Below are positions 1 to 64,000 of a stretch of DNA of 64,000 bases, piece by piece. The DNA is from Candidatus Chloroploca asiatica (GTDB lineage: Bacteria; Chloroflexota; Chloroflexia; Chloroflexales; Chloroflexaceae): assembly GCF_002532075.1 (NCBI RefSeq), contig NZ_LYXE01000059.1, positions 1 to 64,000 on the forward strand, read 5' to 3'. The stretch's first letter is position 1. The number at the start of each line of letters is the position of its first letter. The position numbers and the translations under genes are program-made. The notes beneath the pieces are model-generated. The model was not told the origin of the DNA. It worked only from the letters and a program-made list of their open reading frames with translations, and searched no databases.

Positions 1-106
1 TCGTACCAGAAGGCCGACCCGCCTGCAAAACCCTTTACACATGGCTCGAAATGTCTCAAAAACTCTATACGTGAAAGCCGGCCCCCGCCCCCGTAGGGGC
101 ACCCCC

Positions 107-259
107 TCAAAGGGTTTCACCTGTTCTGGGAAGGGCTTCCCAATGCAGTAAAACGCCTCATGGGTGCGTGCCAACATATATACCGCATTGGGACGAGTTA
201 AACCGGGGCTGTGTCTCACGAAAAGCGGTCGTTTGACCCTACTTAGTGAAACCCTTTGA
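107..259. mobile_element. Possible MITE-like inverted-repeat element in the repeat array
   Basis: TCAAAGGGTTTCAC at 107-120 is matched exactly in inverse by GTGAAACCCTTTGA at 246-259. A second nested pair, TCCCAATGC (138-146) and GCATTGGGA (185-193), lies inside. GGGGCACCCC stands just outside each end (96-105 and 261-270), which could be a target duplication or simply the repeat unit itself. There is no ORF inside. A non-autonomous insertion or a fold-back structured element are both possible. Confidence 0.4.
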
Positions 260-260
260 A

Positions 261-450
261 GGGGCACCCCTGGCGGGTGCCCACCAGGGTGGGGCCCCTG
301 AACCAGGCCCGGCCCCCGCCCCCGTAGGGGCACCCCTGGCGGGTGCCCACCAGGGTGGGGCCCCTGCACCAGGCCCAACCCCCGCCCCCGTAGGGGCACC
401 CCTGGCGGGTGCCCACCAGGGTGGGGCCCCTGAACCAGGCCCGGCCCCTA
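261..450. repeat. 66-bp GC-rich tandem repeat, 2.9 copies
   Basis: Units start at 261, 327 and 393; the first two are 66 bp and the third is cut at about 450. They differ at only a few positions (for example GAACC versus GCACC near the middle). Each unit contains a perfect 8-bp hairpin GGGCACCC-ctggc-GGGTGCCC plus overlapping CCCTGG/CCAGGG pairings, so a single strand could fold in more than one way. The array ends about 70 bp before fabI. A fragment spanning the unit junction recurs at about 79-105. Confidence 0.9.
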
Positions 451-519
451 CGTCATGCACAGACCCAGAAAAGTGGTAAGATAGCCCCAATTTCTCTGCC
501 TAATGGATGGGAGACCGTA

Positions 520-1302
520 ATGGGTTTGATGGATGGTAAACGGGGGCTCATTCTCGGCGTGGCGAACGAGCGTTCAATTGCGTGGGGCATTGCGCAAGCA
601 CTCCACCGCGAAGGGGCCGAGCTCGGGATCACCTATGTTGGTGAGACCCTGGAAAAACGAGTACGCCCTCTTGCCGAGAGCCTGGGGGCACCGCTGATCG
701 AGTCATGCGATGTCAATCGTGATGAAGACATCGAGGCCCTGATGGCCAAAGCGGCCGAGGTGTTTGGCAAGCTTGATTTCTTGATCCACGCGATTGCTTT
801 TGCTAATAAAGAAGAGTTGAGTGGCCCTTATCTCAATACGACGCGGGCGGGGTTCCTCCTGGCGATGGAGGTGAGTGCCTATTCGTTGACGGCACTGGTC
901 AAAGCCGCCGATCCGCTGCTCAATCCGGGGGCTTCGATTATCACCTTGAGCTACCACGGCGCGCAAAAGGTGATGTCTAATTACAATGTGATGGGGGTAG
1001 CCAAGGCGGCCCTCGAAGCAAGTGTACGCTATCTGGCTGCCGACCTCGGGCCGCGTGGCATCAAGGTCAACGCGATTAGCGCAGGCCCCATTCGTACCCT
1101 TGCCGCAAGTGGCATCACTGGGTTTCGTCAGTTGCACAAAGCCTTCGCCGAAGTTTCACCAATGCGCCGCCATATCACGATCGAAGAGGTCGGCAATACG
1201 GCTCTCTGGCTCTGCAGTGATTTGAGCTCTGCCGTGACCGGCGACATTATTTATGTCGACGGCGGCTTCCACGTGATGGGTGCACCCTCACAAGAGGATT
1301 GA
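520..1302 (+). CDS. fabI: Enoyl-[acyl-carrier-protein] reductase (NADH)
   Basis: Last step of each fatty-acid elongation cycle: reduces trans-2-enoyl-ACP in the cytoplasm. The 260-residue length is usual for FabI. The N-terminal nucleotide-binding motif [11 protein letters not shown] replaces the classical GxxxGxG as in all FabI proteins; the active-site Tyr and Lys lie in [15 protein letters not shown], and the earlier SAYSL tyrosine is also conserved. The ATG at 520 is chosen because GGGAG lies 6-10 nt upstream and FabI alignments start at GLMDGKRGL; an upstream in-frame extension runs into the repeat array. A long hairpin follows the stop. It is a single-gene unit facing the MoxR gene. Confidence 0.95.
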
Positions 1303-1306
1303 ACTG

Positions 1307-1349
1307 TCCTGACGAAAACGACCAGAAGAACTGGTCGTTTTCGTCAGGA
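1307..1349. terminator. 19-bp perfect hairpin between convergent genes
   Basis: Arms 1307-1325 and 1331-1349 pair perfectly around loop AAGAA. The stem contains TGACGAAAACGACCAG, nearly the same core as the hairpin at 32158-32216. It lies between fabI and the convergent MoxR gene, so it can end both transcripts. There is no clear T-run. Confidence 0.75.
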
Positions 1350-1360
1350 CGAGCAATCGG

Positions 1361-2308
1361 CTAGCGAGGCACCTCGACACGGGCGAGGATGCGCCCGAGC
1401 GCGGTGTCGGGGCTCATGCCTTCGATTTCGGCTTCGGGGCGCAGGATAATACGGTGGCGATAGACAGGCCGCACCAGGGCTTTGATATCGTCGGGGGTGA
1501 CGTAATTGCGCCCTTGCGCAGCAGCATAGGCTTTGGCGGTGAGCAAGAGCGCAATGCTCGCCCGCGTCGAACCACCCATGATTAGATCCGGGCTGCGCCG
1601 ACTCTCCAGCGTGATGGCCCCAATATAGCTAATAATGCCGTCTTCCACCGTGATCGCCCCGATCTCTTCGCGGCACGAGGCAAGATCCGCCGGGGCGATC
1701 ACGGGTTGCAGATGGGCTGCTTCGAGCCGCCGGGCATCAAAGCCACGATGGTAGCGCCGTAGGATCTCCAACTCTTGCTCGCCCGGCGGATAGTCAATCA
1801 CCAGCTTGAAGAGAAAGCGGTCAAGCTGCGCCTCGGGCAGCGGGTAGGTGCCCTCGTATTCAATCGGGTTCTGCGTGGCAATCACAAAGAAGGGATCGGG
1901 CAAGGCCAGCCGTTCACCCTCAATCGTCACCTGGCGCTCTTCCATCGCCTCAAGCAACGCACTCTGGGTTTTGGCCGGGGCACGGTTGATCTCGTCGCCG
2001 AGCAGCACCTGGGTAAAGACCGGGCCACGACGCAGGCGAAATTGACCGGTCGACGGCTCGAAGATCTGCGTCCCAATCACATCCGAGGGCATCAAATCGG
2101 GGGTAAACTGCACCCGCTTATACTCGGCCCGTACGAGAAGGGCCAGCGTTTTCGCCATCAGGGTCTTGGCCGTGCCCGGCACACCCTCGATCAAGACATG
2201 CCCGCCGGCGAGCAAGGCAACAATCAACAGCGTAAAGGGTTCTTCCTGGCCAACCAGCACTTTGCGAGCTTCAGCACGGACAGCTTCGACCACGGACTGC
2301 GTTTTCAA
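1361..2308 (-). CDS. MoxR-family AAA+ ATPase
   Basis: Chaperone-like ATPase that usually works with VWA-domain proteins to mature or activate partner complexes. Walker A is GVPGTAKT near residue 42, Walker B is [10 protein letters not shown], sensor 1 follows in [13 protein letters not shown], and the C-terminal helical lid is present. At 315 residues it has normal length. The start is taken as the TTG at 2308, which has GAGGAG six nt upstream; a longer TTG start at 2365 inside the upstream gene has no ribosome site. It follows the VIT/VWA gene with a 46-bp gap and is probably cotranscribed, matching the usual MoxR-VWA pairing; the DUF58 gene that often completes the trio is divergent nearby. 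Confidence 0.88.
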
Positions 2309-2354
2309 AACGGACTCCTCAATTTGCAGGGAGGGACGAAGAAGGGACGACGCC

Positions 2355-4817
2355 CTACGGCCCAATCAGGATCGCGAGGGCAGCGGTCAGCGCGAAGGTC
2401 TCGCGCGTTGGGCGCAGAGGCGAGCCCGCCCCACTCACCACAGCCCCATCGGTATCACCACCAATTGTCTGGCGCCCAGGCAGATCTTCGCCGCGGATGC
2501 CGGCGGCCAGGGTGACATCACGGGCGAGCGCCGCAGCATCATTGTGATCGCAAGGCTTGCCCGCGAGAACCTGCAACGCAAGAACCACAGCCTCACCTGG
2601 TTCGCTACGGGCCGTCAACCAGGCGAGCGTGCGCGTCAACTGGGGCCGAAAATCTCCGCTACGTGGCGTATGCCCGGCCAAAACAAAGGCCAGCACCGCC
2701 AGCGCCGTCACCACCTCGTCGCCTGCCCAGGCCCCGTTGACCTCCTGCGTACGGGCAAGGAAACGCAACGCTGCCTCACGACGCATGGCCGGGCTGAGCG
2801 ACGGTGAGGGTTGGCCCGTCGAGGTCGCATGCCCACCGGCCTGCTGCACGGTACGGCTAGGCCGAGGGGGGGGCATCTTCATCTGGGAATACGGTGGCGC
2901 TCCCGACAACAATGGCTGTATGCCCACTGACAATCCCCCAAAGGTATGGGCCCCGCCGAGCATCGCATCAACTGGTTCAAAGGCTTCACGCCGGGTACCC
3001 GCCGGGAGGTGTACCGGCACCAGGACACGCGCCGTAGCCCGGCGACCTTCGGCATCAGGGGGTGCCTCTTCTTCGGCGAGAAAGGCCGTATGGGCAGAAA
3101 GCAAGCCATACTCTACCGCCAGCGCACGTGCCTGGGCGTCGAGCGCAGGTGCCCGCCGTGGATCGAGCCGGGCCTGGCTCGCGAGGCGGGCGAGATAGGC
3201 GCGTGCCCAGAGGCGCGGCAAGGCCCGCCAGACACCCGTACGCTCGGGGGTCGCCGCCGAAAGATCAAGCTCAAGACGCTCACTAAAGAGCCCACGGGGC
3301 GTACGCCCGCGTACAGTCACGGTCACATACTGTGTGCGTGGACCATGGTAGCGGAGCATCAAGATCAGTGGCTGCCCGGCATACAGATCGGGTAACGGAT
3401 CGGGAAGAAGATCGTCGATTTGGGCACCACCCCAATCAATGCTCAGATCACAGATCAGTGGCAGAGCCGCACGGCGCTGAAACCGCTGCACGGCTGGCTC
3501 AATCGCCTCACCAGGCACAATATACTCAACACTGCCCCGCCCCACGGACGCCAGTTCATCAAGGAGGAAACGATTGACGGCACTGCCCACACCAAACGCA
3601 AAGACCCGCGCCTCATTAAGCCGACTGGTGAGCGTGCGTACCACCTGATCCTCGTTCCCCACGGCGCCATCGGTGAGAAAAACAACGATGCGCAGGCGTA
3701 ACGGATCACGTGGCTGATCGAGTGCCGCAGTAAGCGCGGCCACAATCTCGGTACCACCACGCGCCTGGATACCCGCAATGAAGGCATCGGCGGCATCAAC
3801 CGAAGCCTGGGTAAACGGCAGAGGCACGGGGGCAAGCCGTTCGACATGATCATCAAAGGGAAAGATGTTGAACGTATCACCAGCATTGAGGGCACGCAAA
3901 CAGGCCCGCAACGCATTGCGCGCCTGCACAATGCTATCGCCCCCCATCGAGCCACTCCGATCAAAGACAAAGAGGACTTCACGGGGCAAGACCTCATGGG
4001 TGGCCGGAGCAACCTGGGGCGTCAACATGATCAACGCGGCCCCTGGATGCCCAGCCTCACGATAGGCAAAAGCTGCCGCACGGTACTGCTCACCTGCGGG
4101 CCGATAGCGGATCACCAGATCGCGATCAGGCACCGCCGTAGCGGCCCGCAAGCTCGCCGTCACCCGGCCACCAGGCTCATGCGTCAGTTCAAACTTGGCC
4201 CCCTGGGTCTCAACCTCAACCAGACGGCCAACATCAAGGCTGATGCGCAGATCAAGCGTATGATCGGCCCCACCTTCAGGCAAAAGCGGCAAGACCCCAT
4301 CCTGTGGTCGGGCCATGTGACCCGTCGGCACATAGCGGGGCAAGACGACCGTTGGCATCGCCAGGCTAAACCAGCCATCATCAAAAGGCACCTGGCTAAA
4401 AAAAACAAGGCAAGCCTCGACAAGCTCACCCGGCTGGAGATTCGCTAGTTCAATCGTAAAGAGATTTGGCCGCTCCTGAGTCACGAGCGCCGCATCGTCC
4501 CCCCGTATTGCCGCCGCACGATACGCAGCCTCGGCATCGGCCCGTTCACGCACCATACTCCGCAGAATGCGCTCACCAATGCGCAACTCAAAGCTGCTCA
4601 CCGCAGCCTCGGTGGGCAGAGGAAAGACATAGAGTGCATCAAGAGGCGCCGCGTGACGATTACGAAAGCGTTGCACCACCTTCGTCTCAGCCAGAGGGCC
4701 AACCACATCAATCATGATCGTCGTATGCTCAAGGGGGACAGGCAACATGTTAGGATCGCGGGGTAACAGCATCCCACCACGAACAGGTGCATCAGGAGCA
4801 AGCTCAGGGCGAACCAT
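2355..4817 (-). CDS. VIT and VWA domain protein
   Basis: An 820-residue protein of the inter-alpha-trypsin-inhibitor-like family. A VIT domain occupies roughly residues 20-150 and a von Willebrand A domain about 280-450, with an intact MIDAS DxSxS as FDRSGSMGG near residue 286. The C-terminal third has a Pro-rich linker and a helical segment starting at [18 protein letters not shown]. There is no signal peptide or membrane segment, so it is probably cytoplasmic. The ATG at 4817 has AAGGAGGT at ideal spacing; an upstream extension of ten residues is rejected. It leads a two-gene unit with the MoxR ATPase, which probably remodels the VWA metal site or its complex. The substrate is unknown. Confidence 0.85.
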
Positions 4818-4881
4818 CGCAGACCTCCTTGTTCTTTTGCCAGGCACACTTCACCTGCATTATGGCACGTCAAGACGATCG

Positions 4882-4917
4882 TTTCAAGAGCGAGAAATTC
4901 ACGGTACAATAGGGCCT
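4882..4917 (+). promoter_or_regulatory. Promoter of the DUF58 gene, probably leaderless
   Basis: TTTCAA (4882-4887), 17 bp, then TACAAT (4905-4910). The ATG begins at 4918, only seven bases after the -10 box and without a ribosome site, so the transcript should begin at or next to the start codon. Confidence 0.6.
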
Positions 4918-6228
4918 ATGTTGCCAACACCACGCCTTCTTACCTTGCTCTTGCTCGCCGCCCTGCCGATTGCGCTTAGCGCATTTGCGCCAGCGTTGCT
5001 CTGGATTGCGATGCTCTATCTGGGGGTCGTTGGGGTCGTCGCGATCAGCGATCTGGTGCTCATGGCGCGGCCACAACAGATTGAGGTGGAACGCCTGCAC
5101 GATCCGCAGCTCTCACTAGGGGCCGAAAATCTGATCACCCTCCTGCTCGCCAATGCCACACCGCGACCAATTGTCTTTACCTTACGGGATGAAAGTCCGC
5201 ACGAGTTTCCTGTGGATCAACCATTTCTCAGCGGAGTGATCCCGCCCTACGATATCTACGAGGCACGCTACCATGTGCGTCCCCTGCGGCGTGGTGACTA
5301 CCAGTTCGGGGCGGCAGTGATGCGGATCACCGGGCCAATGGGGATGCTCGTGCGCCAGATTCGCTATCCGCTCACTGCAACCGTGCGCGTCTACCCGAAC
5401 GTCCTTGAACTCAAAAAATATGACTTGCTGGCCCGCAAAGGGCTGTTGCACGAACTCGGTTTACGGGTCTCGCGGGTACGCGGGCAAGGGGGCGAATTCG
5501 AGCGGCTGCGTGATTACACGACCGACGACGAATTTCGGCGAATCAACTGGAAAGCCAGCGCACGAAGGGGCAAACTGATCGCCGCCGAATATGAAGTTGA
5601 ACGCAGTCAACACGTTGTCTGTGTGATCGATTGTGGACGACTCATGGCCCCGCCTGTTGGCGAACTGATGCGCCTCGACTATGCGGTCAACACCGCGCTG
5701 ATGTTGAGTTATGTCGCGGGGCTCCGCGGGGATCACGTCGGCCTGCTTGCCTTTGCTGACCAGGTACGCCGGTACGTGGCCCCACGACGGGGCAAACCCC
5801 ACTTTCAGCAGATCCTCGAAGCGCTCTACAACCTCCAGCCTGAACCAGTCGAGGCCGATCACGGAGTTGCCTTGAACTACCTGGCACGGCGGCAGCGGCG
5901 CCGCGCCCTGATCGTGCTCTTCACCGACCTTGCGACCCCCGAAGCGACCGGGGCACTGGTGACGCACCTAACCCGCCTGGCGCGACACCACCTGCCCCTC
6001 TGTGTCACCATCAGTGACCCCTTCATCACCGGGGCAGCCGGGCGACCAGCCAACGACAGCAGCGCCCTGTACGAGCGTGCCGTGGCCGAGGGTTTGCTCG
6101 ACGAACGGCGCGCCCTCCTTGATCGCCTCCAACGCGGTGGCGTGCTGACTGTTGATGTCCCTGCTGATCGTCTCAGCGCCGGGGTTATCAACACTTACCT
6201 GCGCCTAAAAGCCCAGGGACGCCTCTAA
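4918..6228 (+). CDS. DUF58 domain protein (MoxR-associated)
   Basis: Membrane protein of 436 residues. Two hydrophobic segments at about 6-24 and 26-46 anchor it; the DUF58 signature GGEFERLRDYTTDDEFRRINW followed by KASARR lies near residues 190-216, and a VWA-like fold with CVIDCGR follows. DUF58 proteins are regularly encoded with MoxR ATPases and VWA proteins, and the divergent neighbour pair here fits that set. The family's biochemical role is not established. The ATG at 4918 is the first codon of the hydrophobic N-terminus (MLPTPRLLTLLL); an upstream in-frame stretch is rejected. The start lacks a ribosome site and sits seven bases after a -10 box. Confidence 0.85.
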   Translation: MLPTPRLLTLLLLAALPIALSAFAPALLWIAMLYLGVVGVVAISDLVLMARPQQIEVERLHDPQLSLGAENLITLLLANATPRPIVFTLRDESPHEFPVDQPFLSGVIPPYDIYEARYHVRPLRRGDYQFGAAVMRITGPMGMLVRQIRYPLTATVRVYPNVLELKKYDLLARKGLLHELGLRVSRVRGQGGEFERLRDYTTDDEFRRINWKASARRGKLIAAEYEVERSQHVVCVIDCGRLMAPPVGELMRLDYAVNTALMLSYVAGLRGDHVGLLAFADQVRRYVAPRRGKPHFQQILEALYNLQPEPVEADHGVALNYLARRQRRRALIVLFTDLATPEATGALVTHLTRLARHHLPLCVTISDPFITGAAGRPANDSSALYERAVAEGLLDERRALLDRLQRGGVLTVDVPADRLSAGVINTYLRLKAQGRL

Positions 6229-6238
6229 GACGGATATT

Positions 6239-6313
6239 TGACGCAAAGGCGCAGAGACCCAAAGGTTTGATGGATCTGCAGACGCAGCTTTGCGCCTCTG
6301 AGCCTTTGCGTCA
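6239..6313. terminator. Imperfect 18-bp stem between DUF58 gene and mscL
   Basis: TGACGCAAAGGCGCAGAG (6239-6256) pairs with 6296-6313 with one mismatch around a 39-nt loop. The arms are copies of a degenerate TGACGCAAAGGCGCAAAG repeat also seen near 47472 and 50201. It lies between convergent genes and may terminate both. Confidence 0.5.
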
Positions 6314-6316
6314 ACC

Positions 6317-6706
6317 CTACCGTTTGAGCGCCTCGAGCTGCTGCTTTTGCAGATCACGAATTTCCGTCAAGAGCACCACGTCGGCCGGAGTTGGGGCCGG
6401 CGGAGGCGGGGCCGCAGCAGCCCGCGCAGCCAGCGCTGAGAAGGGACGGACAATCACAAAATAGATCACCGCCGCTTTCAAGATAAACGTCACCACCGCC
6501 GACAGAAAGACACCCACAGGAAAAACCCCAAACTGGATTAACGCAAGATCATCCCCTGCACTCCCCAGGATGATCGCCAGCAAGGGATCAACAAACGCAA
6601 CAATGAACCCATCCACCACACTGTTAAATGCCGCCCCGATGATCACCGCCACCGCCAGATCAACGACATTGCCCCGCAACAGAAAATTCCGAAATCCCTG
6701 CCACAT
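6317..6706 (-). CDS. mscL: Large-conductance mechanosensitive channel
   Basis: Pore that opens under membrane tension to release osmolytes on hypo-osmotic shock. The N-terminus MWQGFRNFLLRGNVVDLAVAV and the first transmembrane helix with IIGAAFNSVVDGFI are typical; TM2 is around AVVTFILKAAVIYFVIV. The cytoplasmic tail holds an Ala/Pro-rich insert (AAAAPPPPAPTPADV) before the C-terminal helix EIRDLQKQQLEAL. At 129 residues it is close to the family norm. The ATG has GGGAGG about ten nt upstream. It stands alone, convergent with the DUF58 gene. Confidence 0.95.
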   Translation of the reverse strand: MWQGFRNFLLRGNVVDLAVAVIIGAAFNSVVDGFIVAFVDPLLAIILGSAGDDLALIQFGVFPVGVFLSAVVTFILKAAVIYFVIVRPFSALAARAAAAPPPPAPTPADVVLLTEIRDLQKQQLEALKR

Positions 6707-6807
6707 AGCGTATCATCCTCCCAGACAGCTTCGCTTCGCTGGCTTGTGCGACCAGCGAGGCACCGAGTACCCTAACGTCCCTGAGTGGCCTGTATTCCTG
6801 GCAGCAC

Positions 6808-6850
6808 GGGCGGCCCGCCCGCTGGTGCTCTCGAAGCGGGCGGGCCGCCC
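6808..6850. repeat. Perfect 15-bp GC inverted repeat
   Basis: GGGCGGCCCGCCCGC at 6808-6822 and its exact inverse at 6836-6850 flank a 13-nt loop. Each arm is itself nearly self-complementary. It probably belongs to a dispersed palindromic repeat family rather than being a terminator, as no gene ends next to it on this side except the start of mscL. Confidence 0.75.
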
Positions 6851-6869
6851 GCGCTCCCAGGCTCGCAGC

Positions 6870-6945
6870 CTTGTCATGCTGAGCGCAGCGAAGCATCTCT
6901 GCCATCTGAACGCCTGATACCCTTCGCTGTGCTCAGGGTGACAAG
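6870..6945. repeat. REP-like palindromic element
   Basis: The left arm begins CTTGTCATGCTGAGCGCAGC and the right arm, in reverse complement, begins CTTGTCACCCTGAGCACAGC; the 27-nt arms differ at about five positions around a 22-nt loop. Elements of the type TCACCCTGAGC(A)CAGCGAAGGGT are a familiar dispersed repeat in many bacterial genomes, from general knowledge. Confidence 0.7.
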
Positions 6946-7078
6946 ACCCTAGAAACCGTACGTTACAGACTATATCATACCCATGGGCGGCAAGCCCAAT
7001 GCGTATCATACGCCCTATCTCACAAGCAAGCAAACACATAGCGAACAAATCTTAACGCCTGGTTGTGGGCAGTTTTCA

Positions 7079-7105
7079 CCAGAAGAGGTCTGCTTCTGGT
7101 ATTAT
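7079..7105 (+). promoter_or_regulatory. Operator-like palindrome on an extended -10 promoter
   Basis: ACCAGAAG (7079-7086) and CTTCTGGT (7093-7100) form a perfect 8-bp inverted repeat with 6-nt spacer. It abuts TGGTATTAT, an extended -10 box with TATTAT at 7100-7105. No good -35 box is present, as is common for extended -10 promoters. A bound repressor would cover the core promoter of the downstream three-gene operon. Confidence 0.45.
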
Positions 7106-7162
7106 GAGCATAGTTTCACAATCTCAGAGTGTGAGAGCTACTCTGGACGGAAAGGCAGTTTC

Positions 7163-7468
7163 ATGGCCCGCCCGAAACGACCGCCACACCCAATGCTCAA
7201 AGTGGCACGTGACCATCTCGACAAGCTCGACGGCGAGCTACGTGATGAACCTATCCACTTGCGGATGCTTGACGGCCCCCCTGGTGCGCCACGCTATGCT
7301 GTCTACGTTGGTGCTTGCGAGCGCGAAGGCCCTTGTCCCTTCGGTGTTGAACATCAACATCCCTGCCCGGTACTTGATTGTAGTTTGCGTCACTCGCTGC
7401 GGATGCTCCTTGATCGCGAGGGCAATCTGGTGGAAGTCTTACGCAGCGGTGTGCAGTGGACCGCGTGA
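7163..7468 (+). CDS. Small Cys-rich hypothetical protein
   Basis: I do not recognise this 101-residue protein. It has no signal peptide or membrane helix. Four cysteines at residues 52, 58, 68 and 73 with a His-x-His between them (GACEREGPCPFGVEHQHPCP then VLDC) suggest a metal or Fe-S site. The ATG at 7163 follows GGAAAGG; a longer in-frame frame reaching 6983 crosses the promoter and is rejected. The gene leads an operon with a CBS-pair protein 15 bp downstream and a universal stress protein, which hints at a stress or redox/nucleotide-sensing role. That role is inference only. Confidence 0.7.
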   Translation: MARPKRPPHPMLKVARDHLDKLDGELRDEPIHLRMLDGPPGAPRYAVYVGACEREGPCPFGVEHQHPCPVLDCSLRHSLRMLLDREGNLVEVLRSGVQWTA

Positions 7469-7483
7469 TCGGAGAAGGTACAT

Positions 7484-7942
7484 ATGGACAGCGTTCGCGT
7501 CTGGATGAGTGCGCCCCCGGTACTTGCCCGTGATACCATGACCCTGCCGGAAGCACGGCAGTTGTTGACGGAACTCAATATTCGGCGACTTCCCGTCGTT
7601 GATAGCGAGGGTGATCTGCTGGGGATTGTGACAGAAGGGGATGTTAACCGTATTTCCGACTCGGCTGAGGGCGATCTCGCCGAGTACAGTATCTACTACC
7701 GGGTCAAAGATCTACCGGTACGTGAGTTTATGCGCCGCCCGGTGTTGACCGTGACGCCCGATACCTGTTTACGTGATGCTGCGCAATTGATGATTACGCA
7801 CCATATCCATGGCGTTCCCGTGGTGCTTGGCAAACGGGTGATTGGGGTCATTACGGTGTCAGATCTGCTGCGATGGATGGTCAACTCCGAAGAAGATTGC
7901 GATACGCCACCGCTGACTCCGAAGTCGCATGGACGTGACTAA
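7484..7942 (+). CDS. CBS-pair domain protein
   Basis: A 152-residue stand-alone Bateman module. Two CBS motifs are visible: residues about 1-60 (VWMSAPPVLARDTMTLPEA ... LGIVTEGDV) and 80-140 (FMRRPVLTVTPDTCLRDA ... GVITVSDLLRWM). Such pairs bind adenine nucleotides or SAM and switch partner proteins; no catalytic domain is attached. The start at 7484 has GGAGAAGG upstream. It lies between the Cys-rich gene (15 bp) and a Usp gene (56 bp) on the same strand. The ligand cannot be read from sequence. Confidence 0.9.
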   Translation: MDSVRVWMSAPPVLARDTMTLPEARQLLTELNIRRLPVVDSEGDLLGIVTEGDVNRISDSAEGDLAEYSIYYRVKDLPVREFMRRPVLTVTPDTCLRDAAQLMITHHIHGVPVVLGKRVIGVITVSDLLRWMVNSEEDCDTPPLTPKSHGRD

Positions 7943-7998
7943 ATCGTCTATGCTGCGCCATCCTCGCCGATGACGATGAGGTTGGTGTAAAGAGGTCT

Positions 7999-8457
7999 AT
8001 GATGTATAATCACATTCTCGTTCCACTTGATGGCTCACCCCTGGCCGAACAGGTACTTCCGCATGTTCACGAACTGGCCGCCAACACTGGCGCAACCAGG
8101 ATCACCCTGCTGCGGGCTGTTCCACCTATCTTTACCACCAGCGTTGATTATAGCGGCATGCTCGCGACGACCACCACCGATACCCTTGAAACAATGGAGA
8201 ACGAGGCCCGCGATTACCTCGAACGCATTGCCGCTCAGTTTCGCGCCGAGGGCTATGCGGTACAGATCGAGCTTAGCTCACTGCCCGCCGCCGAGGCGAT
8301 CCTTGACTATGTCGAGAATCGACACGTCGATCTGATTACCATTGCGACCCATGGCCGCAGTGGGCTTAGCCGCTGGGTCTTTGGCAGCGTGACCCAGAAG
8401 GTTGTGCAGGTCTGTCCCGCGCCGGTGTTTGTCTTCCGTCCCCAACACGACGATTAG
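7999..8457 (+). CDS. Universal stress protein (UspA family)
   Basis: 152-residue cytoplasmic Usp domain. It opens with YNHILVPLDGSPLAEQVLPH and ends with the ATP-binding signature THGRSGLSRWVFGSVTQKVV (Gx2Gx9G(S/T)), so it probably binds ATP. Two consecutive ATG codons (7999 and 8002) follow AGAGGT; either may be used. It closes the Cys-rich/CBS/Usp operon and is followed by a perfect palindrome. Usp proteins of this type help survival under starvation or oxidative stress; the exact role here is not known. Confidence 0.9.
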   Translation: MMYNHILVPLDGSPLAEQVLPHVHELAANTGATRITLLRAVPPIFTTSVDYSGMLATTTTDTLETMENEARDYLERIAAQFRAEGYAVQIELSSLPAAEAILDYVENRHVDLITIATHGRSGLSRWVFGSVTQKVVQVCPAPVFVFRPQHDD

Positions 8458-8481
8458 ATCTGGCTTGATCGTGATGAGCCA

Positions 8482-8521
8482 CGAAAAGCGGCCCCGGGCG
8501 TACGCCCGGGGCCGCTTTTCG
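8482..8521. terminator. 40-bp perfect palindrome between convergent genes
   Basis: Arms 8482-8501 and 8502-8521 are exact reverse complements with no loop residues (centre GTAC). It lies between the Usp gene and the convergent peptidase gene and should act in both directions: AAAA on the left and TTTT on the right lie inside the stem. Confidence 0.75.
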
Positions 8522-8534
8522 GTGAGCCCAATGT

Positions 8535-9620
8535 TTACCGACGTAGTTTGGGAGCCTGCGACAAAACCTCGCATCCTCCATCGGTAATCAGTACCAGATC
8601 CTCGATCCGCACACCACCCCAACCTTCCAGATAGATACCTGGTTCAATGCTCGTGACCATCCCCGAACGCAGCGGTTGGCTAGGTACCAACGGGTTCTCA
8701 CGGCGCAAGCCCGGACCTTCGTGAATATCCAGGCCAACCCCATGGCCGAGGCCATGGCCAAAATGATCACCATAGCCGGCTTCCACAATAAGATCCCGCG
8801 CAAGGGCATCGGCCTTGTGGGTCAAAAGCCCTGGACGAAGGCTCAGAAGGGCCGCTTCCTGTGCTTTCAGTACCGTCTCGTAGATCGTCCAGAAGCGCGC
8901 ATCAGGCTCACCAAGCACAATCGTCCGGGTCAGATCAGCGTGGTAGCCATCGATCCGTGCCCCCATATCAATCACAATCGGCTGACCAGTGCCCAACGGG
9001 GCGTCACCGGGCGTTGCATGGGGCAGGGCGGCGTTGGGGCCAGCGGCGACAATGATCGGGAACGAGACCGCCTCGGCACCGCCCACCCGCATCGCCATCT
9101 CGAGCATCCACGCTGCCTGACGCTCGGTGGTATCAGGCGTTAGCCGCTCGATCACAGCCGTAATGGCCGCATCAGTCAACGCAATCGCCCGCTTCAACGT
9201 GTTGATCTCGGCGCTATCTTTGATCTCGCGCAGCGTCTCGACTATTCCTTCAACGGGCACCAGTTCACACGCAGCCCCGACTTCTTTCTGCAGACTCCGG
9301 TATTCAGCCACTTGCATGTGCGCCGCCTCGATGCCGAGTTGTGTCAAGCCAAGCTCAACAACGGCATCACGTAACAGCGTCGGAAACGGGTTGCCAGGAT
9401 TAACAACTTGACGTACCTCAAAGGACGGGGCCTGCTGCCCAGCTTGCAAAAGATACCGGCTATCGGTAAATAAGAGAGCTGTGGTCGGTGTGACGAGCAA
9501 CCAGCCGTACGTCCCCGTGAAGCCACTGAGATAGCGCCGATTCGTTGGTGCGCTGATGAGCAACGCTGGCAGCTTCCGTTCCATAACCATCACCCGCACA
9601 CGTTCGAGGCGGTGCTGCAT
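8535..9620 (-). CDS. Xaa-Pro peptidase (M24 family)
   Basis: 361-residue metallopeptidase that removes an N-terminal residue preceding proline. The creatinase-like N-terminal domain covers about residues 1-130 (APTNRRYLSGFTGTYGWLLV), and the pita-bread domain carries the five metal ligands: Asp in VIDMGARIDGYHADLTRT, His in FGHGLGHGVGLDIHEGP, and two Glu in TSIEPGIYLEGWGGVRIED. The ATG at 9620 has GGAGG five nt upstream. It stands downstream of the BMP lipoprotein gene on the same strand but separated by a strong hairpin. Specificity (PepP or PepQ type) cannot be fixed. Confidence 0.92.
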   Translation of the reverse strand: MQHRLERVRVMVMERKLPALLISAPTNRRYLSGFTGTYGWLLVTPTTALLFTDSRYLLQAGQQAPSFEVRQVVNPGNPFPTLLRDAVVELGLTQLGIEAAHMQVAEYRSLQKEVGAACELVPVEGIVETLREIKDSAEINTLKRAIALTDAAITAVIERLTPDTTERQAAWMLEMAMRVGGAEAVSFPIIVAAGPNAALPHATPGDAPLGTGQPIVIDMGARIDGYHADLTRTIVLGEPDARFWTIYETVLKAQEAALLSLRPGLLTHKADALARDLIVEAGYGDHFGHGLGHGVGLDIHEGPGLRRENPLVPSQPLRSGMVTSIEPGIYLEGWGGVRIEDLVLITDGGCEVLSQAPKLRR

Positions 9621-9638
9621 ACAACCTCCGTTGATAGT

Positions 9639-9693
9639 GTGCTGATGGTGCGCAAACGACCAGCGTTGCTGGTCGTTTGCGCACCATCAGCAC
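9639..9693 (-). terminator. 26-bp perfect hairpin after the BMP gene
   Basis: Arms 9639-9664 and 9668-9693 pair perfectly around loop GTT; the tip is CGACCAGC-gtt-GCTGGTCG. It stands just after the leftward BMP-lipoprotein gene. There is no downstream T-run, so its action may rest on stem strength alone or it may protect the mRNA 3' end. Confidence 0.75.
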
Positions 9694-9714
9694 GATTGTT
9701 TGTCGTCGATAGCG

Positions 9715-10848
9715 TTAGGGAGTGAAGGGATTGGACTCAGGGATCTGCTCACTGATCAGATCGCCGCTCGCCGGATCAACCCCCGTATTCAGGCTGCCAT
9801 CGGCCAGGGCCGCAAAGATCTCGTCGAGCTTGGCCTGCATCGCCGGGGTCACCGACTCAGCTGCCATGTGGAAATCGGCCAGGCCCACACCATCGCCAGC
9901 GGCATCGAAGAGCGCGATACCGTTACCCTCGAACGTGCCCTCAACCACCGCCTTGACTTCATTGTAGACTGCTACGTCCACACGCTTGATCGCACTCGAG
10001 AGGATGCGGTCAGCCCCAGGCGACGCGCCGTTGGCAAACGTGGTCACAAACTCGTCCTGGTCAACGCCGATCACATATGCGCCACGCTCAGCCGCAGCCT
10101 TGATAGCACCAGTTCCCGTCGGGCCACCGGCACCAAAGATGACGTCGGCGTCATCACTGATCATCTGCTCGGCCGTCGAAGCGCCAAGCGCCGGATCAAT
10201 GAAGGTGGGCAGGTAAACACCCAACAGGTTGATGTCGGGGCGGACATAGCGGGCACCATTGTCAAACCCGTGGCGGAACTTCTTGACCGGAGGAATCTCC
10301 TGGCCAGCCACGATGCCGATCGTGCCACTCGCGCTCACCATCGCCGCCAGGGCACCGGCCAGGAAGCCGGCCTGGTCTTCACGGAACTGCAGACCAACCA
10401 GGTTGTCCGTCACGCTCCCAGGGACATAGAACTGGTCAACCCCGATGAAGACAATCTCGGGATGAGCCGCTGCCGCCGCCTGGGTTGCATCGGCAATCAA
10501 GAAACCAACGGTGATGATAACATCAAAGCCCTCATCCACAAAGGTCTGGATGTTGGCTTCGTAGTCGGCCTGCGCCTGAGTCTCGATAAAGCGATACTCA
10601 AGCCCAAACTCCTGAGCGGCTTGCTCAGCGCCCTTGTGGGCAAACTCGTTGAAGGTACCGTCGTTGACTTTGCCCAGGTCAGTGACGAGAGCAATCCGTA
10701 GAGAATCTGCTGGGGGCTCAGGAGCCGTCACTTCGGTCGGAGCCGAGGGAACGTCCGTGGGTTGCGTGGCCGTCTGACCACCACATGCAGCGAGCAAGGG
10801 AATGATCAAGAACAGCACTGCCAGCATCGAAACAAACGATTTACGCAT
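9715..10848 (-). CDS. BMP-family ABC transporter substrate-binding lipoprotein
   Basis: 377-residue extracytoplasmic lipoprotein of the basic-membrane-protein/PnrA family, which binds purine nucleosides or related ligands for an ABC importer. A signal peptide with lipobox LLAAC is at about residues 5-21, followed by a Pro/Thr linker and a periplasmic-binding fold opening with LRIALVTDLGKVNDGTFNEF. The ATG at 10848 gives MRKSFVSML and a normal signal peptide; a GGAGGAGG lies about 11 nt upstream. No matching permease or ATPase gene is adjacent: the neighbours are an exporter pair and a peptidase. A -10-like TATAAT lies at 10906-10911 on the minus strand. Confidence 0.9.
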   Translation of the reverse strand: MRKSFVSMLAVLFLIIPLLAACGGQTATQPTDVPSAPTEVTAPEPPADSLRIALVTDLGKVNDGTFNEFAHKGAEQAAQEFGLEYRFIETQAQADYEANIQTFVDEGFDVIITVGFLIADATQAAAAAHPEIVFIGVDQFYVPGSVTDNLVGLQFREDQAGFLAGALAAMVSASGTIGIVAGQEIPPVKKFRHGFDNGARYVRPDINLLGVYLPTFIDPALGASTAEQMISDDADVIFGAGGPTGTGAIKAAAERGAYVIGVDQDEFVTTFANGASPGADRILSSAIKRVDVAVYNEVKAVVEGTFEGNGIALFDAAGDGVGLADFHMAAESVTPAMQAKLDEIFAALADGSLNTGVDPASGDLISEQIPESNPFTP

Positions 10849-10933
10849 GGTCTTTTGTGCCTCCTCCATTATCAACGATGGCAAGAACGTTGCCTTGCCT
10901 GCCCGATTATAGCATACCCTCACGACCCGCACA

Positions 10934-12817
10934 TCATGCGGCCTGTGGCTCTTCTTCCCCGTGGAACTGACTCATATAGAGCGCATAGTAGTCACCACGC
11001 AAGGCAAGCAGTTGTTCGTGGGTGCCTCGTTCCACAATCTGGCCGTCTTTGACCATCAAGACGAGGTCGGCGTTGCGGATCGTGCTGAGGCGGTGCGCGA
11101 TGACAAAGCTTGTGCGACCTTCCAACAACTGGTCAAAGGCCTGCTGGATCATCCGCTCGGTGCGGGTATCAACACTGCTCGTCGCTTCGTCCAGAATGAG
11201 GATGCGCGGGTTCGCAAGCGCCGCACGGGCAATCGCAATCAACTGGCGCTGCCCTTGACTCAAGCCGCCCCCTCGCTCGCCAAGCACGGTCTGATAACCA
11301 TCGGGCAGGCGCTCGATAAAGGCGTGGGCCGAGGCAAGTTGTGCCGCCGCAATCACTTCTTCATCAGTCGCCTCAAGACGCCCGTAACGAATATTATTCA
11401 TCACTGTGTCCGAGAAGAGAAAGGCATCCTGCAAAACAATGCCAATCTGCGAACGCAGACTCGCCGCGGTCACGTTGCGCACATCGTACCCATCAATCGT
11501 CACCCGCCCCTTCAGCACATCATAGAAACGCGGGATGAGATTGATGATCGTCGTTTTGCCAGCGCCTGTTGGTCCGACAATCGCGACCATCTGCCCCGGT
11601 TTGGTCACAAAACTGACCCCTTTGAGCACCAGCGTACCTGTTTGATAGGCAACCTGCACCTCTTCAAAGACGACCTGGCCCTTGATCTGTGGCAATACGA
11701 CGGCATCAGGAGCATCAACAATCTCAGGTTGTTCATCAAGCAGGCCAAAGATGCGCTCACCACCGGCAATCGCACTCTGGATATTTGTCCAGAGCACGGC
11801 AATCTGCTGGATGGGCTGGTTGAAGCGTTGCACATACTGGATAAAAGCAAAGATCAGGCCCACCGAGATGACGGTCGTGCCAAAGAGGGGTTGGTTGCGG
11901 AGCAAACTGAGGCTGCCGACAACAACAACAATCGCAATCGCGACATAGCCGAGGGCCTCAAGTACCGGGTTGAGGGCGCTGGTGAAACTCGCGGCACGAA
12001 CATTGGCATCACGGTTGGCCGCGTTGGCCCGCCGAAACGCCTCGATGCTCTCGGCTTCACGACTGAACGCCTGTACCTCACGTGCCCCCGAAATGCTCTC
12101 TTGCAGCCCGGCATTGACACTGCCCATCTCGCGGCGGCTCTTCCGAAACGCCTTGCGCGCCTCACCCGAGAAGTAGAAGGTCGCCCAGGCCATCAACGGC
12201 ACAATGCTCAGGCTGACCAGCGCATACGGCACATTTGCGAACAGCATTGCGCTCATCGTAAAGACAATGCCCATGATGCCGCTCACCACGCTCAAGAGGG
12301 CAAAGCCGAGCACCTGCTGGATCGTGTCGGTATCGCTTGTGATCCGGCTCATGATATTGCCCGCTTCGTTGCGCGTGTAGAAGCCAAGGGAGAGCCGGTG
12401 AATCTGGGCAAATGTGTCCTCACGCAAGCGGCGCAGGGCGCGCTGCCCCGCCCAGTTCATCGAGTAGAAGGCCAAGCCCTGTAGCAACGAACCACCGACA
12501 AAGAGCCCGGTCAGCAACAACACGATCACGCCCAACCCTGCCGCACGGTCTTCGAATGTCGCCGCCGGATCGACGGTGCCATACCAACACGCGGTTGCAT
12601 TGGGCAGCAAATAGCAATCAACCGCCTGCCCAATCAGGCCAGGCGTCAACACCTGCATCACCGTGCTGAGCACCAGCAGAATCATGGTCAAAACCACCGC
12701 ATACCACCAGGGCCGAAAATAGACCCAGAAACGTGCCAGGGTGACGCCAACCCGTTTTGGTCTCTCGGTTTCGGTATTGAGCATCCGTCCAGGGCCACCT
12801 GGTCCACCCATCATCAT
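10934..12817 (-). CDS. ABC exporter subunit, catalytic half (fused TMD-NBD)
   Basis: 627-residue half-transporter with six transmembrane helices (about residues 35-330) and a C-terminal ATPase. Walker A is GPTGAGKTT, Walker B is ILILDEATSSVD with the catalytic Glu, but the signature reads LSQGQ instead of LSGGQ; the H-loop His is in VIAHRLSTIR. The start overlaps the stop of the upstream exporter gene by four bases (ATGA), so the two are translationally coupled. The altered signature here and the altered Walker B of the partner are the pattern of asymmetric heterodimeric exporters such as TM287/288 and BmrCD. Substrate (drug, lipid or peptide) is unknown. Confidence 0.93.
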   Translation of the reverse strand: MMMGGPGGPGRMLNTETERPKRVGVTLARFWVYFRPWWYAVVLTMILLVLSTVMQVLTPGLIGQAVDCYLLPNATACWYGTVDPAATFEDRAAGLGVIVLLLTGLFVGGSLLQGLAFYSMNWAGQRALRRLREDTFAQIHRLSLGFYTRNEAGNIMSRITSDTDTIQQVLGFALLSVVSGIMGIVFTMSAMLFANVPYALVSLSIVPLMAWATFYFSGEARKAFRKSRREMGSVNAGLQESISGAREVQAFSREAESIEAFRRANAANRDANVRAASFTSALNPVLEALGYVAIAIVVVVGSLSLLRNQPLFGTTVISVGLIFAFIQYVQRFNQPIQQIAVLWTNIQSAIAGGERIFGLLDEQPEIVDAPDAVVLPQIKGQVVFEEVQVAYQTGTLVLKGVSFVTKPGQMVAIVGPTGAGKTTIINLIPRFYDVLKGRVTIDGYDVRNVTAASLRSQIGIVLQDAFLFSDTVMNNIRYGRLEATDEEVIAAAQLASAHAFIERLPDGYQTVLGERGGGLSQGQRQLIAIARAALANPRILILDEATSSVDTRTERMIQQAFDQLLEGRTSFVIAHRLSTIRNADLVLMVKDGQIVERGTHEQLLALRGDYYALYMSQFHGEEEPQAA

Positions 12818-14610
12818 AGGTTTGTTTCCTTGACCAGCTGCGAATGATAAATCTCAGCGTAGATCGGGCTATGTTCCATTAATTCGGCATGCGTGCCAGC
12901 CGCAGCAATGCGCCCCTGGTCAAGCACCAGGATCTGATCGGCACGCAAGACCGTGCTGATGCGCTGGGCAATCACAACGCTCGTGCGACCTTCCATCAGC
13001 GTATCCAGCGCCTGCTGGATCGTTGCCTCGGTTTGGAGATCGACACTGCTCGTCGAGTCATCCAGAATCAAGAGGCGCGGATCGAGCAACAGCGCACGCG
13101 CAATCGCAATGCGTTGCTTCTGACCACCCGAAAGCGTCACGCCCCGCTCGCCAACCTTCGTTTGATACCCTTCAGGCATCGCCGCAATAAAGCTATGCGC
13201 CGCCGCTGCACGCGCTGCCGCTTCAACTTCGGCCTCAGTCGCCTCAGGCCGTCCAAAGGCGATGTTATCGCGCACCGTGCCACTGAAAAGGTTCGTCTCT
13301 TGCAGCACAATGCCAATCTGCGAACGCAGACTATCAAGCGTTACGTCACGCACATCGTGGCCGTCAATGAGCACCGCCCCCTCAGAGGCATCGTAAAAAC
13401 GCGGCAACAGGTTGATAATCGTCGTCTTGCCGCTGCCCGTTGCCCCAAGCAGCGCAATCGTCTGCCCAGGTTCCGCCACAAAACTGACCTCCTTGAGCAC
13501 CGGATCACCCGTGCCAAGATAACGAAAGGTCACGTTGCGAAACTCCACCCGCCCGTTGAGCAGCGGCAACGGCAGGGCACCTGGTTTATCTTCAATCTCG
13601 CTCTGCGCATCAAGCACTTCGAAAATGCGCCTCGCCGAGGCACTCGCCTGCGCAACAAGCGTAATAATGAACCCAAGCTGACCGAGCGGGACAAAGACGT
13701 AGGTCAGGTAGAGGCTGAACTTCTGATACCCCCCCAGTTCAAGCGTTCCTCCCAGAATCTGACGCCCTCCAAAGTAGAGAATCGCCACCTGCCCAAGTTG
13801 CGCCACCAAAAAAATAACTGGAAAGAGAAAAGAAAAGACCTGGTTAATCCGCAACTGCTGTGCCATCAAATTCGTGGCTGCAACATCAAAGCGCTGCTCT
13901 TCATACGGCTCACGGGCAAAGGCCCTGACCACCTTCAAGCCCGCGAGATTCTCTTGCAGGATCGTATTGAGGGCCGATAACCGCTCTTGCACGACCGCAA
14001 AGAGTGGCTGGCTCACCCGCCCAAAAAAGATAAAGAGGGCCAGGGCAATCGGTAGCAAGGGCATCACGACAAAGGTCAAGCGCAGATTGGTAAAGGCCAG
14101 GATGATCAACGCCCCGGTGAGCAACAGAAACGACGAAGCGGCCAGCACAAGACCCTGGGCAATGAAGGTACGGAGACGTTCGACATCATCAGTCGCCCGG
14201 ATCATCAACTGACCAGTCTGATTGCGATCATAGTAGCTAAATGAAAGGCGCTGGATCTTGGCAAAGATCGCGTTGCGCAGATCAAAAGCCAGTCCCTGCG
14301 ACGTTGTCTCAGCCATAAACGCCTGCACAAATGAAAAAGCCCCGCGCAAGAGGGCAAAGAGCAAGATCAAGCCCGCTGCATTAAAGACGAGACCCTCAGC
14401 CGTACGAATATCGCCTCCCGTCTGGCTTGCCAGAGTCACCGTATCGATCATGTTTTGAACCAGCACAGGCACCACAAGTTGCGCCAGCGTTGCAACAATC
14501 AAGGCACTATAGGCAATGGCTGTTGTCCGTTTATGTCCACCAAGAAAGCGGATGGCACGCATCAACGCCCCCGGTGCTCGTGGGCGAGCAGGGGTTCCCT
14601 GTTTCATCAT
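12814..14610 (-). CDS. ABC exporter subunit, degenerate-site half (fused TMD-NBD)
   Basis: 598-residue half-transporter. Six helices span about residues 25-320, then an NBD with Walker A GATGSGKTT, canonical signature LSGGQKQRIAIARAL, and Walker B LLILDDSTSSVD, in which Asp replaces the catalytic Glu; the H-loop has Gln (IAQRIST) in place of His. It therefore supplies the degenerate ATP site of a heterodimer with the next gene. The ATG at 14610 has AAGG at five nt; a GTG four codons upstream is possible. It is the first gene of the pair; a TACAAT -10 candidate is at 14721-14726 (minus strand). Confidence 0.93.
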   Translation of the reverse strand: MMKQGTPARPRAPGALMRAIRFLGGHKRTTAIAYSALIVATLAQLVVPVLVQNMIDTVTLASQTGGDIRTAEGLVFNAAGLILLFALLRGAFSFVQAFMAETTSQGLAFDLRNAIFAKIQRLSFSYYDRNQTGQLMIRATDDVERLRTFIAQGLVLAASSFLLLTGALIILAFTNLRLTFVVMPLLPIALALFIFFGRVSQPLFAVVQERLSALNTILQENLAGLKVVRAFAREPYEEQRFDVAATNLMAQQLRINQVFSFLFPVIFLVAQLGQVAILYFGGRQILGGTLELGGYQKFSLYLTYVFVPLGQLGFIITLVAQASASARRIFEVLDAQSEIEDKPGALPLPLLNGRVEFRNVTFRYLGTGDPVLKEVSFVAEPGQTIALLGATGSGKTTIINLLPRFYDASEGAVLIDGHDVRDVTLDSLRSQIGIVLQETNLFSGTVRDNIAFGRPEATEAEVEAAARAAAAHSFIAAMPEGYQTKVGERGVTLSGGQKQRIAIARALLLDPRLLILDDSTSSVDLQTEATIQQALDTLMEGRTSVVIAQRISTVLRADQILVLDQGRIAAAGTHAELMEHSPIYAEIYHSQLVKETNL

Positions 14611-14848
14611 CTGGCCTTGCACACAAAATCTTTCTTGACCGTGGTGATGCGATCAATCACAACTGTCATCAGCGAAGGTACGGCCCGAAGTCGCTTGCTC
14701 CGAGAACTATCTAATATGCCATTGTAGCACAACAACGCATGTAGAAATAGTGGTATGCTGCATATATGGCCTCTTGCTCGGAGCCTGGGGCGATACACAC
14801 CTATGCTGGATGCTGGCTGTTTGCGCCAGCCTAGATAACACCTACTCT

Positions 14849-17440
14849 ATGTCACCTCTCTTGTGGCGCACATCGCTGCGCTATTTGCTCCGCCATCCGT
14901 GGCAGTTCGGGCTCTGCCTGCTTGGGGTAGCCCTTGGCGTCGCGGTGGTGGTTGCCATCGATCTGGCCAATGCCAGTGCTTCACGCGCTTTTGCGTTAAG
15001 CACCGAGAGTGTCACCGGGCAGGCTACGCATCAAATTATCGGTGGCCCCTCAGGGCTTGACGATGAACTCTATCGACAGATCAGGGTTGAACTGGGCGTC
15101 CGCACCTCGGCACCGGTCGTCGAGGGCTATGCCCAGTTACCTGCTTTAGACAATCAGACGGTGCAACTGCTCGGGGTCGATCCGCTAGCCGAGGCCCCCT
15201 TTCGGTCGTATCTGGCCCCTGAAGGGGGGACGGCGGGCGATGGGGGCGCACTGGTGGGCTTGCTTGCGACGCCCAACGGTGTCCTGCTCGCGACAGAAAC
15301 AGCCCAACGCGCCGGCGTTTCCCCCGGTGACACGTTGGTCATGCGCATTGGGTCGCGTACGGTCGATCTTCAACTGGTCGGTGTCCTTGAACCTTCCGAT
15401 GACTTGAGCCGCCGGGCACTCGAGAGTCTTGTCGTGGCCGATCTTGCGACGGCTCAGGAATTGCTCGCTCTGGTGGGTCAACTCAGTCGAATTGATCTGA
15501 TTCTGGGCCAAGAAGATCCGGCCTTCGCGCGGATCGAAGCTATCCTGCCACCAGGGGCCGATCTGGTCCCCGCAGCCTCCCGAACCAACGCCCTCGAACA
15601 GATGACCCGCGCTTTTGAACTCAACCTGACGGCGTTGAGTCTGCTGGCCCTGATTGTTGGGATGTTCCTGATCTACAATACGATCACCTTTAGTGTTGTC
15701 CAGCGCCGGATGCTGTTGGGCACGCTACGGTGCGTCGGCGTCACACGGGGCCAGGTCGCGACCCTGGTGCTCGGCGAGGCGTTTGTGATCAGCATCATCG
15801 GCTCGCTCGCCGGGCTGGTGCTGGGCACAATCCTGGGGCGTGGTCTGGTGGGCTTGGTGACCCAGACGATCAATGATCTCTATTTTGTGGTCACGGTACG
15901 CAGCCTCAGCCTTGATCCGCTGGTACTGCTCAAGGGGTTTGTACTCGGCGTCGTTGCGACGCTTGCGTCGGCGGCGGTGCCTGCCTTCGAGGCGATGCTA
16001 ACGCCGCCACGCACCGTCTTGCGTCGCTCGAGCGTCGAAGAGCGCGCCCGTCGCATGGTGCCCCTGCTCGCCCTCGTTGGCCTGGTGATGCTTGCCCTTG
16101 GGACGGCCCTGCTCTTCTGGCCTGCCGGGATCAATCAGCAACTCGGCGGGCTCTACCTCGCCTTTGCCGCCCTCTTTACGATCATCATTGGCACGGCCCT
16201 GTTGACCCCCTTACTGACCGTAGCAATGATGCGGCTCGTGCGTCCTGCGCTCGGCAGGGTCTTTGGCTTGCTCGGGCGGATGGCTGCCCGCGATGTAGAG
16301 GCAACGCTCTCGCGTACCGCAGTGGCCGTGGCAGCGTTGATGATTGCCGTCAGCGTAACCATCGGGGTTGGCCTGATGGTCGGCAGTTTTCGCCAAACCG
16401 TCATCGTCTGGCTCGAGCAGAGCCTTGGGGCGGATATCTACGTGGCCGCCCCGGGGGCAACAGCCAATCGGGTTGATACGGCGCTTGAGCCAGCCCAGAT
16501 TGCCTTGCTGACTAGCGTCGAAGGGGTCGGAGCAGCGACGCGGATGCGTAGTGTGCAAATTGACACCCCAACCGGGCCGACGACGGTGATCGCGATTGAT
16601 GCTGAAGGTGAGCGCGGACGCGACTACCTGCGCTTCAAAGTCGGGGGCGATGCCGCAACCTGGTTCGCCTGGGAAAACGGGGCCATCCTGATTTCTGAGC
16701 CCCTCGCCTTTCGGACGGGCCTCGGTATCGGCGATCAACTGAGCCTCCGCACGGATCGTGGGCTACGCGACTTTCCGATTGCCGGTATCTACTATGACTA
16801 CACCTCGGATCGTGGTGTGATTCGGATGCACTATGCAACCTATCAAGCCAACTGGGACGATACGACCATCTCGTCGCTTGCGCTCTACGCCGCACCAGGC
16901 GTACCAGTTGATGAACTGGTCACCCGGCTGCGCGCTGCCGTCGCCACACCCAATCCCGATGGGACGGCACCGCCCTTACTCAACATTGGCTCAAACGTGA
17001 GCCTGCGCGAAGGCACGCTCGCCATTTTCGACCGCACCTTCGCGATCACCGCCGTACTGCAAGTCCTCGCCACCATTGTCGCCTTTATTGGCATTTTGAG
17101 CTCGCTGATGGCCTTGCAACTCGAACGCGCTCGTGAACTGGCCGTCTTGCGCGCCAACGGCCTGACTCCAGGGCAACTCTGGGGGGTCGTTGTGGGGCAA
17201 ACCAGCCTGATGGGCCTCACCGCCGGCCTCTTTGCCGCCCCGCTTGGGTTTGTCCTGGCGTTGATCCTCGTCTATGTCATCAACCTGCGTTCCTTCGGCT
17301 GGACGCTCGATCTCACGGTCGAGCCGGCCTTATTTCTCCAGGCCCTCTTCGTCTCACTGATCGCTGCCATCCTGGCCGGGATCTACCCCGCACATAAAAT
17401 GAGTCGTACCAATCCGGCTCTCGCCCTCCGTGAAGAGTAG
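14849..17440 (+). CDS. FtsX-family ABC transporter permease (MacB-like, double length)
   Basis: 863-residue integral membrane protein. A first helix (about 20-40) is followed by a MacB-type periplasmic core, then an FtsX core with three to four helices (LTALSLLALIVGMFLIYNTITFSVVQRRMLLGTLR), a middle helical part (residues about 430-540), a second extracellular domain, and a final FtsX core (FAITAVLQVLATIVAFIGIL). This layout is shared with permeases that export lipoproteins or peptides. No ATPase gene is adjacent, so the partner must be elsewhere. The ATG at 14849 gives MSPLLWRTSLRYLLRHPW, the usual start of the family; there is no good ribosome site. A thioredoxin-like lipoprotein gene follows. 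Confidence 0.88.
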   Translation: MSPLLWRTSLRYLLRHPWQFGLCLLGVALGVAVVVAIDLANASASRAFALSTESVTGQATHQIIGGPSGLDDELYRQIRVELGVRTSAPVVEGYAQLPALDNQTVQLLGVDPLAEAPFRSYLAPEGGTAGDGGALVGLLATPNGVLLATETAQRAGVSPGDTLVMRIGSRTVDLQLVGVLEPSDDLSRRALESLVVADLATAQELLALVGQLSRIDLILGQEDPAFARIEAILPPGADLVPAASRTNALEQMTRAFELNLTALSLLALIVGMFLIYNTITFSVVQRRMLLGTLRCVGVTRGQVATLVLGEAFVISIIGSLAGLVLGTILGRGLVGLVTQTINDLYFVVTVRSLSLDPLVLLKGFVLGVVATLASAAVPAFEAMLTPPRTVLRRSSVEERARRMVPLLALVGLVMLALGTALLFWPAGINQQLGGLYLAFAALFTIIIGTALLTPLLTVAMMRLVRPALGRVFGLLGRMAARDVEATLSRTAVAVAALMIAVSVTIGVGLMVGSFRQTVIVWLEQSLGADIYVAAPGATANRVDTALEPAQIALLTSVEGVGAATRMRSVQIDTPTGPTTVIAIDAEGERGRDYLRFKVGGDAATWFAWENGAILISEPLAFRTGLGIGDQLSLRTDRGLRDFPIAGIYYDYTSDRGVIRMHYATYQANWDDTTISSLALYAAPGVPVDELVTRLRAAVATPNPDGTAPPLLNIGSNVSLREGTLAIFDRTFAITAVLQVLATIVAFIGILSSLMALQLERARELAVLRANGLTPGQLWGVVVGQTSLMGLTAGLFAAPLGFVLALILVYVINLRSFGWTLDLTVEPALFLQALFVSLIAAILAGIYPAHKMSRTNPALALREE

Positions 17441-17447
17441 CAAGTCT

Positions 17448-17477
17448 GGCCCACCCTGCTATAATGCAGGGTGGGCC
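17448..17477 (+). terminator. 12-bp hairpin after the FtsX-type gene
   Basis: GGCCCACCCTGC (17448-17459) pairs exactly with 17466-17477 around the loop TATAAT. It follows the permease stop by eight bases. A second, longer hairpin follows at 17501. Confidence 0.6.
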
Positions 17478-17500
17478 TACGGCCCCCAAGGATTGCTTGT

Positions 17501-17545
17501 ACGTTGGTGCTGTTGGCCAGTTTCGCTGGCCAATAGCACCAACGT
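17501..17545 (+). terminator. 20-bp near-perfect hairpin with CCAG/CTGG tip
   Basis: Arms 17501-17520 and 17526-17545 pair with a single G-T mismatch around loop TTTCG. The tip is GGCCAG-tttcg-CTGGCC, like several other hairpins of this window. It lies between the permease gene and the lipoprotein gene, so the two are probably separate units. Confidence 0.65.
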
Positions 17546-17604
17546 GACAACCCGGTTGAAGGGCTGCCGCCCTAAAAAGGCCGGTCTTAGTTGGAGCAGA
17601 ACGT

Positions 17605-18531
17605 ATGACCACATCCACCACCATCCGTATGTTCGTGCTGACATTGCTTGTGCTGGGTCTGCTCACAGGCTGTGGGCAGACGTCAACGCCAACGAGCAAC
17701 CCAACAACCCCTTCGCGAGGTCAGGGGGCGATGGTGCCCGTCCTGGCGCTGTCAGAACTAGCCCCCGGGCCAAACCGTATCGCGGTGGGCGTGTTGCAGG
17801 ATGGCAGCCCGATCAACGATCCCGAACTGAGCCTCCCGATGCGCTTTTTCTACCTCGATGACGGCAACACGGCAGAGGTGCGCAGCGAGTCAACCGCTGT
17901 CTATCGTGGTGAGGGACTGCCCTTTGGTCTCTATGTCGGCTACGCGAGCTTTGATCAGCCCGGGGCATGGGGCGTCGAGATTACGCTACCTCAGGCTGAA
18001 GGCGAGCCGGTTGTTTCACGGTTACGGCTCGATGTGCTCGCCCAACCACAGGTACCTGCGGTCGGCATGGCAGCTATCCCGACCAACAACTTGACGATCC
18101 GCGATCAACCCGATCTGACCCGCTTGACATCAGATGCGCGGCCTGATGCCGATCTCTATCAGATGACGATCAGTGAAGCCATTGCAGCCGGACAACCTTT
18201 TGTCGTCACCTTTTCGACCCCTGGTTATTGCCAGACAGCCGTCTGTGCGCCCAATCAGATGGTACTCAAACAACTGAAAGACCAGTATAAAGGCAGCATC
18301 AATTTCATTCATGTCGAAGTGTACGCCTATCCGTTTGGCGAAAACTTCCAGGCCCAACGGTTTGTTCAATCAATGCGCGACTGGAAGCTCCGTACTGAGC
18401 CGTGGACGTTCCTGGTTGATGCCAATGGCATTATTCAGGCCCGGTATGAAGGGGGCCTCACGTTTGCCGAACTGGAACCCGCCCTGGCTCAGCTTGCGGC
18501 TGGAGAACCAATTACCCCTCCTAGTGAATAG
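17605..18531 (+). CDS. Lipoprotein with thioredoxin-like C-terminal domain
   Basis: 308-residue exported lipoprotein. The signal peptide ends in a lipobox LLTGC (Cys at about residue 23) and is followed by a Thr/Ser/Pro linker. Residues about 45-155 form a beta-rich domain; the C-terminal half has a thioredoxin-like fold with STPGYCQTAVCAPN, a Cys-x4-Cys spacing unlike the usual CxxC, then WTFLVDANGIIQARYEG. It may be an envelope thiol or metal-handling protein; the activity is not known. The ATG at 17605 has GGAG eight nt upstream. It is monocistronic with its own hairpin terminator. Confidence 0.78.
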   Translation: MTTSTTIRMFVLTLLVLGLLTGCGQTSTPTSNPTTPSRGQGAMVPVLALSELAPGPNRIAVGVLQDGSPINDPELSLPMRFFYLDDGNTAEVRSESTAVYRGEGLPFGLYVGYASFDQPGAWGVEITLPQAEGEPVVSRLRLDVLAQPQVPAVGMAAIPTNNLTIRDQPDLTRLTSDARPDADLYQMTISEAIAAGQPFVVTFSTPGYCQTAVCAPNQMVLKQLKDQYKGSINFIHVEVYAYPFGENFQAQRFVQSMRDWKLRTEPWTFLVDANGIIQARYEGGLTFAELEPALAQLAAGEPITPPSE

Positions 18532-18541
18532 TCGCCCTGTG

Positions 18542-18570
18542 AAGAACGCATGCCGAGGGGCTGCGTTCTT
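18542..18570 (+). terminator. Hairpin terminator after the thioredoxin-like lipoprotein gene
   Basis: AAGAACGCA (18542-18550) pairs with TGCGTTCTT (18562-18570) around an 11-nt loop, ten bases after the stop codon, and the stem ends in a short T run. Confidence 0.65.
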
Positions 18571-18603
18571 TAGGTAGCCCAAGAAAGAAGAGAAGAGAAC
18601 CCC

Positions 18604-19632
18604 ATGATCGACCTGCGGAGTGATACCGTCACCTTGCCTAGTCCTGCGATGCGTGCCGCGATGAATGACGCCGAGCTTGGTGATGATGTCTATGGTGAAG
18701 ACCCGACAGTGAACCAACTTGAGGCGCTGGCGGCCGAGATGGTTGGCAAAGAAGCGGCCATGCTGGTACCCAGCGGCACAATGGGCAACCTGGCCGCACT
18801 GCTTGCGCATGCAGAGCGCGGCCAGCGGGTGATCTGTGGCGATGAGAGCCATATTTACTACTACGAAGCTGGCGGTGCCTCAGCACTCGGCGGGCTGATG
18901 TATCATACCCTGCCCACAGCACCCGACGGCACTCTACCGCTCAACGCTGTCCAGAACGCCCTGATCACCCTCAACGATCCCCACCGTGCCCCGCCCGGTG
19001 TCTTTTGCCTGGAAAATACTCACAATCGCTGTGGTGGTACCGTCCTGCCGGTAAGCTATATGGAAGCCGCTTATCAGGCCGCACACGCTGCTGAAGTCCC
19101 GTTGCATCTTGATGGTGCCCGTATCTTTAATGCCGCTATTGCGCTAGGTGTTGAAGTTCGTACCCTTACCCGCTATACTGATAGCGTACAATTCTGCCTT
19201 TCAAAAGGTCTTGCGGCACCGGTTGGCTCAGTCCTTGCGGGAACAACCTCATTCATCAACAAGGCACGCCGGGTACGCAAAATGCTGGGAGGCGGTATGC
19301 GCCAAGCAGGGGTCATTGCCGCCGCCGGTCTCGTTGCGTTGACCGCGATGGTCGATCGCCTTGCCGAAGATCATGCCAATGCCCGCCTCCTGGCCGAAGG
19401 TCTGGCCAATCTCCCCGGGCTAACCCTTGATCGCAGTCTGCTTCAGACCGCAATTGTGCGCTTTGAAGTGACGGCGATGGATGCGAGTAGCTTCCTGAAG
19501 AGCCTGCGTAGCCATGGGGTGTTGATGATCAGTATGGGTGGTACCACCATTCGTGCCGTCACCCATTATGGTATTGGCGAGGAAGATATACACACAGCGA
19601 TCAACGCTGTTCGTGCCGTGCTCAAGCCGTAA
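18604..19632 (+). CDS. ltaE: Low-specificity L-threonine aldolase
   Basis: PLP enzyme that cleaves L-threonine and L-allo-threonine to glycine and acetaldehyde. The N-terminus MIDLRSDTVTLPSPAMRAAM and GDDVYGEDPTVNQLE are family hallmarks; the PLP-binding Lys is in VQFCLSKGLAAPVGS. At 342 residues the length is normal. The ATG at 18604 follows a purine-rich AAGAAGAGAAGAG stretch. The diguanylate cyclase gene starts 16 bp after its stop, so the two are likely cotranscribed, which has no obvious functional reason. glyA, which also makes glycine, is far away in the window. Confidence 0.93.
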   Translation: MIDLRSDTVTLPSPAMRAAMNDAELGDDVYGEDPTVNQLEALAAEMVGKEAAMLVPSGTMGNLAALLAHAERGQRVICGDESHIYYYEAGGASALGGLMYHTLPTAPDGTLPLNAVQNALITLNDPHRAPPGVFCLENTHNRCGGTVLPVSYMEAAYQAAHAAEVPLHLDGARIFNAAIALGVEVRTLTRYTDSVQFCLSKGLAAPVGSVLAGTTSFINKARRVRKMLGGGMRQAGVIAAAGLVALTAMVDRLAEDHANARLLAEGLANLPGLTLDRSLLQTAIVRFEVTAMDASSFLKSLRSHGVLMISMGGTTIRAVTHYGIGEEDIHTAINAVRAVLKP

Positions 19633-19648
19633 CCCAGGGTATAGATTG

Positions 19649-21484
19649 ATGACCATGACAGGTTCCGCCCAGATCTGGGCTCCCATTGTCGCACAACTCT
19701 CCGAGGCTGCGCTGCTGCTTGATGCTGAGGATTGCCTGGTCACGGCAAGTAGTGTGATCCAGACAGCACTCGAACCTGACAGCATGTTGCCTGGTAACCC
19801 CGTACGTCAGATCCTCGGGTTGCCTGCCCAAGCCCCCCTGAGCGGAACCACTACTTTTTCATTTGGTGATTGCGACTGTGAATTAACGCTCCAGCCGGTA
19901 CCACTCTATGATGCGCAAGGGGCTTTCAGTGGAACCCTGCTGATCCTCAAGGGATGGCTCATCGAGCAAGCCGTCTATGCCCGTGAGCATAACCTCCGTG
20001 AAGTCGCCCTCATTATCAGTAGCGCCCTCGATATCGACCAGATCCTCGAACAGGTGGTTCAACTCTCAATTGATCTGCTCAAAGCTGATGCCGGCTCGAT
20101 GCCGATGTATGATCGCCAGCGCGATCGGTTGCTGCCAAGCTATGTCTTTGGGATCACGGCACCCATTCTCAAACAACCGGTGTATCGTGGCACTGGGATC
20201 ATCTGGCAGATGATCGATACGGGTCGATCCTTCCTCACAAATAACTATAGCGCAGAGCCACGAGCCATTCCTGAACTGCTAGCCCAGGGGGTGTGGAGCG
20301 TTCTGGCCGTCCCGATTATGGCCAGCAATCAGATCATGGGCACGCTGAACCTCTATCGGATCAGCAATAAAACACCCTTCAACGAACGTGATATCGAACT
20401 GCTCGAAATTATTAGTCGACAGGCAGGGGTTGCGCTACAGAATGCACGCCGCTACCATGCCGTCGTGCGCGAGTCCGAGCGGCGTGCCCTGCTCTACAAG
20501 GCAAGTCTCAGTTTCGGGGCAGCCTCCGATCTCGAACACCTCTATGGGGCGATTCACGAAGCGATTACCGAACTGGTTGCCTGTGATATCTGTACGATCG
20601 TGCGCTTTGATCAGGCGACACGCGAACTAGAGTATGTCTATCTTATCTATCAAGAGCAACGAAAACCGGTCTTTCGCCAAGCGCTCGACCAGAGTCTGCT
20701 CAGCTATATTGTGCAAACCGGCATGGCCCTGCGCATAACCAGCAATGCCGTGATGACCGAGCAGGTACCGCTGACCGAGCCAATGACAGTCGTTGAGCAT
20801 CCTTCGGGTTCGTTGCTTGCGGTGGCCTTGCAGGTTGGGGAAACAACCATTGGTGCGCTGAGTATTCGTTCACGCGAGCCCAATATGTATGATGCGAGTG
20901 ACCTGACCACGATCGAAACCCTGGCCGCCACTGCCGCCATCGCGATGCAAAAAGCCTATCTCTTCAACCAGGTACAAGCACTCGCCACCATTGATGAATT
21001 GACCGGGATCGCGAATCGACGTTACTTTTTTGAACAGGCCCGCTACGAACTTGAACGCGCAATGCGCTACAAGCGCCCGGTGAGCCTGCTGATGCTTGAC
21101 GCCGATTATTTCAAGCAGATCAACGACACCTATGGCCATAGTATCGGCGACGAGGTCTTGCAACAGATTGCGGCACGCTGCAAAGCAGACCTACGCGAAG
21201 TTGACATCTTTGGGCGCTATGGCGGCGAAGAGTTTCTCGTGCTGATGCCCGAGACAGATCTCGCCCATGCTGGTATCGCCGGTGACCGCTTGCGCCAGGT
21301 TATCGCCAGCCAGCCCATTCTGACCGAAGCCGGGCCAGTGCCAACGAGTATTAGTGTTGGGGTCGCTTCGTTTGACATTGGTAACACCGGAACGATTGAA
21401 CTCTTGCTTGACCAGGCCGATAAAGCCCTCTATGAAGCCAAAAACGCCGGGCGCAACCAGACCTACTATTACCGTGATGCCTGA
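19649..21484 (+). CDS. Diguanylate cyclase with PAS-like and two GAF domains
   Basis: 611-residue soluble sensor that makes cyclic di-GMP. Residues about 15-100 look PAS-like, GAF domains lie at about 125-265 and 285-440, and the GGDEF domain at 448-608. The active-site motif GGEEF is at 525-529 and the inhibitory I-site RxxD (R516-E-V-D519) stands exactly five residues before it, so the enzyme should be active and product-inhibited. There is no membrane helix. The ATG at 19649 is preceded by AGGG; a second ATG two codons later is possible. It follows ltaE closely. Confidence 0.92.
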   Translation: MTMTGSAQIWAPIVAQLSEAALLLDAEDCLVTASSVIQTALEPDSMLPGNPVRQILGLPAQAPLSGTTTFSFGDCDCELTLQPVPLYDAQGAFSGTLLILKGWLIEQAVYAREHNLREVALIISSALDIDQILEQVVQLSIDLLKADAGSMPMYDRQRDRLLPSYVFGITAPILKQPVYRGTGIIWQMIDTGRSFLTNNYSAEPRAIPELLAQGVWSVLAVPIMASNQIMGTLNLYRISNKTPFNERDIELLEIISRQAGVALQNARRYHAVVRESERRALLYKASLSFGAASDLEHLYGAIHEAITELVACDICTIVRFDQATRELEYVYLIYQEQRKPVFRQALDQSLLSYIVQTGMALRITSNAVMTEQVPLTEPMTVVEHPSGSLLAVALQVGETTIGALSIRSREPNMYDASDLTTIETLAATAAIAMQKAYLFNQVQALATIDELTGIANRRYFFEQARYELERAMRYKRPVSLLMLDADYFKQINDTYGHSIGDEVLQQIAARCKADLREVDIFGRYGGEEFLVLMPETDLAHAGIAGDRLRQVIASQPILTEAGPVPTSISVGVASFDIGNTGTIELLLDQADKALYEAKNAGRNQTYYYRDA

Positions 21485-21695
21485 TCGTACGTGTTCACCC
21501 TTCTCCAAGGAAACGCAAGGTGTCCGTATCATCCATCAGGTTCGTAGACATTCATTCAACGTAAGCAGATCTTTACCAAACAACGCTCTGTAGGTCGTAT
21601 AATCATTGGCAATGTGTCGCCTACCGAACGTGTTACGACATCATATTTTTACGTGCCGTAGTGTGCGGCATAACAGATGATCAGGAGTTGCAACG
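21485..21695 (+). other. Intergenic region with a promoter candidate
   Basis: No gene is seen in these 211 bases. A perfect TATAAT occurs at 21598-21603 with a poor -35 (TTTACC, 20 bp upstream). It would give a leader of about 85 nt for the small membrane protein gene. The region also holds a weak GTGCCG/CGGCAT pairing near 21654. Confidence 0.4.
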
Positions 21696-22136
21696 ATGCA
21701 CAGTTTCCTTCGCAAAGCTGGCTATGTCCTGGCAAATATGGTGGTCATGGTTATTTTGCATGGCAATAGCAAGCAGTTCTGGCCAAAAATCCCCTACCTC
21801 AGCCTGCGAAACGAGGGTACCCCCGAGCATATGCGCCTCCTCTTGCATACTACCACAATCGTTACCGCAGGCGAAGCCCTGATCGGCCAGATGCCACGCG
21901 AGCGGTGGCTCCCACGCGCAATTGTGCTCGGGTTGATCCCCGCTTCACTCCCTCTCTTGCTCTTCTTTGGACAAAAGGTTCTGCGCCTGCAGGGTCAGGC
22001 CGCCGAGGTCTACAATCTGGCCCTGGTGCCGATCCTGCCGATTGCTTCAACCCTCCTCGAAGATGCGATCACTGGCTCGCTCGCCGCTATTGACCACGCC
22101 CCCGAGGATCAGGCTGATTATTCGCACCTCGTATAA
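21696..22136 (+). CDS. Small hypothetical membrane protein
   Basis: I do not recognise this 146-residue protein. Three hydrophobic segments are visible: about 9-22 (YVLANMVVMVILHG), 76-92 (IVLGLIPASLPLLLFFG) and 105-122 (NLALVPILPIASTLLEDA). The start at 21696 has AGGAG eight nt upstream, and the gene has its own promoter candidate and a strong terminator hairpin, so it is a real monocistronic gene. No motif suggests a function. Confidence 0.72.
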   Translation: MHSFLRKAGYVLANMVVMVILHGNSKQFWPKIPYLSLRNEGTPEHMRLLLHTTTIVTAGEALIGQMPRERWLPRAIVLGLIPASLPLLLFFGQKVLRLQGQAAEVYNLALVPILPIASTLLEDAITGSLAAIDHAPEDQADYSHLV

Positions 22137-22146
22137 GCTATGGCGG

Positions 22147-22191
22147 TTCAGAGCACAGAAGGACAGCAGAGCTGTCCTTCTGTGCTCTGAA
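22147..22191. terminator. 21-bp perfect hairpin between convergent genes
   Basis: Arms 22147-22167 and 22171-22191 pair perfectly around loop AGA. The tip is GGACAGC-aga-GCTGTCC. It lies between the small membrane protein gene and the convergent oxidoreductase gene. Confidence 0.75.
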
Positions 22192-22216
22192 CATCTGTGA
22201 TCTGCAGTAGCCCTGC

Positions 22217-23635
22217 TCAAGTCGAGACCGCCGCCTGGACGGCGGCAATGATCTTGCGGTACCCGGTGCAGCGACACAGATTGCCACTCAACGCGGCCTG
22301 GATCTGCGCCAGATCTGGGGAGGCATGTTCGTTGAGGAGTTTCGCCCCGGCCATCAGCATCCCCGGGATACAGTAGCCACACTGAACCGCACCCTCAGCA
22401 ATAAAGCTCGCTTGCAAGGGATGTAAAGGCTGGCCGTCAGGTGCCGTCGCCGCCAACCCTTCGATCGTCGTGACGTGACGCCCATGCGCCTGACCAGCTG
22501 GCACCAGGCAACTCATCACCGCTTGCCCGTCAAGCCAGACGGTACATGCACCGCACTCACCTTCGGCACACCCCTCTTTGGTGCCTGTTTGTTGCACATC
22601 TTCTCGCAAGGCGTCAAGCAGGGTTTTGTGGGGCGAGAAGCGCACCACTCGTCCGTTCACGATCGCCTCGACCTGCGCAAGCGGAACCAGCGGGCCCCCC
22701 CTGGTCGCCACGGGTTCCGGGTCCACGGTGCTCAACAAGACCGGCGAGGCAGGCCAGTCAGCCGCATGCGTACCCGTCGCCAACCGCTCCAGCGCACGCT
22801 CAACGAGGCCAACCACCACGGTGCGGCGATACTCAGCCGAACCACGTACATCGTCAATCGGTGCCATCGCCTGCAAGGTCAAGCGGGCCACATTTGGCAT
22901 CTGGGCACGCTGCAACGGGTGACCCGCAAGCGCTGCTTCGGCGGCAGTGGCCCGGACAATCGTCGGGGCGACACAGCCAAGCGCGATCTTCGCGCCAGCA
23001 ACAACTGGCGCTTCCTCGTCAAGCGGGTTCACCAGGTCAAGGACGACGGCTACATTGACCACAGCTATCGCTTGCGCGCGCCGCAGCCCAAGCTTGAGAA
23101 ACATGCCCCGCTGATGCGGTGCGAGCATCGGCACGCGCACTTCGCGCAGCAGTTCACCGGGACGCAACACGGTGCGTCGGACACCGGTATAAAACGCCTC
23201 GATTGGGATCAGACGCTCGCCATCACGTCCACATACCACCAACTCAGCCCCAAGGGCGGTCAGCGCCGTAATGGTATCATTGGCCGGCGAAGCCGTGACC
23301 AGATTGCCGACAACCGTCCCACGCGCCCGGATCTGCGGCGCACCAACCTCAAGACACGCCTGCGCCAGCGGCAACGCCCTGTGCACACAAAGCGCCGAAG
23401 CCACGATATCGTTGTGCGTCGCCAGGGCACCGATCCGCACCTGGCCCGCCTCTTCGCGCACATAGCGCAGGGCCTCGATCCGGGTCAGATCAACCAAGGT
23501 TGCCGTCGGGCGCAACCCGTGATCCAGTTCAACCAGGACATCGGTACCACCGGCAATCACCCGTGCCTCGGGCAGCGAGGCGACCAGGGCCAGCGCCTCG
23601 TCAAGCGTGTGCGGCTGATAATAGGTCTTCCACAT
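22217..23635 (-). CDS. Fused FAD-binding and 2Fe-2S subunits of a xanthine dehydrogenase-type oxidoreductase
   Basis: 472-residue electron-transfer subunit of a molybdenum hydroxylase. The N-terminal part (1-290) is the CoxM/XdhB-type FAD domain with IAGGTDVLVELDHG and RARGTVVGNLVTASPANDT. The C-terminal part (about 318-472) is the CoxS-type two-cluster domain: C356, C361, C364 and C376 for the plant-type 2Fe-2S and C419, C422, C454 and C456 for the second. The order FAD then Fe-S is the reverse of classical xanthine dehydrogenase. The molybdopterin subunit is not in the window. An M20 amidohydrolase gene ends 11 bp upstream, which suggests purine or hydantoin breakdown. Start at 23635 is the first ATG of the FAD domain. 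Confidence 0.88.
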   Translation of the reverse strand: MWKTYYQPHTLDEALALVASLPEARVIAGGTDVLVELDHGLRPTATLVDLTRIEALRYVREEAGQVRIGALATHNDIVASALCVHRALPLAQACLEVGAPQIRARGTVVGNLVTASPANDTITALTALGAELVVCGRDGERLIPIEAFYTGVRRTVLRPGELLREVRVPMLAPHQRGMFLKLGLRRAQAIAVVNVAVVLDLVNPLDEEAPVVAGAKIALGCVAPTIVRATAAEAALAGHPLQRAQMPNVARLTLQAMAPIDDVRGSAEYRRTVVVGLVERALERLATGTHAADWPASPVLLSTVDPEPVATRGGPLVPLAQVEAIVNGRVVRFSPHKTLLDALREDVQQTGTKEGCAEGECGACTVWLDGQAVMSCLVPAGQAHGRHVTTIEGLAATAPDGQPLHPLQASFIAEGAVQCGYCIPGMLMAGAKLLNEHASPDLAQIQAALSGNLCRCTGYRKIIAAVQAAVST

Positions 23636-23646
23636 AGGCTTCGTCT

Positions 23647-24888
23647 CTACGCATGGCTAAGGGCAGCCAGGCTATGGGCAAGCACCGCCACGCCCTGGCC
23701 AATCTGATCAAGATCGCTATACTCATCAGCACGATGGCTAATACCGCCCCGACTCGGAATAAAGATCATCGCCGTTGGGCAGATGCGAGCCATAAAGAGG
23801 CTATCATGATAGGCACGACTGATCATGATCAGCCGGGGGAGACCGATGCGATCACACACCTTGATGATCGTCTCGACCACCGCCGGATCACAGGTAGCAG
23901 GCGGGTCGGCATTGAGTTCAATCAGATCATACGTGACGTGACGACGGGCACAGATTGCTTCGGTCGAAGCCTTGATCGCCTGCAATACCTGGTCGCGGCG
24001 TTCAAGGTCAATATCGCGCACATCAATCTCAAGGGTCGCCACATTCGGGATGGCATTGACCGCGCCGGGACCAATCGTAAAAATGCCGGTGGTTGCAACC
24101 GTATCGCGGCTTCCCGTGCCAAGCGCAGCAGCTTCAACCGCCAGCGCCAGTTCAGCCCCGGCCAGCAGCGCATCGCGCCGCTCGAGCATCAGCACCGATC
24201 CGGCATGACCACTCTGCCCTCTAATCACGACGCGCAGCGCGGCTGGTGCGGCGATCGCCCGTACCACCCCGATCGGCAGGCCCTCAACTTCCAACAAAGG
24301 GCCTTGCTCAATATGCAATTCAACAAACGCACCATAGGCCCCGGGTGCCAGCGCAACCGCTTCAAGCGGTGCCGTAAAGTCGGCGCTTGTTCGCCATTCA
24401 TCGAGGCTTCGTCCCTGCCCATCACGCAACTGGCGCAACTGGTCAGGCGTAAGCGCCCCGATCATCGCCCGACTGCCCAGACATCCCAAGCCAAACCTGG
24501 TCGGTTCTTCACTCGTAAAGAGGATCATTTCCAGCGAGCGCCGAGGCTGAAAGCCGGCCCGCCGCAGCGCCCGCAAAGCTTCAAGCGCCCCAACGACGCC
24601 CACGGTACCATCAAAACGGCCTGCATGGGGCAGCGCATCAATATGCGAACCACTCGCGACCGCAGGCAAGTCGGGTTCACTCCCGGGCCAGCGGGCAAAC
24701 AGATTGCCCAGGCCATCTTCGCGCACAACCAGACCGGCCTCGTCACACTGCTGACGCAGATAGGCCCGCGCACGCAGATCAGCCGGGCCATAGACCAGAC
24801 GGGTCACACCCGGAGGTTCATCATCTGAATAGGCCGCCAGCGCCTCAAGATCAGCCCCGAGCGCCTGTGCATCAATAATCAGTTCCAT
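23647..24888 (-). CDS. M20 Zn-dependent amidohydrolase (allantoate amidohydrolase / N-carbamoyl-L-amino acid hydrolase)
   Basis: 413-residue cytoplasmic hydrolase. Metal ligands are visible in SGSHIDALPHAGRFDG, FTSEEPTRF, FVELHIEQGPLL and AYHDSLFMA, and the lid domain has GQSGHAGSVLMLERRDAL. The family cleaves the carbamoyl or ureido bond of allantoate, ureidoglycolate, N-carbamoyl-amino acids or beta-ureidopropionate; sequence alone does not separate these. Its position just upstream of a xanthine dehydrogenase-type subunit favours purine catabolism (allantoate). The ATG at 24888 begins MELIIDAQALG. TACAAT-like -10 boxes lie at 24921-24931 on the minus strand. Confidence 0.88.
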   Translation of the reverse strand: MELIIDAQALGADLEALAAYSDDEPPGVTRLVYGPADLRARAYLRQQCDEAGLVVREDGLGNLFARWPGSEPDLPAVASGSHIDALPHAGRFDGTVGVVGALEALRALRRAGFQPRRSLEMILFTSEEPTRFGLGCLGSRAMIGALTPDQLRQLRDGQGRSLDEWRTSADFTAPLEAVALAPGAYGAFVELHIEQGPLLEVEGLPIGVVRAIAAPAALRVVIRGQSGHAGSVLMLERRDALLAGAELALAVEAAALGTGSRDTVATTGIFTIGPGAVNAIPNVATLEIDVRDIDLERRDQVLQAIKASTEAICARRHVTYDLIELNADPPATCDPAVVETIIKVCDRIGLPRLIMISRAYHDSLFMARICPTAMIFIPSRGGISHRADEYSDLDQIGQGVAVLAHSLAALSHA

Positions 24889-24951
24889 ATGGCTACTCGA
24901 AAAAAAGCGGTGCCAGGATTATTGTATTGTAACACAGGCTTCTACGTTGCC

Positions 24952-26331
24952 CTAGCGCACCGCATCGGTTCCTAGCACCACCACGACCGGCGCAGTGCTC
25001 GCCACACCTTCGGGCAATGGCCCATTCACCAGACGCGCCTCGAGCGTCTGAGCCACACGACGGCTCGTTGTCGGCGCACCACCGGTATGGTACACGCGGG
25101 TCTGTTCACCAACAAGGGGGGCATTTGCTGCGGGAAGCATACGGAAGCCGACTTGCTCGAGATCGAGGCTGACCAGACGAGCGAGGCCAGGCACATCAGT
25201 GCCGTTGAAGACCTGCACATCGACTTCTTCGACCACTTCAACCGGGCGTTGCTGCCAGGCATCAAGCAAACCTTGAACCGCCGCCTGATCCCAGATCAGG
25301 TTCGTCCCATTGGTTGCGGCAAGGTGCGCGGGGCCAAGCCCAAACTGCCCAATTGCGCCCGGCTCAACCGTCGCCGCCAGACTCGCCAGCGCAAACAACA
25401 CATCGAAACGCGCCACGGGCAACGTTGTCACCACAGGCGGGATCCCATCACCGCTACCCTCAACCGCACGCACCAGGGCTGGCAACGTCACGACCTGCCC
25501 AAGCACACCGCGCTCACGTACTTCCTGCAGGATCGCCTGCACAACCTGCTGTTGGCGCTGTGCCCGACCAAAGTCACTATCCTGATGGCGCGTACGCGCA
25601 TAGATCAGCGCCGTGGCTCCATCCATCGTTTGCGGCCCAGGGGCAAATTCGACGCGCATCACCCCAAAATCATCAGTTGGGTACGCCTCATCAACCAGGC
25701 GCGCAGGCACATCAATCGTGACCCCACCGAGCGCATCAATGATCTGGGCAAAGCCAGCAAAGTTGACCGTCGCCACAAAATCAACCCGCATGTTGCGCTC
25801 ACGCAACTGCAACAACGCCTCGACTGTCTCGGCGGCCAGCGCCATCCCGCCCTGGTGAGAAGTTGTAGCATCACCATAGAGACGGGACGCCCCCGCGTAC
25901 CCCTGACCATAAGCGGCATTGATCTTGGTGACATCGAGGCCCACCGCCGGAAGAGCAACCTGGCTATCACGGGGAATCGAGAGCAACGATACCCAGCGCC
26001 CCGCCGGATCAAGCCGGGCCAGCATCAACGTATCGCTACGAACACCCTCTTGCGGGAAGCCAGGGCGCTCGTCGGTGCCAATGATCAGCAGATTCGCCCC
26101 CATCAGCGGCGAGGCAAGCGGCGCATTGGGGCGGGCATCGGCCACCGTGATCGCCTGCGACAGGCTGAAAATCTGCCAATAGATCACCCCGACCACCAGC
26201 AGCACCAACCCAAGCCCCAGACCGAGCCACAGCCGCACACGCGACCAGAAGGTAGGACGAGGTGGACGCGACTGAGCCGGCTGAGCGGCACGTTGCTGGC
26301 GTTCAGGTAACACTGTTGTTTGCTTGCTCAT
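24952..26331 (-). CDS. LytR-CpsA-Psr family protein with LytR_C domain
   Basis: 459-residue membrane-anchored protein. A cytoplasmic Pro/Arg-rich tail precedes one transmembrane helix (about 33-52); the LCP domain follows with SDTLMLARLD, SIPRDSQV and the later YARTRHQDSDFGRAQRQQQ motif, and a LytR_C domain with VQVFNGTDVPGLA covers the last 100 residues. LCP enzymes attach glycopolymers to the cell wall or to proteins. The ATG at 26331 follows a -10 box by seven bases with no ribosome site, so the mRNA appears leaderless. The gene lies between murI and the M20 hydrolase; with murI it forms a small cell-wall group. Confidence 0.88.
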   Translation of the reverse strand: MSKQTTVLPERQQRAAQPAQSRPPRPTFWSRVRLWLGLGLGLVLLVVGVIYWQIFSLSQAITVADARPNAPLASPLMGANLLIIGTDERPGFPQEGVRSDTLMLARLDPAGRWVSLLSIPRDSQVALPAVGLDVTKINAAYGQGYAGASRLYGDATTSHQGGMALAAETVEALLQLRERNMRVDFVATVNFAGFAQIIDALGGVTIDVPARLVDEAYPTDDFGVMRVEFAPGPQTMDGATALIYARTRHQDSDFGRAQRQQQVVQAILQEVRERGVLGQVVTLPALVRAVEGSGDGIPPVVTTLPVARFDVLFALASLAATVEPGAIGQFGLGPAHLAATNGTNLIWDQAAVQGLLDAWQQRPVEVVEEVDVQVFNGTDVPGLARLVSLDLEQVGFRMLPAANAPLVGEQTRVYHTGGAPTTSRRVAQTLEARLVNGPLPEGVASTAPVVVVLGTDAVR

Positions 26332-26366
26332 AGGTGCTATTGTAGCAGATCCATGCTGAAGGCAAG
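26332..26366 (-). promoter_or_regulatory. Leaderless promoter of the LCP gene
   Basis: On the minus strand TACAAT (26344-26339) lies seven bases before the ATG, and CTTGCC (26366-26361) stands 16 bp further upstream. It occupies nearly all of the short gap after murI. Confidence 0.55.
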
Positions 26367-26373
26367 CCAACAA

Positions 26374-27159
26374 TCAGGTGATAGTGCCCTGCAGAGCCTG
26401 CGCAACATCAATCGTTTCGCCCCAGACACGCCACAGGGCCGGGCGAATCAAGGCGGGGTCACCAGTGGTAAAGGCCTGCACCCGCCCCGAACCAGGCGCA
26501 AGCTCGAGCTTTGCCACCACACGGGCCGTCTGGGCTGCCACGGCCGGGCCAGTATCAATCAGCGTCGCCTCAGGGGCCACCGTCGCGATCACCGGGGCCA
26601 GCGGCGGAAAGTGGGTACATCCGAGGACAAACGTATCCACCCCATCAGCGAGCAAGGGGGCCACATAGCCGCGCACAACTGCCTCGGCATCATCGCCGCG
26701 TAATAACCCTGCCTCGACCAGATCAACCATCGCCGGACACGCGACGGTACGCACCGTTACCCCATGCGCAAATTGCTCGACGAGGCGGCCAAAACGGTCG
26801 CCCTGGAGGGTGCCACTCGTCGCCAGCACAGCCACCTTGCCCGTCCGGGTAGCCGCAACCGCCGGTTTGATCCCCGGTTCCATGCCCACAACCGGCACCT
26901 CAAGGGTCGTGCGCAATACGTCGAGGGCCGCCGAACTTGCCGTATTGCAGGCCACAACGATGACTGCCGCCCCGTGAGCGACAAGCCAGCGGGCACAAAA
27001 CAAGGCCCGTTCACGCACCTGCGCGGTGGCAAGCGGACCATACGGGCAATAGGCACTATCGGCGAGATAGATGAGATCGTGCCGCGGCAGCACCGCACGC
27101 ACCGCACGGGCCACCGACAGGCCACCCAGACCCGAGTCAAAGAGACCAATCATTGCCAT
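26374..27159 (-). CDS. murI: Glutamate racemase
   Basis: Makes D-glutamate for peptidoglycan from L-glutamate. The 261-residue protein shows the N-terminal FDSGLGGLSV, the first catalytic Cys in VACNTASSAA and the second in LGCTHFPPL. The ATG at 27159 shares one base with the stop of the upstream hydrolase gene (TGATG), so translation is coupled. The LCP gene follows after its own promoter. Coupling with a glutamine-amidotransferase-like hydrolase gene suggests shared gamma-glutamyl or D-Glu metabolism, but this is inference. Confidence 0.95.
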   Translation of the reverse strand: MAMIGLFDSGLGGLSVARAVRAVLPRHDLIYLADSAYCPYGPLATAQVRERALFCARWLVAHGAAVIVVACNTASSAALDVLRTTLEVPVVGMEPGIKPAVAATRTGKVAVLATSGTLQGDRFGRLVEQFAHGVTVRTVACPAMVDLVEAGLLRGDDAEAVVRGYVAPLLADGVDTFVLGCTHFPPLAPVIATVAPEATLIDTGPAVAAQTARVVAKLELAPGSGRVQAFTTGDPALIRPALWRVWGETIDVAQALQGTIT

Positions 27160-27887
27160 CAGTTCTGACAGGCAGCCACAAAACCTTCAAAGAGACGCAA
27201 CCAGCGTGGCTCGGCCTGCTGCCAGAGATGCTCGGGATGGCACTGCACCCCAACCACAAAAGGCTCGCCGACCCCTTCGACCGCTTCGATCACCCCATCA
27301 GGCGCATGGCCAACAACCCGCAGAGCAGGCGGCACGACCTTCAACGCCTGATGATGCATCGTATTTGCCAGCACCTCGGTCGTTTGCAATTGCCGGGCCA
27401 ACCAGCTATCGGCAGCAAGGTGCAACGGATGTCCAGCGACATCATAGGTGCGCAGGTGCGTATTGTAGCGATGGTCAAGCGTATCGGGCAACTGGCTCGG
27501 GATATCCTGGTAGAGCGAGCCGCCAAAGGCCACGTTCAAGACCTGAATGCCCCGGCAGATCCCCAACAGCGGTTTGCCATCTTCGCGGCACCACCCGGCG
27601 AGCGCCAGTTCCACCGCATCGCGCTGCACATCGACCGGGCCAAGCTCGGGGAGCGGTGCCTCACCGTAGCGCATGGGGGCGACATCCTCCCCACCCGGCA
27701 ACAGAATGCCGATACACTGCTCGTATAGTATCCGCACCAGATCAAGATTATCGGTCAGATGAATCAGCAACGGCACGGCCCCAGCAGCCTCCACCGAACG
27801 GAGATACTGTGGGCGCACGGCCATCAGCGGGCCCCCACTGGCAGCCATATCATTCATACATGTGACGCCAATGATTGGTCGTCTCAT
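27159..27887 (-). CDS. Gamma-glutamyl hydrolase-like class I glutamine amidotransferase (peptidase C26, PuuD-like), copy 1
   Basis: 242-residue hydrolase. The nucleophile Cys is in LGICRGIQVLNVAFGGSL and the His/Glu pair in GVQCHPEHL. The PuuD branch cleaves gamma-glutamyl-GABA in putrescine breakdown; relatives act on other gamma-glutamyl compounds. The ATG at 27887 has AAGGA nine nt upstream; a TTG three codons earlier is less likely. It is 18 bp after a paralogue with the same architecture and overlaps murI by one base. No other putrescine-pathway gene is present, so the substrate remains open. Confidence 0.88.
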   Translation of the reverse strand: MRRPIIGVTCMNDMAASGGPLMAVRPQYLRSVEAAGAVPLLIHLTDNLDLVRILYEQCIGILLPGGEDVAPMRYGEAPLPELGPVDVQRDAVELALAGWCREDGKPLLGICRGIQVLNVAFGGSLYQDIPSQLPDTLDHRYNTHLRTYDVAGHPLHLAADSWLARQLQTTEVLANTMHHQALKVVPPALRVVGHAPDGVIEAVEGVGEPFVVGVQCHPEHLWQQAEPRWLRLFEGFVAACQN

Positions 27888-27905
27888 ACAATGCAATCCT
27901 TATGT

Positions 27906-28661
27906 TCAGGCAGCAAGCGCCGGCACCTGACGCGTAGCACGACAACGAGCGACAAACGCCGCAAAAACTGCCTGCCAACGCGGATCAGCGTGTGCCTGTA
28001 GCGCCTCGGGGTGACACTGCACGCCAAGGACAAAGGCCTCCCCGGTACCCTCCAACGCCTCGACCACCCCATCGGGTGCCCAACCAACTGGACGCAAGCC
28101 CGCACCAATGGTGCGCACCGCCTGATGATGCAACGAATTGATCGCCAATTGCTCGGTACCAAGCAAGTAAGCCAGTTGCGAATCAGGAGCCAGGTGCAAC
28201 TCGTGGGCCATATGCGTCCAATCTTCGCGCGCATACGAGATATCGTGCTGCAAATCCGTGATCAACTCTGACGGAATATCCTGGTAGAGCGTCCCCCCAC
28301 GGGCGACATTGAGCACCTGAATACCCCGGCAGATCCCGAACACCGGCTTGCCTTCGGCGAGCGCCCAGCGAGCCAGAGGCATCTCGGCCCCATCACGGAG
28401 CGGATCAAGCAAGCCCAATTTTTCATGTGGCTCGGCACCATACAAGGCAGGGGAAAGATCGCCCCCACCAGCCAGAAGCAATCCATCTAACTGATCGTAC
28501 AGGGTGCGCAAGACGTGCTCGTCTTGCACGGGCGGAATCAGCAGCGGAGCGCCACCCGCCTTAAGCACCGCATCAACATAGGTCTGACGATGGCCGAATG
28601 ACGGCGGGCACCAGGCCCGGTCGTGAAACGTGCCACACGAGATGCCAATGAGAGGCTGCAT
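27906..28661 (-). CDS. Gamma-glutamyl hydrolase-like class I glutamine amidotransferase (peptidase C26, PuuD-like), copy 2
   Basis: 251-residue paralogue of the next gene. The nucleophile is in FGICRGIQVLNVARGGTLYQ and the His/Glu in GVQCHPEAL. It differs in its N-terminal loop (CGTFHDRAWCPPSFGHRQTY), which in this family borders the active site, so the two copies may have different substrates. The ATG at 28661 gives MQPLIGISCG with GGAGGAGG ten nt upstream. A TATAAT on the minus strand overlaps the stop codon of the histidine kinase gene upstream and probably starts this operon (copy 2, copy 1, murI). Confidence 0.88.
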   Translation of the reverse strand: MQPLIGISCGTFHDRAWCPPSFGHRQTYVDAVLKAGGAPLLIPPVQDEHVLRTLYDQLDGLLLAGGGDLSPALYGAEPHEKLGLLDPLRDGAEMPLARWALAEGKPVFGICRGIQVLNVARGGTLYQDIPSELITDLQHDISYAREDWTHMAHELHLAPDSQLAYLLGTEQLAINSLHHQAVRTIGAGLRPVGWAPDGVVEALEGTGEAFVLGVQCHPEALQAHADPRWQAVFAAFVARCRATRQVPALAA

Positions 28662-28734
28662 ACTGCTTGTTCCTCCTCCATCTGCCACAGCAGATCACGC
28701 TGCCCCACAGGGCGGAATAGATCAATATCTGCTT

Positions 28735-28761
28735 ATTATACCATTTTATGCACAGCAGCAA
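28735..28761 (-). promoter_or_regulatory. Promoter of the C26 hydrolase-murI operon
   Basis: Minus-strand TTGCTG (28761-28756), 15 bp, TATAAT (28740-28735). The -10 box overlaps the TAA stop of the kinase gene, so the promoter sits inside the 3' end of its coding sequence. The leader would be about 65 nt with a GGAGGAGG ribosome site. Confidence 0.45.
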
Positions 28762-31462
28762 CGGCAGGCAGGATCAAGCTAAACGTTGAGCCAACCCCGA
28801 CCTCACTCGTCACCCAGATCTGCCCCCCGAGCAATTCAACCAGGGGGCGCGCCAGCGCAAGACCGAGACCCGCGCCACCTCCCTCGACTTTCAGCGGATT
28901 TTCGGCACGGTAAAACCGATCAAAGATCCGCGGAAGATCGGTGGGTGCTATGCCCACTCCGGTATCGGTAATACGCAAGAGATTATACGGTTGCGCTTGG
29001 GGCACGCGATCACGCACCTGGGCAGGAAGTTCGGCAAGCGTGGCTTCGAGGGCTTCGACATGGATCTGCCCGCCATTGGGCGTGTATTTGATCGCATTGT
29101 TCAAGAGGTGGTACAACACCTGGTGCAAGCAATGCGCATCAGCACGCACCAGCGGCAAGTGCGGGGCAAGCGTAATCGTCAGGCTATGCCCGCGCTCACG
29201 GAGTGCCCCCTTCAACTCGGCCATTACTCCACTCAAGACCTGGGCCAGATGCAACAAACGCCACTCGAGCTCAACGCTCCCTGCTTCAATCCGGGTCAGA
29301 TCGAGCACATCGTTGATCAGATTGATCATATGCTGCGTATGTTTATCAATCGTGGTGACAAACTCGCGCTGGGTCGCATTGAGGGCCCCGATTTCATCCA
29401 TCGCGAGCAGCTGCGTAAACCCCTTGATCGCGGTCATCGGGGTACGCAACTCGTGTGACATCGTACCAATGAACTCATTTTTCATCTGATCGGACTCGAC
29501 CTCACGCGTGACATCACGCAGCACCAGCAGCGCCCCGATCAACGTGTTCATCTCGGTCAACACCGGCCCGAGCAACAGGTGCAGCGTACGTACCCCGAGT
29601 TTGATACTCGCCATACATCGACGCGGCTGCACATCATCCAGCAGCGGATGTTCGAGCAACTCAACCAGCGGCAATTCGTGGGTTCGTTCGCCCATATAGC
29701 GCATCAAGATCTCGTGCAGATTCCAGAGCAGCAGTTCTTCAATACTCCGGTGCAACATCGCCGCCGCCGCCGGATTCGCGACCAGGATCCGGCCAGACAG
29801 GTCACAGACAATCACGCCATCACTGAGACTCTGCAGGATCGCCTGAATCTGAGTCGCTTCCTTCTCCTGGCGATCAAGCAACTCAAAGCGATGAGCGGCT
29901 TCCTCACTAATCAGCGCAAAGAGATTGGCATTCTTGACGGCGACCGCAATCGAACCAGCGGTTGCATTGAGCATCCGCAAATGATCTTCCTGGAAAAAGC
30001 CCACCTGACGGTGCGACAGACTCAGCACACCCAGCACCTCGTCCTGAACCACCAGCGGGACAGCAATCATCGCACCTTCACGTCGCCGGGTAAACAACCC
30101 TGGAACCGAAACCCAGCGTGCATCCTGGCTAATATCATCAATCACGACGCCAACACAATGTTCGGCGACCCAACCTGCAATGCCAACCCCAATCGGGAAA
30201 CGCAAATAGTTTTTGGGGTCAGCAACAACCCCAAGCACGGCCCGCGTCACCATCAAACTACTATCGTCGGGTTCCACCAGCATAATCGACCCATGCTCGG
30301 CATGCGTCAACTCGGCAAGCAGTTGCAACGACGTTGCCAGCAGCGCATCGAGGTCGAGGGTACGACTCACTTCGGTCGAGATTTGATAGATCGTCGCGAG
30401 GCGATTCTTCTCGTCTTCCAGTTCACGGGTACGGTCAGCTACCCGTCGCTCGAGATCTTTGTTCAGGATCCGTAGTTCGCTATAGAGCATCGCGTTTTGC
30501 AAGGCAATCGCCGTCTGGCTGACAATGCTCTGGATCAGATCCTGTTGCATCCGGATCTGATTGAATGGATCGGGATCTTGCAGCACCACCAGTGCCACAA
30601 CGTGTTCGTTGGCAATCATGGGCAAAACCAAGACGCCACAAGCCGGGTATAACCAGCGGCTTGGGCAACCCTCCTCGGGTACGGGCAGAAACTGATTCTG
30701 CCGTGTCTGCCAGGCCCGGACGATCAGATCATCTGCTTGCGTTACGGCAACCTGCTGATCCACTCCGCTCTCGGCTAGGGGTTCGGACTGCTGCCGCAAC
30801 ACAAGCATCGTCCCATGGGCCTCAGTCACAGGCTGCCACAAGGCAATATGGGCAATTGCCGTCAAGTGCTGAAGATTTTGAATCAACAGATCAATCAACT
30901 GATGCTCTTCAAGCGTCAGTGAGAGTTGACGTGAAATAACATTCAGCGCCTGGAGTTGCAGCGTCTGCCGATCAGCAGATGCCGAGGCTGCATCAAGGCG
31001 TTCAGCAATAAATTCGTGCTCACGGATCAACTCGCGCTTGGCCGCTGACCAGTGCTCAGTCGCACAGAGCAACACATCGTCAAAGAGCGCATCGAGCGCC
31101 GCAAAGAGCGCAAAGGCAGCCTGTAGGTCTGCTACGGTGGCCCGCACCCGCGCAGACGTGATCCGGCGCACCTGCTGGACAAACTGAAGCACCGTCGTCA
31201 GATCAAACGACGCCTCGTTCTGCGTAAAGAAGGCACCCAATTGCACCGCAAAGGGCTCGCGGTCACCAGTGGCGGCAAGCACAGCGGTCGTGTAGAACGT
31301 CGCCAGATCAAGCTGTGGAGGGAAGGACGCAGCCCCAGTAACCGGATGCTGATCAGGTGCCCCTGTGTCTTCAGGTGGCACCAGATGCGCCAACACCTCA
31401 TACCAGCGTGGTAACAGGGTATCACGCTCTTGCTCAAGCCAGGTTGCGAGGTTACCATCCAT
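28736..31462 (-). CDS. Histidine kinase with two GAF domains and a PAS domain
   Basis: 908-residue soluble sensor kinase. Residues 1-170 form an all-helical N-terminal domain resembling RsbR-type sensory regions; GAF domains lie at about 180-325 and 365-515 joined by a coiled coil; a PAS domain is at about 535-650. The phosphorylated His is H670 in TMSHELRTPMTA, the N box has N788/N789 in LYHLLNNAIKYTPNGG, and the G boxes are ITDTGVGIAP and GAGLGLALA. No response regulator gene is adjacent. It begins 6 bp after an RsbX-like phosphatase gene and is probably translated from the same mRNA. Confidence 0.9.
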   Translation of the reverse strand: MDGNLATWLEQERDTLLPRWYEVLAHLVPPEDTGAPDQHPVTGAASFPPQLDLATFYTTAVLAATGDREPFAVQLGAFFTQNEASFDLTTVLQFVQQVRRITSARVRATVADLQAAFALFAALDALFDDVLLCATEHWSAAKRELIREHEFIAERLDAASASADRQTLQLQALNVISRQLSLTLEEHQLIDLLIQNLQHLTAIAHIALWQPVTEAHGTMLVLRQQSEPLAESGVDQQVAVTQADDLIVRAWQTRQNQFLPVPEEGCPSRWLYPACGVLVLPMIANEHVVALVVLQDPDPFNQIRMQQDLIQSIVSQTAIALQNAMLYSELRILNKDLERRVADRTRELEDEKNRLATIYQISTEVSRTLDLDALLATSLQLLAELTHAEHGSIMLVEPDDSSLMVTRAVLGVVADPKNYLRFPIGVGIAGWVAEHCVGVVIDDISQDARWVSVPGLFTRRREGAMIAVPLVVQDEVLGVLSLSHRQVGFFQEDHLRMLNATAGSIAVAVKNANLFALISEEAAHRFELLDRQEKEATQIQAILQSLSDGVIVCDLSGRILVANPAAAAMLHRSIEELLLWNLHEILMRYMGERTHELPLVELLEHPLLDDVQPRRCMASIKLGVRTLHLLLGPVLTEMNTLIGALLVLRDVTREVESDQMKNEFIGTMSHELRTPMTAIKGFTQLLAMDEIGALNATQREFVTTIDKHTQHMINLINDVLDLTRIEAGSVELEWRLLHLAQVLSGVMAELKGALRERGHSLTITLAPHLPLVRADAHCLHQVLYHLLNNAIKYTPNGGQIHVEALEATLAELPAQVRDRVPQAQPYNLLRITDTGVGIAPTDLPRIFDRFYRAENPLKVEGGGAGLGLALARPLVELLGGQIWVTSEVGVGSTFSLILPAVAAVHKMV

Positions 31463-31468
31463 GTCAAC

Positions 31469-32050
31469 TTACTCGGTAATACGAATGACAACCACGGTTA
31501 CATCGTCATTCGCTTTGCCATACTTCGCAAGAATCAGATCAGCCAACTGCTGCGACGGGCGGTGGCGCTCAACATAGGCATCAAGCTGAAAATTGTTCTC
31601 GACCCCATCACTATACAGAACGAAGGTGTTGCCGAAATTGTAGGTATAATCGAGCCTGAGCAAGGTAGGGAGGCGATGACCAACAATGCCATTTTTAGAG
31701 ATCGGCTTGATGGGGGCCTGACTATCCACCTGCACACCGATATTGCCAACCCCCACAAAGCTCACATGACGCGCCAGCAAGTCAAAGGTCAACAGGGCCA
31801 TCACAGCCCCACGGGTTCCGTGAATAGCCGTATGCACCTGTTTGAAGAGCGTGAGCGGATCATTTCCAGGCTTAGCGCGGAGCACTGCTGCCGCGCCAAG
31901 CGACGCAGCAGAAGCATGCACACCACCGCCCAGACCATCAATCACCGCAACCTGCAAACCGTGAGGCTCAAAGGTTTCAAGCACATACGTATCACCACTC
32001 ACGCTCTGACCAAGCTTTGGGCGCAGCGCAGCGCCCCAATCCACTTGCAT
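31469..32050 (-). CDS. RsbX-like PP2C/SpoIIE-type serine phosphatase
   Basis: 193-residue phosphatase domain with no sensor part. The metal-binding acids are present in GDTYVLETF, VAVIDGLGGGVHA, VLYSDGVENNF and ANDDVTVVVI. In Firmicutes RsbX resets the stressosome by dephosphorylating RsbR and RsbS. The pairing with a kinase carrying an RsbR-like N-terminal region fits such a circuit, although no STAS or RsbT gene is nearby. The ATG at 32050 (MQVDWGAALRPK) has AAGGA eight nt upstream and is preferred over the two earlier in-frame ATGs. A good promoter lies at 32106-32134. Confidence 0.82.
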   Translation of the reverse strand: MQVDWGAALRPKLGQSVSGDTYVLETFEPHGLQVAVIDGLGGGVHASAASLGAAAVLRAKPGNDPLTLFKQVHTAIHGTRGAVMALLTFDLLARHVSFVGVGNIGVQVDSQAPIKPISKNGIVGHRLPTLLRLDYTYNFGNTFVLYSDGVENNFQLDAYVERHRPSQQLADLILAKYGKANDDVTVVVIRITE

Positions 32051-32105
32051 GCACATCTTCCTTGCCAACGCATCCCAGCGCAGCACACAATTCGCTTTCT
32101 ATGCC

Positions 32106-32134
32106 ATTATAACACTCACTTTGACGAGTGCCGA
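32106..32134 (-). promoter_or_regulatory. Promoter of the PP2C-histidine kinase operon
   Basis: Minus strand: TCGGCA (32134-32129), 17 bp, perfect TATAAT (32111-32106). The leader to the chosen ATG is about 50 nt. Confidence 0.6.
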
Positions 32135-32157
32135 TAGCCGGCGGTGCGCTAAAAACC

Positions 32158-32216
32158 CTTGTATGTGCTGACGAAAACGGCCAGCGAAGCTGGTCGTTTT
32201 CGTCAGCACATACAAG
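32158..32216 (-). terminator. 28-bp near-perfect hairpin after dtd
   Basis: Arms 32158-32185 and 32189-32216 pair with one G-T mismatch around loop GAA; the tip is GGCCAGC-gaa-GCTGGTC. It follows the leftward dtd gene by 12 bases and separates the radA-dtd operon from the PP2C promoter. The inner stem repeats the fabI hairpin at 1307-1349. Confidence 0.75.
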
Positions 32217-32228
32217 ATTCTTAGGGCT

Positions 32229-32681
32229 TCAAGATACCGCAACAGGCGCTTCAAGCATAATCGTCACGGGGCCATCGTTCAGCAGGGCGACCTGCATCAT
32301 CGCGCCAAAACGGCCCATCGCGACCGTCAGGCCAAGCGCACGCAGCGCCTCGGCATAGACCTCAACGAGTGGTTGCGCTACCTCAGGGGGGGCAGCCCGC
32401 ACAAAACTGGGGCGACGCCCCTTGCGCGTATCAGCATAGAGGGTAAACTGCGAAACGACGAGCACACTCCCACCGCTCTCCTGCACCGAATAGTTGAACT
32501 TCCCAGCGGCATCACTAAAGATCCGCAGACCTGCCGTCTTATCGGCAAGGAATTGCGCCTCGGCAGGGCCATCGCCCTGCCCAACCCCAAGCAAGACCAG
32601 CAAACCGGGGCCAATCGCCCCAACCACACTTCCTTCCACCGTCACCGAAGCCTCTGAAACTCGTTGAATCAGCGCACGCAT
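32229..32681 (-). CDS. dtd: D-aminoacyl-tRNA deacylase
   Basis: Removes D-amino acids and glycine mischarged on tRNA. The 150-residue protein carries the two family motifs SQFTLYAD (here [17 protein letters not shown]) and NxGPVT, seen as NDGPVT near the C-terminus. The ATG starts the canonical [17 protein letters not shown]. It lies 13 bp after the PIN-TRAM gene in an operon with radA and ends before a strong hairpin. Confidence 0.95.
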
Positions 32682-32694
32682 AGCCTCTTCTCAT

Positions 32695-33780
32695 CTAACT
32701 TGTGGTTGTCTCCTCAACCACCGTCGCAAAGACCAGCCGTCCCGACTGGGTTTGATGCAAGCGGGTCACAAGCACTTCCGTCGTCTGTCCAATCAAATGG
32801 CGCGCATCTTCAACGATCACCGGGGTTCCATCATCAAGATAGCCCACCCCTTGTTGCCGGGCATTGCCTTCATTGCGGATCAGCACGCGCAGGCGCTGAT
32901 CCTGGATCACCAGCGAACGAACCGCTTCGCTCAACACATTGAGGCTGAGCACCTTAACCCCCTGGAGGGCAGCGACCTTATTGAGATTGAAATCATTGGT
33001 AATAATAGGACAATTGTACTGACGAGCAAGGGCGACCAGTTTATCATCAACGCGTTGCAGATCTTCAACATCGACATTGACAACCTCGATCGGCAAGGGC
33101 GCGTGGTGTTGCATCTCATTGAGCAACTCAAGCCCACGACGACCCTTGCTGCGCCGCAGATCGTCGGCCGAGTCGGCCAGTTGCTGCAATTCAGCGAGCA
33201 CAAAGATCGGCACCAGCAGCGTCCCATCAAGAAAACCAGTGCGCGTCACCGCATCAATCCGGCCATCAATAATCGCGCTGGTATCAAGGAGGAGCCGTCG
33301 CTGGGGAGGCGGTTCAGGGGTTGTTGGCAATGCAGTTGACGCAATCGAACGACGCCACCCCTCTTTGAGCAACTCACCCAGATCGTGGCGACGGGCCGCA
33401 AAGACAGCCCCGCCAAGATAGGCCAGGAGCGCCGCTGAAAACACGGGCAAAATCTGATTAAACGGTGATGGCAAGTTCGCAAGCGGAAAGGTCAACAGGG
33501 CCGCGATAAAGAGACCGAGCATCACCCCAGTGCCAACCGCAAGGAGATCGGGCAGCGGAACATGGCGCAACCGACGCAAGAGATCCTGCAAGGGGTCGAT
33601 CGTCAGGCGTGGCGTCACTAGCAGGCCCAAGCCTGCCCCGGCAAGGGTGAGCAACTGGGTGGCAAAGATCTCCGATTCATTGGGCACTGGGCTAGAGAGC
33701 GACGTACCCACGTACCATCCGAAATATCCGAGCCCCAGCATGCCAACAATGCGTACCAGGAAATTCAAACTGACTTTCAT
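32695..33780 (-). CDS. PIN and TRAM domain membrane protein (YacL family)
   Basis: 361-residue membrane-anchored putative RNase. About four N-terminal helices (residues 1-130) are followed by a PIN domain that starts LLLDTSAIIDGRID and has the acidic residues of the active site (PIFVLAELQQLADS, then NCPIITNDFNLNKVA), and a C-terminal TRAM RNA-binding domain (GVGYLDDGTPVIVEDARHLIG). The family is widespread next to radA, as here: radA ends 22 bp upstream. The ATG at 33780 begins MKVSLNFLVR; the ribosome site is weak, so translation may depend on radA. The physiological RNA target is unknown. Confidence 0.9.
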   Translation of the reverse strand: MKVSLNFLVRIVGMLGLGYFGWYVGTSLSSPVPNESEIFATQLLTLAGAGLGLLVTPRLTIDPLQDLLRRLRHVPLPDLLAVGTGVMLGLFIAALLTFPLANLPSPFNQILPVFSAALLAYLGGAVFAARRHDLGELLKEGWRRSIASTALPTTPEPPPQRRLLLDTSAIIDGRIDAVTRTGFLDGTLLVPIFVLAELQQLADSADDLRRSKGRRGLELLNEMQHHAPLPIEVVNVDVEDLQRVDDKLVALARQYNCPIITNDFNLNKVAALQGVKVLSLNVLSEAVRSLVIQDQRLRVLIRNEGNARQQGVGYLDDGTPVIVEDARHLIGQTTEVLVTRLHQTQSGRLVFATVVEETTTS

Positions 33781-33802
33781 CTGGAGCGATTCTACACCCG
33801 TA

Positions 33803-35167
33803 TCAGGCGTGTGCAAGCAAATCAACCACCTCGGTCAACGAGCGTGCAGGCGTCACGGTCAGGCCACTTACCTGACCAAGTTGGGCCGTAGCGGGAACAA
33901 TTGCCCTTGTAAACCCGAGTTTGGCCGCCTCAACGAGACGACGTTCGAGTTGACTAGAGGTGCGCAATTCGCCAGACAAGCCTATTTCACCCACCAGCAC
34001 CAGATCGGGGTCAATCCGCTGATTACGATACGATGAAGCAATTGCCAGCGCAACGGCGAGATCGGCGGCAGGCTCGGTAATCCGCAACCCACCGACCACA
34101 TTGACATAGAGATCCTGATTAAAAAGGGGCAAACCCACCCGTTTGGTCAAAACGGCGGCAAGCATCAAGAGACGATTCAGGTCAAACCCATTCGTCGTCC
34201 GGCGCGGTTGCGCACTCCCCGTCGTCGACGTTAACGCCTGGATCTCGACAAGCAGCGGGCGCGTCCCCTCCATCATCACGGCCACGGTCGAGCCAGGGCT
34301 ATTGAGGCTACGCTCGGCAAGAAAGATCAGCGACGGATTCGGCACCTCTTGCATGCCCTGGCCGCCCATTTCAAAGACCCCGACTTCATTTGTCGAGCCA
34401 AAGCGGTTTTTGACCCCACGGAGGAGGCGATACTGATGAAAGCGATCACCCTCAAGATAGAGCACAACATCAACAATATGTTCGAGCACACGAGGCCCAG
34501 CGATGGCCCCCTCTTTGGTCACATGGCCGACGAGAAAGATGGGCACCCCCAACTCTTTCGCCAACTGCATCAAGCGCAGCGCCCCCTCACGAACCTGGCT
34601 CACACTCCCGGCGGCACTGGTCAACGCTTCGAGGTAGACTGTCTGAATCGAGTCAACAATCACCAGACCGGGACGCAGATTGCGGATCTGGTCAAGAATG
34701 ACATCGAGCGACGTCTCCGAATAGACAAAAAGCTCATCACCCTGCAACGCGAGGCGTTCGGCACGCAATTTAATCTGCTGGGCCGACTCTTCGGCACTGA
34801 CATAGAGTGCCGAGCCGGTGGTAGCCGCAAAATGGGCCGCCACCTGGGTCAACAACGTACTCTTGCCAACCCCCGGATCGCCGCCAATCAAGACGACCGA
34901 ACCAGGCACCAGGCCGCCACCGAGCACCCGTGAGAACTCTTCGGCGTAGACCGGCAAACGCTGGAACCCTCCAGACGGCACATCAGACAAGCGCACAGGG
35001 CGCACCCCGGCACTGCCACTCTCGCGTCCACCGCTACGATTTGTCGATCTAATTTCAGTCTGCTCAACGAGGCTATCCCAGGTGTCACAATCAGGACATT
35101 TCCCCATCCACCTTGACTGCTGCGCACCACACTGTTGACAGACAAAAATGGTTCGTGGTTTTGCCAT
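33803..35167 (-). CDS. radA: DNA repair protein RadA
   Basis: 454-residue helicase-like recombination protein that promotes branch migration. A four-Cys zinc motif (CQQCG, then CPDC) opens the protein; Walker A is GGDPGVGKSTL; the RadA-specific KNRFG motif is in RGVKNRFGSTNEVG; the C-terminal domain is Lon-protease-like. The ATG at 35167 (MAKPRTIFVC) lies only six bases after a perfect TATAAT, so the transcript is probably leaderless; a longer upstream frame would cross this promoter and is rejected. It heads an operon with the PIN-TRAM gene and dtd. Confidence 0.95.
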   Translation of the reverse strand: MAKPRTIFVCQQCGAQQSRWMGKCPDCDTWDSLVEQTEIRSTNRSGGRESGSAGVRPVRLSDVPSGGFQRLPVYAEEFSRVLGGGLVPGSVVLIGGDPGVGKSTLLTQVAAHFAATTGSALYVSAEESAQQIKLRAERLALQGDELFVYSETSLDVILDQIRNLRPGLVIVDSIQTVYLEALTSAAGSVSQVREGALRLMQLAKELGVPIFLVGHVTKEGAIAGPRVLEHIVDVVLYLEGDRFHQYRLLRGVKNRFGSTNEVGVFEMGGQGMQEVPNPSLIFLAERSLNSPGSTVAVMMEGTRPLLVEIQALTSTTGSAQPRRTTNGFDLNRLLMLAAVLTKRVGLPLFNQDLYVNVVGGLRITEPAADLAVALAIASSYRNQRIDPDLVLVGEIGLSGELRTSSQLERRLVEAAKLGFTRAIVPATAQLGQVSGLTVTPARSLTEVVDLLAHA

Positions 35168-35200
35168 AGGTCGATTATACCACGCACTATCGTGTGTTGA
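35168..35200 (-). promoter_or_regulatory. Leaderless promoter of radA
   Basis: Minus strand TATAAT (35179-35174) is followed by CGACCT and the ATG. A weak -35 (TCAACA, 35200-35195) lies 15 bp upstream. No ribosome site fits between. Confidence 0.55.
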
Positions 35201-35221
35201 ATAAAGTTCAAATCTTGTTGG

Positions 35222-35288
35222 AAACGACCTGAGATGAGACAAAACCTGCCAGCAACGCTAGCAGGTTTTGCCTCACCCCAGGTCGTTT
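35222..35288 (-). terminator. Long composite hairpin after clpC
   Basis: An inner stem (35235-35253 with 35257-35275, two mismatches, loop AAC) is extended by a perfect outer stem AAACGACCTG (35222-35231) with CAGGTCGTTT (35279-35288). It follows the leftward clpC gene by 12 bases. Confidence 0.7.
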
Positions 35289-35300
35289 ACCGAGGTACAG

Positions 35301-37832
35301 TTACTCAACCAGGGCCGGGCTCTCTTCGGGATGAGCTTCAGTGGCACCATTTTCCCCGTCGATCTGGCGCTGCGAGCGAAGGCGCAACTCCTCGTCGTGG
35401 ACATCAGCAATAATCGTATCACCTTCGGTGAAGCGTGCATCAAGCACACCCTCGGCAAGGGGATCTTCGATCAGGTTCGTAATAATGCGGCGGAGTGGTC
35501 GTGCGCCAAACGCGGGATCGTAGCCACGGCGGGCGAGCAAGTCAAGCGCATCCTCACGTACCTCAAGCACCATCTGGTGCTCATCAAGCTGGTTCTGCAC
35601 CCGACGAAGCATCAGCGTCGTAATCTGATGGATCTCTTCGGTGGTGAGCGGATGGAAGATGATCGTCGCATCAATTCGGTTCAGGAACTCGGGTCGGAAG
35701 AGCACCTTGAGGGCATCATCAACTTTGCGACGCATATCCATCTGGTCAATCTCATCGGCATTGCCCCCGAAGCCAATCCGGCTTGCCCGACGGATATGCT
35801 CGGTGCCAACATTCGAAGTCATGATGATAATCGTATTGCGGAAGTCAACCTTGCGGCCCTTGCCATCAGTCAGATTGCCATCCTCAAGCACCTGAAGGAG
35901 CAGGTTAAAGGCATCGGGATGGGCCTTCTCGATCTCATCAAAGAGCACCACGCTATAGGGTTTGCGGCGCACCGCATCGGTCAACTGACCACCCTCGCCA
36001 TACCCGACATACCCTGGAGGCGAACCGACCAGACGCGACGTCGTATGGCGTTCCTGGAACTCGGACATATCAATCTTGATCAGACTCTCTTCCGAGCCAA
36101 ACATAAACTCAGCGAGCGTCTTGGCAAGTTCGGTCTTGCCCACCCCAGTCGGCCCGAGGAAGATAAAGCTCCCGATGGGGCGCTTGGGATCCTTGAGGCC
36201 AGCGCGGGCACGACGCACCGCCTTGGAGATCGTCACGATCGCCTCTTGCTGACCAACGACCCGATTATGGAGGAAGTTCTCCATCTGCATCAGGCGCATC
36301 GTCTCATCGCCCTTGAGGCGCGTCACGGGAATGCCCGTCCACATCCCAACCACCTCAGCAATATCTTCATCGGTGACATAGGGGCGTTCAGCGACCCGCT
36401 CATCGCCGCCAGCGGCACCGATGTCAGCCTCAATCTGAACAATCCGGTTCTGCATCCGCTCTTCGCGCTCGCGAAGATCGGCGGCCAGATCAAACTGCTT
36501 ATCTTCGAGGGCTGCCTCTTTCTCCTTGCGGAGCGCCTCAAGGCCACGGAGGGCATCGCGAAGCTGAGGAGGCGTCGCCGAGCGATACATGCGCACCCGG
36601 CTCGCGGCCTCATCGATCAAATCGATGGCCTTATCGGGCAACTGGCGGTCGGGCACATAGCGGGCCGAGAGCGCAGCCGCAGCCTTAATCGCCTCATCGC
36701 TAATCTGGAGCTGATGGAAATCCTCATAGCGCGACTTGATCCCACGGAGGATCTGCACCGTATCTTCGAGGGACGGCTCATCAACCATCACGGGCTGAAA
36801 GCGGCGTTCGAGGGCGGCATCACGCTCGATATACTTTCGGTACTCATCGAGCGTCGTTGCCCCAATGGTCTGGAGCTCGCCACGGGAAAGCGCGGGCTTG
36901 AGAATATTGGCGGCATCGAGCGTCCCCTCAGCGCCACCTGCACCGATAATCGTATGAAATTCATCAATAAAGAGAATGCAGCGGGTCTCTTTAATCTCAT
37001 CAATCACCCGTTTGAGGCGTTCTTCAAACTGACCACGATATTTCGTCCCCGCGACAAGGGCCCCCATATCGAGGGTCACCACCCGTTTGCCCTTAATACT
37101 ATCGGGGACATCGCCTTGAATAATGCGCTGAGCGAGGCCTTCAACAATGGCCGTCTTGCCGACACCGGGCTCACCAATCAACGCCGGATTATTCTTGGTA
37201 CGGCGCGAAAGAATCTGGATGACGCGCTCAATCTCGTGCTGACGGCCAATAATCGGATCAAGGCGACCAGCCTCGGCCATCTCGGTCAAATCGGTTCCGA
37301 GGGCATCGAGGTACGGCGTCTTGGACTGGCGCTGGGCTGCCGACTGACTCCCGCCGGCTCCGCGCTGCTCAGGCGCAGTGCCAGTGGTACCGTGGCGCAG
37401 GACGCGCATCACCTGATTGCGCACCTGTTCAAGGCTCACGCCCATAATATCGAGCACCCCCGTCGCCACACCTTCGCCATTGCGCACGAGGCCAAGGAGC
37501 AAATGTTCGGTGCCAATATAGTGATGATAGAGGCGGCCTGCCTCTTCAATCGCATACTTAATCACTTTTTGGGCGCGGGCGGTCAACTCCTGATCGGTGA
37601 CGGGCGTACCCTCACCTGTCCCAACAATAAACTCAACCGCGCTACGGGCCTGGGCGAGTTTGACCCCCAGATCATCAAGAACGCGTGCGGCGATGCCCTC
37701 ACTCTCGCGAATCAAACCGAGGAGGATATGCTCGGTCCCGATATACGGGTGGTTAAACGAGCGGGCCTCTTCGTGCGCAAGCTGGAGAACCTGCTTGGCG
37801 CGCTTGGTAAACTTACTATAGAGGTCAGACAT
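35301..37832 (-). CDS. clpC: ATP-dependent Clp protease ATP-binding subunit ClpC
   Basis: 843-residue AAA+ unfoldase that feeds ClpP and can act as a chaperone. Two Clp-N repeats ([15 protein letters not shown] and [14 protein letters not shown]) are followed by AAA domain 1 with GEPGVGKT, a UVR-type middle segment ([20 protein letters not shown]), AAA domain 2 with [14 protein letters not shown], and the D2 small domain. The UVR region marks it as ClpC rather than ClpB or ClpA. The ATG at 37832 has GGAGA six nt upstream and starts the usual [16 protein letters not shown]. It lies 47 bp after the S1-protein gene on the same strand, so both may share a transcript. Confidence 0.95.
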
Positions 37833-37879
37833 GGTATTCTCCACTAGCTATCGCTGGCAAGTCACGAGCTTGCCGAGAC

Positions 37880-39088
37880 TCACTCGCCTTGCTCACCGAT
37901 CTCATCATCGTCTTCACCAGACTCACGGTTCACACGCAGGCTCAGGCCCATTCGCTTGCGGGTTGGATCGATGCGAATAATGCGTGCCTGCACCACAGCC
38001 CCTTCCGCGAGCAACTCGCGAGGAGATTGCATCGGCTCATCGCCCATTTCTGAAATATGGATCAAACCCTCGACCCCATCTTCAATGCGGGCAAATGCGC
38101 CAAATGACGTAAGCTGTGTAATAACCCCTTCAACCACCTGACCCAGTTGATAACGTTCACCGACACGGGACCAGGGTTCGTGCTGTGTCCGTTTAATCGA
38201 CAGCGCAATACGTTTACGTTCGTGATCAATGCTCAAGACCATCACCGGCAAGTGAGCGCCAACATTGAGCACCTCACCGGGATGTTTCACCCGGCTCCAC
38301 GAAATTTCGGACATATGGACAAGGCCATCAGCACCACCGATATCAACAAATGCCCCGAAATCACAGACCGAGCTAATCGTACCCTCACGCACATCACCTT
38401 CGCGCAGCGATGCAAGCAATTCATCTTTCTTGCTCTCACGCGATTCTTGCATAGCCTGGCGCTCTGAGAGGATCAGGCGATTGCGATTACGGTTCAGTTC
38501 AATTACTTTCAGCCTCAGGTCAGTATTGACCATCCGCGCCATATCAGACTGCTTCTGGGTCTCGGGGCCGCGACTAATGCCCGAAACCTGCGAAGCCGGA
38601 ACAAAACCACGGACGCCCTCTAAATTGACGAGCAACCCGCCCTTATTGTAATTCACCACCCGGGCCGAGATGACCTCGCCCTTTTCATAGGCAGCCTGAA
38701 GCAAACGCCAACTCCGCTCCTGACGCGCCTTATCAATCGAGAGGATTGCCCGCCCCTCTTTGTCTTCAGACTGGACAACAAAGACCAGCAAAGGATCGCC
38801 GACTTGCAAAGCAGCGCGATCTTCTGCCGCCAACGATTGCATCTCGCGTGACGGAACGATTCCTTCAGCTTTGGAACCGATATCAACGAGGATTTCATCA
38901 CGTTCGACACGCATGATCAGACCGTCGACCGTATCACCATATTTGAGATTACGGTAGTCGTGAGCCGGATCATTGAGGAACTGCTCCATCAGAGCGAGAT
39001 CCTCGGCCTCGAAGTCGTTGCCATTCTCAACGTGTGCGGGTGTGGGTTGTGCCTCAGACTCGGCAGTGTTCCCCTTCAATTCTTCCAT
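37880..39088 (-). CDS. S1 RNA-binding domain protein (ribosomal protein S1-like)
   Basis: 402-residue cytoplasmic protein with four S1 domains, starting at about residues 48, 133, 220 and 305 (for example GDTVDGLIMRVERDEILVDIG and GDVREGTISSVCDFGAFVDIG). It lacks the six domains of enterobacterial S1 and resembles the shorter S1 of Firmicutes and Chloroflexota; it probably helps mRNA binding to the ribosome. An acidic N-terminal and C-terminal tail flank the domains. The ATG at 39088 follows AAGGA. If many genes are leaderless, the role of such an S1 protein is of interest. Confidence 0.9.
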   Translation of the reverse strand: MEELKGNTAESEAQPTPAHVENGNDFEAEDLALMEQFLNDPAHDYRNLKYGDTVDGLIMRVERDEILVDIGSKAEGIVPSREMQSLAAEDRAALQVGDPLLVFVVQSEDKEGRAILSIDKARQERSWRLLQAAYEKGEVISARVVNYNKGGLLVNLEGVRGFVPASQVSGISRGPETQKQSDMARMVNTDLRLKVIELNRNRNRLILSERQAMQESRESKKDELLASLREGDVREGTISSVCDFGAFVDIGGADGLVHMSEISWSRVKHPGEVLNVGAHLPVMVLSIDHERKRIALSIKRTQHEPWSRVGERYQLGQVVEGVITQLTSFGAFARIEDGVEGLIHISEMGDEPMQSPRELLAEGAVVQARIIRIDPTRKRMGLSLRVNRESGEDDDEIGEQGE

Positions 39089-39157
39089 GCGCCGTCCTTG
39101 AGTACACAGTGAAAGACTCTACCGAAGATGGGACAGGAAGCAGAAACAGTCGTTTGA

Positions 39158-39186
39158 ATTATACGCCCGTACTGCACAAAGCGCAA
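39158..39186 (-). promoter_or_regulatory. Promoter of the S1 gene (and perhaps clpC)
   Basis: Minus strand TATAAT (39163-39158) with a weak TTGCGC (39186-39181) 17 bp upstream. The leader would be about 60 nt. It is back to back with the ppk promoter. Confidence 0.45.
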
Positions 39187-39194
39187 GGGTATGC

Positions 39195-39223
39195 TTGCTG
39201 ATAACGTACGGGCTTGTTATACT
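39195..39223 (+). promoter_or_regulatory. Promoter of ppk
   Basis: TTGCTG (39195-39200), 17 bp, TATACT (39218-39223). The leader to the ATG at 39267 is about 37 nt and contains the AGAGGA ribosome site. Confidence 0.6.
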
Positions 39224-39266
39224 ACAAGAGCAATGTGTCCCCCACTTAATCCAGCCAGAGGATGAC

Positions 39267-41375
39267 ATGACAACGCAGGATTTGCCATCCGAAGAGACCG
39301 TTGAGCTATTAACGAATCCTAATTCGCGCTATTTCAATCGCGAATTGAGCTGGATCGAGTTTAACCGCCGCGTGATCGAAGAGGCGTTCGATGTTCGGAA
39401 TCCCTTGCTTGAACGGGTGAAGTTTTTGTCGATCTGGGCCTCGAATCTTGATGAGTTTTTCATGATTCGCGTGAGTGGCATCAAGCAGCAAATTAGTGCG
39501 GGTGTCCAGAAGTTATCACGCGATGGGGCAACACCGACCGAACAACTCCATCATATTCGCCTGGCCTTGCTCCCCCTTCTCGCTCAAGAGCGTGATCTGC
39601 TGCTCGATGATTTGCTGCCGAGTCTCCGTGAACAACATATCCATTTATATAATTATGACAACTTAAATCCTCAGCAAAAAGATTGGTTGCGCACATATTA
39701 TCAGCAACAGATCTTTCCGGTACTGACCCCGCTGGCCTTTGATAGTAGCCGTCCCTTCCCTTTTATCTCTAACCTGAGTCTCAATCTCGCGGTGGTCATA
39801 CGTGATCGCGACAAGGGCGAACTCTTTGCCCGCGTGAAGGTGCCCGAGGTGCTGCCACGTCTTATCGCTTTGCCGCAGGAGCTCTGCGACGTGCCGCATG
39901 ACCAGCCGTTAGGCCGTCAGGCCTGTTTTATCTGGATCGAGCAGGCGATTGCCGCTCATCTTGATCTGCTCTTTCCCGGGGTTGAGATCGTTGAGCATTA
40001 CCCGTTTCGCGTGGTACGCAATGCCGATATGGAGATCGAGGAGGACGAAGCCAACGACCTGCTCGAAACCATCGAGCAAGGGGTGCGCCAGCGGCGGTTT
40101 GGCGAGGTGGTTCGCCTGACCATTGACTCGTCGATGCCTGAACGCATTGCGACGATCCTGTCGACCAATCTGAAGATCGAGCCCAATGATATTTATACCG
40201 TGCGCGGCCCCCTCGGGCTCGCTGATCTCTTCAGTCTCTATCGCCTCGATCGGCCAGACCTCAAGGATCCGCCCTATATGCCGGTTGTGCCCCTTGTTTT
40301 GCAAAATAATCCCGATATCTTCGAGACGATTCGTGGCGGCGATATTCTGCTCCATCATCCCTACCACTCGTTTTCACCCGTGATTGATTTCATTCACGCC
40401 GCCGCCGAAGATCCCCATGTCCTCGCGATCAAGCAGACCCTGTATCGCGTCGGGAGTAACTCGCCGATTGTGCGTGCGTTGATGCACGCTCGCGAACTGG
40501 GCAAGCAGGTGACGGCTGTGGTCGAACTCAAGGCACGTTTTGATGAAGAGAATAATATTGTCTGGGCGAGAGCGCTTGAGCGGGCCGGCGTCCACGTGGT
40601 CTATGGTCTGGTCGGCTTGAAAGTTCATGCCAAGCTCGCGCTGGTGGTGCGGCAAGAAGCCGACGGGTTGCGTTGTTATGCCCATCTTGGCACCGGTAAT
40701 TATAATGCGACAACAGCCCGCATCTATACCGACCTGGGGCTTTTTACTTGCCGCGAGGATATTACCGCTGATGTTGTCGAGCTCTTCAATTCGCTGACTG
40801 CCTATGGGCGGCGTGAGCACTATCGCAAGTTGCTGGTTGCCCCGGTTACGATGCGCCGGCGCCTGCGAGAGATGATTGAACGCGAAATGCAGTGCCAGGA
40901 GCGCACGGGCAACGGGCGGATCATTATTAAAGTCAATGCGCTGGTTGATCGCCAGATGATCGATGCGCTCTACCGCGCCTCGCAGGCGGGTGTCCAGATT
41001 GATCTGATTATCCGCGGCATGTGTGCGCTACGCCCTGGTGTGCCAAACTTGAGTGAGAACATCCGCGTGCGCAGCATTATCGGCCCGTTTCTTGAGCATC
41101 ACCGGATCTACTATTTTGCCAATGGCGGTGAACCCGAGATCTACCTGGGCAGTGCTGATCTAATGGAACGCAACCTTGATCGACGAGTCGAGGAGCTCTT
41201 TCCCGTGGAAGATCCGACGCTCGCCCGCTATGTGCGCAAGACCATGCTCGACACCTATCTCCATGATAATACACGCGCCCATGTGCTCCACGCCAATGGA
41301 ACCTATGAACGGCAAACTCCTGGTGAAGGTCAACCAGTTGATAGTCAAGTTCCAGCATGGATGCTCGGTGAGTAG
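39267..41375 (+). CDS. ppk: Polyphosphate kinase 1
   Basis: Transfers the terminal phosphate of ATP reversibly to polyphosphate. The 702-residue length is normal. The N domain opens with NRELSWIEFNRRVIEEA; the phosphorylated His is in GLVGLKVHAKLALVV, the second conserved motif is YAHLGTGNYNATTARIYTD, and the C-terminal domain has EIYLGSADLMERNLDRRVE. The ATG at 39267 has AGAGGA five nt upstream. It is transcribed alone from a good promoter divergent from the S1 gene. Confidence 0.96.
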   Translation: MTTQDLPSEETVELLTNPNSRYFNRELSWIEFNRRVIEEAFDVRNPLLERVKFLSIWASNLDEFFMIRVSGIKQQISAGVQKLSRDGATPTEQLHHIRLALLPLLAQERDLLLDDLLPSLREQHIHLYNYDNLNPQQKDWLRTYYQQQIFPVLTPLAFDSSRPFPFISNLSLNLAVVIRDRDKGELFARVKVPEVLPRLIALPQELCDVPHDQPLGRQACFIWIEQAIAAHLDLLFPGVEIVEHYPFRVVRNADMEIEEDEANDLLETIEQGVRQRRFGEVVRLTIDSSMPERIATILSTNLKIEPNDIYTVRGPLGLADLFSLYRLDRPDLKDPPYMPVVPLVLQNNPDIFETIRGGDILLHHPYHSFSPVIDFIHAAAEDPHVLAIKQTLYRVGSNSPIVRALMHARELGKQVTAVVELKARFDEENNIVWARALERAGVHVVYGLVGLKVHAKLALVVRQEADGLRCYAHLGTGNYNATTARIYTDLGLFTCREDITADVVELFNSLTAYGRREHYRKLLVAPVTMRRRLREMIEREMQCQERTGNGRIIIKVNALVDRQMIDALYRASQAGVQIDLIIRGMCALRPGVPNLSENIRVRSIIGPFLEHHRIYYFANGGEPEIYLGSADLMERNLDRRVEELFPVEDPTLARYVRKTMLDTYLHDNTRAHVLHANGTYERQTPGEGQPVDSQVPAWMLGE

Positions 41376-41465
41376 GTGTTGCTTGCGTAGCGCCCGCGAT
41401 GCCTAGCTGCGGTTCGCATGGCATGTTTGGTTATGGGATGCGGCTTGGTAAGAATGACGGCAGGG

Positions 41466-41513
41466 AGTGCCGACTTCAGTCGGCTGAGCCGGAAGCCGAC
41501 TGAAGTCGGCACT
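41466..41513 (+). terminator. 20-bp perfect hairpin with self-palindromic arms
   Basis: Arms 41466-41485 and 41494-41513 pair exactly around loop GAGCCGGA. Each arm also contains GCCGACT-TC-AGTCGGC, able to fold on its own, so one long or two short hairpins are possible. It lies about 90 bp after ppk in a 209-bp gap that otherwise shows no gene. Confidence 0.65.
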
Positions 41514-41584
41514 CTGCGGCGAGGTTCAAGCTGATCCGGCCCTTCTGAAACATGCCTAAGGCGCGCATCTGTGAAAGGACAGGA

Positions 41585-43000
41585 ATGAGTCTCAAGGTAC
41601 GAGCCGGATTGCTCAGCCTCGTGGTGCTTCTGGCAATGCTGTTCATGGCAACGCCAACGCAAGCGCAGCAGAGTCTTGACTGGCGCGAGCTACAAACCGA
41701 CTATTTTCGGATTCTGTACCATGCTGACGGGGAAGAAGAAGCGCGCCGTTATGAGGCATGGGTCGATGTCATCTATGACGACCTGGCTGCGGCCTTCAAT
41801 TATCGCACCACTACCCCGCTCACATTGCGGCTCTATCCAGAGAGTGTCGACTACTTTGCGGTCAACCCGAGCGCACGCAACGTGCCAGGCGTGATCGCCC
41901 ACGCCGACTTTCGCCTCCGCGAACTGGTCGTGATTGTCGAACGGACTGCCGCGCAGAGTGAAGAGGGGGTCAAGAATAATGTTCGGCATGAACTCACGCA
42001 TATTATTGCCGCCGATCTAAGCAATAATCAGCTCAATACGGGCTTCCACGAGGGCATTGCCCAGTATATGGAACGGCCTGCTGATGAGCTTGAACAGCGC
42101 ATCCGAGCACTCCGTCAGACCTATGAACGCGGCCTGTTGATGCCATGGAGTGCGTTTGACGACCGTGAGCGCATCTATGGGCAACCTGAAATTGGCTACC
42201 CCCAGAGTCTCTCGGTCGTGGCGTTTCTCATTGAACAGTACGGCTTCACTCGTCTGCGTGAGTTTTTGATTGTGAATGGACGGACACCGAGCTATCGCGA
42301 GGCACTGGCGCAAACCTATCAGCGTTCGGCAGGTGAACTGGAACTAGCCTGGCGCGACTGGTTACCCGAGTATCTCGAGGGGGGCTACCAGCGCAACGCA
42401 CTGGTTGTGTATGATCTGAGTTTTGTGCGTACGCTGGTCAACCAGGGCAGTTATGCCGCTGCCGAGCAAGAGTTGCGCACAACGGTCGAGTGGCTCAAGA
42501 ACCATGCCGACACCCAACCAGCCGAGGTACTGGCCGAAGCCGAGGCCTTGCTTGCACGCAGTGCGCAAGGAATGCGGGCCGAACAACTGGCCGAGAGTGC
42601 GCGGCAAGCGCTGCAACAGGGTGACTACGAGCGTGCCATCCGGCTCGTTGCTGATGCCCAACACCTCTACGCCGAGTTGAACGACGCACGGCAAGCCGAG
42701 GTACTGGCGATCTACGCTGAACGAGCGACACGCGGAATAGAGGCCACCAGTGTGCTGGCTCAGGCGATTGAGTTGACCCGCGGCTTCAACTACCCACAGG
42801 CGTATCTGCAAGCCGACCGGGCTGCCGCCGAATTTGCGGCCCTCGGTGATACCCTACGGCGGAATAACGCCGAACGGCTCCGTGATAGCCTGGCAACGCA
42901 ACAGCGTCTGGTCGGATTCGGCTTGCTGATCGTCGGAAGTTTCGGGGTGGTGCTGAGTCTGCTTGGCTGGGCCTTTCGGCGACCTGCCGAGATCTGGTGA
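41585..43000 (+). CDS. Secreted/membrane-anchored gluzincin peptidase (peptidase MA-like)
   Basis: 471-residue exported zinc peptidase. A signal peptide ends near TPTQAQ (residues 1-27). The zinc motif is HELTH (H135-H139), with a third ligand Glu at about 156 in GFHEGIAQYMER. The middle (about 310-430) is a helical repeat region of TPR-like character (QGDYERAIRLVADAQHLYAEL), and a C-terminal helix (about 443-463) anchors it in the membrane. It matches the peptidase MA-type family frequent in Chloroflexota; the substrate is unknown. The ATG at 41585 follows AGGACAGG. It ends at a bidirectional hairpin facing glyA. Confidence 0.85.
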   Translation: MSLKVRAGLLSLVVLLAMLFMATPTQAQQSLDWRELQTDYFRILYHADGEEEARRYEAWVDVIYDDLAAAFNYRTTTPLTLRLYPESVDYFAVNPSARNVPGVIAHADFRLRELVVIVERTAAQSEEGVKNNVRHELTHIIAADLSNNQLNTGFHEGIAQYMERPADELEQRIRALRQTYERGLLMPWSAFDDRERIYGQPEIGYPQSLSVVAFLIEQYGFTRLREFLIVNGRTPSYREALAQTYQRSAGELELAWRDWLPEYLEGGYQRNALVVYDLSFVRTLVNQGSYAAAEQELRTTVEWLKNHADTQPAEVLAEAEALLARSAQGMRAEQLAESARQALQQGDYERAIRLVADAQHLYAELNDARQAEVLAIYAERATRGIEATSVLAQAIELTRGFNYPQAYLQADRAAAEFAALGDTLRRNNAERLRDSLATQQRLVGFGLLIVGSFGVVLSLLGWAFRRPAEIW

Positions 43001-43006
43001 TCATTT

Positions 43007-43041
43007 CCCCTCTTCGCCCAGCATAACTGGGCGAAGAGGGG
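43007..43041. terminator. 15-bp perfect hairpin between convergent genes
   Basis: CCCCTCTTCGCCCAG (43007-43021) pairs exactly with 43027-43041 around loop CATAA. It lies between the peptidase gene and glyA and can serve both. Confidence 0.75.
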
Positions 43042-43057
43042 GTGTGGAACCACTCTT

Positions 43058-44311
43058 TTATACCGGGACGCTATCGGAAGGTACGGGGAAGCCCGTACAG
43101 AGGCTTTCGACCTCACCGGCAATGCGCGTGATCAAGGCTTCATCGGTGGAATGATGGAGTACCTGCGCAATCCAGTCGGCGATCTGCGTCATTTCGGCCT
43201 CACGCATCCCCCGGGTAGTGACAGCAGGTGTTCCGATCCGAATCCCGCTTGTGCGCACAGGTGGCTGTGGGTCATCGGGGATGGCATTCTTATTGACCGT
43301 CATATGGGCACGGTCAAGGGCCTTTTGGGCCTGGGCACCAGTGATGCCAAGCGACGTGAGATCGAGCAGCATCAAGTGGTTATCGGTACCACCGCTGATC
43401 AGGGTCAAGCCATGGTCCATCAAGCCCGTCGCGAGGGCATGCGCATTGCGGCGGATCTGGGCGGCATAGGCTTTGAAATCAGGGCGCAGCGCCTCGCCAA
43501 AGGCAACCGCTTTGCCAGCGATGACGTGCATAAGCGGGCCACCCTGCGTACCGGGGAAGACACTTGAATTGATCACCTTCGCCAGATCTTCTTCCATCAA
43601 GATCAACCCACCCCGCGGACCACGCAGCGTCTTGTGCGTCGTGGTTGTCACCACCTGAGCGTGACCAACTGGCGAAGGATGCTCACCAGCGGCGACGAGG
43701 CCAGCGATATGGGCAATATCGGCCATCAACAAGGCCCCGACCTCATCGGCGATCTGGCGCATTCGGGCAAAATCAATCTGGCGAGGATACGCACTTGCCC
43801 CCGAGGTGATCAACTTGGGTCGCACCGTCTGAGCTTTTTGCATCAGATCGTCGTAATCAATCTGGCCACTGGCCAGATCAACGCCATAGAAATGGACATC
43901 GTACCAGCGTCCCGAGAAATTGACGGGGCTGCCGTGGGTCAGATGGCCGCCGTGATCAAGGCGCATCCCGAGGATGGTATCACCGGGCTTCAGGAGCGCA
44001 TTGAAGACTGCGATATTAGCCTGAGCGCCACTATGGGGTTGCACATTGGCGGCCTTGGCCCCAAACAATTCAAGGGCCCGATCAATTGCCAGTTGCTCGA
44101 TCTGATCAACAAACTCACAGCCACCATAGTAGCGTTTGCCAGGCAAACCCTCGGCATACTTATTGGTCAAAATCGAACCCTGGGCCTCCATCACGGCCAG
44201 ACTCGTATAGTTTTCACTAGCGATCAACTCAAGCCCTTCACGCTGACGGCGAGCCTCGTGCTCAATCGCAGCGGCAACGGCCGGATCGACCTGGCGAAGA
44301 TGTTCCAGCAT
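43058..44311 (-). CDS. glyA: Serine hydroxymethyltransferase
   Basis: PLP enzyme that converts serine and tetrahydrofolate to glycine and methylene-tetrahydrofolate. Hallmarks are [26 protein letters not shown], and the PLP Lys in [16 protein letters not shown]. At 417 residues it is of normal length. The ATG at 44311 has AAGGAG nine nt upstream; a TTG three codons earlier touches the ribosome site and is rejected. It is the last gene of a four-gene leftward operon (metallo-hydrolase, hydroxyacid dehydrogenase, secreted protein, glyA). Confidence 0.96.
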
Positions 44312-44329
44312 TGCGCTCAACTCCTTTTC

Positions 44330-45622
44330 TCAGGGTACAGGATACGGCCCGGGCGTACCCGCAAAGACATTCACCTGTGCCCGCGCCAGGACATCACCAC
44401 GGGCATTGATATCAACGACCTCAACCGTCACCAAGCGTCCACGCTGATCAGGGATCGTCACATCAACAAAGAAACTGGCGGGCTGATCGGGTGTGCCGCC
44501 AACGGTAAAAGCAAAATTGGCGATCAAACGACCACTGCCATCAATCACATTCAAGAAGAGATCGCCTTCTGACGGGAAGATCGCGGTACGACCGGCGACC
44601 TGCAACCGCGTACCAATCGTCGAGCCACTGGACGGGCGATCAATCGTGATCTGCTGAGCACCGGTGGGGGCATAGCGAACCGAACGCTCGGTGCGGGCAA
44701 TGATCGCACCGGTATTCGGGTCAATTTCGGCCAGTTCGAGCAAAACGCGCTCGCCATTCGGGGCGCGATACGCGAGGCGGGTACTGAAGTTACCCGTACC
44801 GTTGGGTTGGGCAATGACCGGAATAGTCCCTCGCGCCAATTCAAAGCCATTCGGCTCATAGAAGCGATAGCGCAACGTATTGCCTGCGGGCATCCGCGTG
44901 GTGGAACCACTCACCCGAATCGGGCTACTGATGACGGCATTATCAGCCGGTTCACTGATCGTAATCTGCTGGCTGACTGGTGGTGGAGGCGGCGGTGGTG
45001 GTGGAATGACCATGGCACTATCACGCACTTCGCGACCAAGCAGACCGAGGAGAATATCGAAGGGCGGGCGGTTGTCGGGATGGTACTCCATCCGACGGCG
45101 CTCGAAATACTGCACCGTATAATCGCGGCCATTAAGGTTCTCGACGATGAGATCAGTCACGGGATAGCCAAAGCGCTCGAGGCCACCATTGCGTTGCCAA
45201 TAGGTAAGGAAGCCCCCACACATATAGTAACCCGTCTCGACAAACCCGCGACAACCCGGCTGCGGGGGCGGCCCGAGGGGGCGGAACTGCCAGGGGCGGC
45301 CCTGTTGAGCAAGACGCTCAACCCCGAGGCGACCAGCGAGCACACCCTGACGTTCGCGAGAATGATCCTCGAGGCGATCACGCTCGAACCACTGCACTGG
45401 CCCGGTCCAATTTTCAACCGTCTCGGTCTGCACCGGCGTAATCGGAAAACCAAAGACCATCAACCCACCGTTGCGTTCCCAATACTGACGGATCGGCCCA
45501 GAGATACAGAAGCCAGTTTCGGGGAAACAGCGAGCATCGCTCTGAGCCTGAGTATTGCCAGCGGGCAACAGCGCAAGCAGAGCCGCCACAAGAACGAGCA
45601 TCATCAATCCACGACGCATCAT
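44330..45622 (-). CDS. Secreted protein with two cysteine/aromatic repeats and two Gmad2-like domains
   Basis: 430-residue exported protein. After a signal peptide (to about GNTQAQ, residue 27) come two copies of a motif of about 90 residues: CFPETGFCISGPIRQYWERN and GFVETGYYMCGGFLTYWQRN, each followed by GGL-x-x-FG[FY]P and WFERDR/YFERRR. A poly-proline linker (nine Pro) leads to two beta-rich Gmad2-type domains starting at ITISEPADNAVISSP and ITIDRPSSGSTIGTR. Similar proteins are common in Chloroflexota and are thought to act at the cell surface; function is unknown. ATG codons at 45622 and 45619 are both possible. It begins nine bases after the hydroxyacid dehydrogenase gene. Confidence 0.8.
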   Translation of the reverse strand: MMRRGLMMLVLVAALLALLPAGNTQAQSDARCFPETGFCISGPIRQYWERNGGLMVFGFPITPVQTETVENWTGPVQWFERDRLEDHSRERQGVLAGRLGVERLAQQGRPWQFRPLGPPPQPGCRGFVETGYYMCGGFLTYWQRNGGLERFGYPVTDLIVENLNGRDYTVQYFERRRMEYHPDNRPPFDILLGLLGREVRDSAMVIPPPPPPPPPVSQQITISEPADNAVISSPIRVSGSTTRMPAGNTLRYRFYEPNGFELARGTIPVIAQPNGTGNFSTRLAYRAPNGERVLLELAEIDPNTGAIIARTERSVRYAPTGAQQITIDRPSSGSTIGTRLQVAGRTAIFPSEGDLFLNVIDGSGRLIANFAFTVGGTPDQPASFFVDVTIPDQRGRLVTVEVVDINARGDVLARAQVNVFAGTPGPYPVP

Positions 45623-45631
45623 ACACCTCGC

Positions 45632-46576
45632 TTAATATCCAGCCGCCTTATCCACCAGATTCAGCAATGGTTGTCCACGTTGAAACCGCTGCAAATTATC
45701 AAGGAAGAGGGCCACCTGGCGTTCGTGCATCCGCAGTGAATTGGCCGTGGCGTGAGGTGTAATCATCACATTGGGCAGGTGCCAGAGCGGGCTTGTGGGG
45801 GGCAGAGGTTCCTGGGCAAAGGTATCAAGGGCAGCGCCTGCAATGCGCCCCTGTTGCAGCGCTTCGATCAATGCCTGCTCATCAACAAGCTGGCCACGTG
45901 CTACATTGACCAGAAACGCTGACGGGCGCATCATCGCCAGCGTCTCGGCATTGATCATCCCCCGAGTCTCGGGTGTCAACGGAGCGGCCACGACCACATA
46001 ATCCGCTTCGGGCAAGAGGGCGTGCCAAGCATTGCCCGTCACCACCCGCTCGGCATAGGGTGACGGGCGGTTCGTTCGTCGGCTCCCCCAGACCCGCATA
46101 CCAAAAGCGACAGCACGTTGGGCAATAGCGTCGCCGATGCCACCGATCCCAAGGATGAGCATCGTTGCGCCATACAACTCGTGCAGATCGATCCCACGAG
46201 CCCAACGGGACTCAGCCTGGGCGGCTTGATAGGTAGGCAACTGCTTGACGCGACTGAGCAGCAGCGCAAAGACAAACTCGGCCATCGGGATCGCATGGAC
46301 ACCAGCGCTATTGGTAAGGATGAGATCCCGTTCAAAAATCTCTGGAACGAGCAGGTGATCAACCCCTGCGCTGGGCGTATGCACCCAGCGCAGGTCATGC
46401 GCCACCCGGATCACCTTCAGAAAAGCTTCTTGCTCGCCCCACCAGCGAAAATACGCTACCGCCCCGGTGGGATCACCGTCGAATTCACCATCGCCATTGA
46501 CCCAGACAGCGGTAAGATCATCAGTAAGCAAAGGAACGAGCAGATCCCGAATCTGGGCAGGAAGAATAAGTTTCAT
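45632..46576 (-). CDS. D-2-hydroxyacid dehydrogenase family protein
   Basis: 314-residue NAD(P)-dependent dehydrogenase. The Rossmann motif is LGIGGIGDAIAQRA; catalytic residues are Arg in NVARGQLVDEQAL, Glu in the following LDTFAQEPLP region and His in ITPHATA. The start could be the ATG at 46576 or a GTG two codons earlier. It lies 19 bp after the metallo-hydrolase gene in the glyA operon, so hydroxypyruvate or glyoxylate reduction linked to serine metabolism is possible, but the substrate cannot be read from sequence. Confidence 0.87.
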   Translation of the reverse strand: MKLILPAQIRDLLVPLLTDDLTAVWVNGDGEFDGDPTGAVAYFRWWGEQEAFLKVIRVAHDLRWVHTPSAGVDHLLVPEIFERDLILTNSAGVHAIPMAEFVFALLLSRVKQLPTYQAAQAESRWARGIDLHELYGATMLILGIGGIGDAIAQRAVAFGMRVWGSRRTNRPSPYAERVVTGNAWHALLPEADYVVVAAPLTPETRGMINAETLAMMRPSAFLVNVARGQLVDEQALIEALQQGRIAGAALDTFAQEPLPPTSPLWHLPNVMITPHATANSLRMHERQVALFLDNLQRFQRGQPLLNLVDKAAGY

Positions 46577-46595
46577 CAGCACAAAACCTCAACGG

Positions 46596-47327
46596 TCACG
46601 AGACAGCTTCTCCGGGCTTAAGGGCAATGATACGGGTAGACACACCGAACTCTTCACAGGCCGCCTCGAGGGCCTCGGGGGTACCGGTAAGAATCGGGAA
46701 GGTACCAAAATGGCATGGAATGGCGTAGGGTGAACGGATCAACTTGAGGGCATAACCAGCCTGGCGGGGATCCATCGTAAAGTGATCACCAATCGGCAAG
46801 ATCGTCAGATCAGGCTTATAGAGATCGCCGATGATCTGCATATCCATCGTGGCACTTGTATCGCCGGTATGATAGACCGTGAAGCCATTGCTAAAGCGCA
46901 GCACAAAGCCAGCCGGAGTACCAAGGTTGATCAACTGACCATTCTCGAAGGCACTGCTCGAATGGTGGGCATTGGTCATCGTCACATGCACATCGGCGAC
47001 CCGGATCGTGCCCCCCTTATTAAAACCGATCAGTTGTTCACCAGTAATACCCTGACCCTCAAAATAATCAAGCAGATCATACTGACAAGCGATAGGAGCA
47101 CCAGTACGCTGCGCAATCTCGACCAGATCGCCGATATGATCAAAATGGCCGTGGGTCACCAGGATGGCACCCAGATTCTCGGTCACCCGAGCCTTGGTAA
47201 CTTCAGGGCAGACCGGATTCGCGGCAACCCAGGGGTCAATCAAAATACCTTTGCCTTCAGGCGTCTTTAGGTGAAATGTACCGTGGCCGACCCAGGTAAT
47301 CGTTACATCTTTCCCGAGGATGGTCAC
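46596..47327 (-). CDS. UPF0173-type metal-dependent hydrolase (metallo-beta-lactamase fold)
   Basis: 243-residue cytoplasmic hydrolase. The metal-binding THGHFDHIGD is at about residue 58, with further ligands in TNAHHSSS, YHTGDTSATMD and CHFGTFP. It starts with ITWVGHGTFHLKTPEGKGILIDPW, typical of the UPF0173/UlaG-like family. The start is a GTG at 47327 with a perfect AAGGAGGT five nt upstream. It is the first gene of the four-gene glyA operon; a TATACT -10 candidate lies at 47421-47426 (minus strand) and the leader would contain two small hairpins. Substrate unknown. Confidence 0.9.
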   Translation of the reverse strand: MTILGKDVTITWVGHGTFHLKTPEGKGILIDPWVAANPVCPEVTKARVTENLGAILVTHGHFDHIGDLVEIAQRTGAPIACQYDLLDYFEGQGITGEQLIGFNKGGTIRVADVHVTMTNAHHSSSAFENGQLINLGTPAGFVLRFSNGFTVYHTGDTSATMDMQIIGDLYKPDLTILPIGDHFTMDPRQAGYALKLIRSPYAIPCHFGTFPILTGTPEALEAACEEFGVSTRIIALKPGEAVS

Positions 47328-47488
47328 TTGTTACCTCCTTATTCCATTGCTTACCGATCGTGTCTGTGACGATCGTAGATGCTGTACAAGCATACAGGGC
47401 TACTCACGCTACCCGCATGCAGTATAACATAAGGCACCGAGGGGGGATGAAGGGGAGAGGTAACCTAAACACCCTTCGCGCCTTTACG
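47328..47488 (-). promoter_or_regulatory. Leader and promoter region of the glyA operon
   Basis: Minus strand TATACT at 47426-47421 would start a leader of about 85 nt. It contains CGATCGT/ACGATCG (47355-47361 with 69-75) and a GCTGTA/TACAG pairing near 47380-47396. The end next to the GNAT gene carries a degenerate TGACGTAAAGGCGCGAAG repeat. No known riboswitch is recognised. Confidence 0.35.
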
Positions 47489-48685
47489 TCAAATCACCAG
47501 AACCCCACCAGCACGCCGCCCGATCACATAACACCGCTCGCCTGCCCTGGCAACGTCGGTGAGCAGGTAGCGCCCCTCGGTAAAGCCGAGCTGCTCCGTC
47601 AAGATGGTGTCGGTGACGGTGCGCCAGCGCAAGGCGAGGGCAAGATCGGTGTGTTGCATGGTTGTCCAGTCGGCGGGGATTTCGATGGCAATAGCCGCAG
47701 CATTGCCAGGGGTGGCGATGGGGGTGAAGCCATCGTTGAGGATGGCAAGGTCGGGGAAGTCGGTCAGCGCGGCGACGGCTGAACGCGCTGGGGGCTCAAC
47801 CAGGCCGCCTTGCCCATGGGCCGAGCGGGGTAACCAGACGAGGCCGAGCCGCGAGGCGGGTACGCGATTTAAGCTGTTCCGAAAGGGGTAGTAGTCTGGA
47901 TAACAGGCCCCAGCTACCGCTCGCAGGCGTCCAAAGTTGAGCCTGGCATTGCCAAATTGCAGGGGATCGACGGTCCAGTGGATCAGATCCAGCCCCTGGG
48001 CCAGCACCTGCCGGGCCTGGTACCGCTTGAGCATGACGGCAAGGCCCATTCGCCGTGCCTCGGGCGCAATGCCCATCACTTGTGATTCGACCGCGAGATC
48101 GTGACGGTATGGCAGAGTAATCTCGTTCAGGGCAGCCAGGCCAAAGCGGTAAAAGCCAAGCAGGAAGCCAACCACCTGGTCATGATAGCGTGCCACCAGC
48201 GAGGTGGCGGGCTGAAACGAGGCACTGTGCAGATCATCCGGGTAACGCGCTGCCGCTGAGCCACCCCAGATTGCTTCGTGCAACCCGCGGATCGCGGCGA
48301 GTTCGTGAGGTTCTGGTGCGCCGAGATCAAAGGGGCCATCAAGATGGTGCGAAGGCACCCCAGGTGGGGGGCGGGTGGGATCATGCCAGATGAGACGATC
48401 AGGGGCAAGCAGCGCCTCGATCTCCCCCCGCACAAGCGCACCCGGATCGGGCATCCGTGCTGTGTACAAACGCTGACCCTCGTGCAGGCCTCGCGGGAAG
48501 AGCAGGGCAAACGCATCGTTCGCCCGGTTGAGAAGCAAGCGGCCCCCCATCCTGGCAAAGGTCGTTTTGACAAAATAGTCGGGGGGCAACTGAACAGCAG
48601 ATGGATCGGCCTCGGCATAGAGTGTGTTGATCAGGGTTGACCAGGTGGTGGCCTCAGGCTCAACCAAGTGCCAGGTGGTGCGCAT
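47489..48685 (-). CDS. GNAT-superfamily acetyltransferase (COG3375-like)
   Basis: 398-residue protein. An N-terminal region (1-135) precedes a GNAT fold whose acetyl-CoA signature is SQVMGIAPEARRMGLAVMLK near residue 215, followed by LIHWTVDPLQFGNARLNFGRL and GACYPDYYPF, sequence typical of the COG3375 group. The C-terminal 100 residues have another beta-rich part. Its substrate is unknown. The ATG at 48685 overlaps by one base the stop of a tiny repeat-protein gene (TAATG), so translation is coupled to it. This tight link suggests that the two act together or that the acetyltransferase modifies the repeat protein. Confidence 0.85.
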   Translation of the reverse strand: MRTTWHLVEPEATTWSTLINTLYAEADPSAVQLPPDYFVKTTFARMGGRLLLNRANDAFALLFPRGLHEGQRLYTARMPDPGALVRGEIEALLAPDRLIWHDPTRPPPGVPSHHLDGPFDLGAPEPHELAAIRGLHEAIWGGSAAARYPDDLHSASFQPATSLVARYHDQVVGFLLGFYRFGLAALNEITLPYRHDLAVESQVMGIAPEARRMGLAVMLKRYQARQVLAQGLDLIHWTVDPLQFGNARLNFGRLRAVAGACYPDYYPFRNSLNRVPASRLGLVWLPRSAHGQGGLVEPPARSAVAALTDFPDLAILNDGFTPIATPGNAAAIAIEIPADWTTMQHTDLALALRWRTVTDTILTEQLGFTEGRYLLTDVARAGERCYVIGRRAGGVLVI

Positions 48686-48963
48686 TATGCTTCACTGCTC
48701 CGCCAGCGGCGTCCGAGAATCTTGCCTGAACCACCGACACTGAGGATCGAACCGGCACTGCCGATGCTCAAAATCGAGCCAGCACTGCCAATGCTCAAAA
48801 TCGAACCAGCACTGCCGATGCTCAAGATCGAACCAGTGCTGAAAGCACTCAAAATTGACCACGAACTAAACGCACTGATAATTGACCAGGCGCTAAAGGC
48901 GCTGAGGATTGACCACGTACTGAAAGCACTGCGGATCCCGTCGCGGAGTGAAGAACGCTGCAT
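48685..48963 (-). CDS. Small nonapeptide-repeat protein
   Basis: 92 residues, of which 15-77 are seven perfect-length nonapeptide repeats of consensus S-x-x-S-I-L-S-x-x, in two flavours: STWSILSAF-like (first three) and SAGSILSIG-like (last four), with a partial unit on each side. There is no signal peptide. The ends are basic (MQRSSLRDGIR and KILGRRWRSSEA). The regular spacing suggests a beta-solenoid or a self-assembling Ser-rich fibre. The ATG at 48963 has GAGGT six nt upstream, and the stop overlaps the GNAT start, which argues for a real gene. The family is not one I can name. Confidence 0.7.
   Translation of the reverse strand: MQRSSLRDGIRSAFSTWSILSAFSAWSIISAFSSWSILSAFSTGSILSIGSAGSILSIGSAGSILSIGSAGSILSVGGSGKILGRRWRSSEA
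48733..48921 (-). repeat. 27-bp in-frame tandem repeat coding the nonapeptides
   Basis: Seven units of 27 bp. The four units nearest 48733 (ending in Ile/Val-Gly) are almost identical at DNA level (GAACCAGCACTGCCGATGCT type), while the other three are diverged, so part of the array looks recently amplified. Copy number may vary between strains. Confidence 0.85.
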
Positions 48964-48986
48964 TGATCTACCTCGCTGAAGTCATA

Positions 48987-48995
48987 TGCTATACT
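48987..48995 (+). promoter_or_regulatory. Extended -10 promoter of the M20 peptidase gene
   Basis: TGCTATACT at 48987-48995 is an extended -10 box. The leader to the ATG at 49030 is about 28 nt and includes GGAG. It lies in a 66-bp gap shared with the divergent repeat-protein gene. Confidence 0.45.
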
Positions 48996-49029
48996 CACCC
49001 TATTCTATCGTGAATAGGACGGAGATGTG

Positions 49030-50184
49030 ATGTCGATCCTGCCCTCTGACGCACTTGAGGCTGCACTCAAGCGTCGTGATGAACTCTTGACCTTGGCCGA
49101 GACGCTGGTTACCTATGATACTCCGAGTGATGACAAAGTGCGTTGTGATGCGCTGGCCGATGAACTGGCCGCCAGGTATGCCCCTCTGGGAACCGTTGAG
49201 CGCATGAACAACCCCCAGGGCGGCGACCACCTGCGCATCCGCGTTGCCGCGCCTGGCGTCACCAACGAGGTGAAACCGGTCTTGATCCTCTGCCACTACG
49301 ATACCGTCTGGTCAGCCGGAACCGTTGCCCAACGCCCGATGTATGTTGAAGGCGACCGCGCCTTTGGGCCGGGTCTCTATGATATGAAAGTCAGTCTCGC
49401 AATGGCGGAGCTTGCCCTGCATAGCATCAAAGAGCATGCGTGGCCCCTGGCACGTCCGGTCGTCCTGCTGCTGACCTCCGACGAAGAGATTGGCAGTCCG
49501 ACCTCGCGGGCCTTGATTGAGACAACGGCCCGTGAGGGCAATCATGTCCTGGTGCTTGAGCCACCCGTCGAGCCTGACGGTGCGCTCAAGACGGCCCGCA
49601 AGGGCATCGGGATGTTCAATGTGACCATCACGGGACGGGCAGCGCATGCGGGTGTTGAGCCAGAAAAGGGGGCGAGTGCGATCAGCGAACTTGCCTACCA
49701 GATTCTCGCGATCCACGCGCTCGCTGATCACGCTGCAGGAACGACAACCAATGTCGGCATTGTACAGGGCGGGACACGGCGCAATGTGGTGCCCGCCGAG
49801 GCCCGTATGGAAGTGGATGCCCGCGCCTGGACAAGCGCTGAGGCACGTCGTCTGGAGGAGGCCTTCCAGAATTTGCGTCCTGTGACCCCTGGGGTGCAAG
49901 TCGAAGCCACAGGGAGTTTCAGCCGACCACCGATGGAACGCACCCCTGCCTCACGCCAACTCTTTGCCGAAGCACGCCGTCTGGGGGCCGACCTGGGCTT
50001 GAACCTCGGCGAAGGGGCAACGGGCGGCGGTAGCGATGGCAACTTCACCGCAGCCCTAGGCATTCCTACGCTCGATGGACTGGGTGCCCCGGGCGAAGGT
50101 GCTCACGCCGAGCACGAGCAGATCAGTATCTCGGGGGCACTCGAACGCATGGCGTTGTTGATTATGCTGTTGACTCACATGTAG
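49030..50184 (+). CDS. M20 family metallopeptidase (glutamate carboxypeptidase-like)
   Basis: 384-residue cytoplasmic di-zinc peptidase. Ligands and active site are visible in LILCHYDTVWSAG, GPGLYDMKVSLAMAE, LTSDEEIGSPTSR, and the C-terminal GAHAEHEQISISG; the lid domain has GRAAHAGVEPEKG. It resembles the carboxypeptidase G2 branch that removes C-terminal glutamate or related residues. The ATG at 49030 has GGAG at five nt; a GTG one codon earlier is also possible. It is divergent from the nonapeptide-repeat/acetyltransferase pair. Confidence 0.9.
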   Translation: MSILPSDALEAALKRRDELLTLAETLVTYDTPSDDKVRCDALADELAARYAPLGTVERMNNPQGGDHLRIRVAAPGVTNEVKPVLILCHYDTVWSAGTVAQRPMYVEGDRAFGPGLYDMKVSLAMAELALHSIKEHAWPLARPVVLLLTSDEEIGSPTSRALIETTAREGNHVLVLEPPVEPDGALKTARKGIGMFNVTITGRAAHAGVEPEKGASAISELAYQILAIHALADHAAGTTTNVGIVQGGTRRNVVPAEARMEVDARAWTSAEARRLEEAFQNLRPVTPGVQVEATGSFSRPPMERTPASRQLFAEARRLGADLGLNLGEGATGGGSDGNFTAALGIPTLDGLGAPGEGAHAEHEQISISGALERMALLIMLLTHM

Positions 50185-50200
50185 AAATAAACCATACAAA

Positions 50201-50231
50201 CTTTGCGCCTTTGCGTCTTTGCGTCAAAAAA
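50201..50231. repeat. CTTTGCG-based degenerate repeat
   Basis: Three imperfect CTTTGCG steps (CTTTGCGCCTTTGCGTCTTT and on to GCGTCAAAAAA) just after the M20 peptidase stop. The reverse strand reads TGACGCAAAGACGCAAAGG, which matches the arms of the 6239-6313 hairpin and the 3' flank of the GNAT gene. Confidence 0.6.
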
Positions 50232-50337
50232 GGCCTTCTTTGCAAGGTCTTGGAACTAGATCCCTTCTCTCCACGTCTGATCTATAAAGAGGCGTCGTGC
50301 CTACCAGCACGTTTCAGTTCAGCAGGGGAGTATCACT

Positions 50338-51279
50338 ATGCGACCGTCCATGTTCATCACCATGTTGATCATCATGTTTGCCCTCGCTGGTTGTGGCGGG
50401 CAAACTGTTTCGTCTGAGTTTGAGTCCATCGATCGAGGGCTTGCCGGAAGTAGCCCAAATAGCAGTGCTCCAATGGGGATGCCTCCCTCGGCCCCTGAAG
50501 GTAGCTGGGCTGATGAAGCTACGGCCCAGGAAGTCGGTGCGCCGCTTCCTTCTGGCGAGCGTCTGGTGATCAAGAACGGGTCGCTGTCACTCCAGGTTGA
50601 AGAGGTCTCGGCGACCGAGGCACAGATTCGCGCCCTTGCCGAACAGCAGGGTGGGTATATCGTGAGTATTTCGACAAGCGGAAGTGAGGAAAATCTCGCG
50701 TCTTCGATTACCCTGCGGGTTCCCGAAAATCGCTTTGATGAGACGCTGACGGCCATCGAGGGGTTGGCCCTGAAAATCTTTTCGCGTAGTGTCAGTGGCG
50801 ATGATGTCACCGAAGAGTTTGTTGACCTCGAGTCGCGTTTACGCACCCTTGAAGCGACTCAGGAGCGTCTGCTCGAGTTGCTCACCCGCGCCGAAGATGT
50901 CGAGGCAGCCCTGCAGGTCAACTACGCCCTGCGCGATATTCAGAGCGAGATCGAGCAGATTATGGGCCGCATGAAGTATCTGCAGCAGAGTGCGGCGATG
51001 TCAACGCTCTTTGTTGATCTGCGGCCTGTTCCGCCGCCACCAACGATTGTCGAAGCGGGCCAGTGGCAACCGTTGCGCGTCGCCCAGACGGCCCTCCGCG
51101 ACCTCGTCATCTTTGGCCAGGGCCTGCTGAACTTTGGCATTGTGCTGCTCGTCTGGAGCCCGCTCTGGTTGCCGCTGCTGCTGATCGTGCGCTGGGGATG
51201 GGGGCGGCTCCGTTCACGTGAGCGCAAAGCCCCACCCGCCAAAGCGACCGCCGGGACGCCAACAGGCCAGGGCGAATGA
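50338..51279 (+). CDS. DUF4349 lipoprotein
   Basis: 313-residue envelope lipoprotein. The lipobox LAGC ends the signal peptide at about residue 19. The DUF4349 domain covers residues about 75-290: ERLVIKNGSLSLQVEEVSAT, a long coiled coil (VDLESRLRTLEATQERLLELL ... ALRDIQSEIEQIMGRM) and a C-terminal transmembrane helix (about 262-285), followed by a short basic tail. It would thus be attached at both ends. Function is not known. The ATG at 50338 follows AGGGGAGT. It is a single gene ending before a hairpin. Confidence 0.88.
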   Translation: MRPSMFITMLIIMFALAGCGGQTVSSEFESIDRGLAGSSPNSSAPMGMPPSAPEGSWADEATAQEVGAPLPSGERLVIKNGSLSLQVEEVSATEAQIRALAEQQGGYIVSISTSGSEENLASSITLRVPENRFDETLTAIEGLALKIFSRSVSGDDVTEEFVDLESRLRTLEATQERLLELLTRAEDVEAALQVNYALRDIQSEIEQIMGRMKYLQQSAAMSTLFVDLRPVPPPPTIVEAGQWQPLRVAQTALRDLVIFGQGLLNFGIVLLVWSPLWLPLLLIVRWGWGRLRSRERKAPPAKATAGTPTGQGE

Positions 51280-51289
51280 TGATTGCAAA

Positions 51290-51319
51290 GCGTACGGCCA
51301 GCGTCTGCTGGCCGTACGC
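51290..51319. terminator. 13-bp hairpin between convergent genes
   Basis: GCGTACGGCCAGC (51290-51302) pairs exactly with 51307-51319 around loop GTCT, flanked by AAA and TTT. The tip again is CCAGC-gtct-GCTGG. It lies between the DUF4349 and DUF427 genes. Confidence 0.75.
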
Positions 51320-51349
51320 CTTTGTTGCGATGACAAGCAAGGTCTAGTC

Positions 51350-51634
51350 TTACGCTTCGACACGCACCCCACGCCAGAAGGCGACGTACCCAGCGATCTC
51401 TTTGGCGGCATCTTTGGGTTGCGGATAATACCAGGCAGCATTTTTGTTGGCCGTCCCATCAACGACAACATCATAATAACTGGCCGTACCCTTCCAACTA
51501 CACACCGTTTGATGTGAACTCGCGCTCAGATACTCTTGCTTCACCGCCTCGGGCGGAAAGTAGTGATTGCCCTCAACCGTACGGGTTGCCTCACTCTCTG
51601 CAATGACAACTCCATTCCAGATTGCACGTGCCAT
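51350..51634 (-). CDS. DUF427 domain protein
   Basis: 94-residue single-domain protein, the usual size. It opens MARAIWNGVVIAESEATRTVEGNHYFP and has the conserved CSWKGTASYYDVVV and AAWYYPQPK motifs. The family is widespread and of unproven function. The ATG at 51634 has AAGGA ten nt upstream; a longer frame upstream is rejected because alignments start here. It stands alone. Confidence 0.92.
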   Translation of the reverse strand: MARAIWNGVVIAESEATRTVEGNHYFPPEAVKQEYLSASSHQTVCSWKGTASYYDVVVDGTANKNAAWYYPQPKDAAKEIAGYVAFWRGVRVEA

Positions 51635-51735
51635 ATGTCTTTTTTCCTTTAATCTACTCAGGGTGTCACCCCGCATTATCTTCGCCTTGCTGGCAAAAAA
51701 GCCAACAAAAGTAGTATAACATCGTTTGCATGGCG

Positions 51736-51747
51736 TATAATGAAAAC
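51736..51747 (+). promoter_or_regulatory. Leaderless -10 box of the TlpA-like gene
   Basis: Perfect TATAAT at 51736-51741, followed by GAAAAC and the ATG at 51748. No ribosome site and no clear -35 box are present. Confidence 0.5.
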
Positions 51748-52311
51748 ATGAAACACTACGTGCTTTTGCTGATCTTTACGCTTCTTCTGGTGGGGTGCGG
51801 GCGAGCCGAGACCACTGCGGTGCCCGCTGATCTACTTGAGGGGAGTACGGCGATTATTGCCGTCGAGAGCCGCTTGCTTGAGCGGGGCAGTGGCAAACTC
51901 GTTGAGGGGGATCGTGCGCCTGATTTTAGTTTTACGCTACCTGATGGAACAACGCAACGCCTCAGCGATCTGCAAGGACGCCCAGTCGTGCTCAATTTCT
52001 GGGCCTCGTGGTGCCTGCCGTGCATCGAGGAAATGCCAGCCATCGAGCAGGTCTACCAGGCCGCCGAGGGCGATCTCGTCGTCCTGGCGGTCAACCGCAA
52101 CGAACTGCCCGCAGCCATTGCGCGCTTTGCCAACACCGTTGAGGTGAGCTTCCCGCTGATTGCCGATGTCACCGGGACGATTGGTGAGCGCTACAGCATC
52201 ACGAGCCTACCCGTGACCTATTTTATTAATCGCGATGGGACGATTCGCGCCCGTCATATTGGTGCGCTCTCTGAAACCATGCTGGCCGAGCGTATCCAGG
52301 CATTGGAATGA
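51748..52311 (+). CDS. TlpA/ResA-like thiol-disulfide lipoprotein
   Basis: 187-residue exported lipoprotein with lipobox LLVGC (Cys 17) and a thioredoxin-like domain; the redox motif is FWASWCLPCIEEMP and the cis-proline is in ITSLPVTYFIN. Such proteins reduce or oxidise thiols in envelope proteins, often for cytochrome maturation. The start is the ATG at 51748, six bases after a TATAAT; an upstream in-frame ATG at 51730 would precede the promoter. Its stop overlaps the start of a DUF2085 membrane protein gene by four bases (ATGA), so the two are translationally coupled. Confidence 0.88.
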   Translation: MKHYVLLLIFTLLLVGCGRAETTAVPADLLEGSTAIIAVESRLLERGSGKLVEGDRAPDFSFTLPDGTTQRLSDLQGRPVVLNFWASWCLPCIEEMPAIEQVYQAAEGDLVVLAVNRNELPAAIARFANTVEVSFPLIADVTGTIGERYSITSLPVTYFINRDGTIRARHIGALSETMLAERIQALE

Positions 52312-53150
52312 AGAACTCTCCGCCTGATCACCTGAATGATCCGCTCACGGCCATACCTCTGCCAGGTGAACTGCGCACGGAACGTCCGTGGGTCTGGCTG
52401 TTCGGGGCTTTTTTTGGAGCGCTGATGATCGCGCTCTTTTTCTGGCCCACCGCACCGCTTGAGTGGAAGATGTATGCCGTGGTCCACGGGGTTTGTGCCC
52501 AGCAGCACAACATTTTTTTTGACCATCTGCAATTCCCAATCTGTGCGCGGAATGCCGGGATCTATAGTAGTTTTCTGCTCACCCTGGGCTATCTCTATGC
52601 GATCGGGCGCGGGCGTGCTGGTGGCGTGCCGCCGCTATTGATCAGCCTGACGCTCGTTGCCTTTGTACTCGTCATGGCAGCCGACGGCTTCAACTCGTTC
52701 TGGCTCGATCTCGGTCGTACCAACCTCTACACGCCTGACAATCGTCTGCGCACGATCACCGGCATGGGCATGGGCATCTCGATTGCGGTGATGATGCACC
52801 TGATTCTCAACAATTCGTTACGCAAAGATGTAGACAGCAATCAGCCGATTCTGACCAACTGGTTCGAGCTTGTCGGCATTATCGGGGTCAATTTTGTTGC
52901 CCTGGTTGGCATCTATAGCAACCTGAGCTTGCTGTTCTGGCCGCTCGCCTTTATCGCTTTTTTTGGGCTAACGGGCGTGCTCTATCTCGTCAGTCTGTTG
53001 CTGACCAGCCTGGTACTTGGCTACGAAGGGCGTGTTACCCACCTTGCCCAGTTGGCCCGACCGGCAACCATCGCGCTGGTACCAACCTTGCTGATCCTGG
53101 GCACGATGGCGTCCTTTCGCTTCTGGATCGAATCGCTGGGCCTGTTGTAA
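52308..53150 (+). CDS. DUF2085 membrane protein
   Basis: 280-residue protein with about seven transmembrane helices. The DUF2085 signature is VCAQQHNIF followed by QFPICARNAGIYSSFLLTLGY, with conserved Cys and Arg residues near the membrane face. The family is unstudied. Coupling with a TlpA-like thiol lipoprotein suggests that the two conserved Cys (in VCAQQ and PICAR) could be redox partners of that protein; this is inference. The start overlaps the upstream stop. Confidence 0.85.
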   Translation: MKNSPPDHLNDPLTAIPLPGELRTERPWVWLFGAFFGALMIALFFWPTAPLEWKMYAVVHGVCAQQHNIFFDHLQFPICARNAGIYSSFLLTLGYLYAIGRGRAGGVPPLLISLTLVAFVLVMAADGFNSFWLDLGRTNLYTPDNRLRTITGMGMGISIAVMMHLILNNSLRKDVDSNQPILTNWFELVGIIGVNFVALVGIYSNLSLLFWPLAFIAFFGLTGVLYLVSLLLTSLVLGYEGRVTHLAQLARPATIALVPTLLILGTMASFRFWIESLGLL

Positions 53151-53205
53151 GAGGCTGAATGAAAAGTGGTGGAGTACGATGCTGACACGCTTTTCAGGCA
53201 GCCTC
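53151..53205. terminator. Interrupted hairpin between convergent genes
   Basis: GAGGCTG (53151-53157) pairs with CAGCCTC (53199-53205) and GAAAAG (53161-53166) with CTTTTC (53190-53195), around a 23-nt loop. The right arm includes the stop codon of the leftward PLP-enzyme gene. Confidence 0.5.
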
Positions 53206-54423
53206 TAAGCAAGCGAGGGCTTGCTGAAGATCGGCCAGGAGATCATCAATGGCCTCAATGCCCAGCGAGAGCCGCACCAGGCCAGCGCTAATGCCACGCT
53301 CAGCGCGTTGTTCCGGGGTCAGTTCGCGATGGGAAGCAAGCGCCGGCACGCTCACCAGGCTATAGAGATCACCAAGGGTTGTCGCGGGCAAAAAGAGTCG
53401 GAGCGCGTCGACAAAACGAGGAAGCGCCGTACTAGCGGCAAGTTCAAAACTCACGAGGCCACCAAAGCGCCCGCCAAAAGCCGCCGCCGCCAACGTGTGG
53501 CCGGGATGCTCGGCAAGCCCCGGGTAATAGACGTGCGCCACGGCTGGATGCGTGGTGAGATAGGCGGCGACCTGGGCCGCATTGGCACACTGGCGTTCCA
53601 TCCGCAGGGCCAGCGTCTTCATCCCGCGCTGCAGTTGCTGGGCCTCGTATGGGCCAAGGGTCGCCCCCAACAACCGTGACTGCTGCACCAAGGTTACGTG
53701 GAGCAGGCCAGTACGGGCCGCAACAATGCCGCCGGCAGCATCGCCGTGCCCCCCAAGATACTTGGTTGCGCTATGCACGACCAGATCAACCCCGAGGGTC
53801 AGTGGACGTTGCAACACTGGGGTCGCCAGCGTCGCATCAATCACCAGACGGGCACCATACGACCGGCACTGCTCTACCAATTTCGCCAGGTCAAGCACAT
53901 GCAAAAGCGGGTTAGAGATCGACTCGGCGAGGACAACCACCGGGGCATAGGCTTGCAGCGCCGCCGCAGTCGCCTCGGCATCACAAAGATCAACATAGTT
54001 CACCTGGGCACCCCGCGCCGCAAACAACTCTTCGAGCAAGACAGTCGTCGAGCCATAGAGATCGCGGGCGGCCAGGATTGACGTCGGGCGAGGTGCCGTC
54101 TCACCTCGGGGCGTCGAGGCTGCCAGCAGCGCCGCATGCAATGCCGCCATACCCGAGCTATAAGCCACCGCACCACGCGCCGCCTCGGCCTGGGCCAGGG
54201 CCTGCTCGAACGCAGCCACCGTCGGATTGCCATAGCGCGTATAGAAGTACCCCTCACCGGAGACAAAGGCGGCATCTAACTCGTCCAGCGTCGGATAAAG
54301 ATAGGTCGTTGAGGTATAGATCGGCGTCACTGTTGGCGTCGCCACCGGGGGAGCGGTGCGGTCGCCGGCATGCACCAGGCTCGTCTCGAGGTGCCAGGAA
54401 GCTTGATCATGTTGCTCGGTCAT
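53194..54423 (-). CDS. Cys/Met-metabolism PLP enzyme (cystathionine gamma-synthase/lyase or methionine gamma-lyase family)
   Basis: 409-residue PLP enzyme. The N-terminal region has TSLVHAGDRTAPPVATPTV and YTRYGNPTV, the PLP phosphate contact is in YSSGMAALHAAL, and the Schiff-base Lys is in VHSATKYLGGHGD. Length and motifs fit the trans-sulfuration family, whose members (MetB, MetC, Cgl, Mgl, MetY) cannot be separated by eye. The ATG at 54423 (MTEQHDQASWHLETSLVHAG) has GAGGAG seven nt upstream. It follows the RRM gene but behind a hairpin. No other sulfur gene is adjacent. Confidence 0.88.
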   Translation of the reverse strand: MTEQHDQASWHLETSLVHAGDRTAPPVATPTVTPIYTSTTYLYPTLDELDAAFVSGEGYFYTRYGNPTVAAFEQALAQAEAARGAVAYSSGMAALHAALLAASTPRGETAPRPTSILAARDLYGSTTVLLEELFAARGAQVNYVDLCDAEATAAALQAYAPVVVLAESISNPLLHVLDLAKLVEQCRSYGARLVIDATLATPVLQRPLTLGVDLVVHSATKYLGGHGDAAGGIVAARTGLLHVTLVQQSRLLGATLGPYEAQQLQRGMKTLALRMERQCANAAQVAAYLTTHPAVAHVYYPGLAEHPGHTLAAAAFGGRFGGLVSFELAASTALPRFVDALRLFLPATTLGDLYSLVSVPALASHRELTPEQRAERGISAGLVRLSLGIEAIDDLLADLQQALACLEAA

Positions 54424-54445
54424 GCATAGACTCCTCATATGCGAA

Positions 54446-54474
54446 AGCCCGGAGGTGCATTGCACTTCCGGGCT
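54446..54474 (-). terminator. 13-bp hairpin after the RRM gene
   Basis: AGCCCGGAGGTGC (54446-54458) pairs with 54462-54474 with one mismatch around loop ATT, 24 bases after the stop of the leftward RRM gene. Confidence 0.65.
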
Positions 54475-54497
54475 ACTTGCGCCTGACGAGTGATCAG

Positions 54498-54836
54498 CTA
54501 GTAGCGATCGCGTCGACCACCACCACCACTACCGCCACCATACCCACCCCGGCTACCGCCGCCGCCGCCACCTGAGCTACGGCCACGCGCGGGCTTATCT
54601 TCAGCCTGATTGACGCGCAGATTGCGACCATCAACCTCGTGACCATCAGTGGCCCGGATCAACTCACCGATATCGGCGGCTTCCATCTCAACAAAACCAA
54701 AGCCACGCGACCGGCCAGTATCACGGTCGGTGATGACACGAGCACTCTGAACCTCACCGTGGGCACCAAAAATCTGGTTCAGCTCGGCGTCGCCAACACT
54801 CCACGGCAAATTACCAACAAACAACTTGACTTGCAT
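54498..54836 (-). CDS. RRM-domain RNA-binding protein with Gly-rich tail
   Basis: 112-residue protein of the bacterial cold-responsive RRM type. RNP-2 is KLFVGNLPW at residues 4-12 and RNP-1 is RGFGFVEM near residue 44; the last 30 residues are a Gly/Arg/Ser tail (GGGGGGSRGGYGGG). Such proteins bind single-stranded RNA and act as RNA chaperones. The ATG at 54836 has AGAGGAG seven nt upstream. The next upstream promoter candidate is more than 200 bases away, so the mRNA may have a long leader, as cold-shock mRNAs do. Confidence 0.92.
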   Translation of the reverse strand: MQVKLFVGNLPWSVGDAELNQIFGAHGEVQSARVITDRDTGRSRGFGFVEMEAADIGELIRATDGHEVDGRNLRVNQAEDKPARGRSSGGGGGGSRGGYGGGSGGGGRRDRY

Positions 54837-55092
54837 TCCAACACTCCTCTGCGCAGGTACGCAGGATTCAGGGATGGCGACAGCAGCGCTGCCTCCGCTA
54901 CAGTGAACCGATCGAACTCGAACAGCCGGTGGCCTGGAGAGTACCTGGCACGCTCGCTCCGGCGAACACAACAACATGCTTCGAGCGACGAAGGCTCACC
55001 GTGGAATCAGAGTGAAAATGCAGTGATCGCACAGTGTATGATGTTGGCTTACGGAAGAATTGTAGCATACTTTGTCCGATCTGCAAGCGTCT
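54837..55092 (-). promoter_or_regulatory. Promoter and long leader candidate of the RRM gene
   Basis: No gene is seen here. Minus strand TTGCAG (55086-55081), 16 bp, TACAAT (55064-55059) makes a good promoter. Transcription from it would give a leader of about 215 nt ending with the AGAGGAG ribosome site; a GCAGCGCTGC self-complementary site lies within it. A regulatory leader (for example temperature-sensing) is possible but no known motif is identified. Confidence 0.45.
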
Positions 55093-56028
55093 TTATGTTC
55101 CCATTTTTCCAATCAGTTCACGCAACCCATTGAGCCATGCTGTTCCCGTCAGCGGACGGCGTCCGGCGGGATGCAGTTCAGTCACTTCAAGGGCACCTGA
55201 GCCAGTCAGGATCAGAGGTGCCCCCGACTCAGCACGGCCAAGCAAGGTGCCAGGGGGTTCCTCAGCGCGCACATCGGGATGGACAACCGCATTGCGTAAA
55301 CGCAGATCCTGGCCTCGCCAGGTGGTCACTGTACCAGGCCAGGGATCATAGGCACGGATCATCCGCTCGATCACCAGGGCCGGTTTACTCCAGTCAACGT
55401 GTCCATCGGCTTTCGTGAGCATCGAGGTCACCGTGGCGAGCGTATGATCCTGGGGGCGCGGCACAAGGCTGCCGGCGGCATAGGGCGGAATGGCTTCAAC
55501 CAGCAGGCGTGCGCCAAGCCGAAAGAGTTCATCGGTAAGCGCAGCCGCCCGAACTGCGGAAGGAAGCGGCACCACCGCCTGGGCCAAGATTGGGCCACTA
55601 TCCATTCCCGGGTCAAGCCGGATAATGGTCACCCCGGTGAACTCGTCACCGGCGAGGATTGCGCCGGTAACCGGCGTCGGCCCACGGTAGAGCGGCAGCA
55701 ACGAGGGATGGATGTTGAGAAAGCCAAGCGGCGGGATGGCAAGCACATTGCGGCGCAGGATCTCGCCATAGGCAGCCACCACGCCAAGATCAGGCGCACA
55801 GGCCGCGATGGTTGCCACGACCTCGGGATCACGCAGGGTTGCAGGTTGCAACACCGGCAGACCAAGGGCGAGCGCCGCCGTCTTGACCGGAGGGGGCGTC
55901 AACTTGCCGCCACGGCCTGCGGGACGGTCGGGCTGAGTGACAACCGCAACCACCTCGTACCCGGCGGCAACCAGGGCTTCGAGGGGATGCACGGCAACCG
56001 TAGGGCTACCCATAAAGATCACACGCAT
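55093..56028 (-). CDS. fmt: Methionyl-tRNA formyltransferase
   Basis: Formylates initiator Met-tRNA. The 311-residue protein has the catalytic NIHPSLLPLYRGPTPV (Asn, His) and Asp in LDPGMDSGPILAQ, plus the formyl-folate-binding N-terminus [19 protein letters not shown] and the C-terminal OB-like domain. The ATG at 56028 shares one base with the stop of glgX (TGATG), so translation is coupled. It ends the der-glgX-fmt operon. Formylation matters here since leaderless mRNAs depend on initiator tRNA. Confidence 0.95.
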   Translation of the reverse strand: MRVIFMGSPTVAVHPLEALVAAGYEVVAVVTQPDRPAGRGGKLTPPPVKTAALALGLPVLQPATLRDPEVVATIAACAPDLGVVAAYGEILRRNVLAIPPLGFLNIHPSLLPLYRGPTPVTGAILAGDEFTGVTIIRLDPGMDSGPILAQAVVPLPSAVRAAALTDELFRLGARLLVEAIPPYAAGSLVPRPQDHTLATVTSMLTKADGHVDWSKPALVIERMIRAYDPWPGTVTTWRGQDLRLRNAVVHPDVRAEEPPGTLLGRAESGAPLILTGSGALEVTELHPAGRRPLTGTAWLNGLRELIGKMGT

Positions 56029-58184
56029 CAGGCATCATCCTTCAACGCAGCGGACAACTCAGGAAAGCGTGTCCGTTCAGCCAGCACCACCAGGGAACGA
56101 GGCTGAACGACATAGACTTCGCTGGTAGGTTGGACGGTGCCATCGGCATCGGAGGGTGCCGTATCAACCAGCACTTCCCACGACGGATCATCAGGCCAAT
56201 CGGGCAAAATGAACGGAATCGGATCATGTCCCGCATTGAAGAGGATCAAAAGGACATCGTCATGCACCGGCTGACCCTGCTCATCCACCTCTTTCATCAC
56301 GCGCCCGTTGAGCAACAGACCGATACAGCGCAACTCGCTATTATTCCAGAGCCCGGGGCCAATTTCTTGACCATCGGGGCTGAGCCATTCAACATCATAC
56401 TCGGCACCACCGGGATACAACGGCCCCTGGAAAAAATTCCGGCGGCGAAGCAACGGATGCTTACGGCGCAGCGCAATCAAACGGCGCGTAAAGGCCAGCA
56501 AAAGATCGGCTTCGGGATCGGGGGTCCAATCGAGCCACGAGATCGGATTATCCTGACAATAGGCATTATTATTGCCACCCTGGGTACGACCGCGCTCATC
56601 ACCAGCGACAAGCATCGGCGTGCCCTGCGACAGGAAGAGTGTCGCGAGGAAATTGCGCATCTGGCGCAAACGCATCTCGCGAATGACCGGCTCTTCGGTT
56701 GGCCCCTCAACCCCACAATTCCAGGAGTTATTGTGGTTATCGCCATCGCGGTTCTCTTCGCCATTGGCGCTATTATGTTTCTCGTTATAGCTAACGAGAT
56801 CGCGGAGGGTGAAGCCATCGTGGGCAGTCACAAAATTGATGCTATGGTACGGGCGACGCCCATTATGCCGGTAGAGATCCATCGAACCCATAATGCGCGA
56901 CGCAAACTCGGCGGCCTGAGCGCCGTCACCTTTCCAGAACTTGCGCACATTATCGCGATACTTGCCATTCCACTCGGCCCAGGGTGAGGGGAAGCGCCCG
57001 ACCCAGTACCCATCGGGACCAACGTCCCACGGCTCGGCAATCAATTTGACCCGTGAAAGCACCGGATCGAGCTTGATTACATCAAAAAAAGCACTTGGCC
57101 GATCACCCTCACCACGCACGAGGGTACGCGCCAAATCAAAGCGAAAGCCATCGACATGCATCTCTGTGACCCAATAGCGGAGGCTATCAATCACGAGCTG
57201 CAAGACACGAGGATGGGTTGTATTGAGACTATTGCCGGTACCGGTGTAATCCATATAGTACCGGGGACCATCAGGCACCAGGCGATAGTACGAGGCGTTG
57301 TCAAGCCCACGGAAGGCAATCGTTGGGCCAAGCTGATTGCCCTCACCGGTATGGTTATAGACCACATCGAGGATCACCTCGATCCCGGCAGCGTGCAGTT
57401 GCTTGACCATCTGCTTGAACTCGGCGACCTGTTCACCACGGCCACTCTTGCGGGCATACCGGGGATCAGGCGCAAAAAAACCGAGGCTCTGATAGCCCCA
57501 GTAATTGGTCAGTTCACGCTCAACGAGAAACTGATCATTAAGGAAATGATGGATCGGCAGCAACTCCACTGCCGTCACCCCAAGATCTTTGAGATACGCA
57601 ATAGCCGGTTTGCTCGCCAGGCCAGCGTAAGTACCGCGCAATTCTTTGGGCACATCGGGATGCTGCATCGTAAAGCCCTTGACGTGCAGTTCATAGATGA
57701 CCGATTCGTGGAGCGGGATATTAGGATGGCGATCATCCCCCCAATCAAAGCGTGGATCAACGACCACCGAACGAGGCACATAGGGCGCACTATCGCGTTT
57801 GCCGATCGTGAGATCGGTGTACGGACTGCCCACCCGATAGCCATAGAGCGAATTATCCCAGGCGACAACACCAGAAAGCGCATGAGCATACGGGTCAATC
57901 AAGAGTTTATGCGGATTAAAACGATGTCCGTGAGCAGGCTGATAAGGGCCATAGACACGATAGCCATAGAGCTGCCCGGGGGCAAGACCGGGGAGATAGC
58001 CATGCCAAATATCCTCGGTGCGTTCGGGCAAAACGATGCGCGTCAACTCACGAGGGGATGCAGGATCGGCAAAGAGACAGAGTTCCACCCTAGTAGCATG
58101 GGCCGAAAAGAGGGCAAAATTGACACCCTCGCCGTCCCAATGAGCCCCAAGTGGATAGGGTTTTCCAGGCCAGATCGAGGACAT
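56028..58184 (-). CDS. glgX: Glycogen debranching enzyme GlgX (isoamylase-type, GH13)
   Basis: Hydrolyses alpha-1,6 branches of glycogen or limit dextrins. The 718-residue protein has an N-terminal CBM48-like domain ([21 protein letters not shown]), the GH13 barrel with nucleophile Asp in [10 protein letters not shown], acid Glu in [13 protein letters not shown] and the third Asp in [14 protein letters not shown], then a beta-sandwich C domain. The ATG at 58184 follows AAGGA; it begins three bases after the der stop. Co-transcription with der and fmt is surprising but the gaps are tight. Confidence 0.94.
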
Positions 58185-58187
58185 AAG

Positions 58188-59540
58188 CTATGAATCCTTA
58201 TCCTTCTTCTCACGCGAGCGAAACACAATCACAATTGGCGTACCGCCAAAACCATAGCGCTCACGGAGGCGATTCTCGAGATAGCGGCCATACGACCAGT
58301 GGACAAGATTACCATCATTGGCAAAAAAGAGGAAGACCGGCGGTTCTACCTGGGGTTGCACCGCATAATAGAGCCGGAGATGGGCACCCTTCTGCACCGC
58401 CATCGGAGGCATATCAAGGACAGCCTGGCGCAGAAAGGCATTGAGTTCACCGGTGGGCACCCGTTTGAGGCGTTGATCTTGGATCTCACGGGCAAGCTGA
58501 ACAATACGTCCGGTGCGTTGCCCATCAAGCGCCGAGATAAAGAGCAACGGCGCATACGAGATAAACTTGAACGCCTCGCGCACGTGGGCTTCAAACTCAT
58601 AAAACGTCTGATTATCCTTCTCAATCGCGTCCCACTTATTGACCAGAATAGCGACGCCCTTGTTCGCATCAAGGATCATCCCGGCGATATGGGTATCCTG
58701 GGCGGTGACGCCTTCTACCGCATCAATCAGGAGCAGGGCGACATCGCAGCGCTCGATCGCCCGGAGGGCGCGCAAGACCGCGTACTTCTCGATGCCCCGT
58801 TCGATCCTACCCGAACGCCGGATGCCTGCGGTATCAATAAGCGTCACCGGCTCGCCATCAACGATAATCGTCGTATCAATGGCATCGCGGGTTGTGCCAG
58901 GAACCTCCGAAACAACGCTGCGCTCGGTGCCAACCAGGCGATTGATCAGACTCGACTTCCCCACATTTGGGCGCCCAACAATCGCAATACGCAGATGGCG
59001 TTCGGTCTCTTCTTCGGGTGGGCGCTCGGGCAACAACTCAACAAGGCGATCAAGCACATCGCCCGTTCCGAGGCTATGAAAAGCGCTCATCGGAATCGGA
59101 TCACCGAGGTTCAGTTCATAAAACTCAACTGCGTCGAGCGAGCGTTCAACGCTATCACACTTATTGACCGCAAGGACAACACGCCTCGCCATCGGACGCA
59201 AAATCTCGGCAACCTCACGATCTGCCGTCGTCAACCCATCGCGGCCGTCGACCATAAAAATCATCGCATCGGCCTGATCAATCGCCAGCGTGGCCTGTTC
59301 ACGCGTCCGACGGGCCAATTCCTCACTGGGAAGATCAGGATCATCGCGGCCAAAGAGCAAGCCCGCGGTATCAACAACGGTAAAATCGCGTCCATTCCAG
59401 AAACTCTCGCCATAGAGGCGATCCCGAGTTGTGCCGGGTTCATCTTCAATAATTGCGCGTCGCTCACCAATCAACCGGTTAAAAAAGGTTGATTTACCGA
59501 CATTTGGCCGCCCGATGATCGCGACGATTGGTTTTGCCAT
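58188..59540 (-). CDS. der: Ribosome-associated GTPase Der (EngA)
   Basis: 450-residue essential GTPase for 50S ribosome assembly. Two tandem GTPase domains each start with a G1 motif GRPNVGKS (residues about 8 and 180) and contain DTAG and NKxD motifs (NKCD, NKWD); a KH-like domain closes the protein, ending in basic REKKDKDS. The ATG at 59540 has GGAGGT at four nt. A TATAAT -10 lies at 59586-59581 on the minus strand, giving a leader of about 35 nt. It heads the operon der-glgX-fmt. Confidence 0.96.
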   Translation of the reverse strand: MAKPIVAIIGRPNVGKSTFFNRLIGERRAIIEDEPGTTRDRLYGESFWNGRDFTVVDTAGLLFGRDDPDLPSEELARRTREQATLAIDQADAMIFMVDGRDGLTTADREVAEILRPMARRVVLAVNKCDSVERSLDAVEFYELNLGDPIPMSAFHSLGTGDVLDRLVELLPERPPEEETERHLRIAIVGRPNVGKSSLINRLVGTERSVVSEVPGTTRDAIDTTIIVDGEPVTLIDTAGIRRSGRIERGIEKYAVLRALRAIERCDVALLLIDAVEGVTAQDTHIAGMILDANKGVAILVNKWDAIEKDNQTFYEFEAHVREAFKFISYAPLLFISALDGQRTGRIVQLAREIQDQRLKRVPTGELNAFLRQAVLDMPPMAVQKGAHLRLYYAVQPQVEPPVFLFFANDGNLVHWSYGRYLENRLRERYGFGGTPIVIVFRSREKKDKDS

Positions 59541-59645
59541 AAGAACCTCCATGCGCCCGTCTGGCGCATCCTCTCGTGGCATTATACCAAAGGCGCTTGA
59601 TCTGTGCGCCGAAGGGGTAGAGCCAGCGGTTCCAAAGAAAAAAAA

Positions 59646-59684
59646 GTTCTTCAGGGGCAAGCTGCCAGCTTGCCCCTGAAGAAC
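59646..59684 (-). terminator. 18-bp perfect hairpin after the thioredoxin-TPR gene
   Basis: Arms 59646-59663 and 59667-59684 pair exactly around loop GCC, 23 bases after the stop of the leftward thioredoxin gene; an A-rich run on the left side (59636-59645, T-run on the transcript) completes a classical intrinsic terminator. A small AGGGC-gcca-GCCCT hairpin overlaps the stop codon. Confidence 0.8.
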
Positions 59685-59706
59685 CTATGGGTTCAGGGCG
59701 CCAGCC

Positions 59707-60570
59707 CTAAAACAAAGCATTCGCCAGTTTACGTCGGTAGGCAGGCACCAACGGATGCTCATCACCGAGCAACGCAAAGAGACCAAGCAACGCTTTGCGC
59801 GCACCATCGTCGTGGAATGTACGGTCACGCATCACAATCGCCAGCAGATCATCCATAGCACTGCTGTAGTCACCACGCCGTACCGCCTGGGACGCCTGAT
59901 GATAACGCAAGACCAATTCCGAAGGCGGGGTATCGGCAGGCATGTCAACGAAAAAATCCTTCAAGGGGATGACCGCCTGCGCTCGTGCAAAAAACGGCGA
60001 GCCCGTTGGCACCTGGCGTAGAGTTTCGAGGCCCTCGGGTTCACCCTGGAACATCAACAACCGCCCGAGGGCAAACAGGGCCTCGGCATCATCGGGGTCA
60101 TCGCCAAGAATGAGGCGATAGCGCGCAATCGCACCCTGGGGATCGGTCGTTTCGAGTTCGCGGGCCGCTTCAAGCAGCGAACCACCCGGAGTGCTCTGTT
60201 CACCAACAAAGCCCTTGAGCCAGGTGCGCACCTGTGATTCGGGCAACGCGCCAACAAACTGCTCGACGACCTGACCATTGCTGACCGCCATCACCGCCGG
60301 AATGCTCTGCACACGAAACGCCTGCGCAAGCCGCTGGTTCTCATCAACATTGACTTTGGCGAGTATCCAGGCCCCCTTTGCTTCGGCAGCGAGCCGTTCG
60401 AGGGTCGGGCCAAGCGTACGACATGGGCCACACCAGGGTGCCCAGAAGTCAATAACGACTGGAACTTCGCGTGAGCGCTCGATCACTTCCTGTTGAAAAT
60501 TACGCTCATTTACCTCAACAGTGCCCGCCTTGCCTGCTTCGCCGGGCTGCTTCGTCATACCGCTCAACAT
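59707..60570 (-). CDS. Thioredoxin-TPR protein (CnoX/YbbN-like)
   Basis: 287-residue cytoplasmic protein. The thioredoxin domain (residues 16-125) has an intact CGPC (C47, C50) in FWAPWCGPCRTL and the cis-proline in QSIPAVM; a TPR-like C-terminal half (about 130-287) follows. In E. coli the CnoX relative is a chaperedoxin that lacks the full CxxC, so this version may also be redox-active. The ATG at 60570 has GGAGGGAG at four nt. A -10 box followed at once by eight G residues lies about 130 bases upstream. Confidence 0.9.
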   Translation of the reverse strand: MLSGMTKQPGEAGKAGTVEVNERNFQQEVIERSREVPVVIDFWAPWCGPCRTLGPTLERLAAEAKGAWILAKVNVDENQRLAQAFRVQSIPAVMAVSNGQVVEQFVGALPESQVRTWLKGFVGEQSTPGGSLLEAARELETTDPQGAIARYRLILGDDPDDAEALFALGRLLMFQGEPEGLETLRQVPTGSPFFARAQAVIPLKDFFVDMPADTPPSELVLRYHQASQAVRRGDYSSAMDDLLAIVMRDRTFHDDGARKALLGLFALLGDEHPLVPAYRRKLANALF

Positions 60571-60639
60571 AAAACTCCCTCCGCAAATTTCGCTTATCTT
60601 GCTTTTATGCTCGAGCTAGCGCTCTGATATCTCTCCCAC

Positions 60640-60682
60640 ATCCTAGCCAACAAACCATCTGCGTTGGCCTATTGGCTAGGAT
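60640..60682 (-). terminator. 11-bp hairpin downstream of the pseudokinase gene
   Basis: ATCCTAGCCAA (60640-60650) pairs exactly with TTGGCTAGGAT (60672-60682) around a 21-nt loop. It lies 70 bases after the pseudokinase stop and downstream of the probable promoter of the thioredoxin gene, so it may instead form in that gene's leader. Confidence 0.45.
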
Positions 60683-60690
60683 GACCGATA

Positions 60691-60705
60691 CCCCCCCCTA
60701 GTATA
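60691..60705 (-). promoter_or_regulatory. -10 box with G8 start tract before the thioredoxin-TPR gene
   Basis: Minus strand TATACT (60705-60700), with the T-A step shared with a run of eight G (60698-60691) at the expected start site. No strong -35 is seen. Transcription starting inside a G tract allows slippage by RNA polymerase. Confidence 0.4.
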
Positions 60706-60750
60706 GCAGATTTTCCACTCGACGGCACACGTCTGCGGTGACATGCGGCA

Positions 60751-63700
60751 TTACCGCAAGACATCGATCCGTGGACGCACCCAGTAGATGCCTTGCGCCG
60801 TTGCAGGATCACTGGGAATGATGCGCATCGTCAACCGCCCCGGTTGGCCTGCAAACGCCGAAAGATCGGCAAAGATGGGCAAAAGTTCACCATCTGGTTC
60901 TTTGCTGACTTCAAAGATAAGCTCGTCATTGAAGCGAATCGTCACCGTGATCGGTGAGCTACTCACCTCTTTCGCAAAGCCAAGGCTACCCACCAGAATC
61001 TGGCCACGAATGAGCGCCGGGATAGCGTATTCGCCCTGGATAAAGGCATTCTCACCAGGCTGAGGACGTAGCAGATTCCCGCTCACTGGTGGCACGGTGT
61101 AGAGCAAACCGCGATACTCAACCTCGTCTTCCAGGGTCGCATCGAGCAGATCGACCCAACCCCCTTGACCCGAACCAAGCAAAGGGCGTCCGAAGCGAAC
61201 CGTGCCTTGATCGGTGCTCCAGGCCGCATCGCGGGCCAGACCGGCCAGATCAATCGTGCCAAAGGAGGGCGGCATTTCAACCGTCGCCGTGGGCAACGGC
61301 TCGGGGGTGGCCGTTGGGGGTGGCACCGGCGTTGGTTCAGGCAGCGCTGTCGGCACCTCGGTTGGCTCAGGCTCAGGGGTCGCCGTCGGCTCGGGCACCG
61401 GGGTCGCCGTCGGTGGCGCAACCGTGACATAGATAATCGCCACCGTCTCTTGCGCCCCGGTAAACGCCCGCAGCGTAAAATCGGTGCTCTGTTCGGGGCG
61501 AAATTCGCGCTGGCCTTGCGGTGGGACATCACCGAAGCGATCAATCACAATGCGCTCGGCCCCAATAACACTCCACGTCACAACGACCACCTCGCCTGGT
61601 GCAGTCAGATCAGGGGTTACGGTAAATTGTTGAATCGTCGGCGCACCAGGTTCAGGCGTGGGGAGAACGGTCGGCGGAAGAGCAGGGAGGGTCGCCGTGG
61701 CAGGTGGCAAGGTAGCCTCGCCGTTTCCTCGACTGGCGAACAGTAGCCCGGTGGCGAGCAGGCCAACGAGCACAATAGCCGCAAGGAAGGCTAGCGGCAA
61801 CCAACCCGGCAGGCTTGCAAGGTGGACAAATTCAGCCTCGCTTACGAGCGGTGCACCCTCTTCACGTTCAGCACGGATGCTGAAACGCCGTGCCTGCGGT
61901 GCCCCAAAGAGCCGCCCGGCAGCTTCCACTGTCAGATTGACCCGTGCAGTCTCACCTGGATCAAGCCGAATTTCGTCGCGTTCGAGCACAAAACCGAGGG
62001 TTTCGTCTTCATCGGCAAAATTGAGCAGATAGACAGCGGAGGCATTGCCAGTATTGCGAACCAGAATCTGATACCGGGCTGCTTTACGACTCTCGTCACG
62101 AGGTGGCGTAATGCGCAGATCGCCCCCCGTATAAGGCAAGACGGTCCACCACATCCGGGTGGTACCCGATTCGCCTGTGCCACTGAGCGCACGAGCACGC
62201 AAAATAACGGTATAGTCCCCCGCTGGCGCCTCGGAGGAGCGTGGCACACTGACCAGCAAAGACGTTGTTGCCTGAGATCCCGGATCAAGCCGAAGAACCA
62301 CCGCCTCACCGTCGCGCAGCCAGGCCCCAGGAGCACCCTCAACGGTCAGCCGCACCTCTTCGCTAACCCGTCCAGTATTGGTCAAACGAACCGGCAGCAC
62401 GACCGAGCTCCCCGGGGTCAGGGTGATGCGTTCTTGCTCAACGCGCACCTCAATGCGCCCCCCGCCGGTTGCCAGCGTTGGAGCCATAACTGAAGCAACT
62501 GGTGCGGGCGGCACAACTGGCACCTCACCTACCAACGTCGGTTCGGGTTGCGATGCAATCCGCAGGGTAAAGGGCCCCACACGCAACAAAGCCTTGCCAT
62601 CCCAGGGAACGGGGGTCTGCGGCGGCAAACGCACATCGTTGAGGCTGGTTCCATTGCTTGAGCCAAGATCCGTAATGGTATACCCAATCGCCGTACGCTC
62701 GATGCGAAGATGATCGCGTGAGACCTGCGGATGATCGAGGAAGAGGCGGTGCTCGGGCGCGCGCCCGGCAACCACTGCGCCAATTGGCACCTCGATTTCG
62801 CGCAGCACACCACCCTGCGAGCCAATAATCTGCAAACGCGGGAGGGAGGCGGCATCTTCAAGGGGTGCCGTAATCCGTACGGTTGGCGCATCAGCCCTGC
62901 CAGGCAGCGCATAGCGCCCCGGCTCGGTCTGAGCCTCGGAGGATCGGGGCGCTGCCGCCGGTGCCGAACCAACGGCACGGAGCGTCGCCGCAAGGGCAAG
63001 CGCATCGGGGAACCGGTCCTCGGGGCGCTTGGCAAGACACCGGAGCACAATGGCCTCGACATCAGCGGGAAGTTGCGGACGCACCATCCGTGGTGGCACA
63101 GGTTGCGTACGCAGATGTTTGGGAATGGCCGCCTCGACCGTATCAACCCGGAAAGGAGGCACGCCCACCAGAATTTCGTAGAGGATCACCCCAAAGGTAT
63201 AGATATCCGAGCGCCCATCGAGCACTTGGCCGCGACACTGTTCAGGGGAAAGATAGGCTGGCGCAACAAACGCCTCTTCGGGCAACACCGCCGCCAGGCC
63301 AGCCTCAGCCACTTTGAGCAACGTGGGCGGCCCGGTCTCCCCGATCTCAACCAGCAGACTCTCGGGCCTGAGCGCACCGTGCAGCAGGCCATTGGCATGA
63401 AGATGGGCAAGGCCATCAGCGACCTGAGCCATCAGATGCAACCAGACCTCAAGCGACAACTGATCGCGGAGCGGAGAGCCAAGCAAGTCGCGCAGACTCC
63501 CACCGTTCAGCATCTCACCAGCGAGGTAGACCCGGTCAAGGGCTTCATCAATATCATAGATCGCGGCCAGGTTGGCATGGCCTAGCGCCGCCACTTCACG
63601 GAGCACAGCCAGCAGGCGGGGTTGCAAGCCGGGGCGGGCGAGGGACACCGGGTCAAAGATCTTGAGCCGAGTGGGTCGCCCGAGGCGAAGATGGCTGGCA

Positions 63701-63783
63701 CGATAGACCGGACCCGTGGCCCCAGCAAAAAGCAGTTCCTCTACCTGATAATCACCAAAAATCTGCCCAACCAGATCTGTCAT
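60751..63783 (-). CDS. Membrane-anchored pseudokinase-FHA protein
   Basis: 1010 residues. A Ser/Thr kinase-like domain (10-270) retains Lys41 and the SPE motif (179-181) but the catalytic loop reads HGALRPES instead of HRDLKPEN (Asp replaced by Ala137) and DFG reads EAG (160-162), so phosphotransfer is unlikely. A FHA domain follows (about 335-410, with VSRDHLRIE and SSNGT), then two beta-rich CARDB-like domains (440-655), one transmembrane helix (661-684), a Pro/Thr/Glu-rich stalk and a C-terminal extracellular beta domain ending in YWVRPRIDVLR. It could sense the envelope and bind phosphothreonine. The ATG at 63783 has AAGGAAG four nt upstream. Confidence 0.85.
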   Translation of the reverse strand: MTDLVGQIFGDYQVEELLFAGATGPVYRASHLRLGRPTRLKIFDPVSLARPGLQPRLLAVLREVAALGHANLAAIYDIDEALDRVYLAGEMLNGGSLRDLLGSPLRDQLSLEVWLHLMAQVADGLAHLHANGLLHGALRPESLLVEIGETGPPTLLKVAEAGLAAVLPEEAFVAPAYLSPEQCRGQVLDGRSDIYTFGVILYEILVGVPPFRVDTVEAAIPKHLRTQPVPPRMVRPQLPADVEAIVLRCLAKRPEDRFPDALALAATLRAVGSAPAAAPRSSEAQTEPGRYALPGRADAPTVRITAPLEDAASLPRLQIIGSQGGVLREIEVPIGAVVAGRAPEHRLFLDHPQVSRDHLRIERTAIGYTITDLGSSNGTSLNDVRLPPQTPVPWDGKALLRVGPFTLRIASQPEPTLVGEVPVVPPAPVASVMAPTLATGGGRIEVRVEQERITLTPGSSVVLPVRLTNTGRVSEEVRLTVEGAPGAWLRDGEAVVLRLDPGSQATTSLLVSVPRSSEAPAGDYTVILRARALSGTGESGTTRMWWTVLPYTGGDLRITPPRDESRKAARYQILVRNTGNASAVYLLNFADEDETLGFVLERDEIRLDPGETARVNLTVEAAGRLFGAPQARRFSIRAEREEGAPLVSEAEFVHLASLPGWLPLAFLAAIVLVGLLATGLLFASRGNGEATLPPATATLPALPPTVLPTPEPGAPTIQQFTVTPDLTAPGEVVVVTWSVIGAERIVIDRFGDVPPQGQREFRPEQSTDFTLRAFTGAQETVAIIYVTVAPPTATPVPEPTATPEPEPTEVPTALPEPTPVPPPTATPEPLPTATVEMPPSFGTIDLAGLARDAAWSTDQGTVRFGRPLLGSGQGGWVDLLDATLEDEVEYRGLLYTVPPVSGNLLRPQPGENAFIQGEYAIPALIRGQILVGSLGFAKEVSSSPITVTIRFNDELIFEVSKEPDGELLPIFADLSAFAGQPGRLTMRIIPSDPATAQGIYWVRPRIDVLR

Positions 63784-63870
63784 GCTTCTTCCTTCTTCAG
63801 CGCATTTTGCTCCAACCAGTGGTGACAAGGTCATATCGGCCAGGCGCGAGAACCGACGGACTTCTACAGT

Positions 63871-64000
63871 TTAACTTGCGGCACGCTCAAGCGTCAACGC
63901 ACGATACCGTACCAGATGAGCAGGGCGATCAATATCGAGGGCGAGGGTTGGTGAGTGATAGATCGTGACGTGCAGCCCACGTGCAGCGGCCTCGGCCTGA
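63871..64000 (-). CDS. 3' end of a cofC-like gene (2-phospho-L-lactate guanylyltransferase), partial
   Basis: The last 42 codons of a leftward gene enter from the right edge: the protein ends ...HVTIYHSPTLALDIDRP then AHLVRYRALTLERAAS. The LALDIDRPAHL stretch matches the C-terminal ALDxDTPxDL of CofC/FbiD nucleotidyltransferases, which activate phospholactate or PEP for coenzyme F420. The match is short and other nucleotidyltransferases end in a similar way, so confidence is limited. It lies 87 bp upstream of the pseudokinase gene on the same strand. Confidence 0.5.
   Translation of the reverse strand, partial: QAEAAARGLHVTIYHSPTLALDIDRPAHLVRYRALTLERAAS

Follow-up and report, generated by a model that had tools for sequence, protein, structure and literature searches.

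The serine-triplet gene and its surroundings

The minus strand of the window (the whole stretch of 64,000 nucleotides of the Candidatus Chloroploca asiatica contig that was analysed) carries at positions 48685..48963 an open reading frame of 92 amino acids, with an ATG start and a TAA stop. The encoded protein, MQRSSLRDGIRSAFSTWSILSAFSAWSIISAFSSWSILSAFSTGSILSIGSAGSILSIGSAGSILSIGSAGSILSVGGSGKILGRRWRSSEA, is basic at both its N- and C-terminal ends and contains one lysine. The repeat region proper (48733..48930, residues 12-77) consists of 22 uninterrupted S-x-x triplets, within which seven nonads of the form S-x-x-S-I-[LI]-S-x-x can be read. A triplet score of 22 was reached by none of 20,000 composition-preserving shuffles of the protein, the shuffle maximum being 10. 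At the DNA level, 27-bp tandem repeats are found at 48746-48836 and 48842-48931. The window has another tandem repeat at 260-448, where a GC-rich 66-bp unit is present in 2.9 copies with 95% matches.

A first-pass annotation of this DNA described the product as a tiny nonapeptide-repeat protein. The repeat ORF and its seven nonads are indeed present, but the nine-residue period stands only as a superperiod; the basic period is three residues, with Ser at every third position. For the non-Ser residues, family-wide identity amounts to 0.56 at a lag of 9 residues and 0.48 at one of 18, compared with about 0.22 at lags of 3 and 6. The ribosome site proposed in the same annotation is supported by the ribosome-binding region (48964..48978, minus strand; AGCGAGGTAGATCA-ATG), which contains a plausible Shine-Dalgarno sequence, AGCGAGGT-AGATCA-ATG, with GAGGT six bases before the ATG.

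The gene that follows on the minus strand (47489..48685) encodes a GNAT-like acetyltransferase of 398 amino acids, which scores 19.6 bits against PF00583, just under the curated cut-off of 20.7. As had been described, the two genes overlap by one base at 48685: in the sequence TAATG, the A that ends the repeat-ORF stop also begins the GNAT ATG. This ATG is preceded at twelve bases by GGAG, located within the repeat ORF. On the plus strand, a divergent gene for an M20-family peptidase (49027..50184) forms part of a syntenic block of the genus and of genome G012. Between the M20 gene and the repeat/GNAT pair lies the perfect palindrome CCTATTC-N6-GAATAGG (48999..49018), the sole match in the window when up to two mismatches are allowed, with 0.1 expected by chance. 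The palindrome is intact in genome G002 and its right half is changed in G001; it is a possible operator.

Selection and choice of strand

Orthologues of the repeat protein in two congeneric genomes are 98% and 95% identical to it, the second being the same protein as the Candidatus Chloroploca record L072, and both genomes retain the ORF, the overlap, the GNAT gene and the divergent M20 peptidase. Pairwise omega values among three congeneric genomes are 0.028, 0.066 and 0.067 for the repeat ORF and 0.189, 0.142 and 0.177 for the GNAT gene, while the M20 peptidase shows 0.10-0.13 in the same comparisons. The changed codons of the repeat ORF between G000 and G001 comprise 22 synonymous and two non-synonymous ones. 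The first-pass annotation had named two ways in which the small ORF might fail as a gene, namely no selection on its protein and no conservation beside the GNAT gene in relatives. On both counts the ORF holds: omega is 0.028-0.067, and the ORF is conserved with its overlap in several genera.

It should be pointed out that an ORF with LPMLKIEPA repeats is open on the plus strand (48668-48979), opposite the repeat gene. Sense and antisense omega are equal for the G000/G001 pair, and omega fails to separate the strands there because the wobble positions coincide. In the G000/G002 and G001/G002 pairs, however, sense omega is 0.066 and 0.067 against antisense values of 0.145 and 0.140. A broader comparison comes from 78 loci, in which the conserved Ser mixes AGY and TCN codons at each Ser of the unit (AGC 647, TCG 459, AGT 271, TCC 167, TCA 64 and TCT 28). 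Read in the antisense frame, these conserved serines would become Leu in 918 cases, Glu in 362 and Asp in 356, and that frame is interrupted in 25 of the 78 loci. Since Ser is kept in these relatives despite the switching between AGY and TCN, the open antisense frame is not the selected one. Judged from such codon comparisons, the repeat ORF is a true gene, with strong purifying selection acting on the minus-strand serine protein.

A family scattered over several phyla

At E 0.01, protein and profile searches gave relatives in 17 of the 41 near genomes; leaving out G013, in which no S-x-x repeat ORF was seen, makes this 16. Within the window's own phylum relatives are present in 22 of 301 genomes. 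The Actinomycetota have them in 24 of 346 and the Cyanobacteriota in eight of 244, figures that fall to about 20 and to seven when GSV-type minisatellites are removed; all such prevalence counts vary with the E-value cut-off and with the genomes drawn. In these two phyla, the hits L153, L157, L158, L169 and L172 were rejected as GSVGSV minisatellite ORFs and L154 as a false positive. Weak hits in the window's own genome at C126 (L002-L004), together with the matching hits in G002, are not relatives; they proved to be PGSPTATSE-type linkers or an unrelated frame.

A scan of named-species genomes yielded at least 51 confirmed loci in Chloroflexota, Actinomycetota, Cyanobacteria and others. The carriers among the matches listed include Streptomyces, Kribbella, Nocardia, Rhodococcus, Salinispora, Microlunatus and Acidimicrobiales in the Actinomycetota; Leptolyngbya, Nodosilinea, Phormidium and Gloeocapsopsis in the cyanobacteria; and a Dormiibacter MAG as well as single MAGs labelled Acidobacteria and Verrucomicrobiota. 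The contig L101, labelled ‘Proteobacteria’, was not accepted as a carrier from that phylum; its repeat ORF is the same as that of L039, and the genome collection places L101 in Chloroflexota. A check of ten carrier genomes spread over several phyla found a single locus in each, and in the cyanobacterial genome G694 a family locus is found on two contigs. The viral contigs searched contained no relative. Among plasmids, the single one found lies on a Nocardia farcinica replicon of 2.66 Mb that is listed as a plasmid (L218, NZ_LN868939.1, about 1788362-1788634), at a position where the distributed gene table, itself very incomplete, lists no gene. By its similarities the repeat ORF can be assigned to a scattered and usually single-locus family of Chloroflexota, Actinomycetota and Cyanobacteriota.

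One hundred distinct members have a median length of 102.5 amino acids and a median of 22 triplets. Position 1 of the triplet is Ser in 97.5% of cases, a value inflated and partly built in, as the register was set by maximising Ser; position 2 is Ile, Ala or Val and position 3 Gly or Leu. The repeat region contains 3.9% charged residues and 0.1% Pro, and each flank carries a net charge of about +2. A hydrophobic C-terminal tail is present in 20 of the 100 members, mostly actinobacterial, and is missing from the window protein. Start codons of the relatives are guesses, and simple ORF rules served to call the gene neighbours. Among the longer forms noticed, the clearest is a Chloroflexota ORF (L043:985-1743) with a coiled-coil-looking N-terminal segment followed by a serine-triplet region and a polar tail; it has no significant hit in Pfam. 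The number of units is labile, with copies in genus g4 showing none, two, two, three and about five, and genome G311 has a repeat remnant beside its GNAT gene. This lability suggests dispensability.

The GNAT gene was found in 23 of 61 near genomes. In 12 of the 23 GNAT-bearing genomes, all of the window's own bacterial family, the repeat ORF lies directly upstream (G000, G001, G002, G012, G014, G327, G020, G328, G005, G007, G311 and G096), mostly with an overlap of 1 to 4 bases. The pairing persists at GNAT identities down to about 50%, those in other genera being about 50-57%, and the coupling is therefore old within this bacterial family. The remaining 11 GNAT genomes have no upstream repeat ORF. 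Of the 16 Chloroflexales genomes with the repeat gene, eight show no GNAT gene next to it; in G018 both genes are present, on different contigs. In the carriers inspected from other phyla no GNAT gene adjoins the repeat gene, and an inspection of neighbours across phyla revealed no gene family that recurs widely beside it. Same-strand neighbours elsewhere encode a short-chain dehydrogenase, a beta-lactamase-fold protein, an AMP-binding enzyme and a PLP enzyme, or else an SMC-type ATPase, a methylmalonyl-CoA mutase with a TIR protein, a fumarase/lyase and others. For the greater part of the relatives, the repeat ORF is not tightly coupled to a downstream gene. In one Anaerolineae MAG (L065:1361-4072) the order is methylmalonyl-CoA mutase, serine-triplet ORF and a TIR-domain protein with a ThsB-like PADLOC match, the last of which overlaps the serine-triplet ORF by 14 bases.

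The 38 members compared with Pfam at E 0.01 matched no family there, RTX, pentapeptide and hexapeptide repeats included. PHROG has no family matching the repeat protein, PADLOC (anti-phage defence) gave no match to it, and NCBIfam offered no fitting family beyond weak matches to HxsA4. PDB matches to kinesin light chain, CDC27 and Nup54 cover short stretches and were judged coincidental low-complexity similarities. The literature, searched by motif and by descriptive wording, yielded no account of the repeat family. The earlier impression that no family of this kind had been described is thus upheld by these databases and the literature, and within what was searched the family is apparently undescribed. 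Serine-rich repeat adhesins also have Ser-rich repeats (PMC6973325); they are exported, O-glycosylated adhesins of the cell surface, whereas the window protein is small and has no evident signal peptide.

Possible structures and functions

Tentatively preferred here, as the foremost of several readings though still short of probable, is a structural rod that self-assembles and associates with the membrane. It would bear a stripe of serines between two hydrophobic faces, and its ends would be basic or serve as membrane anchors. With three residues per turn, as in a 3-10 or polyproline-II-type helix, the serines would come to lie in one polar stripe, and the two remaining faces of the rod would be hydrophobic and built of small residues. 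The rod might pack side by side with its own copies, on the cytoplasmic membrane or within it, with the basic ends or a tail anchor keeping it in place. In the window's bacterial family the repeat protein is probably co-translated with the GNAT via the stop/start overlap, an arrangement that would keep the two in a fixed ratio.

Features of the sequence suggest the rod, its membrane link and its self-assembly, and the three-fold shape rests on geometry and not on predicted structure. In the window protein the serine moment reaches 0.33 at 120 degrees per residue and does not exceed 0.04 at the other angles tried; the peak is an arithmetic consequence of the triplet spacing, and it points to a three-fold helix or assembly and not to an amphipathic alpha helix. 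Several points speak against the rod. A clear membrane anchor is missing from most Chloroflexota and cyanobacterial members, the hydropathy of the repeat is no more than borderline, and the number of units is labile. AlphaFold2, moreover, gives no confident repeat fold. The window protein, modelled with an alignment of 38, has a pLDDT of 49 and a low-confidence helix over residues 6-36, and a member with about a dozen units, modelled from the single sequence, has a pLDDT of 46 and only a 35-residue C-terminal helix. Strict three-residue periods with a small residue at position 1 are known from the snow flea Gly-x-x antifreeze protein and from collagen-like G-x-y sequences. The triplet period of the repeat family is likewise compatible with a three-fold helix, but its constant residue is Ser and not Gly, there is almost no Pro, and there is no sequence match.

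A three-fold rod, if confirmed, would introduce a structural principle new to bacterial scaffolds. The fuller proposal, that of a new bacterial structural class, is rather unlikely as it stands. Under it, a three-per-turn serine-striped rod, with a single locus in each of its scattered carrier genomes of Chloroflexota, Actinomycetota and Cyanobacteriota, would assemble with its own copies at the membrane and, in the window's family, be tuned by a co-translated GNAT. The repeat protein is a clean target, being under tighter selection than its neighbours and recurring across several phyla as one locus in each genome, yet neither a family entry nor a paper was found for it. The repeat is so simple that one result on fold or localisation would do much to explain the whole family.

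Ranked below the rod come a beta-roll or amyloid, then a membrane peptide, then a GNAT substrate. The first of these, a beta-solenoid or amyloid-like fibre in which the nonads form a roll or cross-beta structure with rows of Ser, is possible though on the doubtful side. The nine-residue superperiod, the small and beta-branched residues and the near absence of Pro and charge would all suit it. RTX repeats, which form a calcium-binding beta-roll, are also nine residues long; the repeat protein, however, has no GGxGxD motif and no match to any Pfam repeat family. In addition, no stacked-coil solenoid was seen in either AlphaFold2 model (both with a pLDDT under 50), even for the member of about a dozen units, and an every-third-residue pattern gives no fixed alternation of inside and outside in a strand.

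It is unlikely that the Gly/Ser/Ile/Leu repeat inserts into the membrane as helices that form a pore or modulate a membrane complex. The hydropathy of the repeat is near the transmembrane threshold (Kyte-Doolittle mean about 1.45 in the best 19-residue window, which is borderline), the flanks are basic, part of the family has tail anchors, and the low-confidence helix of the window protein would also fit. Designed channel peptides of the LSSLLSL type similarly combine Ser with aliphatic residues at borderline membrane hydropathy, but their heptad spacing creates a polar face on an alpha helix. Ser at every third residue spreads evenly round such a helix and leaves no polar channel face, as seen in the serine moment of 0.02 at 100 degrees.

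The two-part system suggested in the first-pass annotation, in which the repeat protein is a dedicated scaffold substrate that the GNAT modifies by acetylation or another acylation, is more unlikely still. The overlapping or near-overlapping pair is real, occurring in several genera even where the GNATs are only about 50-57% identical. The notion of a dedicated modifier fares worse, given the unpaired half of the Chloroflexales carriers, the 11 GNATs without a repeat ORF and the want of a GNAT neighbour in the carriers inspected from other phyla. The window protein offers a single lysine, and serine acylation by GNATs is uncommon. The distribution of the genes indicates that the GNAT is a local association of the repeat gene and not the family's defining partner, and a model of scaffold and modifier would describe at most a local adaptation.

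A modified peptide precursor, RiPP-like and comparable to the His-Xaa-Ser protein HxsA, is very improbable. Eighteen of the 38 members match HxsA4 (NCBIfam NF038313) weakly, the best at 4e-5, and the HxsA4 proteins are likewise small, with a name-giving repeat that includes Ser and has a three-residue period. The repeat family, however, has no His-x-Ser motif and the scores seen are far under the cut-off of 55 bits, at 14.6 for the window protein and 24.1 for the best member among them (L009). The HxsB maturase (TIGR03978) is over its cut-off in none of 12 carrier genomes, where the radical-SAM hits are sub-threshold as in controls, and no conserved maturase adjoins the repeat gene. These scores and the lack of an HxsB over cut-off in the genomes tested imply that the repeat family is not an Hxs system.

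Even less can be said for a leader ORF that is translated solely to control the GNAT gene after it, by serine-codon attenuation or by coupling; the overlap with the GNAT start would agree with it, but the amino-acid pattern is conserved beyond Ser, the Ser codons are mixed, and the tight coupling downstream is missing in most relatives. Hardly credible, finally, is the view that the sense ORF is fortuitous, arising within a 27-bp minisatellite or opposite an antisense gene, as might be imagined from the period-27 DNA and the open antisense frame, in view of the codon-level selection on the sense frame in two genome pairs, the radical flips from Leu to Glu or Asp and the many broken antisense frames. 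Gene finders may pick the wrong strand at such loci, and ORFs like the LPMLKIEPA one could be mis-annotated in databases.
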